Positions 1 through 64,000 of a DNA stretch of 64,000 nt are shown here, piece by piece. Position numbers and translations under genes: made by a program. How positions within the stretch are numbered: the first letter of the stretch is position 1; every line of letters begins with the position of its first letter. Below the pieces are notes generated by a model that saw only the letters and a program-made list of their open reading frames with translations, had not been told where the DNA came from and ran no database searches. Source of the DNA: Tepidamorphaceae bacterium (GTDB lineage Bacteria > Pseudomonadota > Alphaproteobacteria > Rhizobiales > JAKSCL01); NCBI GenBank assembly GCA_028289445.1, contig JANQPO010000015.1, positions 1 through 64,000 on the forward strand. Direction: 5' to 3'.

Positions 1-22
1 CAACGCGGGTTCAATGAGAGGA

Positions 23-98
23 TGGCTCCCCGGGCCGGACTCGAACCAGCGACCCAGCGGTTAACAGCCGCTTGCTCTACCAACTGAGCTACCGGGGA
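23..98 (-). tRNA. tRNA-Asn (GTT)
   Basis: The minus strand folds into a 76-nt cloverleaf. The 7-bp acceptor stem pairs 98-92 with 33-27, the discriminator is G, and CCA is encoded (25-23). The D-arm has AGCTCAGTTGG, the T-arm has GGTTCGAGTCC, and the anticodon loop CTGTTAA gives anticodon GTT. Confidence 0.96.
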
Positions 99-185
99 AC
101 GATGGCCGGCGTATATCAAAGTCGATGGCGTCTGCCAAGCCATGCGGTCGGCGATTTCTCGCTGAAAAATTGGAGCTGAAGAGCT

Positions 186-259
186 TGGAGGCCACGCCCG
201 GAATCGAACCGGGGTACGCGGATTTGCAGTCCGCTGCGTCACCACTCCGCCACGTGGCC
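186..259 (-). tRNA. tRNA-Cys (GCA)
   Basis: A 74-nt cloverleaf on the minus strand. The acceptor GGCCACG pairs with CGTGGCC, the discriminator is T, CCA is encoded (188-186), the T-loop reads GGTTCGATTCC and the anticodon loop CTGCAAA gives GCA. It lies about 90 nt from tRNA-Asn on the same strand, so the two may be co-transcribed. Confidence 0.96.
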
Positions 260-410
260 GTCCGCCGGTGGTATCGGACCAGGAGGGTTCGCTGTCAAGC
301 GCCGTCGGACGCACTGCGCGAACAATCGGGCGCTCGCTTTCCATTGTCTTCGAATTCGGTTAATCAGCGGTGGCGCGTGCGCCTCGCGCGCCCGGTCAGG
401 AGAAGCCACA

Positions 411-1079
411 ATGTTCGACTTCGAACGCGCCCGTGCTCAAATGGTCGATGGTCAATTGCGCACCAATGACGTGACCGATCACGATGTTCTGAGAGCGTTC
501 CTCACCGTTCCACGCGAGGCTTTCGTTGGACGGGCACAGACCACGCTTGCGTACCGCGACCACGAAATCGCGCTCATCTCGACAGGCAGCGCAGCAGAGC
601 GTTACCTGACGGATCCCCGCGCGCTTGGGCGCATGATCCAAGAACTCGCTGTCACGCCGTCATCGGCCGTCCTGGTCGTTGGCTGCGGAACCGGGTATGC
701 CGCTGCCGTCTTGTCGAATCTTGCCGATTCCGTCATCGCGCTCGAATCGGATCCCGATCTCGCAGCCCGGGCAACGGAAGCGCTCGATGGCCTGGACATC
801 TCGAATGTCGTGGTCGTGGAGGGCGAACTGACGGCCGGCTATCCCGATCAGGCGCCGTTCGACGCCATCTTGATTGACGGCGCGATCGACATGATGCCTG
901 ACGCACTGCCCCGACAGCTTGCCGAAAACGGCCGATTGGTGACCGTTCTGGGCGTCGCGCCCTACGGCAAAGTCCAGCTTTATGTCAACGAGAACGGGGG
1001 CATCGCGTCGCGCGCTATACTCGACGCCAACGCACCGCTCCTTCCAGGTTTCGAGCGCAAACCTGAATTCGTGTTTTAG
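411..1079 (+). CDS. Divergent protein-L-isoaspartate O-methyltransferase-like protein
   Basis: A 222-residue class I SAM-dependent methyltransferase of the PCMT family. The ATG follows AGGAG with good spacing. Motif I (VLVVGCGTGY, residues 87-96), the acidic end of strand 2 (ALESD) and DAILIDGAI are present, so SAM binding looks intact. The loop that reads GQTIS in active isoaspartyl methyltransferases is replaced here by STGSAAERY (57-65), so repair activity is doubtful. The window also carries a canonical pcm at 28067. The gene precedes a TolC-type channel, an arrangement I recall from other Rhizobiales; the link to export is inference. Confidence 0.85.
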   Translation: MFDFERARAQMVDGQLRTNDVTDHDVLRAFLTVPREAFVGRAQTTLAYRDHEIALISTGSAAERYLTDPRALGRMIQELAVTPSSAVLVVGCGTGYAAAVLSNLADSVIALESDPDLAARATEALDGLDISNVVVVEGELTAGYPDQAPFDAILIDGAIDMMPDALPRQLAENGRLVTVLGVAPYGKVQLYVNENGGIASRAILDANAPLLPGFERKPEFVF

Positions 1080-1199
1080 CCACACATAACCCGCCAATCC
1101 GGCGGCCGGTAAACGATCTGTTAACCAAACTGAACCATTCCTAAAGCAGTTCGGTTTTCCGACTCGTTTCCGCCGGTTTGTCTCGCGTCCCGGATGTGC

Positions 1200-1226
1200 G
1201 CGCCACGGATAGTGGCGCCCTTTTTT
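1200..1226 (+). terminator. Hairpin plus T-run immediately before the tolC start
   Basis: GCGCCAC (1200-1206) pairs perfectly with GTGGCGC (1212-1218) around a 5-nt loop, followed by CC and six Ts. This is the form of an intrinsic terminator. It ends three bases before the GGGAG ribosome-binding site of the next gene, so it could terminate the upstream transcript or act as an attenuator in the leader. Confidence 0.7.
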
Positions 1227-1239
1227 GCGGGAGTTTGCT

Positions 1240-2658
1240 GTGCACGATGACTCATCTGGCAGGACATATGCGGCGCTTCGCGCGCCCCATCGACTAGGAC
1301 TCCGGTTATTCGCGATCGCTGTCGTGGTCGGGTCGCTCCAACCCCAGATCAGCCGCGCCGATTCGCTTACGTCGGCCATGGCGTCGGCCTATGAAAACAA
1401 TCCGACGCTAAACGCCGCGCGGGCGGGCCTGCGCGCCACCGATGAAGGCCTGCCGCAAGCCAAGAGTGCCTATCGGCCGACGGTGACGGCGAGCGGGGAC
1501 TATGGCGTGACCCATAGCCAAGTCGATCCCCTTGGCGGTTCGCGCTCCGGTGCGACCACGAACCCGGCGGGCGTGTCCGTCACCATCTCGCAAGACGTCT
1601 TTCAGGGGTTTCGCCGGCGCAACGCCGTACGACAAGCGCGCAGCAACATATCGGCGGGACGCTTCGGACTGACGAACGAAGAGCAGAACACGCTGCTCAG
1701 CGCCGTTGAGGCCTATATGGATGTGGTGCGCGATTCGGCGATCGTCGGTCTCAACGTTCAAAACCTTGAAGTGCTTCGCGAGCAGTTGCGGTCGGCAAAT
1801 GATCGGTTCGAGGTCGGGGAACTCACCCGTACGGACGTTGCCCAGGCGCAGGCGAGGGTCCAGGAGGCGATCTCGCTGTTGCTTCAGGCGGAAAGCGACC
1901 TGACCTCCTCGCAAGCAGTCTATCGGCAGATTATCGGTCGCAAGCCCAGCCGGCTGTCGTTTCCAAACATGAAACTGCCGATTCCGAAGACGCGCGCCGA
2001 CGCCCTGAGCATCGCGCTCAATGTTCACCCAGCCATTGAATCGGCCGAACACACCGCCGAGGCCGCGGAATATGCGGTGAAGCAAATCCAGGGTGAGCTT
2101 TTGCCAACGGTTAGCATCGAGGCGTCTGCGAGTCGTCGTTGGGAGCCGTCTTCCAACGTTCAAATCACCGATTCGGCCTCAATCGTCGGGCGATTGAACA
2201 TTCCAATCTACCAGCGGGGCACGGTGTCGTCGCGGGTTCGCCAGGCGAAGCAATCGCGCACCCAGCGGCGGCTTGAGACGGATGCCGTGCGCGATCAGGT
2301 TCGGGCAGCCGTCACCGCAGCCTGGGCCGGCCTTGAGGCCACCCGCGGGCAAATCGCCGCCGATCAAGCACAGATCAGGGCCACCCAGCTGGCGTTGGAT
2401 GGTGTGCGGGAAGAAGAGCGCGTCGGTCAGCGGACTGTTCTCGACGTTCTCGATGCGCAGCAGGAAGTGTTGAGCGCGCGGGTCAATCTGACGACCACCC
2501 AGCGCAACCATGTGGTCGCCGCCTACTCATTGCTCTCGGCGATGGGACAGCTCACGGCGCGCCAACTCAGATTGCCGGTGCGAGAGTATAGCCCGGAAGT
2601 CCACACCATCGCGGTCGAGAACCGCCTCTTCGGGCTGAGGACGCCGGATGGAAACTAG
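1240..2658 (+). CDS. tolC: TolC family outer membrane efflux protein
   Basis: A 472-residue outer membrane channel component of tripartite efflux or type I secretion. I chose GTG 1240 because GGGAG sits at 1229-1233; a TTG at 1225 has no such site. The first 36 or so residues form a signal peptide ending near SRADS. The mature part starts SLTSAMASAYENNPTLNAARAGL, the usual OEP opening (shown here in part as SLTSAMASAYENNPTLNA). The two long coiled-coil repeats and the conserved GxRTVLDVLDAQQE-like stretch (here VGQRTVLDVLDAQQEVL) are clear. No inner-membrane pump or adaptor gene is adjacent, so the partner must be encoded elsewhere. Family assignment is secure; substrate is unknown. Confidence 0.93.
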   Translation: MHDDSSGRTYAALRAPHRLGLRLFAIAVVVGSLQPQISRADSLTSAMASAYENNPTLNAARAGLRATDEGLPQAKSAYRPTVTASGDYGVTHSQVDPLGGSRSGATTNPAGVSVTISQDVFQGFRRRNAVRQARSNISAGRFGLTNEEQNTLLSAVEAYMDVVRDSAIVGLNVQNLEVLREQLRSANDRFEVGELTRTDVAQAQARVQEAISLLLQAESDLTSSQAVYRQIIGRKPSRLSFPNMKLPIPKTRADALSIALNVHPAIESAEHTAEAAEYAVKQIQGELLPTVSIEASASRRWEPSSNVQITDSASIVGRLNIPIYQRGTVSSRVRQAKQSRTQRRLETDAVRDQVRAAVTAAWAGLEATRGQIAADQAQIRATQLALDGVREEERVGQRTVLDVLDAQQEVLSARVNLTTTQRNHVVAAYSLLSAMGQLTARQLRLPVREYSPEVHTIAVENRLFGLRTPDGN

Positions 2659-2882
2659 AAGCAACCGGGTCTGCGGCGGCTGTCCGGATTTCTATGGACA
2701 AACAAGACCGCCTGAAGCGGCAGTGCAACACTCCTTGTGGACGTGACAAGGCGCGACTGCTAGCGTGTCGCAGCGACCGCTGTTCGCGGACGACGTGAGT
2801 CGTCGGGTTGATTCGACCAGTGGTTGCCGGGGCGAGTGAGTTCCAACTGGACAAACTAGAGTATTGGTGTTGAGCGGCGATC

Positions 2883-3572
2883 ATGGCAAATCCGGAGCAG
2901 GCAGGCGAACCGTCGATGGAGGAAATCCTCGCATCGATCCGCAAGATTATTTCCGACGAAGACGAAGTGCCTGAAGGCGAGCAGGGTTCAAAAGAGGCTG
3001 AAGCGGAGGATACGGGGTCCTTCGATGAAGCCGATCACGATCGTGCCTTTGAGGCCGCAGAATCAGAGGTCTTTGCCGAAGAGGGGAGCGAAAGCTCCGA
3101 TGAGTCTGCCGCCGCTGGAGACGAAACTCCGGCTGGCGAGGATGCCGATGTTTTCGAAACCGAGGTCGACACGGATGTTTTGGAACTGAGCGAAGATACG
3201 ATCGTTGCCGAGACGCCGAGCCCCCTTCCTCTGACGGAACCGGCCGAGGACGACATCACTTTCGTCGGAGAGGAAGACGAGAACGAGGCCGCAGCGCCGG
3301 AGCCCGAACCCTCGGCCGAGGACGCGCCTGAAGCGAAGGCGCCTGAATCTCCCAGCGGCAGCATGTTGTCGAATGAGGCGAATGCCAGCGTGGCAACGGC
3401 GTTTGAAAATCTCACCAATGTCATGCTCTCCGACAATGCGAGGACATTGGACGACCTGGTCAGGGAAATGTTGAAGCCGATGCTCAAGACCTGGCTTGAC
3501 CAGAACCTTCCACCCTTGGTCGAGCGGCTGGTGCGCGACGAGATCGAGCGAGTGTCACGCGCCAAGCGGTGA
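2883..3572 (+). CDS. popZ: PopZ-like polar organizing protein (DUF2497)
   Basis: A 229-residue acidic protein with the PopZ layout. A short N-terminal helix (SMEEILASIRKIISDED, residues about 10-26) is followed by a long disordered Glu/Asp/Pro/Ala-rich linker (30-160) and a conserved C-terminal helical region (about 182-226, with LDDLVREMLKPMLKTWLDQ). In Caulobacter and relatives, PopZ forms pole-localised condensates that anchor ParB-parS and recruit cell-cycle regulators through the N-terminal helix. The position directly upstream of valS is typical in alphaproteobacteria. Confidence 0.88.
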   Translation: MANPEQAGEPSMEEILASIRKIISDEDEVPEGEQGSKEAEAEDTGSFDEADHDRAFEAAESEVFAEEGSESSDESAAAGDETPAGEDADVFETEVDTDVLELSEDTIVAETPSPLPLTEPAEDDITFVGEEDENEAAAPEPEPSAEDAPEAKAPESPSGSMLSNEANASVATAFENLTNVMLSDNARTLDDLVREMLKPMLKTWLDQNLPPLVERLVRDEIERVSRAKR

Positions 3573-3651
3573 CGCCCGAGTCAGCGTCGGTTGACTTCCA
3601 GAATCGCCTCTGTTTCATGCCTGCCAGGCGTGCGAATCGGACCTGTTTGGC

Positions 3652-6330
3652 ATGATCGACAAGACCTATGACGCGGCGGTGCGCGAAGCCCGTATCTATG
3701 CAAGCTGGGAGGACTCCGGCGCGTTTGGCCATGCCCGGCCAGGTCGTGAAGCGGCCGAGCCGTTCACGATCGTCATTCCACCGCCGAACGTCACCGGCTC
3801 GCTGCACATGGGCCATGCGCTCAACAATACGCTGCAGGATATCTTGGTCCGGTTCGAACGCATGCGCGGCCGCGACGTCCTGTGGCAGCCGGGCATGGAC
3901 CACGCCGGCATCGCGACACAGATGGTCGTGGAGCGCCAATTGGATGGCGAGGGCATGTCGCGGCACGAGATGGGACGCGACGCTTTCATTCAGCGGGTCT
4001 GGACCTGGAAGTCGCACTCCGGCGGCACGATCATCAATCAGCTCAAGCGGCTTGGTGCGTCCTGCGATTGGTCGCGCGAACGCTTCACGATGGATGCCGG
4101 CCTCTCGCAAGCGGTCCTAAAGACGTTCATCACGCTTTATCACCAGGGTCTGATCTACAAGGACAAGCGGCTGGTCAACTGGGATCCCAAACTGCTCACC
4201 GCGATTTCGGACCTGGAGGTTCAGCAGGTCGAGACGAACGGTCACCTTTGGCATTTCCGCTACCCTGTCGAGGGGCGGGACGGCACCTTCATCACGGTTG
4301 CAACGACCAGGCCGGAGACGATGCTGGGCGACACGGCGGTCGCCGTTCATCCCGACGACGAGCGTTACACCCACCTGGTCGGCAAGATGGCTGTTCTGCC
4401 GCTGGTTGGCCGTCGTATTCCGATCGTCGCCGATGACTATGCCGATCCCGAACAAGGGTCGGGCGCGGTCAAGATCACACCTGCTCACGACTTCAACGAC
4501 TTTGAGGTCGGGCGCCGGCATGACCTTGAAATGATTAATATTTTTGATGAGCGGGCAGCGCTGAACGATGCCGTTCCTGAAGCCTATCGCGGGCTCGATC
4601 GGTTCGAGGCGCGCAAGCGGGTTGTCGCCGACCTGGAGGCCCTAGGCCTTGTCGAGAAGATCGACGAGCACGTCCACACCGTACCCTACGGCGATCGCGG
4701 CGGCGTCGTGATCGAGCCTTGGCTCACCGAGCAGTGGTATGTCGACGCGGCGACGCTTTCCAAGCCTGCAATCGAGGCCGTGGAGCGCGGCGACACCGTC
4801 TTTGTTCCCAAAGCCTGGGAAAAGACCTATTTCGACTGGATGCGCAACATCCAACCCTGGTGCATCTCGCGCCAGCTCTGGTGGGGGCATCAGATTCCGG
4901 CCTGGTATGGACCGGACGGCGAGGTCTTCGTCGCCGAGGACGAGGTCGAGGCCGCGGCGATGGCGCGCAAGCATTATGGCGATGACCGGCCGCTGGAGCG
5001 CGATCCGGATGTCCTCGACACCTGGTTCTCGTCGGCGCTATGGCCGTTCTCAACGCTCGGCTGGCCGGATGAGACGCCGGAACTGGCGCGCCACTACAAG
5101 ACCGATGTCCTCATCACCGGTTTCGACATCATCTTCTTCTGGGTCGCCCGGATGATGATGATGGGCCTCCACATGATGAAGGACGAGGATGGCAAGCCGG
5201 AAGTGCCGTTCCATACCGTCTACATCCACGCACTCGTCCGCGACGAGACGGGTCAGAAAATGTCCAAATCGAAGGGCAACATCATCGATCCGCTCGAACT
5301 CATCGACGAGTACGGCGCCGACTCCTTGCGCTTCACGCTGGCGGCAATGGCGGCACAGGGGCGCGATATCAAGCTGGCGCGGTCGCGTGTCGAGGGCTAT
5401 CGCAACTTCGTCACCAAGCTTTGGAACGCGGCGCGGTTCTGCGAAATGAACGCGTGCGTGCGGACGGCGGACTTCGATGCGCGATCACTTGAACTACCGG
5501 TCAACCGTTGGATCGTGGGCGAGGCGGAGAAAGCCTCAAAGACCGTCACCGAAGCACTTGAAGCCTATCGGTTCAACGACGCCGCCGGAGGCGCCTATCG
5601 CTTCGTCTGGCACGTCTTCTGCGACTGGTATCTGGAGCTGATCAAGCCCGTTTTGACCGGCGATGATCAGGCTGAGATCGATGAGACCCGCGCGACAGCC
5701 GCCTGGATCCTCGACCGGATTCTGGCGCTGCTCCATCCCTTCATGCCCTATGTCACCGAAGAACTCTGGGGTCTGACCGGAGAGGCGGGGCCGGCGCGCG
5801 AAACCCTTTTGATCGAGGCGTCCTGGCCAGTGCTTGATGGCCTGGTCGACAGTACCGCCGATGCCGACATCAACTGGCTGATCGAGGCAATCATGGCAGT
5901 GCGTTCGGTGCGCTCGGAAATGAACATTCCGCCATCGGCCGAGCTGACGCTGGCCCTTGTCGACCCGTCGGAGGGCGTGCGGCAGCGCCTGAACACCTAT
6001 GAGGCGTTGTTTCGACGTTTGGCCCGCTTGTCGTCAATCACCATTGCCGACGGCGTTCCAGAGGGCGCGATCCAGGTTCTGGTCGGCGAGACCGTTGGGG
6101 CACTGCCGGTCGCCGATGTCATCGACATTGCGGTCGAGCGCGCACGCTTGGATAAGGAAATTCAAAAGCTTGCGAAGGAAATCGAGGGAATCGACAAGAA
6201 ACTTTCGAACGACCAGTTCCTCGCCAAAGCGCCCGATCACGTCGTCGAGCAGCAGCATGAGCGTAAGGCCGACGCCGCTGCCCGTCGTGACAAGCTTGAG
6301 GCTGCGCTGGGCCGGCTTCCCGTCGGCTAA
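3652..6330 (+). CDS. valS: Valyl-tRNA synthetase
   Basis: An 892-residue class Ia synthetase that charges tRNA-Val. The ATP-site HIGH variant HMGH is at residues 52-55 within [13 protein letters not shown], and the second signature KMSKSKGN lies near 537-544. Between them is the CP1 editing domain ([13 protein letters not shown]). The C-terminal end is the coiled-coil tRNA-binding arm ([19 protein letters not shown]). Length and domain order are normal for bacterial ValS. It starts 79 nt after popZ and is probably co-transcribed with it. Confidence 0.98.
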
Positions 6331-6349
6331 GACGCTTTAGGGCGCGCGC

Positions 6350-7498
6350 TCAGAAATCCCGCATAATCGGGATGCTGAAATCGTCCCAGATGTCCGTATC
6401 GACGGTCAAACGCACGCCGGCGACAAATGACCATCGCTTGTAACGGTCAAAGTCCAAAGCGTCCTGGTTGTTGAGCGCCCCCTGATTGACCCCCCACATC
6501 TCCGCTTCGGCGATCAACGCAAGGCGCGCGCTTTCGTTTGCGACAAACGGTGCGATGCCAACCCGGCCGCCGATATCGCCAAATGTCTCGTCGAAGCGAT
6601 TGACCTCGCGAACGTCGACGTTGTTGTTGTTTCCCGTGATGCGGGTTTCGGCCTTAAGTTCGCTGTCATTGTAGATGAAGCGAAGCTCTCCTAAGAAATC
6701 GAGCCCCACTTTCCAATCCGCGCCCACACGCCAAAGCGGGGCGGAGACCGCGCCGCCGATTTCGGCGCCCCACCTCGTGGTCTCCACATCATCGCAAACG
6801 CGCACGTCAAGCGGGTCGTTCAGGTTCAGCGCCGTGGTGCCCGTGTAGCACAGGTCGGAGTCGACTGTGCCGAACAGGCCGCTTAGCTTCGGCATGAAGA
6901 CCACCGGTCCTGCCGAGAGATTTGCGATCTCTATAGCGCTGCCCAGACCGATTTTGACGATCATCTCCGAATAGTCGAAATCAAACCGCGCATCTCGAAT
7001 ATCGGAACCCCAGACGGCTGGAACGACATATTGTCCGTTCAGATTGTCCCAGGGATTGCCGGTCTTGATCACGGTATCGTACTGGACCGCGACATTGTTG
7101 ACCGTGCCCTGCGCGCGGATCAGCGGATTGAACTCGTCGTCTTCGGCGGTCAGATAGTGAAAGCCGAAGTCGAGATAAATCGGGAACTCCTGAACCTTGA
7201 CTGTTGGAACCCAGACCGTGCCTCCCCAATTAAAGGCCTCAGTGTCGACATCGAAATCGGCATAGTGGTTTGAGGGCTGGTTGCCCCACTGGAAGCCAAC
7301 GCGCGACTCAATGTCGTCGTTGTATCGAAACCAGCCGATACCGGCGAAGACCTCGCCGGAAAGGCCCATATATTGCCCGTTTTCGGTAAACGTTTGATAG
7401 TTAGCGGCATCGTTCGCATCGTCGGCAAAGGCCGTGTATGCGCCAACGAACAAGAACGTTGCGACCAGGTGAGAGAGTCTGAGAGTTGTTTTTGTCAT
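6350..7498 (-). CDS. Unrecognised outer-membrane beta-barrel-like protein
   Basis: A 382-residue secreted protein I do not recognise at family level. The start at 7498 is preceded by GGGGGA and opens a signal peptide (MTKTTLRLSHLVATFLFVG, cut near AFA-DD). The mature chain is rich in alternating polar and aromatic strands (YLDFGFHYLT, WKVGLDFLGELRFIYND, WSFVAGVRLTV) and ends in Phe (PIMRDF), as outer-membrane barrels do. Two Cys near residues 224 and 243 could form a disulfide. It is convergent with valS and divergent from ilvD. Function cannot be assigned from sequence. Confidence 0.75.
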   Translation of the reverse strand: MTKTTLRLSHLVATFLFVGAYTAFADDANDAANYQTFTENGQYMGLSGEVFAGIGWFRYNDDIESRVGFQWGNQPSNHYADFDVDTEAFNWGGTVWVPTVKVQEFPIYLDFGFHYLTAEDDEFNPLIRAQGTVNNVAVQYDTVIKTGNPWDNLNGQYVVPAVWGSDIRDARFDFDYSEMIVKIGLGSAIEIANLSAGPVVFMPKLSGLFGTVDSDLCYTGTTALNLNDPLDVRVCDDVETTRWGAEIGGAVSAPLWRVGADWKVGLDFLGELRFIYNDSELKAETRITGNNNNVDVREVNRFDETFGDIGGRVGIAPFVANESARLALIAEAEMWGVNQGALNNQDALDFDRYKRWSFVAGVRLTVDTDIWDDFSIPIMRDF

Positions 7499-7856
7499 GA
7501 CGCCGTCCCCCGAACACATTGCGTCTTATCGCAACGGTTTCCGTTACGTTAACCAATCTTAACGAGTGCGGCTTCGCTGAGTCGCGGAATTTCAGCATTT
7601 TGTGATCAAAGGACACCTGATTCGGCGCCAATGTTGCACATCAGCAACGAGAAGTCGGGCCACGGCGTACCAAGCTGTGGCCACCATGCAACGGTCCGGT
7701 CCGAACACGACATTGGCGACGCACGGCCGTCATTAAGCCATAAACAGGGGCGCTAAGGGTGTGTATGACGGTCATGTGACCCTAAGTGAGTCGTTTTTGG
7801 CCGGTCGCACAAGACCCAGTTTCTTCGGTTTTTGACCGCCTTGGAGTAAGGTCCGA
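7499..7856. other. Divergent intergenic region, OMP gene / ilvD
   Basis: The region is 358 bp and must hold the promoters of both genes. The ilvD ribosome-binding site GGAGTAAGG lies just before 7857. A near-palindrome GGTCATGTGACC is at about 7772-7783, and a TTAA-N6-TTAA pair is at 7549-7562. I see no riboswitch, leader peptide or RNA gene that I can support. Confidence 0.5.
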
Positions 7857-9581
7857 ATGGACGCAAAGACCTTTGATAAGAGCCGTTTACCGAGCCGCCA
7901 TGTGACGGTCGGTCCGCAGCGGGCCCCGCATCGCTCCTACTACTATGCGATGGGGCTCACGCGCGAGCAGATCAATCAGCCCTTCGTCGGCGTCGCGACC
8001 TGCTGGAACGAGGCGGCGCCATGCAACATCGCTCTGATGCGCCAGGCGCAGGCCGTCAAGAAGGGTGTTGCGTCAGCCAACGGCACACCGCGCGAGTTCT
8101 GCACCATCACCGTCACCGACGGTATCGCGATGGGTCATGAGGGGATGAAATCGTCGCTCGTTTCGCGCGATGTGATCGCCGATTCCGTTGAGCTGACGAT
8201 GCGCGGGCACGGCTACGATGCGTTGGTCGGACTGGCGGGTTGCGACAAGTCGCTGCCAGGCATGATGATGGCGATGTGCCGGCTCAACGTGCCGTCGATC
8301 TTCATCTATGGCGGATCGATCCTTCCGGGCCGGTTCCGCGGCCGCGAAGTCACCATCCAGGACGTGTTCGAGGCCGTTGGCCAGCATTCGGTCGGCAATA
8401 TGTCCGATGACGACCTAGAAGAGCTTGAGCAGGTGGCGTGTCCCTCGGCCGGGGCCTGCGGAGCGCAGTTCACCGCCAATACGATGGCAACGATCTCCGA
8501 AGCCATCGGCTTGGCATTGCCCTACTCGGCGGGGGCGCCGGCACCCTACGAAATTCGCGATCAGTTTTGCGCGCTGTCGGGCGAGAAGATCATGGATCTC
8601 ATCGCTCAGAACCTTCGCCCGCGCGACATCGTCACCCCCGATGCCCTGGAAAACGCGGCCACCGTCGTCGCCGCATCCGGCGGCTCGACCAATGCCGCTC
8701 TGCACTTGCCGGCGATCGCCAATGAGTGCGGCATCAAATTCGACCTGTTCGACGTCGCACAGATCTTCAAGCGCACGCCCTATATCGCCGATCTGAAGCC
8801 CGGCGGCCGCTATGTCGCTAAAGATCTGTTCGAAGCGGGCGGTATTCCTTTGCTGATGAAAACGCTCCTAGACGAAGGCTATTTGCACGGCGACTGCATC
8901 ACCGTCACCGGCCGGACGATTGCGGAGAATATGGCGAGCGTGCGGTGGAACGACCAACAGGACGTCGTGCGCAGCGCCAGCGATCCCATCACGCCCACGG
9001 GCGGCGTAGTTGGTCTCAAGGGTAATCTGGCGCCCGAAGGCGCGATCGTGAAGGTCGCCGGCATGGCGAACCAGAAGTTCACCGGTCCGGCACGGTGTTT
9101 CGATTCCGAAGACGCCTGCTTCGCCGCCGTGCGCGCACGCGAGTACAAGGAAGGCGAGGTTCTGGTCATTCGCTATGAGGGTCCCAAGGGCGGGCCCGGA
9201 ATGCGCGAGATGCTGGCAACCACTGCAGCGCTTTACGGCCAAGGCATGGGCGACAAGGTGGCGCTGATTACCGACGGTCGATTCTCCGGTGCCACGCGTG
9301 GATTCTGCATTGGCCATGTCGGGCCGGAAGCCGCGGTCGGCGGACCGATCGGCCTGTTGAAGGACGGCGACATCATCGCCATCGACGCCGTGGAGGGAAC
9401 GCTCTCGGCGGAGGTGTCGGACGAGGAGTTTGCGCGGCGTCGCGAGGCCTGGCAGCCGCGCGAGACGGACTATGGTTCCGGGGCGATATGGAAGTTTGCC
9501 CAGACCGTCGGTTCGGCAAAGGACGGGGCTCTCACCCACCCGGGGGCTTTTGGAGAAAAGACGTGCTACGCGGACCTTTGA
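7857..9581 (+). CDS. ilvD: Dihydroxy-acid dehydratase
   Basis: A 574-residue IlvD/Edd enzyme. It dehydrates 2,3-dihydroxy-isovalerate and 2,3-dihydroxy-3-methylvalerate to the 2-keto acids in valine, leucine and isoleucine synthesis. The Fe-S ligand regions are visible: [10 protein letters not shown] (residues about 58-67), [12 protein letters not shown] and [17 protein letters not shown]. The C-terminal [19 protein letters not shown] signature is also present. The 574-residue length and these motifs match IlvD; Edd, the related phosphogluconate dehydratase, is usually longer. It overlaps the start of exoR by 19 nt. Confidence 0.95.
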
Positions 9582-10429
9582 CCCACACCTCTAGACAAGC
9601 AGGTATCGGCACGTGCCTGGTGCTGATGGCTTGCGTTGCGCTCACGGCTCCGGCGTCGGCGTTCGATCAAAACGCCACAGAAGCGCCCGCGGTGGGCGCG
9701 ACGCCGTTCGAGGCGCTTGTTCTCGGCACCCAGAAGTACCGGAGCGGCGACATGGAAGCCGCCGTCAAGGCGCTTGAAATGGCTGCAGAAGGCGGCGAGC
9801 CCTTGGCGCAGTGGAAGCTCGGCCGCATGTATGCGGACGGCGACGGCGTCGATCCGGATGCGAAAAAGGCCTTTCGCTTGTTCCAGCAGCTGGCCGATGA
9901 GCACGCCGACGATCACCCGCGTGGGCGCTATGCGCGCGCTGTCTCGAACGCTTTCGTGACGTTGGCGACCTATTACCTCGAAGGCATACCGGACTCGATC
10001 AAGCCCGATCCGCAACAAGCCATACGGCTTTATCGCCATGCGGCGATGTACTTCGCCGATTCGGATGCGCAGTATCGCCTGGCCCGGCTTTACCTCGACG
10101 ACGAGCAGGTGACCCAAAATCCGCGCAAGGCCGCCCGCTGGCTCAACCTGGCGGCGGAGAAGAACCACGTCGAAGCACAAGCGCTTCTGGGCCAGCTCAT
10201 GTGGCTGGGTGACATGATTCCGCGTCGACCCGTCACTGGCCTCGGATGGCTTTTGATCGCACGCGAAGGTGCGAATGCCTACGACCGGGAGTGGATTGAG
10301 CCGCTTATCGACGAGGCGATGACCGAAGCGTCGGACCTGACCAAGGAACGCGCGCAAGAACGCTTGGAGGTTTGGCGGGCTCGCAACGAGATCGTGATCG
10401 ATCCAGACGCTAAAAATGCCAACGGATAG
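9563..10429 (+). CDS. exoR: ExoR-like periplasmic Sel1-repeat regulator
   Basis: A 288-residue protein from GTG 9563, which follows GGAG by 7 nt inside the 3' end of ilvD. A signal peptide ends at APASA (residues 29-33). The mature part consists of Sel1-type TPR-like repeats, for example [18 protein letters not shown] and [19 protein letters not shown]. Composition, length and repeat order match ExoR of rhizobia, the periplasmic inhibitor of the ExoS-ChvI two-component system controlling exopolysaccharide and the switch to host association. The sensor and response regulator are not in the window. A generic Sel1 protein is the alternative. Confidence 0.78.
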
Positions 10430-10473
10430 GTGAATTCGCGCGCTATCCGACGAGAATCAAAAGTTTTCGACAA

Positions 10474-10692
10474 TCAGATTTCGACAATCTCTTCAGTGAT
10501 ATCGATGGCTGTCTTGACATCGGCCATGCTGGTATCGTCGATGAGGGCGTCATCGCCGACGGTTTTCTTCAATCGGCCGAAATTTTTGACGACGCGGTCG
10601 ATGAGTGCGTCGGTTTCGGCGCCGTCCGCCTGATCCGACTTTGCAATGTCGAGGGAGATCTTGAGCAGATCGATCGACTGATTGGTGTTCAT
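10474..10692 (-). CDS. Small acidic hypothetical protein
   Basis: A 72-residue protein starting at MNTNQSIDLLKIS, with GAGGAG upstream of the ATG. It is predicted helical, Asp-rich and Lys-poor, with no signal peptide or membrane segment (TDALIDRVVKNFGRL, DVKTAIDITEEIVEI). I do not recognise a family. It is last in a minus-strand run after the HdeD gene, separated by 74 nt that hold a strong hairpin, so its expression level may be set separately. Confidence 0.6.
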   Translation of the reverse strand: MNTNQSIDLLKISLDIAKSDQADGAETDALIDRVVKNFGRLKKTVGDDALIDDTSMADVKTAIDITEEIVEI

Positions 10693-10718
10693 GGGAACAT
10701 ACTCCTCGGTATGAAGGA

Positions 10719-10751
10719 CGCGGGGCGACACCTGGTGGTGTGCACCCCGCG
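10719..10751. promoter_or_regulatory. Intercistronic hairpin
   Basis: CGCGGGGC...GACACC pairs with GGTGTG...CCCCGCG around TGGT, giving a long GC-rich stem between the HdeD gene and the following small gene on the minus strand. The run after it on that strand is TCCTTC, too weak for a clean intrinsic terminator, so a partial terminator or an mRNA-stabilising hairpin is as likely. Confidence 0.5.
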
Positions 10752-10766
10752 CGCCGTGATTTGGGG

Positions 10767-11330
10767 TTAGCTTGTGGCCGGAACCGCGGTTTCGTCCTTC
10801 GCGGTGAAGGTCAGCATGAGGAAGGCCACGCCACTCATCACCATGTTGACGCCGACCAGCATGCCGATGACCCAGAGCGCGGTCGCCGGGAGGCCGGCCC
10901 CGATCATGACGCCGGCGATGATCGCGACGACACCTGAGACGATGATCAGGATCCAGCCGTCATTGGGACGAAGGTTGAAACCGAAAACGATCCGCAGCAC
11001 GCCTTCGACGACGAAAGTCGCGGCCAGGGCAACCGTCAGCGCGATCACGCCCACGATGGGATTGGCGAGCAGCAGAGCGCCGCAGGCGACATAAAGAATG
11101 CCGATCGCCAGCTGCAGGAGCATTGGCCGCCAGGATTGAGCGCTGAACGCCTGGATCACCTGAACGACACCGGCAACCGCAAGGCAGGCGCCGAACATCA
11201 GCTCAGCCGAAAGGGTGGCAAGGTGGGGCAGGGCGATGGCCGCTGCGCCGGTGAGGATGAGCACGACCGACAGCACCGTCAGCCAAACCCGATTTTCTTC
11301 AATCATTTGAAGGAAGTCTTCGCGGTTCAT
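10767..11330 (-). CDS. HdeD family membrane protein (DUF308)
   Basis: A 187-residue integral membrane protein with about six transmembrane helices in repeated pairs (LTVLSVVLILTGAAAIALP, MLLQLAIGILYVACGALLL, GWILIIVSGVVAIIAG, ALWVIGMLVGVNMVMSGVA). This matches the HdeD/DUF308 family linked to acid resistance in enterobacteria; its exact role here is unknown. The start at 11330 has GGAGAG upstream. Its 5' end overlaps the preceding PRC-barrel-like gene by 32 nt, so the two are probably translationally coupled. Confidence 0.85.
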   Translation of the reverse strand: MNREDFLQMIEENRVWLTVLSVVLILTGAAAIALPHLATLSAELMFGACLAVAGVVQVIQAFSAQSWRPMLLQLAIGILYVACGALLLANPIVGVIALTVALAATFVVEGVLRIVFGFNLRPNDGWILIIVSGVVAIIAGVMIGAGLPATALWVIGMLVGVNMVMSGVAFLMLTFTAKDETAVPATS

Positions 11331-11643
11331 GAATCTCTCCGTGTGGTTGCGCCAGTGCACTCGCTTCGGCGAATTCCGGCATGGAATGAAGTTTTTCGAA
11401 TGACGCACCTGGTAGGGTCAGAGCGCCGCTATCGCTTCTCGTGAAGGCCGTTATCGGAACGACGACCTGCTTGCCGTCGGTCCGATCCGGCATTTCGAGA
11501 TTGATCACGACGAATGCGATGTGCCCGCTGACGGTCGGTACCAAAGCACCGACCGTTCCGATTGCGCTGCCAGCGTCGTCGTGGACCGCAGCCTCGCGCT
11601 CATTTTGCGACGTCGCGATAATGACGGTGGTTTCGTCGCGCAT
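11299..11643 (-). CDS. PRC-barrel-like hypothetical protein
   Basis: A 114-residue soluble protein. The middle (GTVGALVPTVSGHIAFVVIN ... KQVVVPITAFT) has the strand pattern and the closing VPITAF element of PRC-barrel domains. Those domains occur in ribosome maturation and in sporulation or envelope-stress proteins. The start codon ATG 11643 has only a weak ribosome site, so an internal start is possible. It lies between the coiled-coil gene and the HdeD gene and overlaps the latter. Confidence 0.55.
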   Translation of the reverse strand: MRDETTVIIATSQNEREAAVHDDAGSAIGTVGALVPTVSGHIAFVVINLEMPDRTDGKQVVVPITAFTRSDSGALTLPGASFEKLHSMPEFAEASALAQPHGEIHEPRRLPSND

Positions 11644-11687
11644 AGCCGGGTACCGCTTATGTCGCCGTCATTGGTCTGGGATAGGCG

Positions 11688-12020
11688 TCAGGCCGCCTTG
11701 CTTTCGATCTCGGCTTTGATCTGACGGATTTCCTCAATGAGGTGGTTCCAGTCGGCTTCAAGAGCCGCGTAGCCGCGATCCCATTCCGATTTGGCCACGT
11801 CCCAGCCCTGGCTGAGCTTCGCTTCGAGGCGCGCTTCCCAGGCCTTGACCTTGGCGACGAAGGCGTACCAGTCGGCCCGCAGAACGATGATGCGGCTGCG
11901 GATCGCGGACTGTGCCTGTTCGCCCAGCTCGCTGATGCGAATTTCCAGGCCGTGGATTTCCTGCTCCCAGGATTTCAGATCGACTTTGATGTCGTTGATG
12001 AAGGTTGTGATGTCGGACAT
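11688..12020 (-). CDS. Coiled-coil hypothetical protein
   Basis: A 110-residue protein starting at MSDITTFINDIKVDLK, with GGAGA upstream. It is almost wholly amphipathic helix with heptad spacing and many Trp residues (WEQEIHGLEIRISEL, WYAFVAKVKAWEARL, WDRGYAALEADWNHLIEEI). It has no signal peptide. The family is not recognised; a small scaffold or phasin-like surface-binding helix bundle would fit the look but is speculation. It is the first gene of the minus-strand run. Confidence 0.65.
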   Translation of the reverse strand: MSDITTFINDIKVDLKSWEQEIHGLEIRISELGEQAQSAIRSRIIVLRADWYAFVAKVKAWEARLEAKLSQGWDVAKSEWDRGYAALEADWNHLIEEIRQIKAEIESKAA

Positions 12021-12181
12021 GTCGTGTCTCCGTTGATCGTGTTCCGGGTCATTCCGGTTACCGTGGGGGACCTTGCCGATCCGGCGCGGTGTGCGGGAGT
12101 GATTCACCGTTAAGTCTCGTGCTAGGCTCCACGACGACGCAGGGCGTGGGGGCGGCCGGAGTTGGTATCGGGGGAGGTCGA

Positions 12182-13795
12182 ATGGCAAGACGGCTTCAAG
12201 AGCCGTTTGATGAAGCGTCGCAGATCCAAATACGCGCGGCACTTGAGCGCATCGTGCTCAGCGATCAGTTTCAAAACGCTCGCCGCGTCAGTCAGTTCCT
12301 GCGCTACATCGTTGACGAGACGCTGCAAGGCCGCGGCGATCGCCTGAAGGGCTTTGCGATCGCTGTCGAGGTTTTCGGCCGAGATGCGGCATTCGATACG
12401 GAAAACGACACGATCGTGCGTGTCCAGGCGGGGCAGTTGCGGCGCCGCCTTGCGCTGTTTTACGCCGATGAGGGAAGCGGCGAGACGCTCCACATCACCG
12501 TGCCGAAGGGCAGTTATGTACCGGTCTTTGAGCATCTAGACGGTGCCGATGGGCCGGCGACCATGATCGCCCAGCCGGCAGCGCTTCCGCGCGGACCGTC
12601 GATTGCGGTTCTTGCCTTCGACAATCTGTCCGACGACCCGGCCCAGAGCCACTTCGCCGATGGCATATCGGAGGAGATCATCAACGATCTCACCAAGTTT
12701 CGCGATCTGTCGGTGGTCGCCCGCAATGCCAGCTTCCACTACAAGCGCCATCCAGCCGACGTGCGCCGGATCGGCGAAGACCTGGGCGTCGATTATGTTC
12801 TAGGCGGCAGCGTCAGGCGCGCCGGTGACCGTATTCGCGTGTCGGCGCAACTGAGCGATGCTGCAACCAGCCAGGCGCTCTTCTCCGAGCAATACGATCG
12901 CGATCTGACGCCACAGAACCTTTTGAACATTCAAGAGGAGATCGCCGACGAGGTCGTCGCCAAGCTGGCGGCGCCCTACGGCGTCATCGCGCGGATTGGA
13001 TCGCACCGGGCAAGCCGCAAGCAAACCGAGAACGTCAACTCCTACGAATGGGTCCTCCAATACTACGCTTTCGAGGCCAATCCCACGCCTGAAGAACATG
13101 CGCGCCTGCGTGAAGGCTTAGAGCAAACCGTTGCTGACGATCCAGACTATGCCAGCGGTTGGGCAGCGCTGGCGGCGATCTATCTCGATGAGTACCGCTT
13201 CAACTTCAACGCCAATGTGGAACGGCCTGCCTTAGCGTTGGCGCTGTCAGCGGTGGAGCAAGCCGCAGCTCTCGATCCGCAAAGCTCAATGGCGCAGCAT
13301 TTTCTGTTTTGCGCACGCTACCACGCCGGCGATATGGACGGGTTTCGTGCCGCCGGGGACCGAGCCATGTCGCTCAACCCCAACCATCCCGACATGCTGG
13401 CCGACTTTGGCACGTATCGCGCCATGTCCGGCGACTGGGAGGCCGGTCTTCCCCTTGTGGCGCGCGCGCTTGCGATCTCCGTCTTTCCGCCCGGCTGGTA
13501 TCACGTCGCGTTCGCGATGCATCATTTGCGCCACGGCCGGTTTGAAGCAGCGCTCGCGGACGCGCAGAAGATCAAGGCGCCGCATTTGCTGGCGGATCCC
13601 GGGCTACGCGCGGCGTGCCACGGTGCGTTGGGTGAGCGTGAGGAGTGCCGGGTGTGTCTCGCGCAGATCGAGGATGTTTTTCCGGATTTCGGGTCCAACG
13701 CCCTTCGCGAACTCAGCAAATGGCACCTTGAACCAAAGCTGCTCGATGCCTTGGTGGGCGGTCTTGAAAAAGCGGGGCTCAAGATATCGCGTTGA
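12182..13795 (+). CDS. TolB-like/TPR protein of the adenylate-cyclase-associated type
   Basis: A 537-residue protein; ATG 12182 follows GGGGGAGG. Three parts are visible. Residues 1-115 form a conserved N-terminal domain (RVSQFLRYIVDETL, TIVRVQAGQLRRRL, ITVPKGSYVPVFE), residues about 135-275 are the TolB-like region usually seen in TPR cyclase-type regulators (SIAVLAFDNLSDD, GISEEIINDLT, YVLGGSVRR), and the rest are TPR repeats. No cyclase catalytic domain is present. Homologs are often called adenylate cyclase only because of shared regions. It has no membrane segment. The role is probably regulatory; the target is unknown. Confidence 0.75.
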   Translation: MARRLQEPFDEASQIQIRAALERIVLSDQFQNARRVSQFLRYIVDETLQGRGDRLKGFAIAVEVFGRDAAFDTENDTIVRVQAGQLRRRLALFYADEGSGETLHITVPKGSYVPVFEHLDGADGPATMIAQPAALPRGPSIAVLAFDNLSDDPAQSHFADGISEEIINDLTKFRDLSVVARNASFHYKRHPADVRRIGEDLGVDYVLGGSVRRAGDRIRVSAQLSDAATSQALFSEQYDRDLTPQNLLNIQEEIADEVVAKLAAPYGVIARIGSHRASRKQTENVNSYEWVLQYYAFEANPTPEEHARLREGLEQTVADDPDYASGWAALAAIYLDEYRFNFNANVERPALALALSAVEQAAALDPQSSMAQHFLFCARYHAGDMDGFRAAGDRAMSLNPNHPDMLADFGTYRAMSGDWEAGLPLVARALAISVFPPGWYHVAFAMHHLRHGRFEAALADAQKIKAPHLLADPGLRAACHGALGEREECRVCLAQIEDVFPDFGSNALRELSKWHLEPKLLDALVGGLEKAGLKISR

Positions 13796-13826
13796 GTGCT
13801 ACGGTCATCGGCGCGACCGGCCGCTT

Positions 13827-14609
13827 TCAAACGTCCAGGTCGACCCAGACCGGAACGTGATCCGACGGCTTCTCCCACGACCGCAGCTCCATGGAGATGC
13901 CAGCAGTGCTCAACCGGTTAGCGGCTTCAGGGGAGAGCAAGAGGTGATCGATACGGATGCCGTGATTCTTTGGCCAGGCGCCGCCCTGAAAGTCCCAAAA
14001 CGTGTAGGCGTGAGGCTCCGGCGCCGTTGCGGCGATTGCGTCGGTGAAGCCGAGGCTCATCAAGCCCCAGTACGCAGCACGGGTTTCGGGCTTGAACAGG
14101 GCATCGTCACGCCAGGCCTCAGGGTCATGAACGTCGGTCTCGGTCGGAATAACGTTGTAATCGCCGGCCAGTACGAAAGGTTCCTCAAGCTTCAACCGCT
14201 CGGCAGCATGGGCCTTGAGGCGTGCCATCCAGGCGAGCTTGTAGGGATATTTCTCCGTGTCGACGGGATTGCCGTTGGGGAGATAGAGCCCGCCCAGCCT
14301 GACCGCACCGGTTTCGGTCGAGACGACGCCCTCGATGTAGCGTGCCTGGGTATCGCTATCGTCGCCGGGAAGCCCGCGCGTTACGTCTTCGATGGGTGAT
14401 TTCGAAAGAAGTGCGACGCCGTTAAAGCCCTTTTGGCCGTGTGTCTCGATATGATAGCCAAGCGCCTCGATCTCCAGTCGCGGCAAGGAGTCGTCCTCCG
14501 ACTTGATTTCCTGCAGGCAGGCAAAGTCCGGGCTGTCCTTTTCCAGCCAAGCCAGGACGTTGTGGAGGCGCGCCTTGATCCCGTTGATGTTCCAGGTGGC
14601 GAGGCGCAT
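13827..14609 (-). CDS. xthA: Exodeoxyribonuclease III
   Basis: A 260-residue AP endonuclease / 3'-5' exonuclease of base-excision repair. It starts at MRLATWNINGIKARL, and the EEP-family motifs are complete: WNING, LQEIKSED (metal Glu), GDYNVIP, RIDHLLLS and the catalytic His in SDHVPVWVDL near the end. It begins 7 nt after the erpA stop on the same strand, so the two form an operon. Confidence 0.95.
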   Translation of the reverse strand: MRLATWNINGIKARLHNVLAWLEKDSPDFACLQEIKSEDDSLPRLEIEALGYHIETHGQKGFNGVALLSKSPIEDVTRGLPGDDSDTQARYIEGVVSTETGAVRLGGLYLPNGNPVDTEKYPYKLAWMARLKAHAAERLKLEEPFVLAGDYNVIPTETDVHDPEAWRDDALFKPETRAAYWGLMSLGFTDAIAATAPEPHAYTFWDFQGGAWPKNHGIRIDHLLLSPEAANRLSTAGISMELRSWEKPSDHVPVWVDLDV

Positions 14610-14616
14610 CAAGCAA

Positions 14617-14952
14617 TCAGATGGAAAACGAGGTGCCGCAGCCGCAGGCCGCCGTCGCGTTGGGATTGTCGATCTGGAACGATTGACCAATCAGATCGTC
14701 GACGAAATCGATCTTCGATCCGTCCAGATACATCACCGAGATCGGGTCGATAACGACCGCTGCATCTCCGCCGCCCAGAATCAGGTCGTCAGGCGCTGTC
14801 TCCTTGACGAGGTCGAACTTGTAGGAAAAGCCCGAACATCCACCGCCTTCGACGCTGACGCGCAGCGCCCGGCTGCCGTCCGCCTTGGCAGCGATGATCT
14901 CGCCGACGCGCGCGATGGCGCGATCTGTCACCTGAATGTTCGTGTCGCTCAT
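14617..14952 (-). CDS. erpA: Iron-sulfur cluster insertion protein
   Basis: A 111-residue A-type Fe-S carrier. The three Cys ligands are in place: GGCSGFSYKF (middle) and the C-terminal CGCGTSFSI. A-type carriers pass [4Fe-4S] clusters to client enzymes. ErpA rather than IscA is the likely call from the location next to dgt and xthA, as in other Rhizobiales, and from the absence of isc genes nearby. Confidence 0.92.
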   Translation of the reverse strand: MSDTNIQVTDRAIARVGEIIAAKADGSRALRVSVEGGGCSGFSYKFDLVKETAPDDLILGGGDAAVVIDPISVMYLDGSKIDFVDDLIGQSFQIDNPNATAACGCGTSFSI

Positions 14953-15098
14953 CGTATTCGGTCGATCTGTTTCGCCATGGAGGTGCCGGCCCGACTCCTG
15001 TAAGAGAACCAGCGATCCTGCCGATTAGGTAAGGCCTGTACCCCTCAACGTCAATCGCGGCCGGCTGTGTCCGGCGGTCGATATCGGGAGGTCCGTTC

Positions 15099-16268
15099 GT
15101 GTCCCTGGCGCCCTATGCGAGCGATCCGCAGATGTCGCGTGGTCGGCTGATCGCTGAAAAGCCCAGTCCGACACGGTCCGATTTCCAGCGCGACCGCGAC
15201 CGGGTCATCCATTCGACCGCGTTCCGGCGCCTGAAGCACAAGACACAGGTCTTTCTCTACCACGAGGGAGACCACTACCGGACCCGACTGACCCACAGCC
15301 TGGAGGTGGCGCAGGTGGCGCGCTCACTGGCGCGGGGGTTGAATTTGAACGAGGACCTGGCCGAGGCGCTGGCGCTGGCCCACGATCTCGGCCATCCACC
15401 CTTCGGCCACACGGGCGAAGAAGCGCTGGCGCGGCTCATGGCGGACCATGGCGGCTTCGACCACAACGCCCAAAGCCTCAAAATCGTTACGGCGCTTGAA
15501 CAACGCTATGCCGACTTCGACGGGCTCAACTTGACCTGGGAGACGCTCGAAGGTCTGGTGAAACACAATGGCCCGCTGATGGATGCCGACGGGGCAGGGA
15601 CCGTGCCCGCCGGGATTGCCGAATACGCGGCCAAGCACGATCTTTGGCTTTCCACACATGCCTCGGCGGAAGCCCAGGTCGCCACGATCGCCGACGATAT
15701 CGCCTACAATGCGCACGATATCGATGACGGATTGCGCGCCGGTCTGATCGATCTCGATCTCCTTCAAGACATGCCAATTGCTGGCAGTGTACTGGCGGAG
15801 GTTGTGGGTCGTTATCCCAACCTGGAACGGAGTCGGATCATCCACGAAGTGCTCAGGCGCGTGCTGACCTGGATGATTGAGGACGTTTTCACCGAGACCG
15901 AAACGCGAATGGTGGCGCTGACGCCTCGGTCCGCCGACGACATCCGCCGTGCCAGCCGTCCCGTCGTCGCGTTCACCGAATCGATGCTTAATGACGAGGC
16001 CGGTCTGAAGGCAAAGCTCTTTGCCCATGTCTATCGTCATCCGCGCATTCTGGCGGTGCGCGCGAATGCCGACCAGATCGTCGACGATCTGTTCAACCGA
16101 TACAGCGCAGATCCTGCGGCATTGCCCGCGCAATACCAGGAGATGGCGGTGGATTGCGACGAGCGGACCCGCGTCCGACTGATCTGCGATTTCATTGCAG
16201 GAATGACCGACCGCTTTGCGGTTCAAGAACATCGCCGTCTGTTTGCCAATACCCCCGAACTTCGATAA
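15099..16268 (+). CDS. dgt: Deoxyguanosinetriphosphate triphosphohydrolase-like protein
   Basis: A 389-residue HD-superfamily dNTPase. The metal site is visible as [10 protein letters not shown] (His), [14 protein letters not shown] (HD pair, residues about 97-110) and [13 protein letters not shown]. The length fits the shorter type 2 dGTPase-like group, which controls dNTP pools. The start is GTG 15099. It is transcribed divergently from erpA-xthA and is followed 34 nt later by argS. Confidence 0.93.
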
Positions 16269-16302
16269 ACCGCGCCGACTTTCCCAATCCAACGAGTAGA
16301 GC

Positions 16303-18060
16303 ATGTCCGTTTTCAGCGATTTCCTCGCGCGCCTTCATCGCGTTCTCGATGCGCTCGTTGACGCTGGCGACCTGCCGGGTGAGATGGATCGGTCGCGCCT
16401 GACGATGGAACTGCCGCGCGATCGCAGCCACGGCGACCTTTCGACCAACGCAGCGATGGTTCTGGCCAAGGCGGCGGGCGCCAAACCGCGAGATCTGGCG
16501 GAAAAGATCGCCGCGGGCTTGCGCGCTGACGACGATGTCGAAGCCGTCGATGTCGCCGGGCCTGGCTTTATCAATCTGACGCTGACGCTTGCCTTCTGGC
16601 ACAGGACGCTGGCTGAAATCCTGGCCAAGGGCGGCGATTATGCGCGGCCGCACGTGTCGGATGGGGAGCCGGTGAACGTCGAATATGTGTCGGCGAATCC
16701 GACCGGGCCGCTGCACGTTGGGCACTGTCGGGGCGCGGTGATCGGCGATGCCCTTGCCAACGTGCTGGCCTTCGCCGGATACGACGTGACGCGCGAATAC
16801 TATATCAACGATGCCGGCGCCCAGGTCGACACGCTGGGTCGGTCTGCATTCCTGCGATACCGCGAGGCGCTGGGCGAGGATATCGGCGCCATTCCGGAAG
16901 GCCTCTACCCCGGAGATTACCTGCAGCCGATTGGCGCGTCGCTTGCGGCGGAGCACGGCGATGCGCTGCTGAGCCAGCCGGAAACCGAATGGCTACCCAT
17001 TGCCCGGGATGCGGCCATTGACGGGATGATGGCGATGGTCCGTGACGACCTGGCGGCACTTGCCATCAGCCACGACGTTTTCTTCTCGGAGCGCTCGCTG
17101 ATAGCCGGGCCTCAGAACCGCGTCGAGGACGCGATCGACGTGTTACGCAAGGCCGGACTGATCTATCAAGGACGGCTTGAGCCGCCGAAGGGTCAAGTGC
17201 CCGACGATTGGGAAGACCGCGAACAGACGCTCTTTCGGTCAACCGAATTCGGAGATGATTCGGATCGTCCTTTGCTCAAATCGGATGGCAGCTACACCTA
17301 TTTCGCCAACGATATCGCCTACCATTTCGACAAGTTTCAGCGTGGATTCGCCAAGATGATCGACGTGTGGGGCGCCGACCATGGCGGGTATGTCAAGCGC
17401 ATGACGGCCGCTGTCACCGCGATGACGGGAGGCAACGGCAGGCTCGACATCGAATTGTGCCAACTGGTCAAGCTGTTTCGCGGCGGTGAGCCGGTGCGCA
17501 TGTCAAAACGGGCGGGCGATTTCGTCACATTGCGCGATGTCATTGAGGAGGTGGGCTGCGATCCGGTGCGGTTCATGATGCTCTATCGCAAGAGCGACGC
17601 GCCACTCGACTTCGACTTCAAGAAAGTGACCGAACAATCTAAGGATAATCCGGTTTTTTACGTCCAGTACGCGCACGCGCGGGCGCATTCGGTGTTCCGT
17701 CAGGCACGCGAGGCCTTCCCCGACGACGATGTCGTGGTGGCTGCAAACGATACCCCAGACCTTGGTAAGTTGAACGATCCGGCCGAGCGCGCGCTGATCA
17801 AGTCACTCGCCGAAGTCCCGGCCGTTATGGGGCAAGCGGCACAGCATCGTGAGCCGCATCGTGTGGCCTATTACCTCTATCAGCTGGCAAGCGAATTCCA
17901 CGCCTTATGGAATCGCGGCAAAGACTTGCCACAATTGCGTTTCATTAACGTCGACGATCGAGATTTGACCATTGCACGTTTAGCTCTTGTTCGGGGCACA
18001 AGTGTGGTATTGAGAACGGGTCTCGATGTTCTTGGTGTATCCGCGCCGAAGACCATGTGA
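16303..18060 (+). CDS. argS: Arginyl-tRNA synthetase
   Basis: A 585-residue class Ia synthetase. The N-terminal additional domain is present, then the HIGH variant HVGHCRG (residues about 137-143) after [14 protein letters not shown]-equivalent [11 protein letters not shown] follows, and the DALR anticodon-binding domain is at the C-terminus. The length is typical of bacterial ArgS. It sits in the dgt-argS-SPOR-nagZ-scpAB run. Confidence 0.98.
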
Positions 18061-18137
18061 GGCAGACCCTGGCCGGTCTTCAAGGAGCGTTCAGGGTTCG
18101 AGTTCTCAGTAAATGCATGAAAGCCGGTTAGAACGAC

Positions 18138-20423
18138 ATGGCAAAAACCTCTGAAAGCCCGCCGGGTGACACGAGCGAACGCCGAAGCAACCCCGAAGCT
18201 ACGATGGACGACATCAAGCCCAGCGATGCTTCGACATCCGGGTTGAGCGGCGACTATCCAGACGACGATCCCCTGGCGGAACTGGCGCGTTTGGTCAGCG
18301 AAGACAATCCGTTTACCCGGCTGGATCAGTTCGATCGGTCCATCGTGCAGGAACGTCAGCCATTTATTGGTGTGCCTGAGGACGCGTCGGACGAGGGTGA
18401 AGAGGACGACGAGGAGGCCGACCCAGTTGAGGACGGCCTGACGGTTGCCGAGGAGCCGCAAGACGATGAGCCAGCCGACGCATCGGTGGACGAGGACCTC
18501 CCCGAAGAGCCCGCGCCGACTGTTGCCGACTGGGCGCCGGAGGCCGAAGACGCCGAAATTTTCGAGGCTCAACCGGAGCCCGAGGTCGAAGAGCCCCTCG
18601 ATCTGACAGTCGAGGACGCGCCCACCGACACCAAGGATATGATCCAGCAGCAACTGGCCGACGAGTTGGGTATGGACGTCGATAGTCTTGTCGCGCTGCC
18701 CCCACCGGTCGCGGAAGCTGACCAAGACGATTCCGCACAAGAACACGACAGAGTCGAGCCGGTCGTGTTCGACGATGACGAGATTGCGGGGGCGCAAGAG
18801 ACAGAGGCGCCCGACGATCTTCCCCCGCCGCCCTCGCTGGACGATCTCCCGCCGCCACCGCCGCTGCCGCGATTCGAACCCGTGCTAGAGACGCCGGGCC
18901 ACCCGGATTTCGATCCAGTCCTATCGGGCGAGGCGGCGGAGCCGGTGGCTGAGCCGACGGTCGAGCCGGAACGTCCAGCGGACGCGAGTGCCGATAGCCT
19001 ATCTCCGCTGGCGCGCGCTGATGAGGAGTCCGCCGTCGGCGCGTCCGATTTCATCATGCCGCGCGACCTTGCAGCGACCGAACCGATATCCGCGGACGCG
19101 AACGAGCCGGAGCGCCGCGAGCCGGATATCGCGATGGCGATGGGCTCGGCCGCACCGGATACCGTCACGGTTGCCGCAGCGCCTGAATCGGCATCCGAGC
19201 CGACTCAAGGCGGAGACGATCCCTTCGTGTCGCTGGAGGGCGCCTTGAAACGCGAGGTGGACGCGGTTCTGCGTGCCGGCAAGGACGATGAGGAAACCGA
19301 GGCGTTTGAGCCGGAAGCGGAGGACGAATCCGCCGGTCGTGGACGCGGAATGATGATTGCCGCGGCCATACTCGGTCTCGTGGTCTTGGGTGGGCTTGGC
19401 GCGTTTGCCTATCGTGGCATCGTCGCACCGCCGAGCGGAGACGGAAGCCCGCCGGTCATCGTTGCGTCCGAGGAACCGCTGAAGGAGCGGCCGGCCGACC
19501 CCGGCGGCACCACAGTCGAAAATCAGGATTCGCTGGTATTCCGTCGGGCCAGCGGCGAAACCGATACCGACCAGAACGCGCAGATCGTGCCGCGTGAGGA
19601 GCAGGTCGCTGCTGTGCCGACAGCGGAAAAATCCGAGGATCGGGTGACCGAGACCGCAGGCCTTGGAGAAGGTAGCCGCGAGAACCCGCGCGTGATCGTG
19701 CCACAGCCACTCACGCCGGACGACGCCGGCGTATCGCCGCGTCGTGTCCGCACGATGATTGTCAAACCGGATGGCACGATCGTGCGTTCGACCGATGCGG
19801 CCGAAGCCGCGACGCCCGCGCCTGTCGCCCCGGCCCCGGCGCCCGCGGCAGTCGGCGAAACTCAAACGGCGTCGGCGCCGTCAGCCGATACGCCAGCACA
19901 GGACGTTGCGGCTGTTGCGGCACAGGATCCGGCATCGACAGCGGCGCAATCGCAGCCGGTGGAGACCGCGACCGCCGAACAGCCTGCCTCCGAGGCGACC
20001 GAATCGGCCACGCCCGCATTGGCGCTTGGTCCTGAAGATCCCAGCATCCCATTGCCGGTTGCACGACCGAACGCCGTCGTCGCGGCGCTTCGCACGACGC
20101 AACAGCCAGCACAGGCACAGCCCGCCGCCGCCACGCAAGCGCCAGTCGCTGTGCCGCAACCTGTCGCCGGCGGCGCCTATCTGGTTCAGCTTGCCTCACG
20201 GCGCAGCCAGGAACAGGCGCTGAGCGACTTCGCCACTTTGCAGGAGCAGTACCCAGGTATCCTGGGTCCCTATCAGCCGTTCATCGAACGCGCGGATCTT
20301 GGGAGTCGCGGCATCTTCTACCGCTTGCGGGTCGGCCCGCTCGACAATCAGGCGAGCGCCGGCCAACTGTGCGATCAGCTCAAGGCGGCCGGCCTACCGG
20401 ACTGCCTGGTTCGCCGCAACTAG
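18138..20423 (+). CDS. SPOR-domain cell envelope protein
   Basis: A 761-residue bitopic protein. Residues 1-400 are a very acidic, low-complexity cytoplasmic part with Pro-rich patches (PPPPSLDDLPPPPPLPRF). A transmembrane helix lies at about 403-425 (MMIAAAILGLVVLGGLGAFAY). Next comes an Ala/Pro/Gln-rich periplasmic linker, and the SPOR domain fills about 680-760 (YLVQLASRRSQEQALSDF ... FYRLRVGPLDNQASAG). SPOR domains bind peptidoglycan stripped of peptides at septa, so a role in division or septal wall processing is likely. The position between argS and nagZ is conserved in related bacteria. Confidence 0.9.
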   Translation: MAKTSESPPGDTSERRSNPEATMDDIKPSDASTSGLSGDYPDDDPLAELARLVSEDNPFTRLDQFDRSIVQERQPFIGVPEDASDEGEEDDEEADPVEDGLTVAEEPQDDEPADASVDEDLPEEPAPTVADWAPEAEDAEIFEAQPEPEVEEPLDLTVEDAPTDTKDMIQQQLADELGMDVDSLVALPPPVAEADQDDSAQEHDRVEPVVFDDDEIAGAQETEAPDDLPPPPSLDDLPPPPPLPRFEPVLETPGHPDFDPVLSGEAAEPVAEPTVEPERPADASADSLSPLARADEESAVGASDFIMPRDLAATEPISADANEPERREPDIAMAMGSAAPDTVTVAAAPESASEPTQGGDDPFVSLEGALKREVDAVLRAGKDDEETEAFEPEAEDESAGRGRGMMIAAAILGLVVLGGLGAFAYRGIVAPPSGDGSPPVIVASEEPLKERPADPGGTTVENQDSLVFRRASGETDTDQNAQIVPREEQVAAVPTAEKSEDRVTETAGLGEGSRENPRVIVPQPLTPDDAGVSPRRVRTMIVKPDGTIVRSTDAAEAATPAPVAPAPAPAAVGETQTASAPSADTPAQDVAAVAAQDPASTAAQSQPVETATAEQPASEATESATPALALGPEDPSIPLPVARPNAVVAALRTTQQPAQAQPAAATQAPVAVPQPVAGGAYLVQLASRRSQEQALSDFATLQEQYPGILGPYQPFIERADLGSRGIFYRLRVGPLDNQASAGQLCDQLKAAGLPDCLVRRN

Positions 20424-20439
20424 GCCGCGCGAAACTCCG

Positions 20440-21456
20440 GTGACCAAGGCCTTCATCACCGGCTGTGCCGGCCCGGCGCTGACACCGCAGGAGCGAGCGT
20501 TCTTCGCCGACCAGGATCCCTGGGGATTGATCCTGTTTGCGCGCAACTGCGAGGACAGAGCACAGATCAAGGCGCTGGTTGAGGACTTTCGCGCCGTTGT
20601 TGGTCGCGATGATGCGCCGGTGCTGATCGATCAGGAAGGCGGCCGGGTCCAGCGGCTTTCGCCGCCGCACTGGCCAGCCTATCCGAGTGCGGCCGATCTC
20701 GTAGCCTCGGCGAATGGCGACGAGCAAGCGTTGAAGCGGCTCGCCTATGTCCATGGTCGGCTCATTGCCGCCGACCTGCTTGAGTTGGGGATCACGATCG
20801 ACTGTCTGCCGGTGCTCGACATTCGTCTGCCGGAGACCCACGCGGTCATCGGCGGTCGCAGCTTTGGCGGCGATCCGGATCGAGTCAGCCGTGTGGCGCT
20901 GCGCCAGACCGATGGTCTCATGGATGGCGGCGTGCTTCCGATCATGAAGCACATCCCCGGCCACGGCCGCGCCGGCGTCGACAGTCATCACGAGCTCCCC
21001 CGAGTCGATACCTCACTGGACCAACTGCGGCAGACCGACTTTCGGCCCTTCCGCCTTTTGGCGTCTCAGATCCCAATGGCCATGACGGCCCACATCGTCT
21101 ACACGGCGCTTGACCCGGAGCACCCCGCGACGACGTCATCCAAAATCGTCCAAGATGTCATCCGGGGTGAGATAGCATTCGATGGCCTGCTGATGACCGA
21201 TGATCTGTCGATGAACGCGCTGTCGGGATCGTTTGGCGAGCGAACGCGGCTGGCGTTTGCCGCAGGCTGCGATATCGCGCTTCACTGCAACGGCGATATG
21301 GACGAAATGACGGCCGTTGCCGCGGCAACGCCGACCTTGACGGGCAAGGCGGCAAGGCGCGCCGAGGCGGCTCTCGCTGCGCGCCGGGCGCCGGATGGTG
21401 TCGACATAATTGCTTTGCGCGATCATCTGGATTCCGTCGTGTCATCAACAGCCTAG
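20440..21456 (+). CDS. nagZ: Beta-N-acetylhexosaminidase
   Basis: A 338-residue GH3 glycosidase that removes GlcNAc from anhydro-muropeptides in peptidoglycan recycling. The start is GTG 20440, 17 nt after the SPOR gene. The diagnostic loop KHIPGHGRAGVDSHHELP carries the His-Asp acid/base dyad specific to NagZ-type GH3 enzymes. The nucleophile lies in LLMTDDLSMNAL, and DQEGGRVQRL is also typical. No signal peptide is present, as expected for a cytoplasmic recycling enzyme. Confidence 0.95.
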   Translation: MTKAFITGCAGPALTPQERAFFADQDPWGLILFARNCEDRAQIKALVEDFRAVVGRDDAPVLIDQEGGRVQRLSPPHWPAYPSAADLVASANGDEQALKRLAYVHGRLIAADLLELGITIDCLPVLDIRLPETHAVIGGRSFGGDPDRVSRVALRQTDGLMDGGVLPIMKHIPGHGRAGVDSHHELPRVDTSLDQLRQTDFRPFRLLASQIPMAMTAHIVYTALDPEHPATTSSKIVQDVIRGEIAFDGLLMTDDLSMNALSGSFGERTRLAFAAGCDIALHCNGDMDEMTAVAAATPTLTGKAARRAEAALAARRAPDGVDIIALRDHLDSVVSSTA

Positions 21457-21498
21457 TCGGCTTGAGGGTGCCCGGTTTCTGGACCCGTCGGACAGAAT

Positions 21499-22314
21499 GT
21501 GCACTGTGATTTCATGGTTCGCGACTCACAAGACCAAGACTCATTTTGGGCGGAGACCCGTGTCTCCAATCCCGAAACGGATCATGCCCTGATCGTCGAC
21601 GTCGGTGGATTTGAGGGTCCGCTCGATCTGCTTCTGTCGATGGCGCGCGAGCAAAAGGTCGACTTGGCCAAGATTTCCGTTCTCGAGTTGGTCGACCAAT
21701 ATCTGGCGTTCATCAACGAAGCGCGCCGTCTGTCGCTTGAGATCGCGGCGGACTATCTCGTTATGGCCGCCTGGCTAGCCTATCTGAAATCGCGTCTGCT
21801 TCTTCCGGAGCCTGAAGACGACGACGAGCCGACCGGCGAAGAATTGGCGCAGCAGCTCGCGTTCCGCTTGAAGCGGCTGGAGGCGATGCGCGAGGCCGGC
21901 CAAAAGATCCTGCAAATGCCTCAGCTTGGCAGTGAAACATTCGCGCGCGGCATGCCGGAAGGCATTCGATCGGTCACGACACCGGTCTATCAGGATACGC
22001 TCTATGACCTTCTGGGCGCCTACGCGCGGGAACGAACCCGCACCAGCATCACGGAGCTTAAGATTGCGCGCCGCGCGGTCATGACGATCGCGGATGCAAG
22101 AGAGCGGCTTGTTCAATTCATTGGTGGGCTGGCGGCCTGGGCTCCGATCGACCAGTTTCTCCTTGATTACGTTGTGCGACCGGAGGAGCGCCGGTCGGCC
22201 CTTGCCAGTGGATTCAGCGCAGGATTGGAGCTGGTGCGCGAAGGCACGCTTGAGATGAAACAGGATGGGGCCTTTCAGCCTCTAATGGTGCGCAGCAGGG
22301 AGGCGGCGCCATGA
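21499..22314 (+). CDS. scpA: Segregation and condensation protein A
   Basis: A 271-residue kleisin subunit of the SMC-ScpAB condensin. The conserved N-terminal region FEGPLDLLLSMAREQKVDLAKI is seen in its parts FEGPLDLLLSMAREQ and KVDLAKISVLELVDQYL, followed by AADYLVMAAWLAYLKSRLLLP. The start may be GTG 21499 or ATG 21514; neither has a strong ribosome site. Its last four bases overlap the scpB start (ATGA). Confidence 0.95.
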   Translation: MHCDFMVRDSQDQDSFWAETRVSNPETDHALIVDVGGFEGPLDLLLSMAREQKVDLAKISVLELVDQYLAFINEARRLSLEIAADYLVMAAWLAYLKSRLLLPEPEDDDEPTGEELAQQLAFRLKRLEAMREAGQKILQMPQLGSETFARGMPEGIRSVTTPVYQDTLYDLLGAYARERTRTSITELKIARRAVMTIADARERLVQFIGGLAAWAPIDQFLLDYVVRPEERRSALASGFSAGLELVREGTLEMKQDGAFQPLMVRSREAAP

Positions 22315-23015
22315 CGGAGACAGTTGTCATGGATCTCGCGCCGGAGGCCCGGCGCGGGCACCTGCGGATGCTCGAAGCGATGCTGTTTGCCGCGACCGAG
22401 CCGCTGGACGCTGAGTCGCTCGCCGAAAGATTGCCGGACGATGCGGACATCGAAGCCCTCATCCATGATCTCACGGCGGTCTACGCCGGTCGTGGGGTCA
22501 ATCTCGTCCGGGTCGCCGGCGGTTATGCGTTTCGCACCGCCGAGGACCTTGGCTATCTGATGCGCCGGTATGCGGTCGAGCCGAAGAAACTGTCGCGTGC
22601 CGCCCTCGAGACCCTCGCCATCATTGCCTATCATCAACCCGTTACGCGCGCGGAGATCGAAGAAGTGCGCGGTGTGTCGACCTCAAAGGGCACGCTCGAC
22701 GTTCTGCTTGAGACCGAGTGGGTTCGCATGCGTGGCCGTCGCCGCAGCCCAGGCCGGCCTGTGACCTATGGCACGACGAAGGTCTTCCTCGACCATTTCG
22801 GTCTCGACACCGCACGCGACCTACCCGGACTTGAGGAGTTGAAGGGTGCGGGCCTCTTGGATTCCCGATTGCCCTCGGACTTCCGCGTGCCGGCACCCAA
22901 CGATGACGACGCGTTGCAGGACGACGAGGAGCCGCTGGATAGCGATGACGGCGAGCCGCTCTTGGCGGGGATCGACGAAGCCGGCCCAAACAGCACCATG
23001 CGCGAGGGCGGTTAA
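22311..23015 (+). CDS. scpB: Segregation and condensation protein B
   Basis: A 234-residue winged-helix protein that binds ScpA in the SMC complex. Its two winged-helix parts include LEAMLFAATEPLDAESLA and ALETLAIIAYHQPVTRAEIE, followed by VRGVSTSKGTLDVLLE and GRPVTYGTTKVFLDHFGL. The C-terminal tail of about 45 residues is acidic and probably disordered. It is coupled to scpA by an ATGA overlap. Confidence 0.95.
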   Translation: MTETVVMDLAPEARRGHLRMLEAMLFAATEPLDAESLAERLPDDADIEALIHDLTAVYAGRGVNLVRVAGGYAFRTAEDLGYLMRRYAVEPKKLSRAALETLAIIAYHQPVTRAEIEEVRGVSTSKGTLDVLLETEWVRMRGRRRSPGRPVTYGTTKVFLDHFGLDTARDLPGLEELKGAGLLDSRLPSDFRVPAPNDDDALQDDEEPLDSDDGEPLLAGIDEAGPNSTMREGG

Positions 23016-23070
23016 CGCCGATCGGCCGTTTTGTGTCGCGTTTTGACCTCTGTCGCCCTAAATACCGCCC

Positions 23071-24204
23071 ATGAACATGACTCCCGATCCAAAGGTTCAA
23101 AACGGCGTCGACCGTGGCGGTCCGGCATGGGGCGAACGTGGCACCGCCGCCGTCAGCTTCGCGGCCAGTCTGGCCTTTGACGGCATATCGCACCTTTATG
23201 GGACTCTCGCTGCCGTCAGCGATGTCACGTTTGGAGTCGAGCCGGGCGAGTTGATGTGCCTCCTTGGCAATTCCGGCTGCGGTAAGACGACGCTCTTACG
23301 CATTGCCGCCGGCATTGAACGTCAGGACAAGGGCAGGGTCCTTCTCAACGGGATCGAAATCGCCGGTGACCAGACCTTCGTGCCGCCGGAACAGCGCGGT
23401 ATCGGTCTGGTGTTTCAGGATTTCGCGCTCTTTCCCCATCTCAATATCCGCAAAAATGTCGGTTTCGGTCTCAAGAATCTGCCCCGCGGCGAGGCAAAAA
23501 CGGCCATCGATCGTGCATTGGACCGGGTGGGTCTCAGCGACTATGGCGACAAATTCCCGCACATGTTGTCAGGCGGCGAGCAGCAGCGCGTGGCACTTGC
23601 GCGGGCCATCGCACCCCGGCCTGCCATCCTCTTGATGGATGAGCCGTTTTCGGGTCTGGACAAACGACTGCGCGAAAGCGTCCGGTCGGAAACGCTGGCT
23701 GTCCTGAAGGAAACCCGAACCACGGCGATCTTTGTCACTCATGATCCGGAGGAGGCGATGCGCGTTGGCGACAGGATCGCTCTCATGCGCGCTGGGCGGA
23801 TCGTGCAGATCGATACGCCAGACCGAATCTATCGCTATCCGACCGATGTTCTGACAGCACGTTTCTTCAGTGAGATCAACGAATTGGACGGCCGAGTTGA
23901 ATCAGGTCACGTGGTAACGCCAGTTGGACGTTTCGGCGCGAATGGCTTTAATGACGGGGCGTCCGTTGTGGTCTGCGCCCGACCGCAGGCGATCCGTATC
24001 GGTCCCACGGGCGCCGGCGCGGTGAATGGACGTGTAATCGGGCGGCAGTTTCTAGGTGAGATGGATCTTTTGGAGGTGGTGGTTGAGGGACTGAATCAGC
24101 CGCTCGTAGCGCGCATGCCGGCCGGCCAAAGCACGCCCGGCGAAGATATCGGCGTGCGGCTTGACCCGGACGACGTAATGATCTTTGCGCGCGCCGGCCC
24201 TTGA
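23071..24204 (+). CDS. Orphan ABC transporter ATP-binding protein (FbpC/PotA-like)
   Basis: A 377-residue importer-type ATPase. Walker A GNSGCGKTT is at about residues 65-73, the signature is LSGGEQQRVALARA, Walker B is ILLMDEPFSGLD and the switch is THDPEEA. A C-terminal TOBE-like region follows (VCARPQAIRIGPTGAGAVNG). It most resembles iron(III)/spermidine-type ATPases (FbpC, PotA). No permease or binding protein lies within the window near it, and it stands between scpB and tatA, which are usually direct neighbours in related genomes. The substrate is unknown. Confidence 0.85.
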   Translation: MNMTPDPKVQNGVDRGGPAWGERGTAAVSFAASLAFDGISHLYGTLAAVSDVTFGVEPGELMCLLGNSGCGKTTLLRIAAGIERQDKGRVLLNGIEIAGDQTFVPPEQRGIGLVFQDFALFPHLNIRKNVGFGLKNLPRGEAKTAIDRALDRVGLSDYGDKFPHMLSGGEQQRVALARAIAPRPAILLMDEPFSGLDKRLRESVRSETLAVLKETRTTAIFVTHDPEEAMRVGDRIALMRAGRIVQIDTPDRIYRYPTDVLTARFFSEINELDGRVESGHVVTPVGRFGANGFNDGASVVVCARPQAIRIGPTGAGAVNGRVIGRQFLGEMDLLEVVVEGLNQPLVARMPAGQSTPGEDIGVRLDPDDVMIFARAGP

Positions 24205-24300
24205 AAGCCATTCTAAGGGTTTCGATTTAGGGTAACACATGGGAAGTGTTGAAGCGGGCAGGGCAAATTGCGATAGTCGCCCGCAACTGCGAAACAACGA

Positions 24301-24317
24301 TGGACCGCAGCGGTCCA
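24301..24317. promoter_or_regulatory. Perfect 17-nt palindrome before tatA
   Basis: TGGACCGC-A-GCGGTCCA is an uninterrupted inverted repeat 13 nt upstream of the tatA start, right before its GGGAG ribosome site. It could be a protein-binding site or a short mRNA hairpin affecting tatA translation. I know of no matching operator. Confidence 0.45.
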
Positions 24318-24330
24318 GGGAGTGAATTGA

Positions 24331-24558
24331 ATGGCACCAAGCTGGTTTCAAATTCTCATTGTGGTCGTGCTTCTGGTTCTACTGTTCGGGCGCGGCAAAA
24401 TCTCGTCGCTGATGGGCGACGTGGCGCAAGGCATCAAGAGCTTTAAGAAGGGCATGGCCGAGGACGAGACCGATACGGCGCAGGCCAAGACGATCGATCA
24501 CGATCCGGCCGACAGCGTGTCCGATGCCGCCAAGGCCAAGGAAACCAAGGCCGGCTGA
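24331..24558 (+). CDS. tatA: Sec-independent translocase protein TatA
   Basis: A 75-residue pore-forming Tat component. The single N-terminal membrane helix ([20 protein letters not shown], residues 5-24) ends in the conserved FGRGK hinge. The amphipathic helix ([17 protein letters not shown]) and a charged tail follow. ATG 24331 follows GGGAG. It is the first gene of tatABC. Confidence 0.95.
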
Positions 24559-24605
24559 ACCCAACCACCCATTCGGGTGTGAGCGCTGAGGGCCGTTGAT
24601 CCGCC

Positions 24606-25046
24606 ATGTTTGACCTTGGCTGGACCGAACTTCTCGTTATCGCAGTCGTGGCGATCCTCGTGGTCGGGCCGCGCGATTTGCCGCGCCTATTGCGCAATGT
24701 GGGCAAATTCGTCGGCCAGATGCGGCGCATGGCGAACGACTTTCAGCGGCAATTCAACGATGCGTTGAAGGAAGCCGAACTCGATGAGGTCAAGAAGGAC
24801 ATCGAGAGCGTTCGTTCGGCGGCGTCCAAAGCGACCGTGGGCGGCGTGGCGGCAAGCATCAATCCGATGAAGGCGGCGGCCGAGGGTATCAAGGACGCCG
24901 TTGAAAAGCCGGAGGCGAAAGCTGAGCCAAACGATGGTGACGTCGGCGAGGAGGCTGCAAGTCCCGACGACGATCAAGCTCAGCCGGAGGAAGAGGCGGC
25001 GGCGCCTGTCGAGTCGGAAGAACCCGTTGCAAAGGCGGCGTCCTGA
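24606..25046 (+). CDS. tatB: Sec-independent translocase protein TatB
   Basis: A 146-residue partner of TatC in twin-arginine substrate recognition. It opens MFDLGWTELLVIAVVAILVV with the Glu at position 8 typical of TatB, then GPRDLPRLLRNVGKFVGQ and a long amphipathic helix. The C-terminal 50 residues are acidic and low-complexity. It lies 47 nt after tatA and 3 nt before tatC. Confidence 0.95.
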   Translation: MFDLGWTELLVIAVVAILVVGPRDLPRLLRNVGKFVGQMRRMANDFQRQFNDALKEAELDEVKKDIESVRSAASKATVGGVAASINPMKAAAEGIKDAVEKPEAKAEPNDGDVGEEAASPDDDQAQPEEEAAAPVESEEPVAKAAS

Positions 25047-25049
25047 TCG

Positions 25050-25859
25050 ATGGTCGACGCCACCGAAAACGACGAAGTCGACGAAATCGAGCAGTCGCGC
25101 GCACCGCTGGTCGAGCACCTGATCGAGCTGCGCCAGAGGCTCTTGAAAGGGATTATCGCGCTCGGCATCGCCTTCGTGATCTGCTTCTTTTTCGCCAAGG
25201 ACATTTTCAACATTCTGCTCGTGCCCTATGAGCGCGCCGCCGGGAACGCCGCCGATCTGGAACTGATCTATACGGCGCCGCAGGAGTATTTCTTCACGCA
25301 ACTCAAGCTTTCGCTCTTTGGCGGCTTTTTCGTCGCCTTTCCAGTGATCGCCGGACAGCTCTATATGTTCGTGGCGCCGGGGCTTTATCGCAACGAGCGA
25401 GGTGCGTTCTTGCCGTTCCTGGCCGCCACGCCCGTGCTGTTCGTGTTGGGCGCGAGCCTTGTCTATTTCGTCGTCATGCCGCTCGCGATGGGCTTTTTCT
25501 TGAGCCAGGAGCAGGTCGGCGAGGGCGTCGCTTCGATCCAACTGGTTGCTCGTGTGAGTGAGTATCTCTCACTTATCATGACGTTGATATTCGCCTTCGG
25601 GCTTTGTTTCCAAATGCCTGTCCTCTTTACGCTTCTCGCGCGCGCTGGAATGCTGACCAGCGAAACACTGGCGAACAAGCGCAAATACGCGATCGTTGCC
25701 GTTTTCGCGGCGGCCGCGTTTTTGACACCACCCGATCCAATCAGCCAGATCGGCTTGGCGCTGCCGACATTGCTTCTCTACGAAATCTCAATCATCGCGG
25801 TCAGGATGATCGAGAAAAGGCGCAAGGCCGCAGAGGAAAATGCCGAAGCTGCCGCCTGA
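25050..25859 (+). CDS. tatC: Sec-independent translocase protein TatC
   Basis: A 269-residue six-helix membrane protein, the Tat signal-peptide receptor. Conserved features include PLVEHLIELRQRLL at the N-terminus (residues about 12-25), the FF-K region, FVAPGLYRNERGAFLPF in the first periplasmic to cytoplasmic stretch, and FGLCFQMPVLF. It is translated just after tatB. Confidence 0.96.
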   Translation: MVDATENDEVDEIEQSRAPLVEHLIELRQRLLKGIIALGIAFVICFFFAKDIFNILLVPYERAAGNAADLELIYTAPQEYFFTQLKLSLFGGFFVAFPVIAGQLYMFVAPGLYRNERGAFLPFLAATPVLFVLGASLVYFVVMPLAMGFFLSQEQVGEGVASIQLVARVSEYLSLIMTLIFAFGLCFQMPVLFTLLARAGMLTSETLANKRKYAIVAVFAAAAFLTPPDPISQIGLALPTLLLYEISIIAVRMIEKRRKAAEENAEAAA

Positions 25860-25947
25860 CGGGCCGGCTTGTCAGCCTCACCCGACTCTCGCATAAAGGC
25901 CGCGCAACTCCCGCCGGCGGCAACGCGCCGATCCATGAGGCCGTTCA

Positions 25948-27228
25948 ATGTTTGATATCAAATGGATCCGGGACAACCCGGACGCATTCGATGCCGGTTT
26001 GGCGAAGCGCGGCTTAGCGCCGATGGCCGGGCAGATCGTCGAACGCGATAATGCGCGGCGTGCTCATATCCAGGATTTGCAGGCCGCGCAGGGGAGGCGG
26101 AACGCGGCGTCGAAGGCGATCGGTGCCGCGAAGGCATCGGGTGACGAAACCGAGGCGCAGCGCCTGATCGACGAGGTCGCCGAGCTAAAGGCTTTCATCC
26201 AGAACGGCGAGGACGAGGAGCGTCGGCTCACAGAAGCCGTGAATGACTTTGTCGCCGGGATCCCCAATTTGCCGCTTGATGACGTGCCGGTCGGCGACGA
26301 CGAGGCGGCGAACCTCTTGCATCATAGCCACGGCGAACGACCCAAAATCAACAACCCAGGCCAGCATTTCGAGATCGGTGAAGCGTTGGGCCTGATGGAT
26401 TTCGAGGCGGCGGCGAAATTGTCCGGTGCCCGATTTGTGGTTTTGAAAGGCCCGCTCGCGCGCCTTGAGCGGGCGATCGCCAGCTTCATGCTAGACGTTC
26501 ATACCGACGAATTCGGCTATACGGAAATGAGCCCGCCGCTGCTGGTGCGCGACCATGTCCTGTTCGGCACGGGGCAACTGCCGAAATTCGCCGAAGACCA
26601 GTTTAGGACGACGGACGACTTCTGGCTGATCCCCACGGCTGAGGTGCCGCTCACCAATCTGGTCCGCGAGGACATTCTTGCCGAGGCCGACCTACCGCTG
26701 CGCATGACGGCCTACACGCCCTGCTTCCGCTCCGAGGCGGGGTCTGCCGGGCGCGATACGCGGGGCATGATCCGCCAGCACCAGTTCTCAAAGGTCGAAC
26801 TCGTTTCGGTGACAACACCAGACCGGTCGCTCGAAGAATTGGAGCGCATGCTGTCCTGCGCGGAAGCCATCCTCCAACGGCTCGGTCTCCACTATCGGGT
26901 CATGGTGCTGTCGACCGGCGACATGGGGTTCTCGGCCAGAAAGACCTACGACATCGAGGTCTGGCTGCCGGGGCAGAACGCCTATCGCGAGATTTCAAGC
27001 TGCTCCGTGTGCGGCGACTTCCAGGCGCGGCGCATGCAGGCCCGCTACCGGGACGCCGAGGGCAACGTTCAGTTCGTGCATACACTCAACGGCTCGGGCC
27101 TGGCCGTTGGGCGCACGCTGGTCGCGATCCTTGAGAACTATCTCCAGCCAGACGGCAGCGTCGTCGTCCCTGAGTCATTGAAGCCCTATATGGGCGGCAT
27201 CGACCGTATCGAAGAACCGGAGGGCTGA
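25948..27228 (+). CDS. serS: Seryl-tRNA synthetase
   Basis: A 426-residue class II synthetase charging tRNA-Ser, and tRNA-Sec where present. The N-terminal two-helix coiled-coil arm (about 25-100) holds the long tRNA variable arm. Motif 2 ([20 protein letters not shown]) and motif 3 ([18 protein letters not shown]) are complete. The gene follows tatC by 88 nt and precedes surE by 4 nt. Confidence 0.98.
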
Positions 27229-27232
27229 GCCT

Positions 27233-28009
27233 TTGCGCATTCTCTTGACCAATGACGACGGCATCCACGCGCCTGGCCTGAAGTCGCTTGAGGCGATCGC
27301 TCGCACCCTGTCCGACGATGTTTGGATCGTCGCGCCGGAAACGGACCAGAGCGGTGCTTCGCATTCGCTGACCCTGAACGATCCCTTGCGCATCCGTATG
27401 GTTTCCGAGGGACATTACGCGGTGAAGGGCACCCCGACCGATTGCGTCATCATGGCGTTGCGCCATCTTATGAGGGACGGCGAGAGGCCGGACCTGGTGC
27501 TATCCGGTGTCAATCGCGGTCAGAACATCGCCGACGATGTCACCTATTCCGGCACGGTGGCGGGCGCGATGGAGGCGGCCGTGCTTGGCTATCGCGCGAT
27601 CGCACTCTCCCAGGCTTATGGCTTCGACACCACAAGACAGAGCATTCGCTGGCACACCGCCGAGACGCACGGGCCAGCGATCGTCCGGTCGCTGCTCGAC
27701 CTCGACTTTCCGACCGATACGCTGATCAATGTCAATTTCCCGGATTGCGAGCCGGGGGAGGTCGGTGGGGTCGACATCACCCGCCAGGGCAAGCGGGATC
27801 AGGATACGTTGAAAGTCGACGAGCGGCGCGACGGGCGCGGCAATCCTTACTACTGGCTGACGTTTCAACGCCGGGATTACGAACTGGTTCAGGGTACCGA
27901 CCTGTGGACGCTCGCCCACAATCGCATATCTGTGACACCCGTCGGCCTTGATTTGACGCACCAAGGCTTCATGTCAGACTTGAAAAGTCGAGACTTCGTT
28001 CTCGGCTGA
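27233..28009 (+). CDS. surE: 5'/3'-nucleotidase SurE
   Basis: A 258-residue metal-dependent nucleoside monophosphatase. The active site reads [14 protein letters not shown] at residues 3-16, with the metal-binding Asp pair. Further SurE signatures are [19 protein letters not shown] and NVNFPD. The start is TTG 27233, supported by GGAGGG 8 nt upstream inside the end of serS. The surE-pcm-nlpD order is classic and associated with stationary-phase survival. Confidence 0.95.
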
Positions 28010-28066
28010 GTATGTTATCGTGAATCCGTGGCGGGGTGCGATTCCCTAGCCTCGGGATACAGTCAG

Positions 28067-28717
28067 ATGATTGAATTCGAACCGCCGGTCGCGCTGATTG
28101 AGCTCATCATGAGCCTTCGGGCCAAGGGAATTCAATCGCGCCGGGTCTTGGCGGCCATGGAGCGCACGCCGCGCGAAGAGTTCGTCGATGGCAGCTATGC
28201 CGAAGACGCGTATCGCGATCAGGCCTTGCCTATTCCGTGCGGCCAGACAATCAGCCAGCCTTACATCGTCGCACTCATGACCGAGGCGCTCGATGTCGAA
28301 GACGGGCACACGGTCTTGGAAGTCGGAACGGGGTCTGGCTACCAAACCGCAATCTTGGCGCAGCTTGCCAATCGGGTCTATTCGGTCGAGCGGTACCGCA
28401 CACTGAAGGAAAAGGCCGATGCGCGCTTCGCTGCGATTGGTCTCACCAACATAAAGACCATGCTCGGCGACGGTCGCGACGGTTATCCGGCCCAGGCGCC
28501 CTACGACCGGATACTGGTGACTGCCGCGTCGCCCGATATTCCGGCTCCGTTGGTCGACCAGCTTGCCGATGGCGGTATCATAGTCCTGCCAGTTGGCGGT
28601 CCGCATGACATTCAAAAGCTGCTAAGGCTCGAAAAGTCCGGCGGCGAGCTGGTCGAAACGATACTCGCTCAGGTGCGCTTCGTGCCGCTTGTGCCGGGGC
28701 AAGCGAGCGATCTGTGA
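28067..28717 (+). CDS. pcm: Protein-L-isoaspartate O-methyltransferase
   Basis: A 216-residue SAM-dependent enzyme that starts repair of isoaspartyl residues in aged proteins. The full substrate loop LPIPCGQTISQPYIVALMTE is seen in its parts ALPIPCGQTISQPY and IVALM, and motif I is VLEVGTGSGYQTAIL. ATG 28067 gives the usual family length; GTG 28028 is an alternative adding 13 residues. It follows surE and precedes nlpD. Compare the divergent paralog at 411. Confidence 0.94.
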   Translation: MIEFEPPVALIELIMSLRAKGIQSRRVLAAMERTPREEFVDGSYAEDAYRDQALPIPCGQTISQPYIVALMTEALDVEDGHTVLEVGTGSGYQTAILAQLANRVYSVERYRTLKEKADARFAAIGLTNIKTMLGDGRDGYPAQAPYDRILVTAASPDIPAPLVDQLADGGIIVLPVGGPHDIQKLLRLEKSGGELVETILAQVRFVPLVPGQASDL

Positions 28718-28793
28718 TCGGCTTAAGCACCCATTAACCGAAATCCGTTTCAATCCTGACCATCCGATTTGTGCTGCGTTTGGATGGTGGGTG

Positions 28794-30311
28794 ATGAGTA
28801 GAGTCCGCGCGCGCCGGCCGCGCTTTTTTTCTTCGACAACGCTGTTTGCGTCCGTTTCCGCTCTGGTTCTGGCCGGGTGTAGTGGCGATGCCACGCGCTT
28901 TGCCTCCAATCCGTTTCAAGGCCCAATCACCACGGGTTCGCTGACACCGGCCGTCGATATCGGCGGCGGGGTCCAGCCGCAAGCAACGCAGAGCGCCTAT
29001 CCGGCGCAACCGGTCTATCAGCCGCAGGTGACCAGCGCGCCGCAGCCCGTCTATCCCAATCAGCCGATCTACCAGCCGCAGCAGCAGGCTCAGCCGATTT
29101 ATCAACCCCAGCACCAGGCCCAGCCCGTTTATCAGCCGCAGCCCGTCTATCGCCTGCAGCAACAACAACAGCCCATCCAACAGGCTCAACCTGTCTATCC
29201 TCAGCAGACTCAGCAGGTGGCCGCCCCGCAACCGGTCGTCCGTCAACAAACGGCCGCGATCGCGCCTCAGCCCCAACCCGTGTCCGCGCCGACACAACAA
29301 AGCGCCACGCGGCCGGCGACGGTAACGGTCGCGTCTGGCGACACCGCCTACGGCATTGCCTCGCGTTACGGCGTTCCCGTCGGCTCGCTCCTGTCGGCCA
29401 ACGGGATTTCCGATCCATCGCGGTTGCGCGTTGGTCAAACGCTCGTGATCCCGGGCGCATCGCCGGCTCAGGTGCAGCAAGTCGCGGTTCAGGCACCCGC
29501 GCCGCAACCGACACCGGTTACCGTCGATGCCCCGAAAAAGCGGGCCGTCAGGACCCAGACGATCACGGTCACGGATGCCGAGATCACGCCGCGACAGGCG
29601 GGACCCAAGACCCATGTCATCGCTTCGGGGGAAACGCTCTATGGGATCGGCCGCAAGTACGGCGTCTCCGCAAATCAGATCGCGTCGGCGAACGGTATTA
29701 CGGATGCAAGCCGCTTGAAGGTTGGCCAGTCGCTGGTCATTCCGTCAGAAGGCGGTGCGGTTGCCGCGAAACCGGTGCAAACGGCGCGCTTGAGCCAACC
29801 GTCGGTTCAATCCGATGCGTCGCCCAAACCCTATGTACCGCCGGTTGCCGGCACAACGGGACAGGACAAGCCGGCCGCACAGGCCGCTGTCGACAAGAAG
29901 GTCGTGTCTGCGGCGTCTTCCGGAGCGCCGGCCAACAAGTTCCGCTGGCCGGCGGAGGGCCGCATCATCTCCGGTTTCGGACCCAAGACCAACGGCGCCC
30001 ACAACGATGGCATCAACATCGCGATTCCGGAGGGAACGCCGATCCGAGCCGCTGAAAGCGGCGTCGTAGCCTATGCTGGCAACGAGCTGAAAGGATTCGG
30101 CAATCTGGTGCTCATCCGGCATGACAATGATTGGGTTACCGCCTACGCCCACGCCAATACGATGGATGTGAAGCGCGGTGATCGGATCACGCGCGGGCAG
30201 GTGATCGGCACCGCCGGGCAGACCGGCGCCGTCAATTCACCGCAGCTCCACTTCGAGGTTCGCAAGGGCTCCCGTCCGGTCGACCCGATGCAGCATCTCC
30301 AGGCGCTCTAA
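28794..30311 (+). CDS. nlpD: NlpD-like LysM/M23 murein hydrolase activator lipoprotein
   Basis: A 505-residue lipoprotein with lipobox LVLAGC near residue 25. Residues about 60-175 are a Gln/Pro/Tyr/Val repeat tract built on PVYQPQ-like units. Two LysM domains follow (ASGDTAYGIASRYGVPVG ... and SGETLYGIGRKYGVSANQ ...), then a C-terminal M23 domain (AEGRIISGFGPKTNGAHNDG ... LHFEVRKGSRPVDP). The M23 metal set appears altered: HNDGIN replaces the usual HxGxD pattern, as in the activator proteins NlpD and EnvC. It is therefore probably an amidase activator at the septum rather than a peptidase. Confidence 0.9.
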   Translation: MSRVRARRPRFFSSTTLFASVSALVLAGCSGDATRFASNPFQGPITTGSLTPAVDIGGGVQPQATQSAYPAQPVYQPQVTSAPQPVYPNQPIYQPQQQAQPIYQPQHQAQPVYQPQPVYRLQQQQQPIQQAQPVYPQQTQQVAAPQPVVRQQTAAIAPQPQPVSAPTQQSATRPATVTVASGDTAYGIASRYGVPVGSLLSANGISDPSRLRVGQTLVIPGASPAQVQQVAVQAPAPQPTPVTVDAPKKRAVRTQTITVTDAEITPRQAGPKTHVIASGETLYGIGRKYGVSANQIASANGITDASRLKVGQSLVIPSEGGAVAAKPVQTARLSQPSVQSDASPKPYVPPVAGTTGQDKPAAQAAVDKKVVSAASSGAPANKFRWPAEGRIISGFGPKTNGAHNDGINIAIPEGTPIRAAESGVVAYAGNELKGFGNLVLIRHDNDWVTAYAHANTMDVKRGDRITRGQVIGTAGQTGAVNSPQLHFEVRKGSRPVDPMQHLQAL

Positions 30312-31189
30312 TCAAGGGCACTGCCGGCCCGCCCAGCGAGATCTTGAACGAATTGCCATGCCACGCGGCCGGAGCGCGCGCCGCGGGTACGCGACCATTC
30401 AAGCGCATCGGGTCGCCAATCATCTTCTGAAACGCCGATGCCGTGGTGGTCGACATAGGCGCGGACCATGGCCAGGTAGTCGTCCTGGGTGCAATTGTGG
30501 AAGCCGATCCATAATCCGAAGCGGTCCGATAGCGAGACCTTTTCTTCCACCGCCTCCGCGGGATTGATCGCCGTGGAGCGCTCGTTCTCCATCATATCGC
30601 GAGGCAGGAGATGGCGCCGATTCGATGTCGCATAGAAAACGACATTGCGCGGCCGTCCTTCGATGCCGCCCTCAAGCACGGCCTTCAGTGACTTGTAGGA
30701 CGTATCATCCTTGTCGAACGACAAATCGTCGCAAAAGACGATGAAGCGATGGCCGGCGTCGCGAAGCAGAGCCATGAGTTGCGGCAGGCTTTCGATATCC
30801 TCGCGATGGATCTCAACCAGCTTCAATGCCTGAGCCCCATCGGCCAGCGTTGATGCGACCTCGGCATGCACCGCCTTGACCAGCGAACTCTTTCCCATGC
30901 CCTTGGCGCCCCACAACAGCGCATTGTTTGCCGGCAGGCCGGCAGCGAAACGCTGTGTGTTCTCAATCAACGTTTGTCGTTGTGGATCAATGGCCTGGAG
31001 AAGGCCGATATCAACGCGGTTGACCTCTAGGACAGGCCGCAGCAATGGCGGGTTCGCCTGCCAGACAAAGGCATCCGCCGCTGCGAAATCCGGCATATGG
31101 CGCGCGGTGCCGGACGGGTCCAGGCCGTCGGCAATGCGCGTTAGCGCGGCCAGTATATCGGTCAGTTCGGATCGGTCGGTCGGCGCCAT
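30308..31189 (-). CDS. DUF815 family AAA+ ATP-binding protein
   Basis: A 293-residue P-loop ATPase of the DUF815 family. Walker A is GAKGMGKSSLVKAV (residues about 94-107) and Walker B is RFIVFCDDLSF. A sensor region ATSNRRHLL follows, then an Arg-containing lid region (SRTRGARSGRVAWQFVQDL). The family is widespread but its client is unknown. The gene is convergent with nlpD (4-nt overlap of stops) and divergent from yajC. Confidence 0.88.
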   Translation of the reverse strand: MAPTDRSELTDILAALTRIADGLDPSGTARHMPDFAAADAFVWQANPPLLRPVLEVNRVDIGLLQAIDPQRQTLIENTQRFAAGLPANNALLWGAKGMGKSSLVKAVHAEVASTLADGAQALKLVEIHREDIESLPQLMALLRDAGHRFIVFCDDLSFDKDDTSYKSLKAVLEGGIEGRPRNVVFYATSNRRHLLPRDMMENERSTAINPAEAVEEKVSLSDRFGLWIGFHNCTQDDYLAMVRAYVDHHGIGVSEDDWRPDALEWSRTRGARSGRVAWQFVQDLAGRAGSALD

Positions 31190-31409
31190 GATCTCATCCA
31201 GTTTTGGTCCGGCGCACGCTAATCGTTCGCCGCAATGCCCTCAAGGCCGATTGCCCAGCGCGCCCAAGCGCATATTCCCGACAAATCTCGTCGCTCGCGC
31301 TTGAAAAGCCGGGATTGGCGGATAATATCCCGCAAAACTTCGAGCCGCGTTGGCTCGGTCGATAGCGCGCCGCCAATTGATAGAGCGGCGCTCATGTTTC
31401 GGAGACCCC

Positions 31410-31748
31410 ATGTTCATTTCGCCTGCATTCGCTCAGGGCGCCCCCGCCGGTGGCGGCGATTTCCTGATCTCCATCCTGCCCTTCGTGATGATCTTCGTGA
31501 TCATCTACTTCCTGATCATCCGCCCGCAGCAGAAGCGAGTGAAGGAGCACAAAGAGATGGTCGCGGGGGTCCGGCGCGGCGACACGGTGGTCACCAATGG
31601 TGGCCTCATCGGCAAAGTGACCAAAGTCACCGACGATCATGAAGCGCAGATCGAAGTGGCGGACGGCGTACGCGTCAAGATCGTGCGTCAGATGATTTCC
31701 GATGTCCGTTCGAAGGGCGAGCCCGCGAAGGACGACGCGGCAACGTGA
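31410..31748 (+). CDS. yajC: Preprotein translocase subunit YajC
   Basis: A 112-residue inner-membrane accessory protein of SecDF. ATG 31410 follows GGAG. One membrane helix is present (FLISILPFVMIFVIIYFLII), then the conserved RPQQKRVKEHKEM and GDTVVTNGGLIGKV. It leads the yajC-secD-secF operon, 63 nt before secD. Confidence 0.96.
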   Translation: MFISPAFAQGAPAGGGDFLISILPFVMIFVIIYFLIIRPQQKRVKEHKEMVAGVRRGDTVVTNGGLIGKVTKVTDDHEAQIEVADGVRVKIVRQMISDVRSKGEPAKDDAAT

Positions 31749-31811
31749 CGGTGTGTGGGTCGACGCCCACCATGCTTCGGAATCAAGATGTGAAGGTCAC
31801 AGCATAACCTG

Positions 31812-33419
31812 ATGCTTTATTTCCCGAAATGGAAGGTCATCTTGATCCTCGCCGCGGCGGTGATCGGCGTCCTATGCGTCCTCCCGAACTTTGTCGCCAA
31901 GGAGCGGCTGGCGTCCCTGCCGGACTGGTTCCCCAAGAGCCAGCTTGTGCTCGGCCTCGATCTCCAGGGCGGATCGCACCTTCTGCTTGAGGTCGATACC
32001 GATGTGGTCAAGGCGGAGCGGGTCGAGGCTTTGCGCGATGACGCGCGCCGCATCCTGCGGGAAGCCCGGATCGGCTACACCAATTTGCGCGGGTCCGGCC
32101 AAACGGTCACGCTGAGCTTGCGTGATGTCGCCGACGTCGAAAACGCCCGCAGTCAACTCCAGGAACTCGAAACATCGGGATTGCAAACGATTCTGGGGCC
32201 CGGCGCGGCGGCCGAGGTCGAGATCGATGGCGCGGCCGATGGCACGTTTACGCTGACCGTGACCGACGACGGTCTGCGGCAAAGGGTCAACTCCGCGGTT
32301 GAGCAGTCGATTGAAATCGTTCGTCGGCGCATTGACGAATTGGGCACGACGGAACCCAACATTCAGCGCCAGGGCGCCGACCGCATATTGGTTCAGGTGC
32401 CTGGCCTGCAAGACCCCGAGCGGCTCAAGGCGCTGCTCGGCCAAACCGCTAAGATGACATTCCGCTTGGTCGACGTGACGGCGTCGGTCCAACAGGCGGT
32501 TGAGGGCCGGGCACCGGCTGGGACCGAGCTGCTCTACTCGTTGGACGATCCGCCCATTCCCTTCGTGGTGGAGCGGCGCATCATGGTGTCCGGCGAAAGT
32601 CTCGTCGACGCGCAACCGAGCTTCGACCAGCGCACGAATGAGCCGGTCGTCACCTTCCGCTTCGACACTTCAGGCGCCCGTCGTTTCGGCCAGGTGACCC
32701 AGCAAAACGTCGGTCGCCCATTCGCCATCGTGCTCGATGACGAAGTGGTCAGCGCGCCGGTGATCCAGGAACCGATCCTTGGTGGGTCGGGTCAAATCAG
32801 CGGCGACTTCACGGTTGAACAGGCGAACGACCTCGCGATCCTCTTACGGGCCGGTGCGCTGCCCGCACCCTTGACGATCTTGGAGGAGCGCACCGTCGGT
32901 CCGGGGCTCGGTGCCGATTCTGTCGCGGCCGGCGAGACCGCCGCGATCATCGCGCTGCTGCTCGTCATGATGTTCATGATGATCAGCTACAATTTGTTCG
33001 GCATCATCTCTGCCGTCGCGCTAACGACGAACATCGCGCTCGTGATGGGTGTCCTGTCCGTCCTTCAAGCGACACTGACGCTTCCGGGCATCGCCGGCAT
33101 TGTCTTGACCGTCGGCATGGCCGTCGATGCCAACGTTGTCATCTACGAGCGTATCCGCGAAGAGGTCGCCGCCGGAAAGTCGGCGATTGCCTCGATCGAC
33201 GCCGGCTTCAGTCGGGCGCTTGGAACGATCCTGGACGCCAATATCACCACGTTCATCGCCGCCATCATTCTGTTTTACCTAGGCTCAGGGCCGATCCGAG
33301 GCTTCGCGATAACCCTGGCCATCGGCATCGTGACGACGGTGTTCACGGCGTTCACGCTGACGCGGCTGATCGTTGCCGCTTGGGTGCGCTGGCGCCGCCC
33401 CTCCGCCATTCCGATCTGA
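31812..33419 (+). CDS. secD: Protein translocase subunit SecD
   Basis: A 535-residue proton-driven export motor subunit. The N-terminal helix is followed by the D1 motif GLDLQGGSHLLLEVD, the large periplasmic P1 domain, and five C-terminal helices beginning at about residue 373. The family signatures VGPGLGADSV and GMAVDANVVIYERIREE (shown as GMAVDANVVIYERI) are present. Confidence 0.98.
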   Translation: MLYFPKWKVILILAAAVIGVLCVLPNFVAKERLASLPDWFPKSQLVLGLDLQGGSHLLLEVDTDVVKAERVEALRDDARRILREARIGYTNLRGSGQTVTLSLRDVADVENARSQLQELETSGLQTILGPGAAAEVEIDGAADGTFTLTVTDDGLRQRVNSAVEQSIEIVRRRIDELGTTEPNIQRQGADRILVQVPGLQDPERLKALLGQTAKMTFRLVDVTASVQQAVEGRAPAGTELLYSLDDPPIPFVVERRIMVSGESLVDAQPSFDQRTNEPVVTFRFDTSGARRFGQVTQQNVGRPFAIVLDDEVVSAPVIQEPILGGSGQISGDFTVEQANDLAILLRAGALPAPLTILEERTVGPGLGADSVAAGETAAIIALLLVMMFMMISYNLFGIISAVALTTNIALVMGVLSVLQATLTLPGIAGIVLTVGMAVDANVVIYERIREEVAAGKSAIASIDAGFSRALGTILDANITTFIAAIILFYLGSGPIRGFAITLAIGIVTTVFTAFTLTRLIVAAWVRWRRPSAIPI

Positions 33420-33441
33420 CGCGAGAAGGGATCTCGACACC

Positions 33442-34380
33442 GTGTTCAAACTCCGCCTCGTACCGCAGGACACGAAATTCCGGTTCATCACGCTGCGCCG
33501 GATCGCTTTTCCGCTGTCGATCATCACCGCGTTGACATCGATCGTCCTGTTCTTCTCGATTGGGTTGAACACCGGCATCGACTTTCAGGGCGGCACGATG
33601 ATCGAGGTGCGCACAACCGATGGTCCGGCCAATATCGCTGACTTTCGCGCGACGCTCGGCACGCTCAACCTCGGCGATGTGCAGATTCAAGAATTCGGGC
33701 AGCCGACCGACGTCTTGATCCGCGTTGTTCGCCAGGAGGGCGGGGAACAAGCGCAGCAGGCCGTCGTTGCAAAGGTTCGAGACGCGCTTGGCGACAATCT
33801 GGAGTATCGCCGGGTCGAAGTGGTGGGACCGCGCGTTTCCGGCGAACTCGCGCGCAGTGGCTTTATCGCCGTCGTCTCGGCGATCTTCGCCGTACTCGTC
33901 TACATCTGGTTTCGCTTTGAGTGGCAGTTCGCGATCGGCGCCATTATCGCGCTGGTCCACGACGTCGTGATCACGATCGGCTTCTTCGCGCTGACCCGCC
34001 TGGAGTTCAACCTGTCGTCGATCGCGGCTATTTTGGCCATTGTCGGCTACTCGTTGAACGATACTGTCATCGTCTACGACCGCATTCGCGAGAAACTGCG
34101 CAAATACAAGAAGATGTCGATGCCGGACCTGCTTGACTTCGCCATCAACAAGACCCTGTCGCGCACCGTCATGACCTCGGTGACGACGCTCTTGGCGCTC
34201 TTTGCGCTCTTCTTTTTCGGCGGTGAGGTCATCCGCAGCTTCACCGGCGCCATGATTTTCGGCGTTCTGATCGGTACGTATTCGTCGATCTTCATCGCCG
34301 CCGCTGTGTTGTTGTTCTTCAACATCAAACGCGAGGGCGTGGGCGCGGCAAAGGCGGCGGCCGAAACGCCGGCAACCTGA
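33442..34380 (+). CDS. secF: Protein translocase subunit SecF
   Basis: A 312-residue partner of SecD. The start GTG 33442 lies 22 nt after secD. Motifs are NTGIDFQGGTMIEV in the first periplasmic loop and GYSLNDTVIVYDRIRE in helix 4. Six membrane helices are visible. Confidence 0.97.
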   Translation: MFKLRLVPQDTKFRFITLRRIAFPLSIITALTSIVLFFSIGLNTGIDFQGGTMIEVRTTDGPANIADFRATLGTLNLGDVQIQEFGQPTDVLIRVVRQEGGEQAQQAVVAKVRDALGDNLEYRRVEVVGPRVSGELARSGFIAVVSAIFAVLVYIWFRFEWQFAIGAIIALVHDVVITIGFFALTRLEFNLSSIAAILAIVGYSLNDTVIVYDRIREKLRKYKKMSMPDLLDFAINKTLSRTVMTSVTTLLALFALFFFGGEVIRSFTGAMIFGVLIGTYSSIFIAAAVLLFFNIKREGVGAAKAAAETPAT

Positions 34381-34390
34381 GGGCCGTGCC

Positions 34391-34768
34391 ATGCAAATGT
34401 CCGAGGCGCGGTTTCCAGGAACCGCGCCGATCGACGCCTATGGCAATGGCGGTTTTCGCTTTGCCGACATGTCCCACAAGGGATCGGTCTTGTGCCTTCC
34501 GGATGCCATCACCGCTTGGCGTCCGGCCACGATGGACGACGTGACGGAGGCCGATTTCGCCGCGGTGTTCCGATCGGACGCGAAGCCGGAGCTTTTGCTT
34601 CTAGGGACTGGTGAGACCGCCGCGCCAATCCCGGAAGCGTGGCGTCTCATGTTTCGCGCCGAGACCGTGCGTCTTGATGCAATGACGACGGGCGCGGCAG
34701 CGCGCACCTACAACCTATTGCTTGCCGAAGGGCGCAGTGTCGGCGCGGCGCTTCTGGCCGTTGACTGA
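34391..34768 (+). CDS. Mth938-like domain protein (NDUFAF3/AAMDC type)
   Basis: A 125-residue single-domain protein of the Mth938-like (DUF498) fold, with the typical IDAYGNGGFRF near the N-terminus and PELLLLGTGETAAPIPE in the middle. The mitochondrial complex I assembly factor NDUFAF3 belongs to the same family. It begins 10 nt after secF and overlaps the next gene, a squalene/phytoene-synthase-like protein resembling NDUFAF6. A role in respiratory complex I assembly is therefore an attractive inference. Confidence 0.82.
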   Translation: MQMSEARFPGTAPIDAYGNGGFRFADMSHKGSVLCLPDAITAWRPATMDDVTEADFAAVFRSDAKPELLLLGTGETAAPIPEAWRLMFRAETVRLDAMTTGAAARTYNLLLAEGRSVGAALLAVD

Positions 34769-35612
34769 CCAGCACCTGGATTCCCTCTGCGCAGACCTTG
34801 TTCGCGAGGGCGATAAGGATCGCTTCCTGGCAACGCTCTTCATCGATGCCGCCAAGCGCGACGCGGTGTTCGCGCTTTACGCTTTCAATCTCGAGATCGC
34901 CCGGCTTCGCGAACTGGTTTCAGAGCCCATCCCGGGCGAAATGCGCCTCCAGTGGTGGCGTGAGATCCTGGACGGAGCGCGTAGCGGCGAGGCCATGGCC
35001 CACCCGGTCGCGTCCGCGCTTCTTAAAGCAATCAGCGACCATAGCCTCCCAGTCGCGCCGCTCCAGGCGCTGATCGAGGCGCGCACCTTCGATCTTTATG
35101 ATGATCCAATGCCCAGCCTGAACGATCTGGAGGGCTATTGCGGCGAGACCGCGTCGGCGCTGTTTCAACTTGTCGCATTGATCCTCAACGATGGCCGCGA
35201 TCCCGGCACTGCGGACGTATCGGGCCACGGCGGCGTGGCCTATGCATTGGCGGGGCTGATGCGCGCCTTGCCCATTCACGCCCGGCGCGGGCAGGTCTTT
35301 CTCCCCGCCGATTTGATTGCCGCGCACAGCGCTGATGTTGCTGACATCCGGTCGGGGCGCGGTACCCCGGCGATACGAGCGCTTTTGGCCAGTATGCGGG
35401 ATATCACTGCGGATCACCTGTCAAAAGCACGCGCCGCGTTCGTTGAAGCACCACACGCGGTCCGGCCTGCCTTTTTGCCGCTTGCCCTCGTCGAGCCGCA
35501 TTTGCGCGCAATGGCACGGACAAGCGGTGACCCGTTCACGGCAAAGGAGGCGTTACCGCAATGGCGCCGGCAATGGGTTCTGTTTCGCGCCGCGCGAAAA
35601 GGCACGTTCTAG
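34737..35612 (+). CDS. Squalene/phytoene synthase-like protein (NDUFAF6 type)
   Basis: A 291-residue all-helical protein of the trans-isoprenyl synthase fold (RDAVFALYAFNLEIARLREL, seen as VFALYAFNLEIARL; MRLQWWREILDG; YCGETASALFQL). The aspartate-rich metal motifs of true phytoene synthases are missing at both expected helices, so it is probably non-catalytic, like the complex I assembly factor NDUFAF6. The start is uncertain (GTG 34737 or TTG 34761), both overlapping the Mth938-like gene. Its stop codon TAG is formed by the left end of the mobile element at 35612. Confidence 0.8.
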   Translation: MSARRFWPLTDQHLDSLCADLVREGDKDRFLATLFIDAAKRDAVFALYAFNLEIARLRELVSEPIPGEMRLQWWREILDGARSGEAMAHPVASALLKAISDHSLPVAPLQALIEARTFDLYDDPMPSLNDLEGYCGETASALFQLVALILNDGRDPGTADVSGHGGVAYALAGLMRALPIHARRGQVFLPADLIAAHSADVADIRSGRGTPAIRALLASMRDITADHLSKARAAFVEAPHAVRPAFLPLALVEPHLRAMARTSGDPFTAKEALPQWRRQWVLFRAARKGTF

Positions 35613-35885
35613 AGCATTTCCAGTGAACATTGGATCATTCTGACGGAGCGATTTTGTGACAAGATCAAGTGAAAGCCCGAAGGGCATATCCGGCGATACG
35701 TTCAAGGGATTTTGCGCAGATATTGGCGCAAAAGCGCCCGTCCCTTCGGGTTTCCGATTGGCGGGCGCCTGACCGCGAATCGGTCTTGCCCGATGCGCCG
35801 GCATCGCGCTGCGACCGTTTCGCGGCCGGATCGCACACGCCAATCGAGAAACAGAACTGACCCAATGTTCACTGGAAATGCTCTA
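35610..35885. mobile_element. 272-bp MITE-like element with TA duplication (element A)
   Basis: The element occupies 35612-35883. It has perfect 22-bp terminal inverted repeats: GAGCATTTCC... at 35612-35633 and its complement at 35862-35883. Imperfect pairing extends to about 35642/35852. It is flanked by TA at 35610-35611 and 35884-35885, as expected for Tc1/mariner/IS630-type targets. No transposase is encoded. The interior holds stems such as TTTTGCGC/GCGCAAAA and CCCGAAGGG/CCCTTCGGG. Removing the element plus one TA restores TTC-TAA at the end of the upstream gene, followed 12 nt later by the ATG at 35899 with GGTGA in between. It therefore split a tight operon. Related short repeats beginning AGAGCAT are common in Rhizobiales. 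Confidence 0.85.
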
Positions 35886-35898
35886 ATCAGGTGATCAC

Positions 35899-37668
35899 AT
35901 GGCTTCTCTAGCAGGCGTGTTCCGAAGACTGATCCAACTGCTGGACCTGAAAACCGGGTTCTGGCGGTTTCCCGCGTCGTTCGTCGTGGCGGCGATCGGA
36001 ACGCTGATCATCGTTTGGGACCAGGCGGTTCGCGACGTTCCAGATCTCTTGTCCGATCAAATCTTTCCCGGTCTGGTGATCGGTTTCTTCGCAGCGATGC
36101 TAACCACGCTGGCTGCCGAAAAGCGAAACGTTCCGGTCCGACGTCACACGATCTATGGCGCCATTGCGTGCGCCATGGGGTTAGCCGCGTTTTTTCTGCC
36201 TGAGCCGTGGCGGCCGGCGCCGACCGAGTTTCCCATCATGACGGCCGTAGGGCTGGCATTTCTCGCAGGCATCGCGGCGTTTCCGATCAAGGCACCCAAT
36301 CTCGATCGGTTCTGGGTCTGGCACGCACGCACGATCGTCTACGGTGTGCTCGCCTATCTTGGCGCCGGTCTGTTCCTCCTCGGCATTGCGGCGGTGGACA
36401 GTGCACTGGACGTCCTCTTCAATGTCGATCTCGGCAATTTCGTCTTCGAGGTCATCTCACCGATCGCCATTCTATTCCTTGCACCGGCGGCATGGCTGTC
36501 GATGATCCCGCGTGTCGCCGATCTGCCGGCCGAAATCGGCAGCGAGGACAATGTGATCCGTCGCGCGGTGTCCGTTCTTGCCCAGTTCGTTGCGGCGCCG
36601 CTGCTTGCCATCTATGCAGTGCTCCTAATCGCATATGCGGCGAAGATCGCGGTCACGGGTGTTCTACCCGTCAATCAAATCGGCTGGATGGTCACCGCAT
36701 TCGGCGTGGTCGGCGCGGCGACGATCCTGGCCCTTTATCCAGATCGCGAGAGCGGAAACAGGTTGGCGCTCATCTTCTGGCGATACTGGTTCGCCGCGAC
36801 CCTAATCCCGATCGCGCTACTGTTCGTCGCGGTCTATGTCCGCATCGCGGCTTATGGGTTGACGGAGGAGCGCGTCCTTCTCGTCTTGGGCGCGGTCTGG
36901 CTATTGACGCTTGGCATCGTCTTCGCCATCAGCCGAAGCGCACGCGATATCCGCTTGATCTCCGGTTTGGCCGGCGTGTTGCTCCTCATCTTCTCCTTTG
37001 GTCCCCAGGGACTGGTTGGCCTGTCGATCGCCAGTCAGGCGACGCGGTTCCAAGCGATGATCACGCAGGCCGGTGGGCCGACCACCAGCTTGAGCGCAGA
37101 GAGCGTCTCCGATGATGTTGCGCGGGAGTTACGCGAGACGATCCGCTATCTCAAAGGTCGCGATGATGACCTATCGCGGCTTCGGGCTACCGCTGAGACC
37201 ATGGGCTGGCCTGGCGACGGTGGCGGGGACGAAACGCTTGAGGCCTTTCTCATCGCCAAGCTTGATCTCAATCGCCTGCCGGCGCGGACACCGACGCACT
37301 CGTTGGTGGCCCATGCTGATTTCGGGGTGGTTGAGGCGGCGAACGGCGCGCGGCTGGTCGGACCTATTCCGGTTCGACGCTGGGTTGACAACCCCGACGA
37401 AGCGGGCGTTCACGGGTTCGGCCTGTCCATCGACGCGTTCAAGCTGACGATCGACCGGCACGGAGAGGCGCGAACCTTGGACCTGCGGGAAGTCGGCGGC
37501 GACCGCGACGGTCGGCTTGCCGCGTTGAGTGATCTGACCACGACGCTCGACTTTCCGGACGCCAAGGTCCACGTCGTCTTCCTGGATTATCGCCTGTCGA
37601 TCGATCGCGACGATACCTATGTTTTCGACGGCGAGATTCTGCTGCTCGAAACACCGAAGGGGCCTTAG
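35899..37668 (+). CDS. DUF4153 family membrane protein
   Basis: A 589-residue protein with about 11-12 membrane helices in residues 20-385 (for example LVIGFFAAMLTTLAAE, VYGVLAYLGAGLFLLGIAAV, LLLIFSFGPQGLVGLSIA), followed by a soluble C-terminal domain of about 190 residues. YVRIAAYGLTEERVLLVLGAVW is the DUF4153 hallmark, quoted here as YVRIAAYGLTEERVLLVLG. The function is unknown. Before element A inserted, it followed the NDUFAF6-like gene by only 12 nt. Confidence 0.8.
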   Translation: MASLAGVFRRLIQLLDLKTGFWRFPASFVVAAIGTLIIVWDQAVRDVPDLLSDQIFPGLVIGFFAAMLTTLAAEKRNVPVRRHTIYGAIACAMGLAAFFLPEPWRPAPTEFPIMTAVGLAFLAGIAAFPIKAPNLDRFWVWHARTIVYGVLAYLGAGLFLLGIAAVDSALDVLFNVDLGNFVFEVISPIAILFLAPAAWLSMIPRVADLPAEIGSEDNVIRRAVSVLAQFVAAPLLAIYAVLLIAYAAKIAVTGVLPVNQIGWMVTAFGVVGAATILALYPDRESGNRLALIFWRYWFAATLIPIALLFVAVYVRIAAYGLTEERVLLVLGAVWLLTLGIVFAISRSARDIRLISGLAGVLLLIFSFGPQGLVGLSIASQATRFQAMITQAGGPTTSLSAESVSDDVARELRETIRYLKGRDDDLSRLRATAETMGWPGDGGGDETLEAFLIAKLDLNRLPARTPTHSLVAHADFGVVEAANGARLVGPIPVRRWVDNPDEAGVHGFGLSIDAFKLTIDRHGEARTLDLREVGGDRDGRLAALSDLTTTLDFPDAKVHVVFLDYRLSIDRDDTYVFDGEILLLETPKGP

Positions 37669-37671
37669 CGG

Positions 37672-39108
37672 CTACTCCGCCGCATCGCGCGTCAGCGTTT
37701 GGCCGGCGAGCCATTCCGACCAGTCCGACAATGCCCGTGCCGCCATCGCAGCTTTGCGCGCGCGCGCCTTTTCTTTGCCGCGCAGACGGTGGCCGTCCGC
37801 CGGTTTTACAACTTCGACCGGCGGAAACAGACCGAAATTCACGTTCATCGGCTGGAAGCTGCGCTTGCCCGAAGCATCGGGAAGGTGGCCGCCAGAGATG
37901 TGGCCGATCAGCGCGCCGATCGCCGTGGTTGTCGGCGGTGATGCCAGTGTGCGTCCGCTCAACTCGGCCGCCGCGAAGCGCCCGGCCATCAGACCCATGG
38001 CGGCACTCTCCACATAGCCTTCGACGCCGGTGATCTGGCCGGCGAAACGAACGCTGGGCCGTTTCTTCAGGCGCAGTTGATGGTCGAGCAGGATTGGGCT
38101 GTTCAAGAACGTGTTGCGGTGCAGGCCGCCGAGCCGCGCGAACTCGGCCTCAGCCAGCCCCGGGATTGTCCGAAAGATGTCTTTCTGGGCGCCGTATTTC
38201 AACTTCGTCTGAAAGCCGACCATGTTGTAGAGCGTTCCAAGCGCGTTGTCCTGGCGCAGTTGGACCACGGCATGGGGCTTCACATCCGGCTGGTGCGGAT
38301 TGGTCAGCCCGACCGGTTTCATAGGGCCGTGGCGCAGTGTTTCGCGCCCGCGCTCGGCCATTACCTCAATCGGCAGGCAGCCGTCAAAGTAAGGCGTATC
38401 AGCTTCCCAGTCCTTGAATTCGGTCGTGTCGCCGGCCAAGAGCGCATCGATGAATGCGTCATATTCAGCCTTGGTCATCGGCAAGTTGATATAGTCCGCG
38501 CCGCTGCCGCCGGGTCCGGCCTTGTCGTAGCGCGACTGGAACCAAGCGATTTCAAAGTCGACCGTCTCCTTATAGATGATCGGCGCGATGGCATCGAAGA
38601 ATGCCAGTTCGCCTTCGCCGGTCGTCTCGGCAATCCAAGCCGACAGCGCATCTGAGGTGAGGGGACCGGTGGCGATGATCGTCGACGGCCAAGCCGGATC
38701 GGGTGCGGCAATCTCGCCGCGATCGATCGTGATCAGCGGGTGTGCCTCAAGCGTCGCCGTCACGGCATCGGAAAACCCGTCGCGATCGACGGCCAGCGCT
38801 CCGCCGGCCGGCACCTGGTTACGGTCGGCGGCGGACATGACGACCGAGCCGGCGCGTCGCAATTCCTCGTGAAGCACGCCGACAGCGTTGCCGGTCGCGT
38901 CGTCGGAGCGGAATGAATTGGAGCAAACCAGTTCCGCCAGGCCGTCGGTCTGGTGGGCCGCCGTGCCGCGGGTCGGCCGCATCTCATGAATGACCACCCG
39001 AACGCCCGCCTGCGCCGCTTGCCAGGCCGCCTCGGAGCCGGCCAGGCCGCCGCCAACCACGTGGAGAGCTTGTGCGTCGGCCGGTTCAACGGGCTGATTT
39101 GTCGCCAT
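37672..39108 (-). CDS. trmFO: Methylenetetrahydrofolate--tRNA-(uracil-5-)-methyltransferase TrmFO
   Basis: A 478-residue FAD- and folate-dependent enzyme that methylates U54 of tRNA. The dinucleotide-binding motif is [16 protein letters not shown] (residues about 16-31). Other family signatures are [25 protein letters not shown] and [10 protein letters not shown]. The length is normal. It is convergent with the DUF4153 gene, with only 3 nt between the stops. Confidence 0.96.
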
Positions 39109-39186
39109 GTGTCACACTTGTGTCATAGACCGCTCGGCGGCGGCGCAGTATTCGTGCCCGCCCAGACATAGCGAGTGGGAGTTTGA

Positions 39187-39831
39187 ATGACCAGTCGGCA
39201 CGCGCGATATCTCGCCCTCAGCGCGATGCTCGCCCTTGGTGTTGCCGGCTGCGAAACGGGCGTCCAGCAACAACCGACATATCATTTCGAGAAGCTTGGC
39301 ATTCCAGCAGCGACAGCCGACCGCGTCGTCGTCTGCCACGGGTTCGGTTGTGCCCGGCGCACGGCCGTCCAGTTCAGTGCGTCCGACCACCGCCAGCTGA
39401 AGGCAGTGTTCGCCGGCGCGTCTCGGTCGCCCAAAGCCGAACGGAGGGCAATCGGCAAGGCGGTCATGTGGTTCGACCGCCGCTTCGGGCCCGAGGTCGG
39501 AACGGACAAGGATGTTGGCGGGTTCGACCCTGGCAATGCCGGTAAGGTGGGACAGCAGGACTGCATCGACGATGCAACGTCAACGGCGGGTCTTTTGGTC
39601 CTTTTCCAAAAGAACGGTCTGTTGACTCACCACAAGGTGGGCATGCCGGTCGCGCGCGGGTTTTTCCTCGATGGGCGCTATCCGCACGCGACAGCGACGA
39701 TTGTGAACCGGAACGACGATGTGGCCTGGGCGGTCGATCCCTGGCCCTATGACGCGGGCGAGCCACCCGACATCATTCCGTTATCCCAGTGGTTTGAGAT
39801 CAGGCGTGGCGGCGCACGCAAATCCTCGTGA
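39187..39831 (+). CDS. Lipoprotein with possible Cys-His-Asp catalytic triad
   Basis: A 214-residue lipoprotein with lipobox LGVAGC (Cys22). I do not recognise the family with certainty. Residues C126 (QQDCIDDAT), H167 (GRYPHATA) and D184 (WAVDPW) appear in the order and rough spacing of papain-like or transglutaminase-like cysteine enzymes, and the stretch around them looks the most constrained. Cys50 and Cys55 could pair. It is divergent from trmFO and followed by the P460-like gene. Confidence 0.65.
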   Translation: MTSRHARYLALSAMLALGVAGCETGVQQQPTYHFEKLGIPAATADRVVVCHGFGCARRTAVQFSASDHRQLKAVFAGASRSPKAERRAIGKAVMWFDRRFGPEVGTDKDVGGFDPGNAGKVGQQDCIDDATSTAGLLVLFQKNGLLTHHKVGMPVARGFFLDGRYPHATATIVNRNDDVAWAVDPWPYDAGEPPDIIPLSQWFEIRRGGARKSS

Positions 39832-39933
39832 TCGCCCATACAACTCGCGTCACCATCTCGTGTATCCACCTTGCATAACGAAACAACCCGGCAGACATGA
39901 GCGACACTCGGCTTGGTGGCCAGGGGTGACGTT

Positions 39934-40539
39934 ATGTCACGGATACGTTTCGGGCTTTTCACGTTTGCGCTCGCGCTCATCCTCGTTGCGCAGGGCCGCT
40001 CGGAGGAGACGCCTGACGCTCACGTGACGATCGATGACCCGTTCATCCTCGAACCGGACGAAGCGAACCGGCTCTACGATGAGCTGAAAGCTGTCATGCG
40101 GGCTGGATACGCCATAGCGGACTATCCGGCAGCCAGCGTCTACATGGACTGGAAGCGCTACAACACGGCGCCGTTTCTTTCGGCAACCCATGGCCAGCGC
40201 TACGTCAACAGCTACGCCAATGCGCGCGGCATGGATTTTGGCAATCTGGCGCCTGGCGCCCGCTACCCGGAGGGCACGATCCTCGCCAAGGACTCGCTAA
40301 CGGCGATCGCCGCCGATCGGACTTTCCCGGGTGCCTTATTCTTAATGGAAAAGCTCCCTGAAGGCGGACATCCCGAAACCGCCGACTGGCGCTATGTCAT
40401 GATCCTGCCGGACGGCTCGCTCTTCGGCGACACGATGGGCGAGAATGCCAAGAAGGTTGCCTACTGCCACACGTGTCACCTGCGTCGCGAAGACGACGAT
40501 TATGTTTTCTTCGTTCCGCAGGAATATGTGTCGGAGTAG
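39934..40539 (+). CDS. Cytochrome P460-like periplasmic c-type heme protein
   Basis: A 201-residue secreted protein whose signal peptide ends near SEE. A CHTCH heme c attachment motif lies at about residues 178-182. The preceding beta-rich domain (WKRYNTAPFLSATHGQRYVNSYAN, seen as WKRYNTAPFLSATHGQRY; YPEGTILAKDSL) matches the cytochrome P460/c'-beta fold. Members oxidise hydroxylamine or bind NO; this one may simply be an electron-transfer or gas-binding protein. The start at 39934 follows GGGGTGA. Confidence 0.82.
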   Translation: MSRIRFGLFTFALALILVAQGRSEETPDAHVTIDDPFILEPDEANRLYDELKAVMRAGYAIADYPAASVYMDWKRYNTAPFLSATHGQRYVNSYANARGMDFGNLAPGARYPEGTILAKDSLTAIAADRTFPGALFLMEKLPEGGHPETADWRYVMILPDGSLFGDTMGENAKKVAYCHTCHLRREDDDYVFFVPQEYVSE

Positions 40540-40560
40540 GTGCGGTGCTTCGTCGTGGCG

Positions 40561-41904
40561 TTATCCGCGTGAACGGACCGGCACTAAAAACACCAGGCCG
40601 AGGATAAAGAGAACCAGAAGCGGCATGATCCCGATCCGCTGGCTGTCGAACAAACTGGTGGTTACACCAATTGCCCAGGGCGCCAGAAATGCCGTGGCGC
40701 GTCCCGACAGCGCGTAAAGGCCGAAGGCTTCGCCCATCCGGTTTGGCGCGGCTTGATCGACGAGAAGAGGACGCGATGACGCTTGCAGGGCGCCGCCGGC
40801 CGCACCGATCAATGCCCCAGCGCAGTAAAACATGATTGTAGGCGCATTCGAGCCCTCTGCGACCCGTATGAAAAGGACCTCATTCGCTGCCGTCGAGGCG
40901 ACCAGCGCGACCGCGACGATCAAGACCAAGATGGCGATGGCGACAACCGCCTTCGTTCCAATGCGGTTGTCTGCCGCGCCGGCGATGACGCATCCCACGA
41001 TACCCGCAGCGGCGGCTAGAATACCGAATACACCGAGTTGAATGGTCGTCCAGCCCAGCACCCCGACCGCGTAAATGCCGCCGAACGTGTAAAGACCGTT
41101 CAGCGCGTCGCGGTAGAACATGCTTGAGACCAGGAAGGAACACAGGCTGCGCTCCTTCAAGATGTGCCGAAGGGTCGTCCCCAGCTTGGCCAACCCTTCG
41201 CGAACCGCATAGGCGATGCGCTGTCCGCCCGCCGCGTCGGGCGTGTACAAGAAAAGCGGAATGACGAAGACGGCGTACCAAATCGCCGTAAACGGTCCCG
41301 ATGCCCGGTCGCCCTCCAACTGCGCTGGGTCCAGGCCGAAAACCGGATTGAACCCGAGCAAGGTTCTTCCGCTGTTTGGGTCTGCGACGACGAAAGCCAG
41401 CATGAAGAACAGGCAGACCAGGCCGCCGAGATAGCCAAGCGCCCAGGCATTGCCGGAAAGCCCACCGAGCCGCGACCGATCGACCAGGCCGGGCATCATC
41501 GCATTGTTGAAGACGGAGGCGAACTCGAAGCCAACGAGCGTGATGACGAAGGCGGTCAGCGCGAGCAGTGTGATGCCCGGACCGCCGTTCGGTGCCACGA
41601 ACCACAGCGCGATCGCTCCGGCGATCGCGAGGAGGGAAAACCCGAAAATCCAGGGCTTTCGCGGTCCGGCCGCATCGGATATCGCACCTAGGACCGGGGA
41701 CAGGACGGCAATGAGCAGCCCGCCAGTCCCCGCCGCAAATCCCCATATCGCTTGACCCTCTGCCGGGCTCGCCGCGACATGGGCTGCGAAATAGGGGGCG
41801 AAGATGAACGTCACGATCAGCGTATGGAACGGTTGGGCTGCCCAATCGAACAGCATCCAGCTCCAGATGCCCTTACGTGAAACCGATCGCGCCGTATCCG
41901 GCAT
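40561..41904 (-). CDS. UMF1/Atg22-type major facilitator transporter
   Basis: A 447-residue, 12-helix transporter. It starts with the characteristic WSWMLFDWAAQPFHTLIVTFIF, quoted as WMLFDWAAQPFHTLIVTF. Further motifs are SPVLGAISDAAGPRKPW (loop 2-3) and ALQASSRPLLVDQAAPNRMG (loop 10-11). Family members export amino acids from yeast vacuoles; the bacterial substrate is unknown. Confidence 0.88.
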   Translation of the reverse strand: MPDTARSVSRKGIWSWMLFDWAAQPFHTLIVTFIFAPYFAAHVAASPAEGQAIWGFAAGTGGLLIAVLSPVLGAISDAAGPRKPWIFGFSLLAIAGAIALWFVAPNGGPGITLLALTAFVITLVGFEFASVFNNAMMPGLVDRSRLGGLSGNAWALGYLGGLVCLFFMLAFVVADPNSGRTLLGFNPVFGLDPAQLEGDRASGPFTAIWYAVFVIPLFLYTPDAAGGQRIAYAVREGLAKLGTTLRHILKERSLCSFLVSSMFYRDALNGLYTFGGIYAVGVLGWTTIQLGVFGILAAAAGIVGCVIAGAADNRIGTKAVVAIAILVLIVAVALVASTAANEVLFIRVAEGSNAPTIMFYCAGALIGAAGGALQASSRPLLVDQAAPNRMGEAFGLYALSGRATAFLAPWAIGVTTSLFDSQRIGIMPLLVLFILGLVFLVPVRSRG

Positions 41905-41965
41905 TTGCCCCTCTCAAGCGCCTTGCGCTCCGTCAGGTTTTACCAATCCATTTTGACAGGCGATC

Positions 41966-42412
41966 TTACGCCGGCAGCGCCTTTCGCATCTTGATCTTCG
42001 AACCGATACGGCCGGTCTCCACCCAGCCCGTGCGCTGGTAGAGCGCGATGGTGTCCGTCATGTCGCGATGCGTGGCAAGACGAAGTTCTCGCAGCCCGCG
42101 CGCCATCGCCTCTGTCTCCGCCAAGGTCATCAACCGCATGCCAAGACCCGTTCCGCGCGCGTCTGGGTGGACCGCGACATTGACCAGCATCATGAAGTGA
42201 TCGGCGGGCGACAGAACGAGCGCGCCGACAATGCGGTTGTCGGTCTCAGCGACCCAAACGAGACTGTTGGCAATCTCGTCAGCGGCAACGGCCGACATGT
42301 CGGGGAGGTCGGGGATGCTCTCGGCGAACGCGCCATAGGCCGCGTCGAGGCAGGCGGCGAAGTCCTCCGCGTCGTTTACCGTTGCACGGCGTATCGTTGG
42401 ACCCTCAGCCAT
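41966..42412 (-). CDS. GNAT family N-acetyltransferase
   Basis: A 148-residue acetyltransferase. The start at MAEGPTIRRATVNDAE is chosen because GNAT domains begin at this beta strand; an upstream GTG at 42460 would overlap uvrA by 29 nt. The acetyl-CoA loop is VHPDARGTGLGMRLM (motif A), followed by LRLATHRDMTDTIALYQRTGW, seen as MTDTIALYQRTGW. The substrate cannot be predicted. Confidence 0.85.
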   Translation of the reverse strand: MAEGPTIRRATVNDAEDFAACLDAAYGAFAESIPDLPDMSAVAADEIANSLVWVAETDNRIVGALVLSPADHFMMLVNVAVHPDARGTGLGMRLMTLAETEAMARGLRELRLATHRDMTDTIALYQRTGWVETGRIGSKIKMRKALPA

Positions 42413-42431
42413 GTCGGTGACGATCCCGCGT

Positions 42432-45317
<2,886 letters not shown>

Positions 45318-45463
45318 CAGTGTCGTCTTGCCCGTTGCGGCGCGGATCGGCCGATCATCGTTTCATATAGCGCGGCGTCGCCGATTTCACCCATTCCCAG
45401 CGGCTTGTCCTGCAATTTGCTGACATGGGTGTGGCCATCGGGGATTGACGCCGGGACACATTA

Positions 45464-45478
45464 GAACATAAGTAGAAC
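45464..45478 (-). promoter_or_regulatory. LexA (SOS) box, alphaproteobacterial form
   Basis: On the minus strand the sequence reads GTTC-TACTTAT-GTTC, the direct-repeat GTTC-N7-GTTC LexA box of alphaproteobacteria. It lies 146 nt before uvrA and 136 nt before ssb, so it can serve one or both divergent promoters. Confidence 0.85.
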
Positions 45479-45614
45479 AAACAGAGTCGTGGCGTTGGTG
45501 CAAGCCCAAGTTTTCGCCAGCAAAAAGCGGCCCCACGATGGCATAAGTAAAAGGCATCCGCTAGGCTTGCGCGAACAGATGCAAGCTTAAGCGGCGACAA
45601 ACGAGGCAATCATC

Positions 45615-46100
45615 ATGGCAGGTAGCGTCAACAAGGTCATTCTCATCGGCAATCTTGGTGCCGACCCGGAAATTCGCCGCACGCGGGATGGTCGCCCGGT
45701 CGCCAATATGCGCATCGCGACTTCGGAAAGTTGGCGCGACCGCCAAAGCGGCGAGCGCCGTGAGAAGACCGAGTGGCACAATGTCGTCGTCTTTAACGAG
45801 GGCCTGTGCAAGGTCATCGAGCAATATGTGAAGAAAGGCTCGAAGGTTTACATCGAAGGCCAGCTTCAGACCCGCAAATGGGAAGATCAAAGCGGCAATG
45901 ACCGCTACACGACCGAAGTCGTGCTGCAGGGCTTCAACGGCAACTTGACGATGCTCGACGGCCGTCGGGAGTCCGGTATGGGCGATTACGGCGGCGACTA
46001 TGGCGGCGGTTCGCGCTCCGGCGGCGACTTTGGATCGAGCGGCCCGATGGAAACCGGCGGCGGTAGTCGCGCCGACATGGACGACGAAATTCCGTTCTAG
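45615..46100 (+). CDS. ssb: Single-stranded DNA-binding protein
   Basis: A 161-residue SSB with an OB-fold in residues 1-110 ([20 protein letters not shown], seen as [36 protein letters not shown]). It also has a Gly/Asp/Ser-rich flexible linker and the acidic partner-binding tip MDDEIPF. It shares the SOS-box region with uvrA and ends overlapping the stop of the convergent DMT transporter by 4 nt. Confidence 0.97.
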
Positions 46101-47002
46101 CCTGTTTCCGGTTTCGCTGGACGCCGACGAAACGCCCGCAGCGCACGCCCGTCAACGCAGGCCAACCCGACCAGGATCAAGGCCAAGCCGAAAAGTTGGT
46201 TTGGCTCGATCTGTTCGTTCAGGAACGCGACGCCGAGCGCGATGGCGCTGACGGGGATCAAGAAGGTCACAAGCATCAGATTGGTCGGGCCAGCCGACGC
46301 CAGGATGCCGAAGTACAAGATATAGGCAAGCGACGCGCCCAACACGGACAATCCCAGAATCGCAAGCCATGCGGTTGTCGGTAAGGGCGCGAAGGGCATT
46401 TCGACCGTCGCCGCGATCGGCAACATGATAATTGCGGATGCCGTCAACATGCCTGCGGCCGCAACAATCGGCGATCCATGCTTCAACAGACGTTTGCCGA
46501 AATTGGCCGCGAACGCATAGGACAGGCTCGATCCAAGGATCGCGATCATCCCCAAAGAACTTCCGGCGGCGCCGAACAGCGACGGACCGATAAGAACGGC
46601 AGTTCCCACCACACCGATCACAACCCCCGCGATCTTATTGGCTGTCGCCCGTTCTCCGCTCGGCCAATAGTGTCCCACAACGACGGCGAAGAGCGGCGTC
46701 GTCGCGTTCAAGATCGAGGCAAGTCCGGCGGTCACTTCGGTTTGGCCCCAGGTGATCAAGGTGAAGGGGATCGCGTTGTTCAAGATACCCATGACGATAA
46801 ACGCACCCCAGATCGCGCCATTACGCGGGACCGTCTCGCCGGTTGCCAGACAGTAGGCCCAAAGCGCCGCCGCACCGATCGCAACGCGGTAGAAGACGAT
46901 GGTGAGCGGTCCGGCATGGGGCAGCGCCACCTCAACGAAAAAGAATGTCCCGCCCCAGATGAGCGACAACAGGATCAGACGCGACCAGTCGATCAATGAC
47001 AT
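46097..47002 (-). CDS. EamA/DMT superfamily permease
   Basis: A 301-residue drug/metabolite transporter with ten membrane helices in two EamA repeats (first: [19 protein letters not shown]; second begins near [20 protein letters not shown]). Typical elements are [21 protein letters not shown]-like ([17 protein letters not shown]) and [13 protein letters not shown]. The substrate is unknown; many such proteins export amino acids or metabolites. Confidence 0.88.
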
Positions 47003-47119
47003 TCTTGTTAGGCCCTTTCGGCTTGGATGGCCTGAGCGCTATCACTATGGTGTTTGATCGAACACCCGTTTCTTGCGCCCGCTTTCCTGCATGGCGCCGA
47101 TCCCCACAGGAGACCGTCC

Positions 47120-47818
47120 GTGAGCACCCCCATCGACCTTTACTATTGGCCGACACCGAATGGTTGGAAGATCACCATTGCGCTTGAGGAGATGGGACTG
47201 CCCTATGAAATCCACTACATTGATATCGGCAAGGGCGATCAATTCGAACCGGACTTCTTGAAGATCGCGCCGAACAACCGGATGCCGGCGATCGTCGACC
47301 ATGACGGACCCGGTGGCGCGCCGATCTCGGTCTTTGAGTCCGGCGCGATCCTGCAATATCTCGGCCGAAAGACCGCGCAGTTCTATCCGACCGACGAGCG
47401 CGCCCGAGTCGCTGTGGACGAATGGCTATTCTGGCAGATGGGCGGTCTTGGGCCAATGGCCGGGCAAGCGCACCACTTCCGGCAATACGCGCCCGAACAA
47501 GTGCCCTATGCGATCGATCGCTACACCAATGAGGTCAATCGGCTTTATGGTGTGATGAACAAACGCCTGGATGGCCGCGACTTCCTCGCCGGCGATTACT
47601 CGATTGCCGATATGGCGTGCATTGGCTGGGTGAAGCCCTATGAGCGTCAGGGACAGGATCTCAAAGACTTCCCGAACCTGAAGGCCTGGTTCGAGCGCAT
47701 GTTGGCGCGCCCGGCCGTGGCGAAGGGCTTGGAGGTTGGAATAGAGAAGCGCGAGCAGTTGAATCTTGCTGCAGACAAGGACGCTCAATCCGTCCTGTTC
47801 GGCCAGCGCGCCCAGTAG
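47120..47818 (+). CDS. Glutathione S-transferase (YfcG/YghU-like)
   Basis: A 232-residue GST. The start is GTG 47120, after CAGGAG. The N-terminal thioredoxin-like domain reads IDLYYWPTPNGWKITIALEE, then PNNRMPAIVDHDG (cis-Pro glutathione site) and VFESGAILQYL. The C-terminal helical domain begins near residue 90 (VDEWLFWQMGGLGPMAGQ). The TPNGWK element near the N-terminus is typical of Nu-class disulfide-bond oxidoreductase GSTs such as YfcG. Confidence 0.88.
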   Translation: MSTPIDLYYWPTPNGWKITIALEEMGLPYEIHYIDIGKGDQFEPDFLKIAPNNRMPAIVDHDGPGGAPISVFESGAILQYLGRKTAQFYPTDERARVAVDEWLFWQMGGLGPMAGQAHHFRQYAPEQVPYAIDRYTNEVNRLYGVMNKRLDGRDFLAGDYSIADMACIGWVKPYERQGQDLKDFPNLKAWFERMLARPAVAKGLEVGIEKREQLNLAADKDAQSVLFGQRAQ

Positions 47819-48207
47819 ACGAGGCCGGGCGTTCGCTTAAGTTTCGTTGCGCGGTTGGGGGGCGCCTTTCGCCGTTTGTGCGGTGTTGGAGCCTCGGTTC
47901 GGTCAAGTTTGTTTCTCGCAGAACGGCCTGCATCCTCGTCGTGTGGTTACTGCAACCTTTCCGCGATCTTGCAGCGGCAAACCTCAGTCCATTGATTCAA
48001 AACAGTTTTTCGGAAAAAGAACCCTAAACTCGAGTAAATTTTACAGAAAATTCGAACTTTGCAGACGTTCCATTAACTCCACCGCTTAACGCCGGATTCA
48101 AGCCCGGCCGGTCATCCTCTGCGGGTCGCTCGAAATAAGCGCGACGGGACAATGGCTTATCGGCGCCCGGAAAAACGACGGCGCTCAAGCTCGAAGAGGA
48201 TGACAGG
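47819..48207. other. 389-bp intergenic region, no gene supported
   Basis: The region includes an AT-rich stretch (about 47990-48065) in otherwise GC-rich DNA, with TTTTTCGGAAAAA at about 48006. That stretch could hold a promoter or a small RNA, but I see no clear hairpin-terminator pair. An 80-codon open frame at 47847 has no ribosome site and unlikely composition. Confidence 0.45.
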
Positions 48208-48477
48208 ATGGCACGGATTGATTTTGGCGACGCCGAGGCGGCCTTGATGGCACCGGAGCAAGCAACCAGCGAGACCTATTTCAGGCTCGGCATGATGTAT
48301 TCGACCGGCACGGATTGCGCGCCGGACCGCGTTGCGGCCCACAAGTGGTTCAACATCGCGGCGGCGCGCGGTCATGACCAGGCGGCCTCGTACCGCCAGG
48401 AGCTGGCCATCGAGATGGTCGAAGAGGAAGTGCGCGAAGCGCTTCGCCAGGCCCGCGAGTTTTTGACCCTCCACTAA
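48208..48477 (+). CDS. Short Sel1-repeat protein
   Basis: An 89-residue cytoplasmic protein containing one to two Sel1-type helical repeats (SETYFRLGMMYSTGTDC, RVAAHKWFNIAAARGHDQA) and a charged C-terminal helix. ATG 48208 follows GAGGATGACAGG. Such short proteins are common in Rhizobiales; the partner is unknown. Confidence 0.8.
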   Translation: MARIDFGDAEAALMAPEQATSETYFRLGMMYSTGTDCAPDRVAAHKWFNIAAARGHDQAASYRQELAIEMVEEEVREALRQAREFLTLH

Positions 48478-48532
48478 GTCGGTCCGGTACGGCATCGCCT
48501 GCATGGGCAGATGCCGCCGGCCGAATGGGGCC

Positions 48533-49426
48533 TCAGCTCGCCAGGCGATCCTTGGCGGCGAAGTACGCCAGTGTGCCGCGATCGATGACGGCATCGCTTG
48601 GCACAAGCTCGTGTGGGTCGATATCGCTTGCTTGGCTCAAGCGGTCGTAGAGCGGCCCGAAATCGGCCGCGCAAGCTTCGCGTAACGCCTCGAAACTGTC
48701 GATGACGAAATAAGTCTTCTGGAAGTCGTCGATGATGTAGTTGGTGCGCATCACGCGCTCCAGATCGAAGGCGACGCGGTGTGGCGAGTCGCTTTCCAGT
48801 GCAAACACGCTTTCCGCCGTCGATGACATGATACCGGCGCCGAACAGCTTCAGCCCATCGGGCGAAAGCACCAGACCGAACTCCACCGTATACCAGTAGA
48901 GCCGCGCCAGATTGGGCAAGCAGTCTCGCGTCATAGCGCGCTGCCCGCCCTTGCCATAGGCCTGGATGAAATCGGAATAGACCGGGTCGGCGAGCAACGG
49001 CACGTGGCCGAAAATGTCATGAAAGATGTCTGGCTCTTCCAGATAGTCGAGCTGCGATTCCGGGCGGATGAACGCGCCGGCGGGGAAGCGCTTGTTGGCC
49101 AAGTGGTCGAAAAAGACCGGGTCCGGAACCAGATCCGTAACGGGAACCACGCGCCAGCCCGTCATGGGTTCCAAACGGTCGCTGAGCGCTTCCATGTTCG
49201 GGATGCCGGATGCCGACAATTGCAGCGTGTCGAGCGCCTCCAGATACTCAGGACAGGCTCGGGTCTTCAAGACATCGCGGGACCGCGCGAACAGGCGGTC
49301 CCAGCGATCGTGTTCCTCGGGCGTGTAGGACGTCCAGTCTTGGTCGATCGTGTAGTCGGCATTGCGCTTGGCGGACTTGTAACGGTTCTTTTCCTCCGCG
49401 ACCGCAGTCGGCGTTGTGTTGGTCAT
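48533..49426 (-). CDS. phhA: Phenylalanine 4-monooxygenase
   Basis: A 297-residue non-heme iron, tetrahydropterin-dependent hydroxylase converting phenylalanine to tyrosine. The iron facial triad is visible: H136 and H141 in DIFHDIFGHVPLL, and E182 in WYTVEFGLV. The start at 49426 is preceded by GGAGAG; a longer reading has no support. It lacks the N-terminal regulatory ACT domain of animal enzymes, as expected for bacteria. It is divergent from an Lrp-type regulator. It supplies tyrosine to the catabolic genes downstream in the window. Confidence 0.96.
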   Translation of the reverse strand: MTNTTPTAVAEEKNRYKSAKRNADYTIDQDWTSYTPEEHDRWDRLFARSRDVLKTRACPEYLEALDTLQLSASGIPNMEALSDRLEPMTGWRVVPVTDLVPDPVFFDHLANKRFPAGAFIRPESQLDYLEEPDIFHDIFGHVPLLADPVYSDFIQAYGKGGQRAMTRDCLPNLARLYWYTVEFGLVLSPDGLKLFGAGIMSSTAESVFALESDSPHRVAFDLERVMRTNYIIDDFQKTYFVIDSFEALREACAADFGPLYDRLSQASDIDPHELVPSDAVIDRGTLAYFAAKDRLAS

Positions 49427-49514
49427 GGCGCTCTCCAATTGCAGATGCCCGCGCGCCTCGAGTCGGCGAGCGTCGGCGTTTTTGAAGCGTCTCACGGAAC
49501 GCTCGAAAAGAGAT

Positions 49515-49557
49515 TCCAGTTTTGCTGGAGTTCAGACAAAATATGGAAGAATATTCC
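49515..49557. promoter_or_regulatory. Two candidate Lrp-type operators between phhA and its regulator
   Basis: TCCAG-N5-CTGGA lies at 49515-49529 and GGAA-N5-TTCC at 49545-49557, with centres 29 nt apart (near three helical turns). They lie in the AT-rich divergent region between phhA (start 49426) and the Lrp/AsnC gene (start 49596), where an autoregulator and activator would bind. Confidence 0.5.
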
Positions 49558-49595
49558 GACCAGAGATCAAAAATGAAACAGAGTGATCAAGAAGA

Positions 49596-50051
49596 ATGCT
49601 TCACGAAAACGATCGCAAGATTCTGCAGGAAATACAGCGTGACGCGACACTGTCACTGAAGGAGCTTTCGGAGCGCCTTGCCATGTCGCAATCGACGGTT
49701 TGGCGCCGGATCCAGGATCTGGAAGCCTCCGGCGTGATTACGGGCCGTGTCACGCTCGTCGATCCGACCCATGTCGGCCTGACCGTGTGTTGCCTGGTGC
49801 AGGTCAATATCGTCGAGCACAAGGCGAACGTGCGTCGCGCCTTTGAGCGGTTCGTCGCTGACGCCGACGCGGTGCTTCAGTGCTTCGCCATCACCGGCGG
49901 CCATGATTACACGTTGATCGTCCGGACACGGACCGTCGAAGAGTATGAGAATTTCTTGATGAACGACTTGCTGGCTCATCCCAGTGTTGCCACAACGGCA
50001 ACCCACTTGGCGCTGCGGCAGCATAAGAACACGACGATCCTGCCGTGCTGA
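49596..50051 (+). CDS. Lrp/AsnC family transcriptional regulator (phhA side)
   Basis: A 151-residue regulator. The N-terminal HTH is NDRKILQEIQRDATLSLKEL ... MSQSTVWRRIQDLEASGVI (residues 4-48), followed by the RAM/ActR ligand-binding domain (VLQCFAITGGHDYTLIVRT). Divergence from phhA suggests it controls phenylalanine hydroxylation in response to an aromatic amino acid, which is inference from position. Confidence 0.92.
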   Translation: MLHENDRKILQEIQRDATLSLKELSERLAMSQSTVWRRIQDLEASGVITGRVTLVDPTHVGLTVCCLVQVNIVEHKANVRRAFERFVADADAVLQCFAITGGHDYTLIVRTRTVEEYENFLMNDLLAHPSVATTATHLALRQHKNTTILPC

Positions 50052-50062
50052 TTGTGCAGGGT

Positions 50063-50695
50063 TCAATCCGTCGGCTTGACGCGATCCGGGTGCGCGGCGG
50101 CAACCGCGTCGATAGCCTCCAGGTGCGCCACGATGGCGCCAAGACGGGGAAGGGGCGCGAGATCGACCTCCCAGCGCTTGGCGTTATAGACCTGTGGCAC
50201 CAGACAGATATCCGCCATGGTCAACGCATCGCCGTGACAAAACCGCCCGGTGGCCGGGTCGCCGAGCATGGCGTCGACGGCGGCAAGCCGCTCTGGAATG
50301 AAAGCGTGCATCCAGTCTTTCGTATCGAGATCGCCGCCTGAGGACTCCGTCGCGAAACGGGCAACGGACGTGTTGCACACCGGGTGGATGTCCATGGCGA
50401 TCGCATAAGACAGTGTCCGCACGCGCGCGCGACCGAGAGGGTCCTGCGGCAAGAAGCCGGCGCCGTGCGTTTCGTCGAGGTATTCGATGATCGCCAGCGA
50501 TTGCGTGAACACCTTGCCGTCGATCTCAAGCGTGGGCACTAGACCTTGTTTGTTGAGCGCCAGGTAGTCCGGCGCTTTGTGCGCACCGGCCAAAAGATCG
50601 ACCGGCGCGCGCTCATAGTCGAGACCGAGAAGATTGAGGGCGATACGCAGGCGATAGGCCGCCGACGAGCGCCAGTAGTCATGGAGCACGATCAT
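50063..50695 (-). CDS. maiA: Maleylacetoacetate isomerase
   Basis: A 210-residue zeta-class GST that isomerises maleylacetoacetate to fumarylacetoacetate using glutathione. It starts IVLHDYWRSSAAYRLRIALN, with the zeta SSxxxR(L)R active-site motif (S10-S11 region), then LNKQGLVPTLEIDG and TQSLAIIEYLDE. The start overlaps the MarR stop (ATGA), so the two are co-translated. It works between hmgA and fahA in the homogentisate pathway. Confidence 0.95.
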   Translation of the reverse strand: MIVLHDYWRSSAAYRLRIALNLLGLDYERAPVDLLAGAHKAPDYLALNKQGLVPTLEIDGKVFTQSLAIIEYLDETHGAGFLPQDPLGRARVRTLSYAIAMDIHPVCNTSVARFATESSGGDLDTKDWMHAFIPERLAAVDAMLGDPATGRFCHGDALTMADICLVPQVYNAKRWEVDLAPLPRLGAIVAHLEAIDAVAAAHPDRVKPTD

Positions 50696-51123
50696 CCCTT
50701 GTTCTCCAGAAGTACACCCAGAACCCGATCCAGCGCGATTTGATCGCTGGGCGAAAGCTTGGCCCGAATTTCCGCCTCGTAGGCCCGTGCCATCGGGCCG
50801 ATCTCGGCCATGATTTGCCGACCCTTGTCAGTGAGCGAAAGCGAAACCAGGCGCTTGTCCGTTGCGCTCGTCTGCTTGCTGACGATACCGGCCGCTTCCA
50901 GGCGGGCTGCGGCGCGGGACACTTTCGATTTGTCCATGTCCACGCGTTCGTGGATTTCCCGCACGCTGACCGCATCGGCCTGGGAGAGATGGGCAATCAC
51001 CCGCCATTCGGGGATGCTGAGGCCGAACCGGCGGCCATAGCGCTTGGAAAACGCCGTTGAGACCCGGCTTGCCAGGACGGCCAGTCGATAGGGCAGAAAA
51101 TCGTCCAAATCAAACGCTGTCAT
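50692..51123 (-). CDS. MarR family regulator (HmgR-like)
   Basis: A 143-residue winged-helix regulator with RFGLSIPEWRVIAHLSQADA, VDMDKSKVSRAAARLEAAG (recognition helix) and DKRLVSLSLTDKGRQIM (wing), quoted in parts. ATG 51123 is preferred over TTG 51129. It is divergent from hmgA. A palindrome between the hmgA -35 and -10 elements and a related half-palindrome over its own start argue that it represses hmgA and itself. It forms an operon with maiA. Confidence 0.92.
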   Translation of the reverse strand: MTAFDLDDFLPYRLAVLASRVSTAFSKRYGRRFGLSIPEWRVIAHLSQADAVSVREIHERVDMDKSKVSRAAARLEAAGIVSKQTSATDKRLVSLSLTDKGRQIMAEIGPMARAYEAEIRAKLSPSDQIALDRVLGVLLENKG

Positions 51124-51124
51124 G

Positions 51125-51138
51125 TGCAACTCATTGCA
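51125..51138. promoter_or_regulatory. Second MarR-type site at the regulator's own start
   Basis: TGCAA-CTCA-TTGCA is an inverted repeat that begins 2 nt upstream of the MarR ATG. Its half-site TTGCA is the core of the operator at 51190-51209, suggesting autoregulation. Confidence 0.55.
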
Positions 51139-51184
51139 TATGAACCGAATTCGTCAAGCAAATTAAGGTGGTTGCGATGACGCA

Positions 51185-51213
51185 TTGACATCGTTGCAAG
51201 TGCAACGATAAAC
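51185..51213 (+). promoter_or_regulatory. hmgA promoter with embedded MarR operator
   Basis: TTGACA (51185-51190) and GATAAA (51207-51212) form a good -35/-10 pair with 16-nt spacing. The spacer is filled by the perfect inverted repeat ATCGTTGCA-AG-TGCAACGAT (51190-51209). A repressor bound there would block RNA polymerase directly. Confidence 0.8.
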
Positions 51214-51265
51214 CATCGGCACTCCAGCGGCACAATCTGACCGCCAACCGGCAGCGAGGTCCCCG

Positions 51266-52627
51266 ATGAACATCCAGACCGCCCCGCGCGATATCGTCAG
51301 TGCCGATACGGTCCGCGGCACGACCGAAGGCTATATGCCGGGCTTCGGCAACGACTTCGAAACGGAGGCGCTACCGGGCGCCCTCCCGCAGGGGCAAAAC
51401 TCACCGCAAAAATGCCAGTACGGGCTTTATGCCGAGCAATTGTCCGGCACGCCGTTCACGGCGCCACGCGGCCAAAACGAACGCACCTGGTGCTATCGTA
51501 TCCGCCCGTCCGTGCGCCACACCGCGCGGTTTGAGAAGATCGCCGTGCCCTATTGGAGAACGGCGCCGAACGTCGACGCCGACATCATCTCGCTCGGTCA
51601 GTATCGCTGGAACCCGGTCGCGATGAGCGACGAACCGCTCACCTTCGTGACGGGGATGCGCACCATGACGACGGCCGGCGACGTGAACACCCAGGTCGGG
51701 ATGGCGGCCCATATCTATCTCGTCACCCAGGACATGGAGGACGAGTATTTCTATTCTGCCGACTCCGAGCTGATGATCGTGCCGCAGGAGGGCCGGCTGC
51801 GGTTCTTCACCGAACTCGGCATCATCGACCTTGAGCCCAAGGAGATCGCCATCCTGCCGCGTGGCATGGTCTTTCGCGTTACGCTGCCCGATGGACCGGC
51901 ACGCGGCTTTGTCTGCGAGAACTACGGCGCCAAGTTCGATCTGCCGGGGCGCGGGCCGATTGGCGCTAATTGCCTCGCCAATCCGCGCGACTTCAAGACA
52001 CCGGTTGCCGCCTTCGAGGACCGCGAAACACCGTCTCGTGTGATCGTCAAATGGTGCGGTCAGTTCCATCAGACGGAGATCGGCCATTCGCCGCTCGATG
52101 TCGTCGCCTGGCACGGCAATTACGCGCCCTGCAAATATGACCTGCGAACGTTCTCCCCAGTCGGTGCGGTGCTTTTCGACCACCCCGATCCGTCGATCTT
52201 CACCGTGCTCACGGCGCCGTCCGGCGTGCCGGGTACCGCCAATATCGACTTCATCCTGTTCCGCGATCGCTGGAACGTCGCCGAACACACCTTCCGGCCG
52301 CCCTGGTATCACAAGAACATCATGTCGGAACTGATGGGCAACATCTACGGCGTCTACGACGCCAAGCCGGAGGGCTTCGTGCCCGGCGGCATGAGCTTGC
52401 ACAACATGATGCTGCCGCACGGCCCGGATCGGGACGCTTTCGAGGGCGCGTCGAATGGCGAACTGAAGGCCGACAAGCTGGAAAACACCATGAGCTTCAT
52501 GTTCGAGACCCGGTTTCCGCAGCATCTGACGGAGTTCGCCGCGAAGGAAGCACCGCTTCAGGACGACTACATCGACTGCTGGACATCGCTGGAGAAAAAG
52601 TTCGACGGCACGCCGGGCGAGAAATAG
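51266..52627 (+). CDS. hmgA: Homogentisate 1,2-dioxygenase
   Basis: A 453-residue Fe(II) ring-cleaving enzyme making maleylacetoacetate. The N-terminal [20 protein letters not shown] is the typical opening. The iron-site region [18 protein letters not shown] (around residues 347-364) contains the His and Glu ligands, and [12 protein letters not shown] follows. It is controlled by the operator-promoter at 51185-51213. Confidence 0.97.
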
Positions 52628-52684
52628 GTTGGCTCGGCTTCGGCGCCGTTGGTGTGCCGAACCCAACGCGACACGGACGGGCCC

Positions 52685-53698
52685 ATGAAACTTGCGACAC
52701 TGCGCGACGGCAGCCGGGACGGGCGGCTGGTCGTTGTCTCAAACGATCTGACGAGTTGCACGGCCGTCGGCCATATTGCGCCGACTCTTCAGGCAGCGCT
52801 CGACAATTGGGCATCGCTCGCGCCACGTCTGCAGGAGGTCGCAGCTTCGCTTGAGAGCGGTGCGCAGCCCAGCGAGCGGTTCCGCGAGCACGACGCGCTG
52901 TCGCCCCTGCCGCGCGCCTATCAGTGGGCAGACGGTTCGGCCTACGTCAATCATGTCGAATTGGTCCGCAAAGCCCGCGGCGCTGAGATGCCGGAGAGCT
53001 TTTGGACCGATCCACTGATGTATCAAGGCGGCTCGGATTCCTTCTTGGCGCCGCGCGAGGCGATCAAGATGGCCGACGAGGCCTGGGGGATCGACATGGA
53101 AGGCGAGGTCGCCGTCATCGTCGACGATGTTCCCATGGGCGTGTCCGCCGAGGCGGCGCGCGATCGCATCCGTCTCCTCATGCTCGTCAACGATGTCTCC
53201 TTGCGCGGTCTCATCCCGGCCGAACTCGGCAAGGGCTTCGGCTTCTTCCAATCGAAACCGTCGTCGGCATTTTCGCCCGTTGCCGTCACGCCTGACGAAT
53301 TGGGCGACGCTTGGGACGGCGGGAAGGTGCATCTGCCGCTGAGGGTCGACTTGAATGGGGTGCCGTTCGGCCGGGCCGAGGCCGGCGCTGACATGACGTT
53401 CGATTTCGGGCAGTTGATCGCTCACGCCGCGAAGTCGCGACCGCTGGCAGCCGGCTCGATCATTGGGTCCGGCACGGTCTCGAACAAGCTTGAGGGCGGA
53501 CCGGGCAAGCCGGTTGCCGAGGGCGGTGTCGGCTATTCCTGTATTGCCGAAATCCGCATGATCGAGACGATCCAAAACGGCGAGCCGGCAACGCCATTCA
53601 TGCGCTTCGGCGATGTCGTGCGGATTGAGATGCACGACGGGCAGGGGAAGTCGATCTTCGGCGCGATCGAGCAGACCGTGGAGAAGGCCGATGGCTAG
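52685..53698 (+). CDS. fahA: Fumarylacetoacetate hydrolase
   Basis: A 337-residue FAH-family enzyme, the last step to fumarate and acetoacetate. The metal and active-site stretch includes EGEVAVIVDDVPMGVS and RLLMLVNDVSLRGLIP, then GFGFFQSKPSSAFSPVAVTP, and GSIIGSGTVSNK near the end. It starts 57 nt after hmgA. Its stop TAG (53696-53698) is formed by the TA target plus the first G of mobile element B. Without the element it would end in TAA, overlapped by the start of the MBL-fold gene. Confidence 0.94.
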   Translation: MKLATLRDGSRDGRLVVVSNDLTSCTAVGHIAPTLQAALDNWASLAPRLQEVAASLESGAQPSERFREHDALSPLPRAYQWADGSAYVNHVELVRKARGAEMPESFWTDPLMYQGGSDSFLAPREAIKMADEAWGIDMEGEVAVIVDDVPMGVSAEAARDRIRLLMLVNDVSLRGLIPAELGKGFGFFQSKPSSAFSPVAVTPDELGDAWDGGKVHLPLRVDLNGVPFGRAEAGADMTFDFGQLIAHAAKSRPLAAGSIIGSGTVSNKLEGGPGKPVAEGGVGYSCIAEIRMIETIQNGEPATPFMRFGDVVRIEMHDGQGKSIFGAIEQTVEKADG

Positions 53699-53967
53699 GG
53701 TTAGGACTCATTAATCTCATGCAATTCTGTTTGGCGACAAGTTATTCGGAACAGGTTTGCTCAAGCGCAAGGAAAGGCTGGGGGCCTTTTCGAGCATTGA
53801 GCGGGCCTGGGCCGGTGCTTGCCGCCAAACCCGAAGGGCGCGGCGCCTTTGGCCGCTGAATACGTCGCAAAGGCTTGAAAATGAACCACATTTCCCGCAC
53901 CTTCGCTCCTGTTCAGCGGCCAAATTCGCGCGCGCAGAATGGATGACATTAATGAGTCCTGACCCTA
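53696..53967. mobile_element. 268-bp MITE-like element with TA duplication (element B)
   Basis: The element spans 53698-53965. Its 18-bp ends GGGTTAGGACTCATTAAT (53698-53715) and ATTAATGAGTCCTGACCC (53948-53965) pair with one mismatch. Weaker pairing extends over about 33 bp (both sides reach ATTCTG). It is flanked by TA at 53696-53697 and 53966-53967. No transposase is present. An open frame from TTG 53757 runs through it into the MBL gene. Excision with one TA restores GATGGCTAAGGC, where ATG 53691 would start the MBL gene eight bases before the fahA stop ends, with GGAG at 53680-53683 as ribosome site. Confidence 0.88.
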
Positions 53968-54911
53968 AGGCATTCGCATCACAAGGCGATCTGGCGGAAA
54001 AGGAAATCTCGTTTACCGAGATCGGACGGGACCTCTGGGCCTTCACGGCCGAGGGTGACCCCAATTCCGGTGTCATTATCGGCGACGATCGTGTCATGGT
54101 CGTCGAGGCGCAGGCGACCCCGCGCCTGGCACAAAAGGTGATCGACCGCACTCGGTCCGTCACGGACAAGCCGATCACCCACTTGACGCTCACCCACTAT
54201 CACGCCGTCCGTGTTCTGGGCGCCTCAGCCTATGGCGCCGACCAGATCATCATGTCGGACAAAGCACGCGCCATGGTCGCAGAGCGCGGCCAGGAGGACT
54301 GGGACAGCGAGTTCGAGCGTTTCCCGCGTCTCTTCGCGGGTCATGAGAGCATCCCGGGTTTGACCTGGCCAACCACGACATTTTCCGACCGCATGACGGT
54401 CTTTCTCGGCAATCGTCGCGTGGACATCATGCACCTGGGGCGGGCGCACACGGCCGGTGACGCCGTCGTCTGGGTACCGGACGAGGCGGTGATGTTCACC
54501 GGCGACATCGTCGAGTACCACTCGGCTTGCTATTGCGGCGACGGCCACTTCGGCGACTGGGGCGGAACGCTAGATGCCGTGAAGGCGTTCAAGCCGGCTG
54601 CAATCGCGCCAGGGCGGGGGGATGCCTTGGTCGGCGACCGGATGGTCGAAGCGGCGCTTGAAAGCACCAGAGACTTTGTCGACTCCACCTATCGTCCTGC
54701 GGCCGCCGTTGCGGCCAGGGGAGGATCGCTGAAGGACGCCTGGAACGCCGTGCGTGCCGCGTGCGATCCGAAATTCTCCGACTACGCGATCTACGAGCAC
54801 TGCCTGCCATTCAACGTCGCTCGCGCCTATGACGAGGCGCGCGGCATCGACACGCCGCGCATCTGGACGGCGGCGCGCGACAAAGAGATGTGGGAGCAAC
54901 TACAAACCTGA
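53952..54911 (+). CDS. MBL-fold hydrolase-like protein with altered metal motif
   Basis: A 319-residue metallo-beta-lactamase-fold protein. The HxHxDH motif is H82-Y-H84-A-V86-R87, so the usual Asp and His are lost. Later ligand positions H166 (GRAHTAGD) and D185 (FTGD) remain, and there is an unusual CYCGDGHFGDW. The present start codons (ATG 53943 or 53952) lie inside mobile element B and have weak ribosome sites. A TTG at 53757 would add an element-encoded extension. The native start was probably ATG 53691. It precedes the FAD monooxygenase by 10 nt, so it belongs to the same pathway. Confidence 0.82.
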   Translation: MSPDPKAFASQGDLAEKEISFTEIGRDLWAFTAEGDPNSGVIIGDDRVMVVEAQATPRLAQKVIDRTRSVTDKPITHLTLTHYHAVRVLGASAYGADQIIMSDKARAMVAERGQEDWDSEFERFPRLFAGHESIPGLTWPTTTFSDRMTVFLGNRRVDIMHLGRAHTAGDAVVWVPDEAVMFTGDIVEYHSACYCGDGHFGDWGGTLDAVKAFKPAAIAPGRGDALVGDRMVEAALESTRDFVDSTYRPAAAVAARGGSLKDAWNAVRAACDPKFSDYAIYEHCLPFNVARAYDEARGIDTPRIWTAARDKEMWEQLQT

Positions 54912-54921
54912 GGTCGAACCC

Positions 54922-56478
54922 GTGTCCTACGCCTATCAGGAATACGACTACGTCCCGCCGCCCGGCCTGACCGCCGCCGAGCCGCGTCACAAGATCGCGA
55001 TCGTCGGTGCCGGACCGATCGGACTGGCCATGGCCATCGACCTGGCGATCCACGGCGTCCCGTCGGTCGTGCTGGACGACAACAATGTCGTCTCCGTCGG
55101 ATCACGGGCAATTTGCTGGTCGAAGCGCACGCTGGAAATTCTCGATCGCCTGGGAATTGGCAAGCGCATGGTCGAAAAGGGCGTGACCTGGAAGGTCGGG
55201 CGCACCCATCACGGCGAGCGCGAAGTCTTCACCTTCGACCTCTTGCCGGACCAGGGCCATACCATGCCGGCCTTCGTGAACCTCCAGCAATACTATGTCG
55301 AGGAATACCTCATCGACCGGGCGCAGGAGTTCCCGGACCTGATCGACTTACGGTTCAAGAACCATGTGATCGCGGTTCGCTCTGCGCCCGACCATGTCAC
55401 CGCTAGCATAGAGACGCCGGATGGCACCTATCAGCTTGAAGCGGATTATCTTGTCGCGTGCGACGGCGCCAACTCGCCGGTTCGGGCCATGCTGGGCCTC
55501 GATTTTGCGGGCGAACTGTTCGAGGAACGGTTTCTGATCGCCGATATCGCGATGGAGGCCGACTTTTCCTCCGAGCGTCGCTTCTGGTTTGAGCCAACCT
55601 TTCATCCAGGACAATCGGCGCTCCTGCACAAGCAGGCAGACAACATCTATCGGATCGATCTGCAGCTTGGCTGGGACGCCGATCCGGAGGAAGAACGGAA
55701 GCCGGAAAACGTCATCCCACGCATCGAAAAGGTCGTCGAGGGCCGGCCGTTCGAGTTGGACTGGGTGTCCGTTTACACATTCCAGTGCCGGCGCTTGGAG
55801 CGGTTCGTCCACGATCGGGTTATCTTCGCCGGCGACTCGGCGCATGTGGTCTCGCCGTTCGGCGCGCGCGGCGGCAATGGCGGGATCCAGGATGTGGACA
55901 ATCTGGGCTGGAAGCTGGCGGCCGTCATTGCCGGCAAGGCCGACGAGGCATTGCTTGAGAGTTACGACCGCGAACGCGTGCACGGCGCCGACGAAAACAT
56001 CGTCAATTCGGCGCGGACCACCCGCTTCATGTCGCCGGATGATGGTGTGGAGCGGTTGTTTCGCGATGAGGTGCTAAAGCTTGCCCGCATAGCACCGTTC
56101 GCGCGGAGTTGGGTCAATTCCGGCCGGCTCTCCGTGCCCTGTGTCTACGATCTGCCCGACGCCCCGGACGACGACCGCCTGCCGGCCATCTCGCGTCCGG
56201 GCTCAGTTGCACCCGACGCGCCGATGGACGCTGGATGGCTGATCCGTCAATTGGGTGGCGATGTGGTTTTGCTGGCGATTGGCTGCGAGCCGCCGACAGT
56301 CGACGGTGCGCGGCCTCTGGCGCTTGCCCCTGATGGGTTTCTGGCGGAGCGGTATCTCGGCGATGCCGGCCATGCACTCTATCTGATCCGCCCCGATCAA
56401 GTCGTGGCGGCGCGCTGGGTCGACACGGATGCGGCTCAAATCGAAACGGCGGTTTCGCAACTGTGGGAGGGCGGCTGA
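54922..56478 (+). CDS. FAD-dependent aromatic monooxygenase (MhpA/MhaA-like)
   Basis: A 518-residue class A flavoprotein hydroxylase. The start GTG 54922 follows GAGGT. The FAD motif GAGPIGLAMA is at residues 29-38, the DG motif is LVACDGANSPVR near 175, and the GD motif GDSAHVVSPFGARGGNGG is near 304, followed by a C-terminal thioredoxin-like domain. The C-terminal domain places it with MhpA/PheA-type phenolic hydroxylases. The stop overlaps the start of a 68-residue DUF2783 gene (TGATG). I infer a two-component hydroxylase, possibly 3-hydroxyphenylacetate 6-hydroxylase making homogentisate. Confidence 0.85.
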   Translation: MSYAYQEYDYVPPPGLTAAEPRHKIAIVGAGPIGLAMAIDLAIHGVPSVVLDDNNVVSVGSRAICWSKRTLEILDRLGIGKRMVEKGVTWKVGRTHHGEREVFTFDLLPDQGHTMPAFVNLQQYYVEEYLIDRAQEFPDLIDLRFKNHVIAVRSAPDHVTASIETPDGTYQLEADYLVACDGANSPVRAMLGLDFAGELFEERFLIADIAMEADFSSERRFWFEPTFHPGQSALLHKQADNIYRIDLQLGWDADPEEERKPENVIPRIEKVVEGRPFELDWVSVYTFQCRRLERFVHDRVIFAGDSAHVVSPFGARGGNGGIQDVDNLGWKLAAVIAGKADEALLESYDRERVHGADENIVNSARTTRFMSPDDGVERLFRDEVLKLARIAPFARSWVNSGRLSVPCVYDLPDAPDDDRLPAISRPGSVAPDAPMDAGWLIRQLGGDVVLLAIGCEPPTVDGARPLALAPDGFLAERYLGDAGHALYLIRPDQVVAARWVDTDAAQIETAVSQLWEGG

Positions 56479-56684
56479 TGGCCGAGTTGATCGACACGAC
56501 AAATCTCGTCGACCATGACGCGTTCTATGCCGATCTGCTTGCCGCCCACAAAGGGTTGAGCGAAGCCGAAAGCCATGCGCTCAACGCGCGCCTTATCCTG
56601 ATCCTGGCCAATCATGTCGGTGATCGTGCGGTGCTGTCCGAGGCGCTCAGTCTGGCTCGGCTGGCCGGTGAATCCAATCACTAG
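56478..56684 (+). CDS. DUF2783 small protein, possible hydroxylase coupling component
   Basis: A 68-residue, all-helical acidic protein (DHDAFYADLLAAHKGLSEAE, LNARLILILANHVGDRAVLSE) of the DUF2783 family. It is translationally coupled to the flavoprotein by TGATG and ends overlapping the stop of the convergent Lrp gene. The tight coupling suggests a fixed complex. From memory, Pseudomonas putida 3-hydroxyphenylacetate 6-hydroxylase needs a small coupling protein of similar size (MhaB); whether this is the same family needs a comparison. Confidence 0.8.
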   Translation: MAELIDTTNLVDHDAFYADLLAAHKGLSEAESHALNARLILILANHVGDRAVLSEALSLARLAGESNH

Positions 56685-57157
56685 TCGGCAAGCGGTAGCG
56701 CCGTCGTTTCCTTCAGCGTATCGAGGACGATCGCTGTCTTGACGTTTTGCACGGCCTGGTGCGGCAGGAGCGTGTCGTTGACGAATTCCGACAGCGATTT
56801 GAGGTCGCGCGTCACGACTTTCAGCACATAGTCCATTTCGCCGGTGAGCGCGTGCGCCTCAAGCACTTCCGGCAGACCCGCGACCAGCCGCGCGAACCGC
56901 ACCGCGTTGTCGCGGTTGTGGGTGGCGAGCGTCACCGTGATGATGTTGACGAGGCCAAAGCCCGATTTCTCGCGGTCAACGAACGCGTGATAGCCGGCGA
57001 TAAAGCCGTCCGCCTCCAGCTGCGCCCGACGCCGCGAGCACTGTGACGGCGACAGGTTGACCCGTTCCGCCAACTCGCTGTTCGTGAGGCGGGCATCGAC
57101 CTGCAGCGATGCAAGGATTCGACGGTCGAATTGATCTAGATCATCCTGTTCACGCAT
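56681..57157 (-). CDS. Lrp/AsnC family transcriptional regulator (hppD side)
   Basis: A 158-residue regulator with an N-terminal HTH (LDQFDRRILASLQVDARLTN ... LSPSQCSRRRAQLEADGFI) and a RAM ligand domain (VLEAHALTGEMDYVLKVVT). It is divergent from hppD. Three helically phased CGTATT repeats lie 17-43 nt upstream of its start. It is likely to activate hppD in response to tyrosine or a related compound (inference). Confidence 0.93.
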   Translation of the reverse strand: MREQDDLDQFDRRILASLQVDARLTNSELAERVNLSPSQCSRRRAQLEADGFIAGYHAFVDREKSGFGLVNIITVTLATHNRDNAVRFARLVAGLPEVLEAHALTGEMDYVLKVVTRDLKSLSEFVNDTLLPHQAVQNVKTAIVLDTLKETTALPLAD

Positions 57158-57173
57158 AAAATCGCTCCTGATG

Positions 57174-57200
57174 CGTATTCTATGCGTATTTTTTCGTATT
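57174..57200. promoter_or_regulatory. Three phased CGTATT repeats upstream of hppD
   Basis: CGTATT occurs at 57174, 57185 and 57195, spaced by 11 and 10 bp, in an extended ATGCGTATTC context. One-turn phasing in the region between an Lrp-type gene and hppD suggests contacts by an Lrp octamer on one DNA face. Confidence 0.55.
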
Positions 57201-57277
57201 CGCCGTTGATTTGCAAGGATCGTGCGCTATCCGCGCGCTATATCTTCATCAAGAGCGAAGATTGAGGAGGATATGCC

Positions 57278-58390
57278 ATGGGCCCGTTTCCCCACGATGC
57301 GCCGCCGGCAGCGATCACCAAGGACAATCCGGCCGGCACGGACGGCTTCGAATTCGTCGAATTCGCCCATCCCGAGCCGGAAGAGCTTGAGGTTCTGTTC
57401 AAGCGCATGGGCTATATGCCGGTCGCTAAGCACAAGACCAAAGCGATCACCGTTTGGCGCCAAGGCGATGTGAACTACATCGTCAACGCCGAACCCGGCT
57501 CGTTCGCATCCCGCTTCGTCGAAAAGCACGGACCGTGCGCCCCATCTATGGCGTGGCGGGTCGTCGATGCGGATCATGCCTTCAAGCACGCGGTCGCCAA
57601 CGGCGCGGAGCCGTATGACGGCGATGACAAGACCCTTGACGCTCCAGCAATCGTCGGGATTGGGGGCTCGCTTCTCTACTTCATCGAAACCTATGGCGAG
57701 AAAGGCTCGGCCTATGATGCCGAGTTCGAGTGGATCGACGCGCGCGATCCGAAGCCGGAAGGCGTCGGCTTCTACTATCTCGACCACCTGACCCATAACG
57801 TCTTTCGCGGCAATATGGACAAGTGGTGGGACTTCTACCGCACGCTCTTCAACTTCAAGCAGATCCACTTCTTCGATATCGAGGGCAAGCTGACGGGCTT
57901 GGTTAGCCGGGCGATTACCTCGCCCTGCGGTAAGATCCGCATCCCGTTGAACGAGTCGACGGACGACAAGAGCCAGATCGAGGAATACCTGAAAAAATAC
58001 AAAGGCGAGGGTATTCAGCACATCGCTGTCGGAACGGATGCCATCTATGACGCCACGGACCGGTTGGCCGGAAACGGTTTGAAATTCATGCCCGGACCGC
58101 CGCCGACCTACTACGAAAAAAGCCGCGACCGGGTCCACGGTCATGACGAGCCGCTCGACCGCATGGCGAAACACGGCATCCTGATCGACGGCGAGGGCGT
58201 TGTCGGTGGCGGCGAGACGAAGATTCTCCTGCAAATCTTCTCCAAGACCGTGATTGGCCCGATTTTCTTCGAGTTCATCCAGAGGAAGGGTGACGAGGGC
58301 TTCGGCGAGGGCAATTTCCGTGCGCTTTTCGAGTCCATTGAGGAGGACCAGATCCGCCGCGGCGTTCTGAGTGTCGACGCCGCGGAATGA
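57278..58390 (+). CDS. hppD: 4-hydroxyphenylpyruvate dioxygenase
   Basis: A 370-residue Fe(II) enzyme converting 4-hydroxyphenylpyruvate to homogentisate. Two vicinal-oxygen-chelate domains are present. The iron ligands fall at H170 (YYLDHLTHNV), H248 (IQHIAVGT) and E332 (FFEFIQRKG). The C-terminal helix has the GFGEGNFRALFESIE signature that closes the active site. The start follows GAGGAGG. The transaminase making its substrate is not in the window. Confidence 0.97.
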   Translation: MGPFPHDAPPAAITKDNPAGTDGFEFVEFAHPEPEELEVLFKRMGYMPVAKHKTKAITVWRQGDVNYIVNAEPGSFASRFVEKHGPCAPSMAWRVVDADHAFKHAVANGAEPYDGDDKTLDAPAIVGIGGSLLYFIETYGEKGSAYDAEFEWIDARDPKPEGVGFYYLDHLTHNVFRGNMDKWWDFYRTLFNFKQIHFFDIEGKLTGLVSRAITSPCGKIRIPLNESTDDKSQIEEYLKKYKGEGIQHIAVGTDAIYDATDRLAGNGLKFMPGPPPTYYEKSRDRVHGHDEPLDRMAKHGILIDGEGVVGGGETKILLQIFSKTVIGPIFFEFIQRKGDEGFGEGNFRALFESIEEDQIRRGVLSVDAAE

Positions 58391-58464
58391 ATGAAACTCT
58401 TGGCGGGTTCGGTACCCTGCGATAGCGTTGGCGTCGCCCAGCCTGGGCGGCGCCAAAACTGTTT

Positions 58465-59619
58465 GTGGAACGGTCCGTGTCTCATGCCCTGAAACGACTT
58501 AGAACCGATCAGGTCGGCAGTTTGCTGCGACCTGAAAGCCTTAAATCGGCGTTCTTGAAATGCGGGCGAGGCGAAATGTCGGCCGCCGAACTGGATGATG
58601 CCCAGGATGAGGCCATCCGGGCCCTGGTGGCGCAGCAGGACACTGCCGGACTAGCGGTTATCACCGATGGCGAATACCGGCGGCTTAACTGGCAGGTCAG
58701 CTTCTCCAAAGTCGAGGGTTGGGATCTCTGGGAAGGGTCGTGGCGCGGCTTCGTCGCCAATCCGTCATCCGTGGCTAACGATGAAAAACCAGGTACACGG
58801 GGTCACGATGCGGTTGAGTCATTTAAGATTCCGGCTTCTAGTAAGTTGTCGCTTACAGAGAACTTTCCGCTGAAAGAGTATCTTTTTCTCGCCGGCCTGA
58901 CGGAAAAGCCGACCAAGGCGATGCTCATGGGGCCGGACCGGGTCGCGCAGATGTGCGACATCGCCGGATCGGCGCCGCACTACGCCGATTCCGACCAATT
59001 TCTGACCGATGTCGCCGCCATTCAGAGCCGCATGGTTGGCGCGTTGATCGACGCTGGCTGCCCCTACATCCAACTCGATGAGCCGAGCTACACCGGCTAC
59101 GTGGATCGCGAGACCCTGGAGCGGATCGCGGCGCGGGGTGAAGATCCGATGAAAAGCCTTGCCCGTGCCGTTGAGGCCTCCAACGCGGTGATAGCGGACC
59201 ACGCTGGCCGCGCCTGTTTCGGTCTGCATATCTGCCGCGGAAATCGCGCCTCGATGTGGCACCGCGAGGGCACTTATGACGGCATTGCCGAGTATCTGTT
59301 CGCCAACCTGACCTATGACCGACTGCTGTTGGAATATGACACGGAACGTGCCGGCGGTTTCGAGCCGCTGCGTTTCGTGCCGAAGGACGGGCCGACCGTG
59401 GTTCTGGGCTTGATCACGACCAAAACCGGTGAGGTTGAGGAGCCGGACGCGCTAATGGCGCGCATTGAGGACGCAGCGCGCTATATCGACATCGACCAGT
59501 TGGCCATCAGTCCCCAATGCGGGTTTGCGTCCGGTATCGCCGGCAACATGCTGTCGGAGGCCGCGCAGTGGCGCAAATTCGAGGTCATGCATGAGGTGGC
59601 GCGGCGTGTTTGGCACTAG
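58465..59619 (+). CDS. MetE-like cobalamin-independent methyltransferase
   Basis: A 384-residue protein matching the C-terminal catalytic half of MetE (UROD/MetE-like barrel). It opens with RTDQVGSLLRP, then AVITDGEYRRLNWQ, YIQLDEPSYTGY and the zinc site with H255 and C257 (LHICRGN), and C352 (ISPQCGF). The N-terminal half of full MetE is absent, so it may be a core-MetE or a methyltransferase acting on another thiol. Its position before a TRAP operon with a monooxygenase suggests catabolism of a methylated compound (inference). Confidence 0.82.
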   Translation: MERSVSHALKRLRTDQVGSLLRPESLKSAFLKCGRGEMSAAELDDAQDEAIRALVAQQDTAGLAVITDGEYRRLNWQVSFSKVEGWDLWEGSWRGFVANPSSVANDEKPGTRGHDAVESFKIPASSKLSLTENFPLKEYLFLAGLTEKPTKAMLMGPDRVAQMCDIAGSAPHYADSDQFLTDVAAIQSRMVGALIDAGCPYIQLDEPSYTGYVDRETLERIAARGEDPMKSLARAVEASNAVIADHAGRACFGLHICRGNRASMWHREGTYDGIAEYLFANLTYDRLLLEYDTERAGGFEPLRFVPKDGPTVVLGLITTKTGEVEEPDALMARIEDAARYIDIDQLAISPQCGFASGIAGNMLSEAAQWRKFEVMHEVARRVWH

Positions 59620-59744
59620 CCCGCGTCGGCACGCGGTGTTCCGCCCAGTTGGCGCGACCGCTTCGATGTGGCTTATTAGCTCTAAAGCGCAACAGCGTTG
59701 GCAGATTGCCGCCCAACTGAACGACTACTTATGGGAGGATGACG

Positions 59745-60782
59745 ATGAAACGACTGACAGGATTGCTGGCCCTTGCCATGGGCGCAGCGATGACCATGGG
59801 CGTGGCCTCGGCGCAGGAGGTAACGCTCCGCTTCCAGCATTTCATTTCGAACAAGGGCGCGGTCCCGAAACACTTCATCTTGCCTTGGGCCGACAAGGTC
59901 ATGGAAGAGTCCGGCGGCCGCATCAAGATTGAGATCTATCCGTCCATGCAGCTCGGCGGCAAGCCGCCGGCGCTTTTCGACCAGATGCGCGATGGCGTGA
60001 TCGATGGCGGCTGGACGATTCCAGGCTACACGCCGGGCCGTTTCCCCGGCGCCGAGGTGTTCGAACTGCCCTTCCTGGGCTCCATGAACGCCGAAGCGAC
60101 ATCGAGGGCCGCATGGTCGCTCTACGAAAAATACCTCCAGGACGAGTTCAAAGAGATCAAGGTTCTGGCGATGCACGTGCATGGGCCTGGTGTCATCCAC
60201 GTGCGTAACAAGAGCATCGGTTCGCTGGACGACATGAAGGGGTTGAAACTGCGCACGCCCACGCGGATTGCCTCCAAGATGCTTGAGGCGGCCGGTGCGA
60301 CACCGATCGGCATCCCGGTGCCGGCGTTCCCCGAAGCCTTGTCGAAGGGCGTGGTCGATGGAGGCGTTATTCCATGGGAGATCGTGCCGCCGCTCAAAAT
60401 CCACGAACTCGCAACGTCGCACACGGCGATGGGCGGCGACCGGGCACTTTACAACACCGTTTTCATCTGGGGCATGAACAAGACCGCCTATGACAAACTG
60501 CCCGACGACTTGAAGGCCGTGATCGATAACAATTCCGGCATGATGGCTTCGGCTTGGGCCGGCAAGGCGATGGACACCGGCGATGGGCCGGGCCGGGATC
60601 TGACCGCCAATAACGGTAATGAGATCATCACTTTGTCGGAGGAGGAAACCGCGCGTTGGCGGGCTCTTGGTGAGCCGATCGTCGAGGAATGGATCGCCGA
60701 GATGACCGCCAAAGGTTTGCCAGCCGCCCAGATGGTGGAGGATGCCCGGGCCTGGGTGGAGGAATTTTCGGCCACCAACTAG
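59745..60782 (+). CDS. dctP: TRAP transporter substrate-binding protein
   Basis: A 345-residue periplasmic DctP-family protein. ATG 59745 is chosen because GGGAGG (59733-59738) sits six bases upstream; ATG 59739 would touch that site. The signal peptide ends at VASAQE. Typical DctP stretches are GGRIKIEIYPSMQLGG, LDDMKGLKLRTP (Arg that contacts a carboxylate) and GVVDGGVIPWEIVPP. The ligand is probably an organic acid; the neighbouring monooxygenase suggests an aromatic one. Confidence 0.92.
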   Translation: MKRLTGLLALAMGAAMTMGVASAQEVTLRFQHFISNKGAVPKHFILPWADKVMEESGGRIKIEIYPSMQLGGKPPALFDQMRDGVIDGGWTIPGYTPGRFPGAEVFELPFLGSMNAEATSRAAWSLYEKYLQDEFKEIKVLAMHVHGPGVIHVRNKSIGSLDDMKGLKLRTPTRIASKMLEAAGATPIGIPVPAFPEALSKGVVDGGVIPWEIVPPLKIHELATSHTAMGGDRALYNTVFIWGMNKTAYDKLPDDLKAVIDNNSGMMASAWAGKAMDTGDGPGRDLTANNGNEIITLSEEETARWRALGEPIVEEWIAEMTAKGLPAAQMVEDARAWVEEFSATN

Positions 60783-60845
60783 GCACAACGGCATTGGGGT
60801 CGGGCGAGACTTGATCGCCCGGCTCCCTTTCTAGGGCGAGGCAGT

Positions 60846-62120
60846 ATGACGGTCCTGATCGCAGGTGCTGGAGTCGGCGGTCTGACGCTGGCTCTCAGCC
60901 TGCATCAAATCGGCGTCCCGTTCAAAATCTTCGAAGCGGTCAGCGAACTGAGACCGCTCGGCGTCGGCATCAATCTTCAGCCCCACGCGGTCCGCGAAGT
61001 TTTCGAGCTTGGCCTTGAGGCCGAGATCGACAAGATCGGCCTAAAGACGAAAGAAGTCGCCTATTTCTCTGCCCAAGGCGGCCTCATCTGGTCGGAACCG
61101 CGCGGCCGCGACGCCGGCTACAACTGGCCGCAATACTCGATCCATCGCGGCAAGTTTCAAATGATGCTCCGCGACGCCGTGATCGAGCGCTGCGGCGGCG
61201 ATGTCATCACCGCCGGTGCTGCGGTGTCAGGATGGAGCGACACTGCCGACGGGATTGCCATCGCGCTGGAGGACCGCAAAACGGGCGGATCGCTCGGTTC
61301 GGTAGACGGCGCGATCCTCGTGGCTGCCGACGGGATCAACTCAACGGCCCGCGCCACCCTCTTTCCGGACGAGGGACCGGCGACTTGGAGTGGCACCATG
61401 ATGTGGCGCGGCATGACCGACGGCCCGCGCTTCTTGACCGGCCGGTCGATGGCGATGGCCGGCCGCAAGTCCCGCAAGTTCGTGTGCTATCCGATCGCCG
61501 ACACGCCCGACGGCGGTTCGCGCATCAACTGGATTTGCGACCTGGCCTTTCCACCGGATTATCCCTGGCTTGAGCAAGACTGGAATCGGCCGGGGACTCT
61601 CACGGACTTCCTGCCGCATTTCGAAGATTGGCACTTTGACTGGTTGGATGTTCCTAAGATCATTCGGGGCGCGGAGGCTGTTTTCGAATATCCCATGGTC
61701 GATCGCGAGCCGCTCAATCGCTGGACTCATGGCCGCATGACGCTTCTGGGCGATGCAGCCCATGCGATGTATCCAATCGGCTCGAATGGCGCTTCGCAGG
61801 CCATATTGGATGCCCGCGTGCTCGCCCGCGAAATTCGTGCTCACGGACCGCTGCCAGAGGCGCTAGAGGCGTATGACGCCGCCAGGCGCGAGACCGTCAA
61901 CGCGCTGGTGGTCGCCAATCGCGGCGATGGGCCGGACAAAGTGCTTGATATCGTTGCCGATCGCGCACCCGATGGCTTCGGTCACATCGAAGAGGTGATG
62001 AGCCGCGACGAGCTTGTCGACCACGCAGATAGCTATAAGACCATTGCCGGCTTCGATATCGAGACGCTGAATACCCGGCCGCCGATCCTGGCGGCAGAAG
62101 GCCCGCGTCCAGCGGCATGA
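60846..62120 (+). CDS. FAD-dependent monooxygenase (PhzS/salicylate hydroxylase-like)
   Basis: A 424-residue single-component class A flavoprotein. The FAD motif is IAGAGVGGLTLALSL (residues 5-19), RPLGVGINLQPHAVREVFEL follows, a DG motif lies near AADGINS, and the GD motif is LLGDAAHAMYPIGSNGASQA. The GVGINLQPHAVRE stretch is characteristic of the PhzS-like group. It lies inside the TRAP operon and its stop overlaps dctQ (ATGA), so its substrate is probably what the transporter imports (inference). Confidence 0.88.
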   Translation: MTVLIAGAGVGGLTLALSLHQIGVPFKIFEAVSELRPLGVGINLQPHAVREVFELGLEAEIDKIGLKTKEVAYFSAQGGLIWSEPRGRDAGYNWPQYSIHRGKFQMMLRDAVIERCGGDVITAGAAVSGWSDTADGIAIALEDRKTGGSLGSVDGAILVAADGINSTARATLFPDEGPATWSGTMMWRGMTDGPRFLTGRSMAMAGRKSRKFVCYPIADTPDGGSRINWICDLAFPPDYPWLEQDWNRPGTLTDFLPHFEDWHFDWLDVPKIIRGAEAVFEYPMVDREPLNRWTHGRMTLLGDAAHAMYPIGSNGASQAILDARVLAREIRAHGPLPEALEAYDAARRETVNALVVANRGDGPDKVLDIVADRAPDGFGHIEEVMSRDELVDHADSYKTIAGFDIETLNTRPPILAAEGPRPAA

Positions 62121-62647
62121 CAGAGGCTAATTCAGTGGGGCAGGGCGTCGGCCGCGTATTGACCCTGGCCACGCGGGGCTTGGCCTATTTCGGCGGCTTC
62201 GTTCTGGCCGCAATCGCGATCCTGACCGTCGTCTCCATCATCGGCCGCGCCTTCGTCTTTGCCGGGCTCGGGCCGATCAAGGGCGATTTCGAACTCGTCG
62301 AAACCGGTTGCGCCATTGCCGTTTTCTCTTTCCTGCCGTGGTGCCAGCTCAATCGCGGCCACGTAACAGTCGACATCTTCGTCAATCAGATGTCGGAGGG
62401 TGCCACTCGCGCGACGACGTTTCTGGGTGACATTGTCATGACGGTTATCGCGGCCGTCCTGGCCTGGCGGCTGGGTTTGGGATTGCAGGAAAAGATCGCC
62501 TATGGCGAGACGACGTTTATCCTCGGCATGCCGGTTTGGTATGGCTATGCGTTGTCGATGATCGGCGCCGTGCTCTTTCTCGCCGCGGCACTCTACACGC
62601 TGGTCGGAAGCGCAAAGGCGGTCCTTTCGCCAGGGACGAACCCGTGA
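62117..62647 (+). CDS. dctQ: TRAP transporter small permease
   Basis: A 176-residue DctQ-family membrane protein with four helices (GLAYFGGFVLAAIAILTVVS, FVLAAI...; DFELVETGCAIAVFSFLPW; GDIVMTVIAAVLAWRLG; YALSMIGAVLFLAAALYTL). Its start overlaps the monooxygenase stop and its end overlaps the dctM start (GTGA), so translation is coupled through the operon. Confidence 0.93.
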   Translation: MTEANSVGQGVGRVLTLATRGLAYFGGFVLAAIAILTVVSIIGRAFVFAGLGPIKGDFELVETGCAIAVFSFLPWCQLNRGHVTVDIFVNQMSEGATRATTFLGDIVMTVIAAVLAWRLGLGLQEKIAYGETTFILGMPVWYGYALSMIGAVLFLAAALYTLVGSAKAVLSPGTNP

Positions 62648-63966
62648 GCGGTGTCCAACTGGCGCTGCTCGCCTTTCCGGTCATGCTCTTGATGATCTTC
62701 CTAAGGGTGCCGATTGGCGCCGCCATGGCGGTCACGGGTTTCGTCGGCACCTGGATCACGCTGGGCAACCCGAACGCCACGCTCAACCAGCTTAAATCGC
62801 TGACCTACGACACGTTCTCCAGCTACTCGCTGTCGATCGTGCCGCTGTTTCTGTTGATGGGCCAGTTCGCCAGCAAGTCCGGCATGTCGGAGGCGCTGTT
62901 CCGCTCCGCGGCGGATTGGCTCGGCCACCGCAAGGGCGGCGTCGCCATGGCGGCCGTCGGTGCCTGCGCCGGCTTCGGCGCGGTCTGCGGCTCGTCGCTG
63001 GCGACCGCCTCAACCATGGGCCAGGTGGCGCTGCCGGAGATGCGCCGCTACGGCTATTCCGACGCGCTGGCGACCGGCGTTCTGGCGGCCGGCGGTACGC
63101 TTGGCATTCTCATTCCGCCATCCGTGATCCTCGTCATCTACGCCATCATCACCGAGCAGAACATCGTCAAAATGTTCGCCGCCGCGCTCATTCCAGGCAT
63201 CCTGGCAGCACTTGGCTATATGATCGTTGTCGCGATTTATGCCCGCATCCGTCCCGACGCGGCGGTGACCGCGCCCCGCAAGCCTTACGCTGAGCGGTTC
63301 CGCGACATGGTCGGCGTTTGGCCGGTCGTCGCGATCTTCGTCCTCGTTATCGGGGGCATCTACGCCGGCTGGTTCACGCCGACGGAGGGTGCCGCCGTCG
63401 GCGCCGTCGCGACAGGTCTTTATGCCTTTTTCACTGGAGGGCTGACGCGCGAGACGTTCCTCGACGGCCTTTTGGAAACGGCCAAGACGACCGGCATGAT
63501 CTTCATGATCATCCTCGGCGCGCAGATCTTCAATTCGTTTTTGGCCTTCACCCAAACCCCCCAGGCGATCGTCGAATGGGTGAGCGGTCTCGGTGCGTCG
63601 CCGCTACTGATCCTGGCGATCATTCTCGTCGTCTATCTGGTCTTCGGCTGCGTGATGGACTCGCTGTCGATGATCCTTTTGACGATTCCGGTGTTCTTTC
63701 CCATCATTGAGTCGCTCGACTTCGGGCTGACACCGGAAGAAACAGCGATCTGGTTCGGCATCCTGGTGCTGATTGTCGTCGAGGTCGGGCTCATCACGCC
63801 GCCGGTCGGCATGAACCTCTTCATCATCCATTCGATGGCGCGCGACGTGCCGATTCGCCGCACCTATGCCGGCGTGACGCCCTTCGTCGTCAGCGATCTG
63901 GTGCGGGTCGTGATCCTGGTGGCTTTTCCGGCAATTACGCTGACTCTGGTGCGGTGGATGTTCTAG
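62644..63966 (+). CDS. dctM: TRAP transporter large permease
   Basis: A 440-residue DctM-family permease with about 12-13 membrane helices, from GTG 62644. Family signatures include VPLFLLMGQFASKSGMSEAL, GACAGFGAVCGSSLATASTM and GVLAAGGTLGILIPPSVILV. GLITPPVGMNLFIIHSMA lies near the end. It completes dctP-monooxygenase-dctQ-dctM. The last 34 bases of the window after it hold nothing I can call. Confidence 0.96.
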   Translation: MSGVQLALLAFPVMLLMIFLRVPIGAAMAVTGFVGTWITLGNPNATLNQLKSLTYDTFSSYSLSIVPLFLLMGQFASKSGMSEALFRSAADWLGHRKGGVAMAAVGACAGFGAVCGSSLATASTMGQVALPEMRRYGYSDALATGVLAAGGTLGILIPPSVILVIYAIITEQNIVKMFAAALIPGILAALGYMIVVAIYARIRPDAAVTAPRKPYAERFRDMVGVWPVVAIFVLVIGGIYAGWFTPTEGAAVGAVATGLYAFFTGGLTRETFLDGLLETAKTTGMIFMIILGAQIFNSFLAFTQTPQAIVEWVSGLGASPLLILAIILVVYLVFGCVMDSLSMILLTIPVFFPIIESLDFGLTPEETAIWFGILVLIVVEVGLITPPVGMNLFIIHSMARDVPIRRTYAGVTPFVVSDLVRVVILVAFPAITLTLVRWMF

Positions 63967-64000
63967 CCATACGGCTTGCGCCCAGACCGGAACGAGAGTG

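Follow-up and report, generated by a model that had tools for sequence, protein, structure and literature searches.

A probable IS630-type miniature element with a conserved three-arm fold in the stop codon of an alphaproteobacterial operon gene

Introduction

In the window, which is the whole stretch of 64,000 nucleotides that was analyzed, the genes secD, secF, DUF498 and SQS_PSY lie 5' of a long inverted repeat and a DUF4153 gene lies 3' of it. The locus raises the question whether this repeat is a mobile element that settled in the stop codon of an operon gene or a fixed structure belonging to the operon. A related question concerns its interior. The common view of MITEs is that they are insertion sequences in decay, with interiors of no meaning. 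We describe here a stretch that is very likely a non-autonomous IS630-type MITE (Tc1/mariner superfamily), moved in trans and provided with a structured core.

Results and Discussion

Position, ends and insertion junction

The inverted repeat comprises positions 35610–35637 and 35858–35885, i.e. 28 nt including the TA with one mismatch, and contains 22 perfect bases inside the TA. The complete stretch from TA to TA measures 276 nt. A first-pass annotation had placed a TA-flanked element of 272 bp with perfect 22-bp ends here; we found the repeat and both TAs again at the same coordinates. As RNA the element has a predicted folding energy of -152 kcal/mol (z = -10 against shuffles), and as DNA it folds with z = -10.9. 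For the coordinates of all features see Table 1.

Table 1. Features of the two element loci in the window.
Feature	Position	Strand	Remarks
Squalene/phytoene-synthase-like gene (SQS_PSY, PF00494)	34722..35612	+	Stop codon holds the insertion; ORF and domain match
Target TA, left copy	35610..35611	.	Together with G35612 gives the TAG that ends the upstream gene
272-bp IS630-type miniature element (probable)	35612..35883	.	Matches model R1 in full (279.6 bits)
Left terminal inverted repeat	35612..35637	+	GAGC-N14-TTGGATCA; 22 bp perfect, 26 with one mismatch
Left arm of conserved fold	35642..35742	.	A3 columns 33-136
Small central hairpin, CC..GG	35743..35749	.	A3 columns 137-147
Right arm of conserved fold	35750..35852	.	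A3 columns 148-254
Right terminal inverted repeat	35858..35883	-	Inverted-repeat search
Target TA, right copy	35884..35885	.	With A35886 forms the TAA of the joined site
DUF4153 gene (PF13687)	35899..37668	+	Displaced from upstream neighbor; GGTGA 35890-35894 is a possible ribosome site
Second element, same architecture	53696..53967	-	Ends TAGGGTYAGGACTCATTAAT; 272 bp with both TAs; in stop codon

The reading frame of the SQS gene ends with TTC-TAG, where the TAG is composed of the target TA and the first G of the element. Joining the flanks at one TA yields TTC-TAA, TCAGGTGATCAC (12 nt) and the ATG at 35899, which is the junction predicted earlier for the excised state. It had also been claimed that the element pushed the DUF4153 gene away from its neighbor. 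The displacement amounts to 274 bp, with the TA duplicated and the stop kept as TAG. A comparison of the junction in relatives, as the first-pass annotation had suggested, gave four genomes with the order SQS-DUF4153-trmFO that carry no element there. In these relatives the gap between SQS and DUF4153 is about 50–150 nt, not 12. A search of 80 named SQS loci with the covariance model R1 (see below) found no element. At the exact site of the window copy no close relative shows an empty allele, and only diverged junctions are available. From the TA on both sides of this copy and its absence at the diverged junctions we infer that it arrived by insertion.

Copies in the genome and distribution of the family

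Further copies of the 22-bp ends, for which the first-pass annotation had proposed to search, were not found elsewhere in the genome with up to three mismatches; the interior, however, has many relatives there. Within the 64 kb, a 20-nt end of the element gave no other match with up to three mismatches, with 0 expected from shuffles. The copies at C9 and C3 have interiors that are 83% and 80% identical to that of the window element, together with different, self-complementary outer arms. More distant interior relatives occur at C1, C3 and C14, and copies cut by contig ends at C12, C13, C14, C15 (both ends) and C16. In total we count seven full copies and six cut by contig ends, in addition to the element at 53696. 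The element is short (272 bp), non-coding and present in several copies in this genome. The copies group by their outer arm (TAGAGCATTTCCAGTGAACA, TAGACCCTATCAGGCTTTA, TAGAGCCTTCTGTGAAGAG or TAGAGCATCGGGTGGTACTA), and each arm is complementary to its own opposite end.

Six contig ends of this genome (L006, L007, L009, L013, L014 and L015) fall inside family copies. The hairpins therefore probably broke the assembly, and the copy numbers are underestimates.

In G013, from another family of bacteria, the copy closest to the window element has halves that are 88% and 86% identical to it and the same type of ends. In this copy (L126 1501-1839), a 66-bp insert with two hairpins interrupts the central loop. 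Some relatives consist of the left arm alone (L138, L139) or of the right arm alone (L145), so the arms behave as modules. A palindrome of ~45 bp, TAGAGCGG...CCGCTCTA, adjoins an element at L127 (about 1455-1500); it is possible that palindromes this small are the minimal representatives of the same end class.

To survey the family we built the covariance model R1 on an alignment of 15 family copies (A3). Matches were obtained in 71 of 297 Hyphomicrobiales genomes (E<=1e-6) and, among the genomes sampled from the remaining orders of Alphaproteobacteria, in 24 (E<=1e-10); as the model is derived from the family's own copies, these E-values are rough. The distant matches (about 100–150 bits) score nearly equally on both strands, which makes their orientation and common descent less certain. 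We delimited 96 copies, 85 of which measure 264–277 bp. TAGAGC is the commonest end class, next to TATACC and TAGGGT. One branch is frequent on plasmids of Rhizobium leguminosarum/etli (399 places in 180 records). The window element itself, used as a query in a sequence search, gave a single weak plasmid match, in Rhizobium rhizoryzae. At the Rfam gathering score the window contains only two tRNAs, and ten loci gave no match. We found no account of this family in the papers searched; an earlier partial description, in the RIME work of 1995, is possible.

A conserved three-arm fold

In the fold, an outer stem encloses the left and right arms, with a small central hairpin between them. RNAalifold predicted 96 pairs for A3, of which 53 have changed on both sides. 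In A3, 93.6% of the cells are paired, compared to 77.4% in shuffled alignments and 33–41% with the partners slid, the structure being derived from the same alignment. Copies within genera that are 92–100% alike differ at 2.9% of the paired and 10.6% of the unpaired sites, and among these copies we observed 86 two-sided changes where 9 were expected. One-sided changes among the near-identical copies number 472. Elements of the TAGAGC, TATACC and TAGGGT classes have this fold in common, and their junction motifs CATTCTG, CGCCCG and GGGTTTC are conserved. Outer arms are swapped as matched pairs, while the interior stays alike. The pairing of the core is kept across Alphaproteobacteria.

Two explanations for this conservation were weighed. 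First, the core could be kept because the structure works for the element, either in the form of a folded RNA or as a hairpin extruded from the DNA. It might then serve as an RNase III target through which the element is excised from host transcripts, as an insulator or as an aid in transposition. This fits with the narrow length range of the copies, with the lower divergence and the excess of two-sided changes at paired sites, and with the occurrence of one fold behind different end classes. Correia elements, which are analogous repeats, are cut by RNase III in mRNA (PMC10969869). A strand-specific RNA signature, however, was not seen: G-U and A-C mismatches are about equally frequent outside two fixed positions of the outer stem. 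Sense and antisense settings between tandem genes are likewise equal (21 and 21). We regard a working structure as quite possible, though short of probable.

Secondly, the paired changes could be mutational, if template switching at replication corrects long imperfect palindromes and thereby re-matches their arms. The joint replacement of both outer-stem arms over a similar interior and the lack of a strand bias agree with such a process. On the other hand, template switching would fix neither the total length nor the three junction motifs, and many single mismatches persist in near-identical copies, as the ratio of one-sided to two-sided changes shows. As an explanation of the whole pattern it appears somewhat doubtful.

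Ends, IS630 copies and the source of the transposase

In genomes that carry the family, IS630 copies (PF13358, 1052–1087 bp) have ends of the form C-TAGAGC or TAGAGT, N14, YGAATC, and sit in C-TA..TA-R targets. Other IS630 copies have TATACCA ends, like the TATACC class of elements. The elements thus share with autonomous IS630 copies of the same order the same bipartite layout of the ends, with TAGAGC or TATACCA. Over end positions 7–30, elements and IS630 copies match at 9.8–10.2 of 24 positions compared to 6.2 after shuffling. The ends of IS630 copies in the same genome are no closer than those in other genomes (10.2 vs 9.8 of 24), and no specific parent IS was therefore identified. Judged by their ends, the family members would be moved in trans by transposases of the IS630 type.

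A search of 28 genomes that carry the family found PF13358 in 17. In the genome studied here (G000) we detected neither a PF13358 match nor a transposase homologue; a matching transposase in the same genome is not strictly required for such an element. The window copy is therefore probably immobile now, and the absent transposase fits a relic population that lost its transposase. A point counter to the MITE assignment is the core itself: if the element were an ordinary MITE that arose by deletion, the retention of a structured core of 200 nt would be unexpected.

Empty sites and mobility

Using joined flanks as the query, we found base-exact empty sites with a single TA in sister species at six sites (L203/L286, L202/L300, L214/L288, L183/L287, L224/L289 and L247/L290-L292). 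In Rhizobium beringeri, a copy present in strain TP6 is missing from strain TP66, which has CTAA at the site. Family members have thus moved recently, as follows from empty sites between sister species and between strains. For these other copies, both the duplicated TA and the clean single-TA site are at hand. The first-pass annotation had read the repeat as mobile and had named as refuting case a structure fixed in all relatives, with no further copies or empty sites. This case does not hold, given the existing relatives of the element, the empty sites of other copies and the four SQS-DUF4153-trmFO junctions without it. That the window element belongs to this family follows directly from its full match to the model.

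In R. beringeri the annotated gene of a dienelactone hydrolase (L326 665-1519) extends 19 nt into an element. The C-terminus of the protein reads LSRAFPG with the element and LSK in TP66 without it.

Target sites and stop codons

The target is YTAR in 75 of 87 cases: 40 CTAG, 18 CTAA, 9 TTAG and 8 TTAA. Such a preference for TA within CTAG is known for IS630 (Tenzen and Ohtsubo 1991, as cited in PMC2170065). At 33 of the 87 insertion points the TA belongs to an in-frame stop codon, compared to 40 of 405 background YTAR sites (10%); for this count the flanks were joined and genes called anew by a simple script, and some copies come from related genomes and are not independent. For L202, L203, L183 and L247, four of the six sites found empty in sister species, the alignments show that the intact allele has its stop codon exactly at the insertion point.

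The TA-GAGC ends recreate TAG on either strand. Since GAGC stands at the start of the element, TAG is remade whenever the TA of a TAA or TAG stop is the target, and the protein stays intact. This habit accounts for insertions inside operons such as SQS-DUF4153.

The excess of stop codons could arise from purifying selection on random TA insertions alone, with no targeting. Insertions within genes would not persist, and GC-rich genes contain few YTAR sites. The excess persists, however, if only intergenic YTAR sites serve as the background (odds ratio 3.6, p 1e-5). It could still be explained if copies at stop codons, where the TAG is rebuilt, survive better. We consider the chances of selection without targeting to be evenly balanced.

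A second element in the window

The second element has TAGGGT ends and shares the fold and the CATTCTG motif with the first; beyond these, the two have little sequence in common (59% over 151 nt). Its insertion point is the stop codon of a gene for a fumarylacetoacetate hydrolase. At the joined site this gene and the start of the next one, which codes for a metallo-beta-lactamase-fold protein, overlap (GCCGATGGCTAAGGC); the insertion parts this next gene from its ATG. In-frame ATGs are available in the right end of the element, at 53943 and 53952. The metallo-beta-lactamase-fold protein would then begin with MTLMSPDP instead of MA.

Effect on the host transcript

The first-pass annotation had considered that the internal stems may terminate or process the transcript. 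Termination finds no backing, as the outer stem is not followed by a T-run and a terminator scan gave no notable match; terminator and promoter scans at the window element yielded nothing convincing. Elements between co-directional genes occur equally often in both orientations (21 and 21), a pattern that speaks against a strong terminator acting in one direction. RNase III might process the element transcript, by analogy with Correia elements.

A very stable fold in a transcribed gap between two co-directional genes would also be expected if the operon had a regulatory RNA or terminator that is fixed in place and not mobile. Relatives of the element at unrelated sites, the contradicting empty sites of other copies, orthologous junctions that lack the element, and the absence of a T-run and of an Rfam match make this very improbable. 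As a candidate, the fixed operon terminator was rejected on account of the empty sites, the orthologous junctions and the missing T-run.

Proposed mechanism

Based on the ends and the target sites we propose the following mechanism. A transposase supplied in trans would read the bipartite ends, which are composed of a terminal GAGC, about 14 variable bases and TTGRAYC. It would cut the element out and insert it at TA, preferably within YTAR/CTAG. Between the ends the element would bring along a core of constant length with two long arms and the small central hairpin. At the locus studied here SQS would keep its C-terminus after the insertion, and DUF4153 would be moved 274 bp downstream.

As a more speculative extension, the fold and not the ends may be the conserved identity of the family. 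During its spread through Alphaproteobacteria the core would have taken on new outer arms to suit different IS630-type transposases, and TA-GAGC would let it settle harmlessly in stop codons, so that operon genes tolerate between them an insert structured as RNA or DNA. We put this forward as a tentative picture.

Significance and comparison with known systems

The family combines a three-arm interior of constant length, which covaries across a whole bacterial class, with outer end parts that vary most, even though these are the parts a transposase should read. With a constant core and variable ends, selection on the core of a MITE becomes testable. The stop-codon habit together with a TAG-rebuilding end is a simple way to enter genomes densely packed with genes and leave their proteins whole. 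Annotation of gene ends and starts may also be misled by the elements, as illustrated by the R. beringeri gene that runs into an element and by the new start codon supplied in the window.

Correia elements have TA flanks. The ends of the window element are presumably unlike the Correia consensus. Palindromic intergenic repeats of the same order are also represented by RIME1 and RIME2 (Rhizobium-specific intergenic mosaic elements). The Correia elements (CREE/NEMIS) of Neisseria are MITEs with long inverted-repeat ends and are often located near genes (PMC10969869). They differ from the present family in end sequence and size, and RNase III processing, established for Correia elements, is a possibility here.

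In Bradyrhizobium, the palindromic repeats Br-REP1 and Br-REP2 are found in 3'-UTRs, and Br-REP1 may have flanking palindromes (PMC5082802). They are short (about 20–40 nt) and have another consensus, and the passages of that source used here report no TA ends or insertion evidence for them. REP/RAYT repeats are palindromes of 20–40 nt with a GTAG or CGTC tag (PMC3733652). This assignment was rejected for our elements, which have 264–277 bp and TA-GAGC ends.

RUP from Streptococcus pneumoniae is a 107-bp MITE with IS630-Spn1-like ends and a conserved predicted fold (PMC3049150). Like the family described here, it is a small non-autonomous repeat that combines IS630-like ends with such a fold. 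RUP, however, occurs in other bacteria and is shorter and AT-rich, whereas the present family has three arms with very variable outer arms. The IS630 family (Tc1/mariner superfamily) shares with our elements the TA duplication, the CTAG preference and the TAGAGC-N14-YGAATC or TATACCA ends. In contrast to IS630, the window element has 272 bp, lacks a transposase gene and contains a structured core that is not derived from the IS630 copies seen. It is a real mobile element and represents a new and unusually structured branch of IS630-type MITEs.
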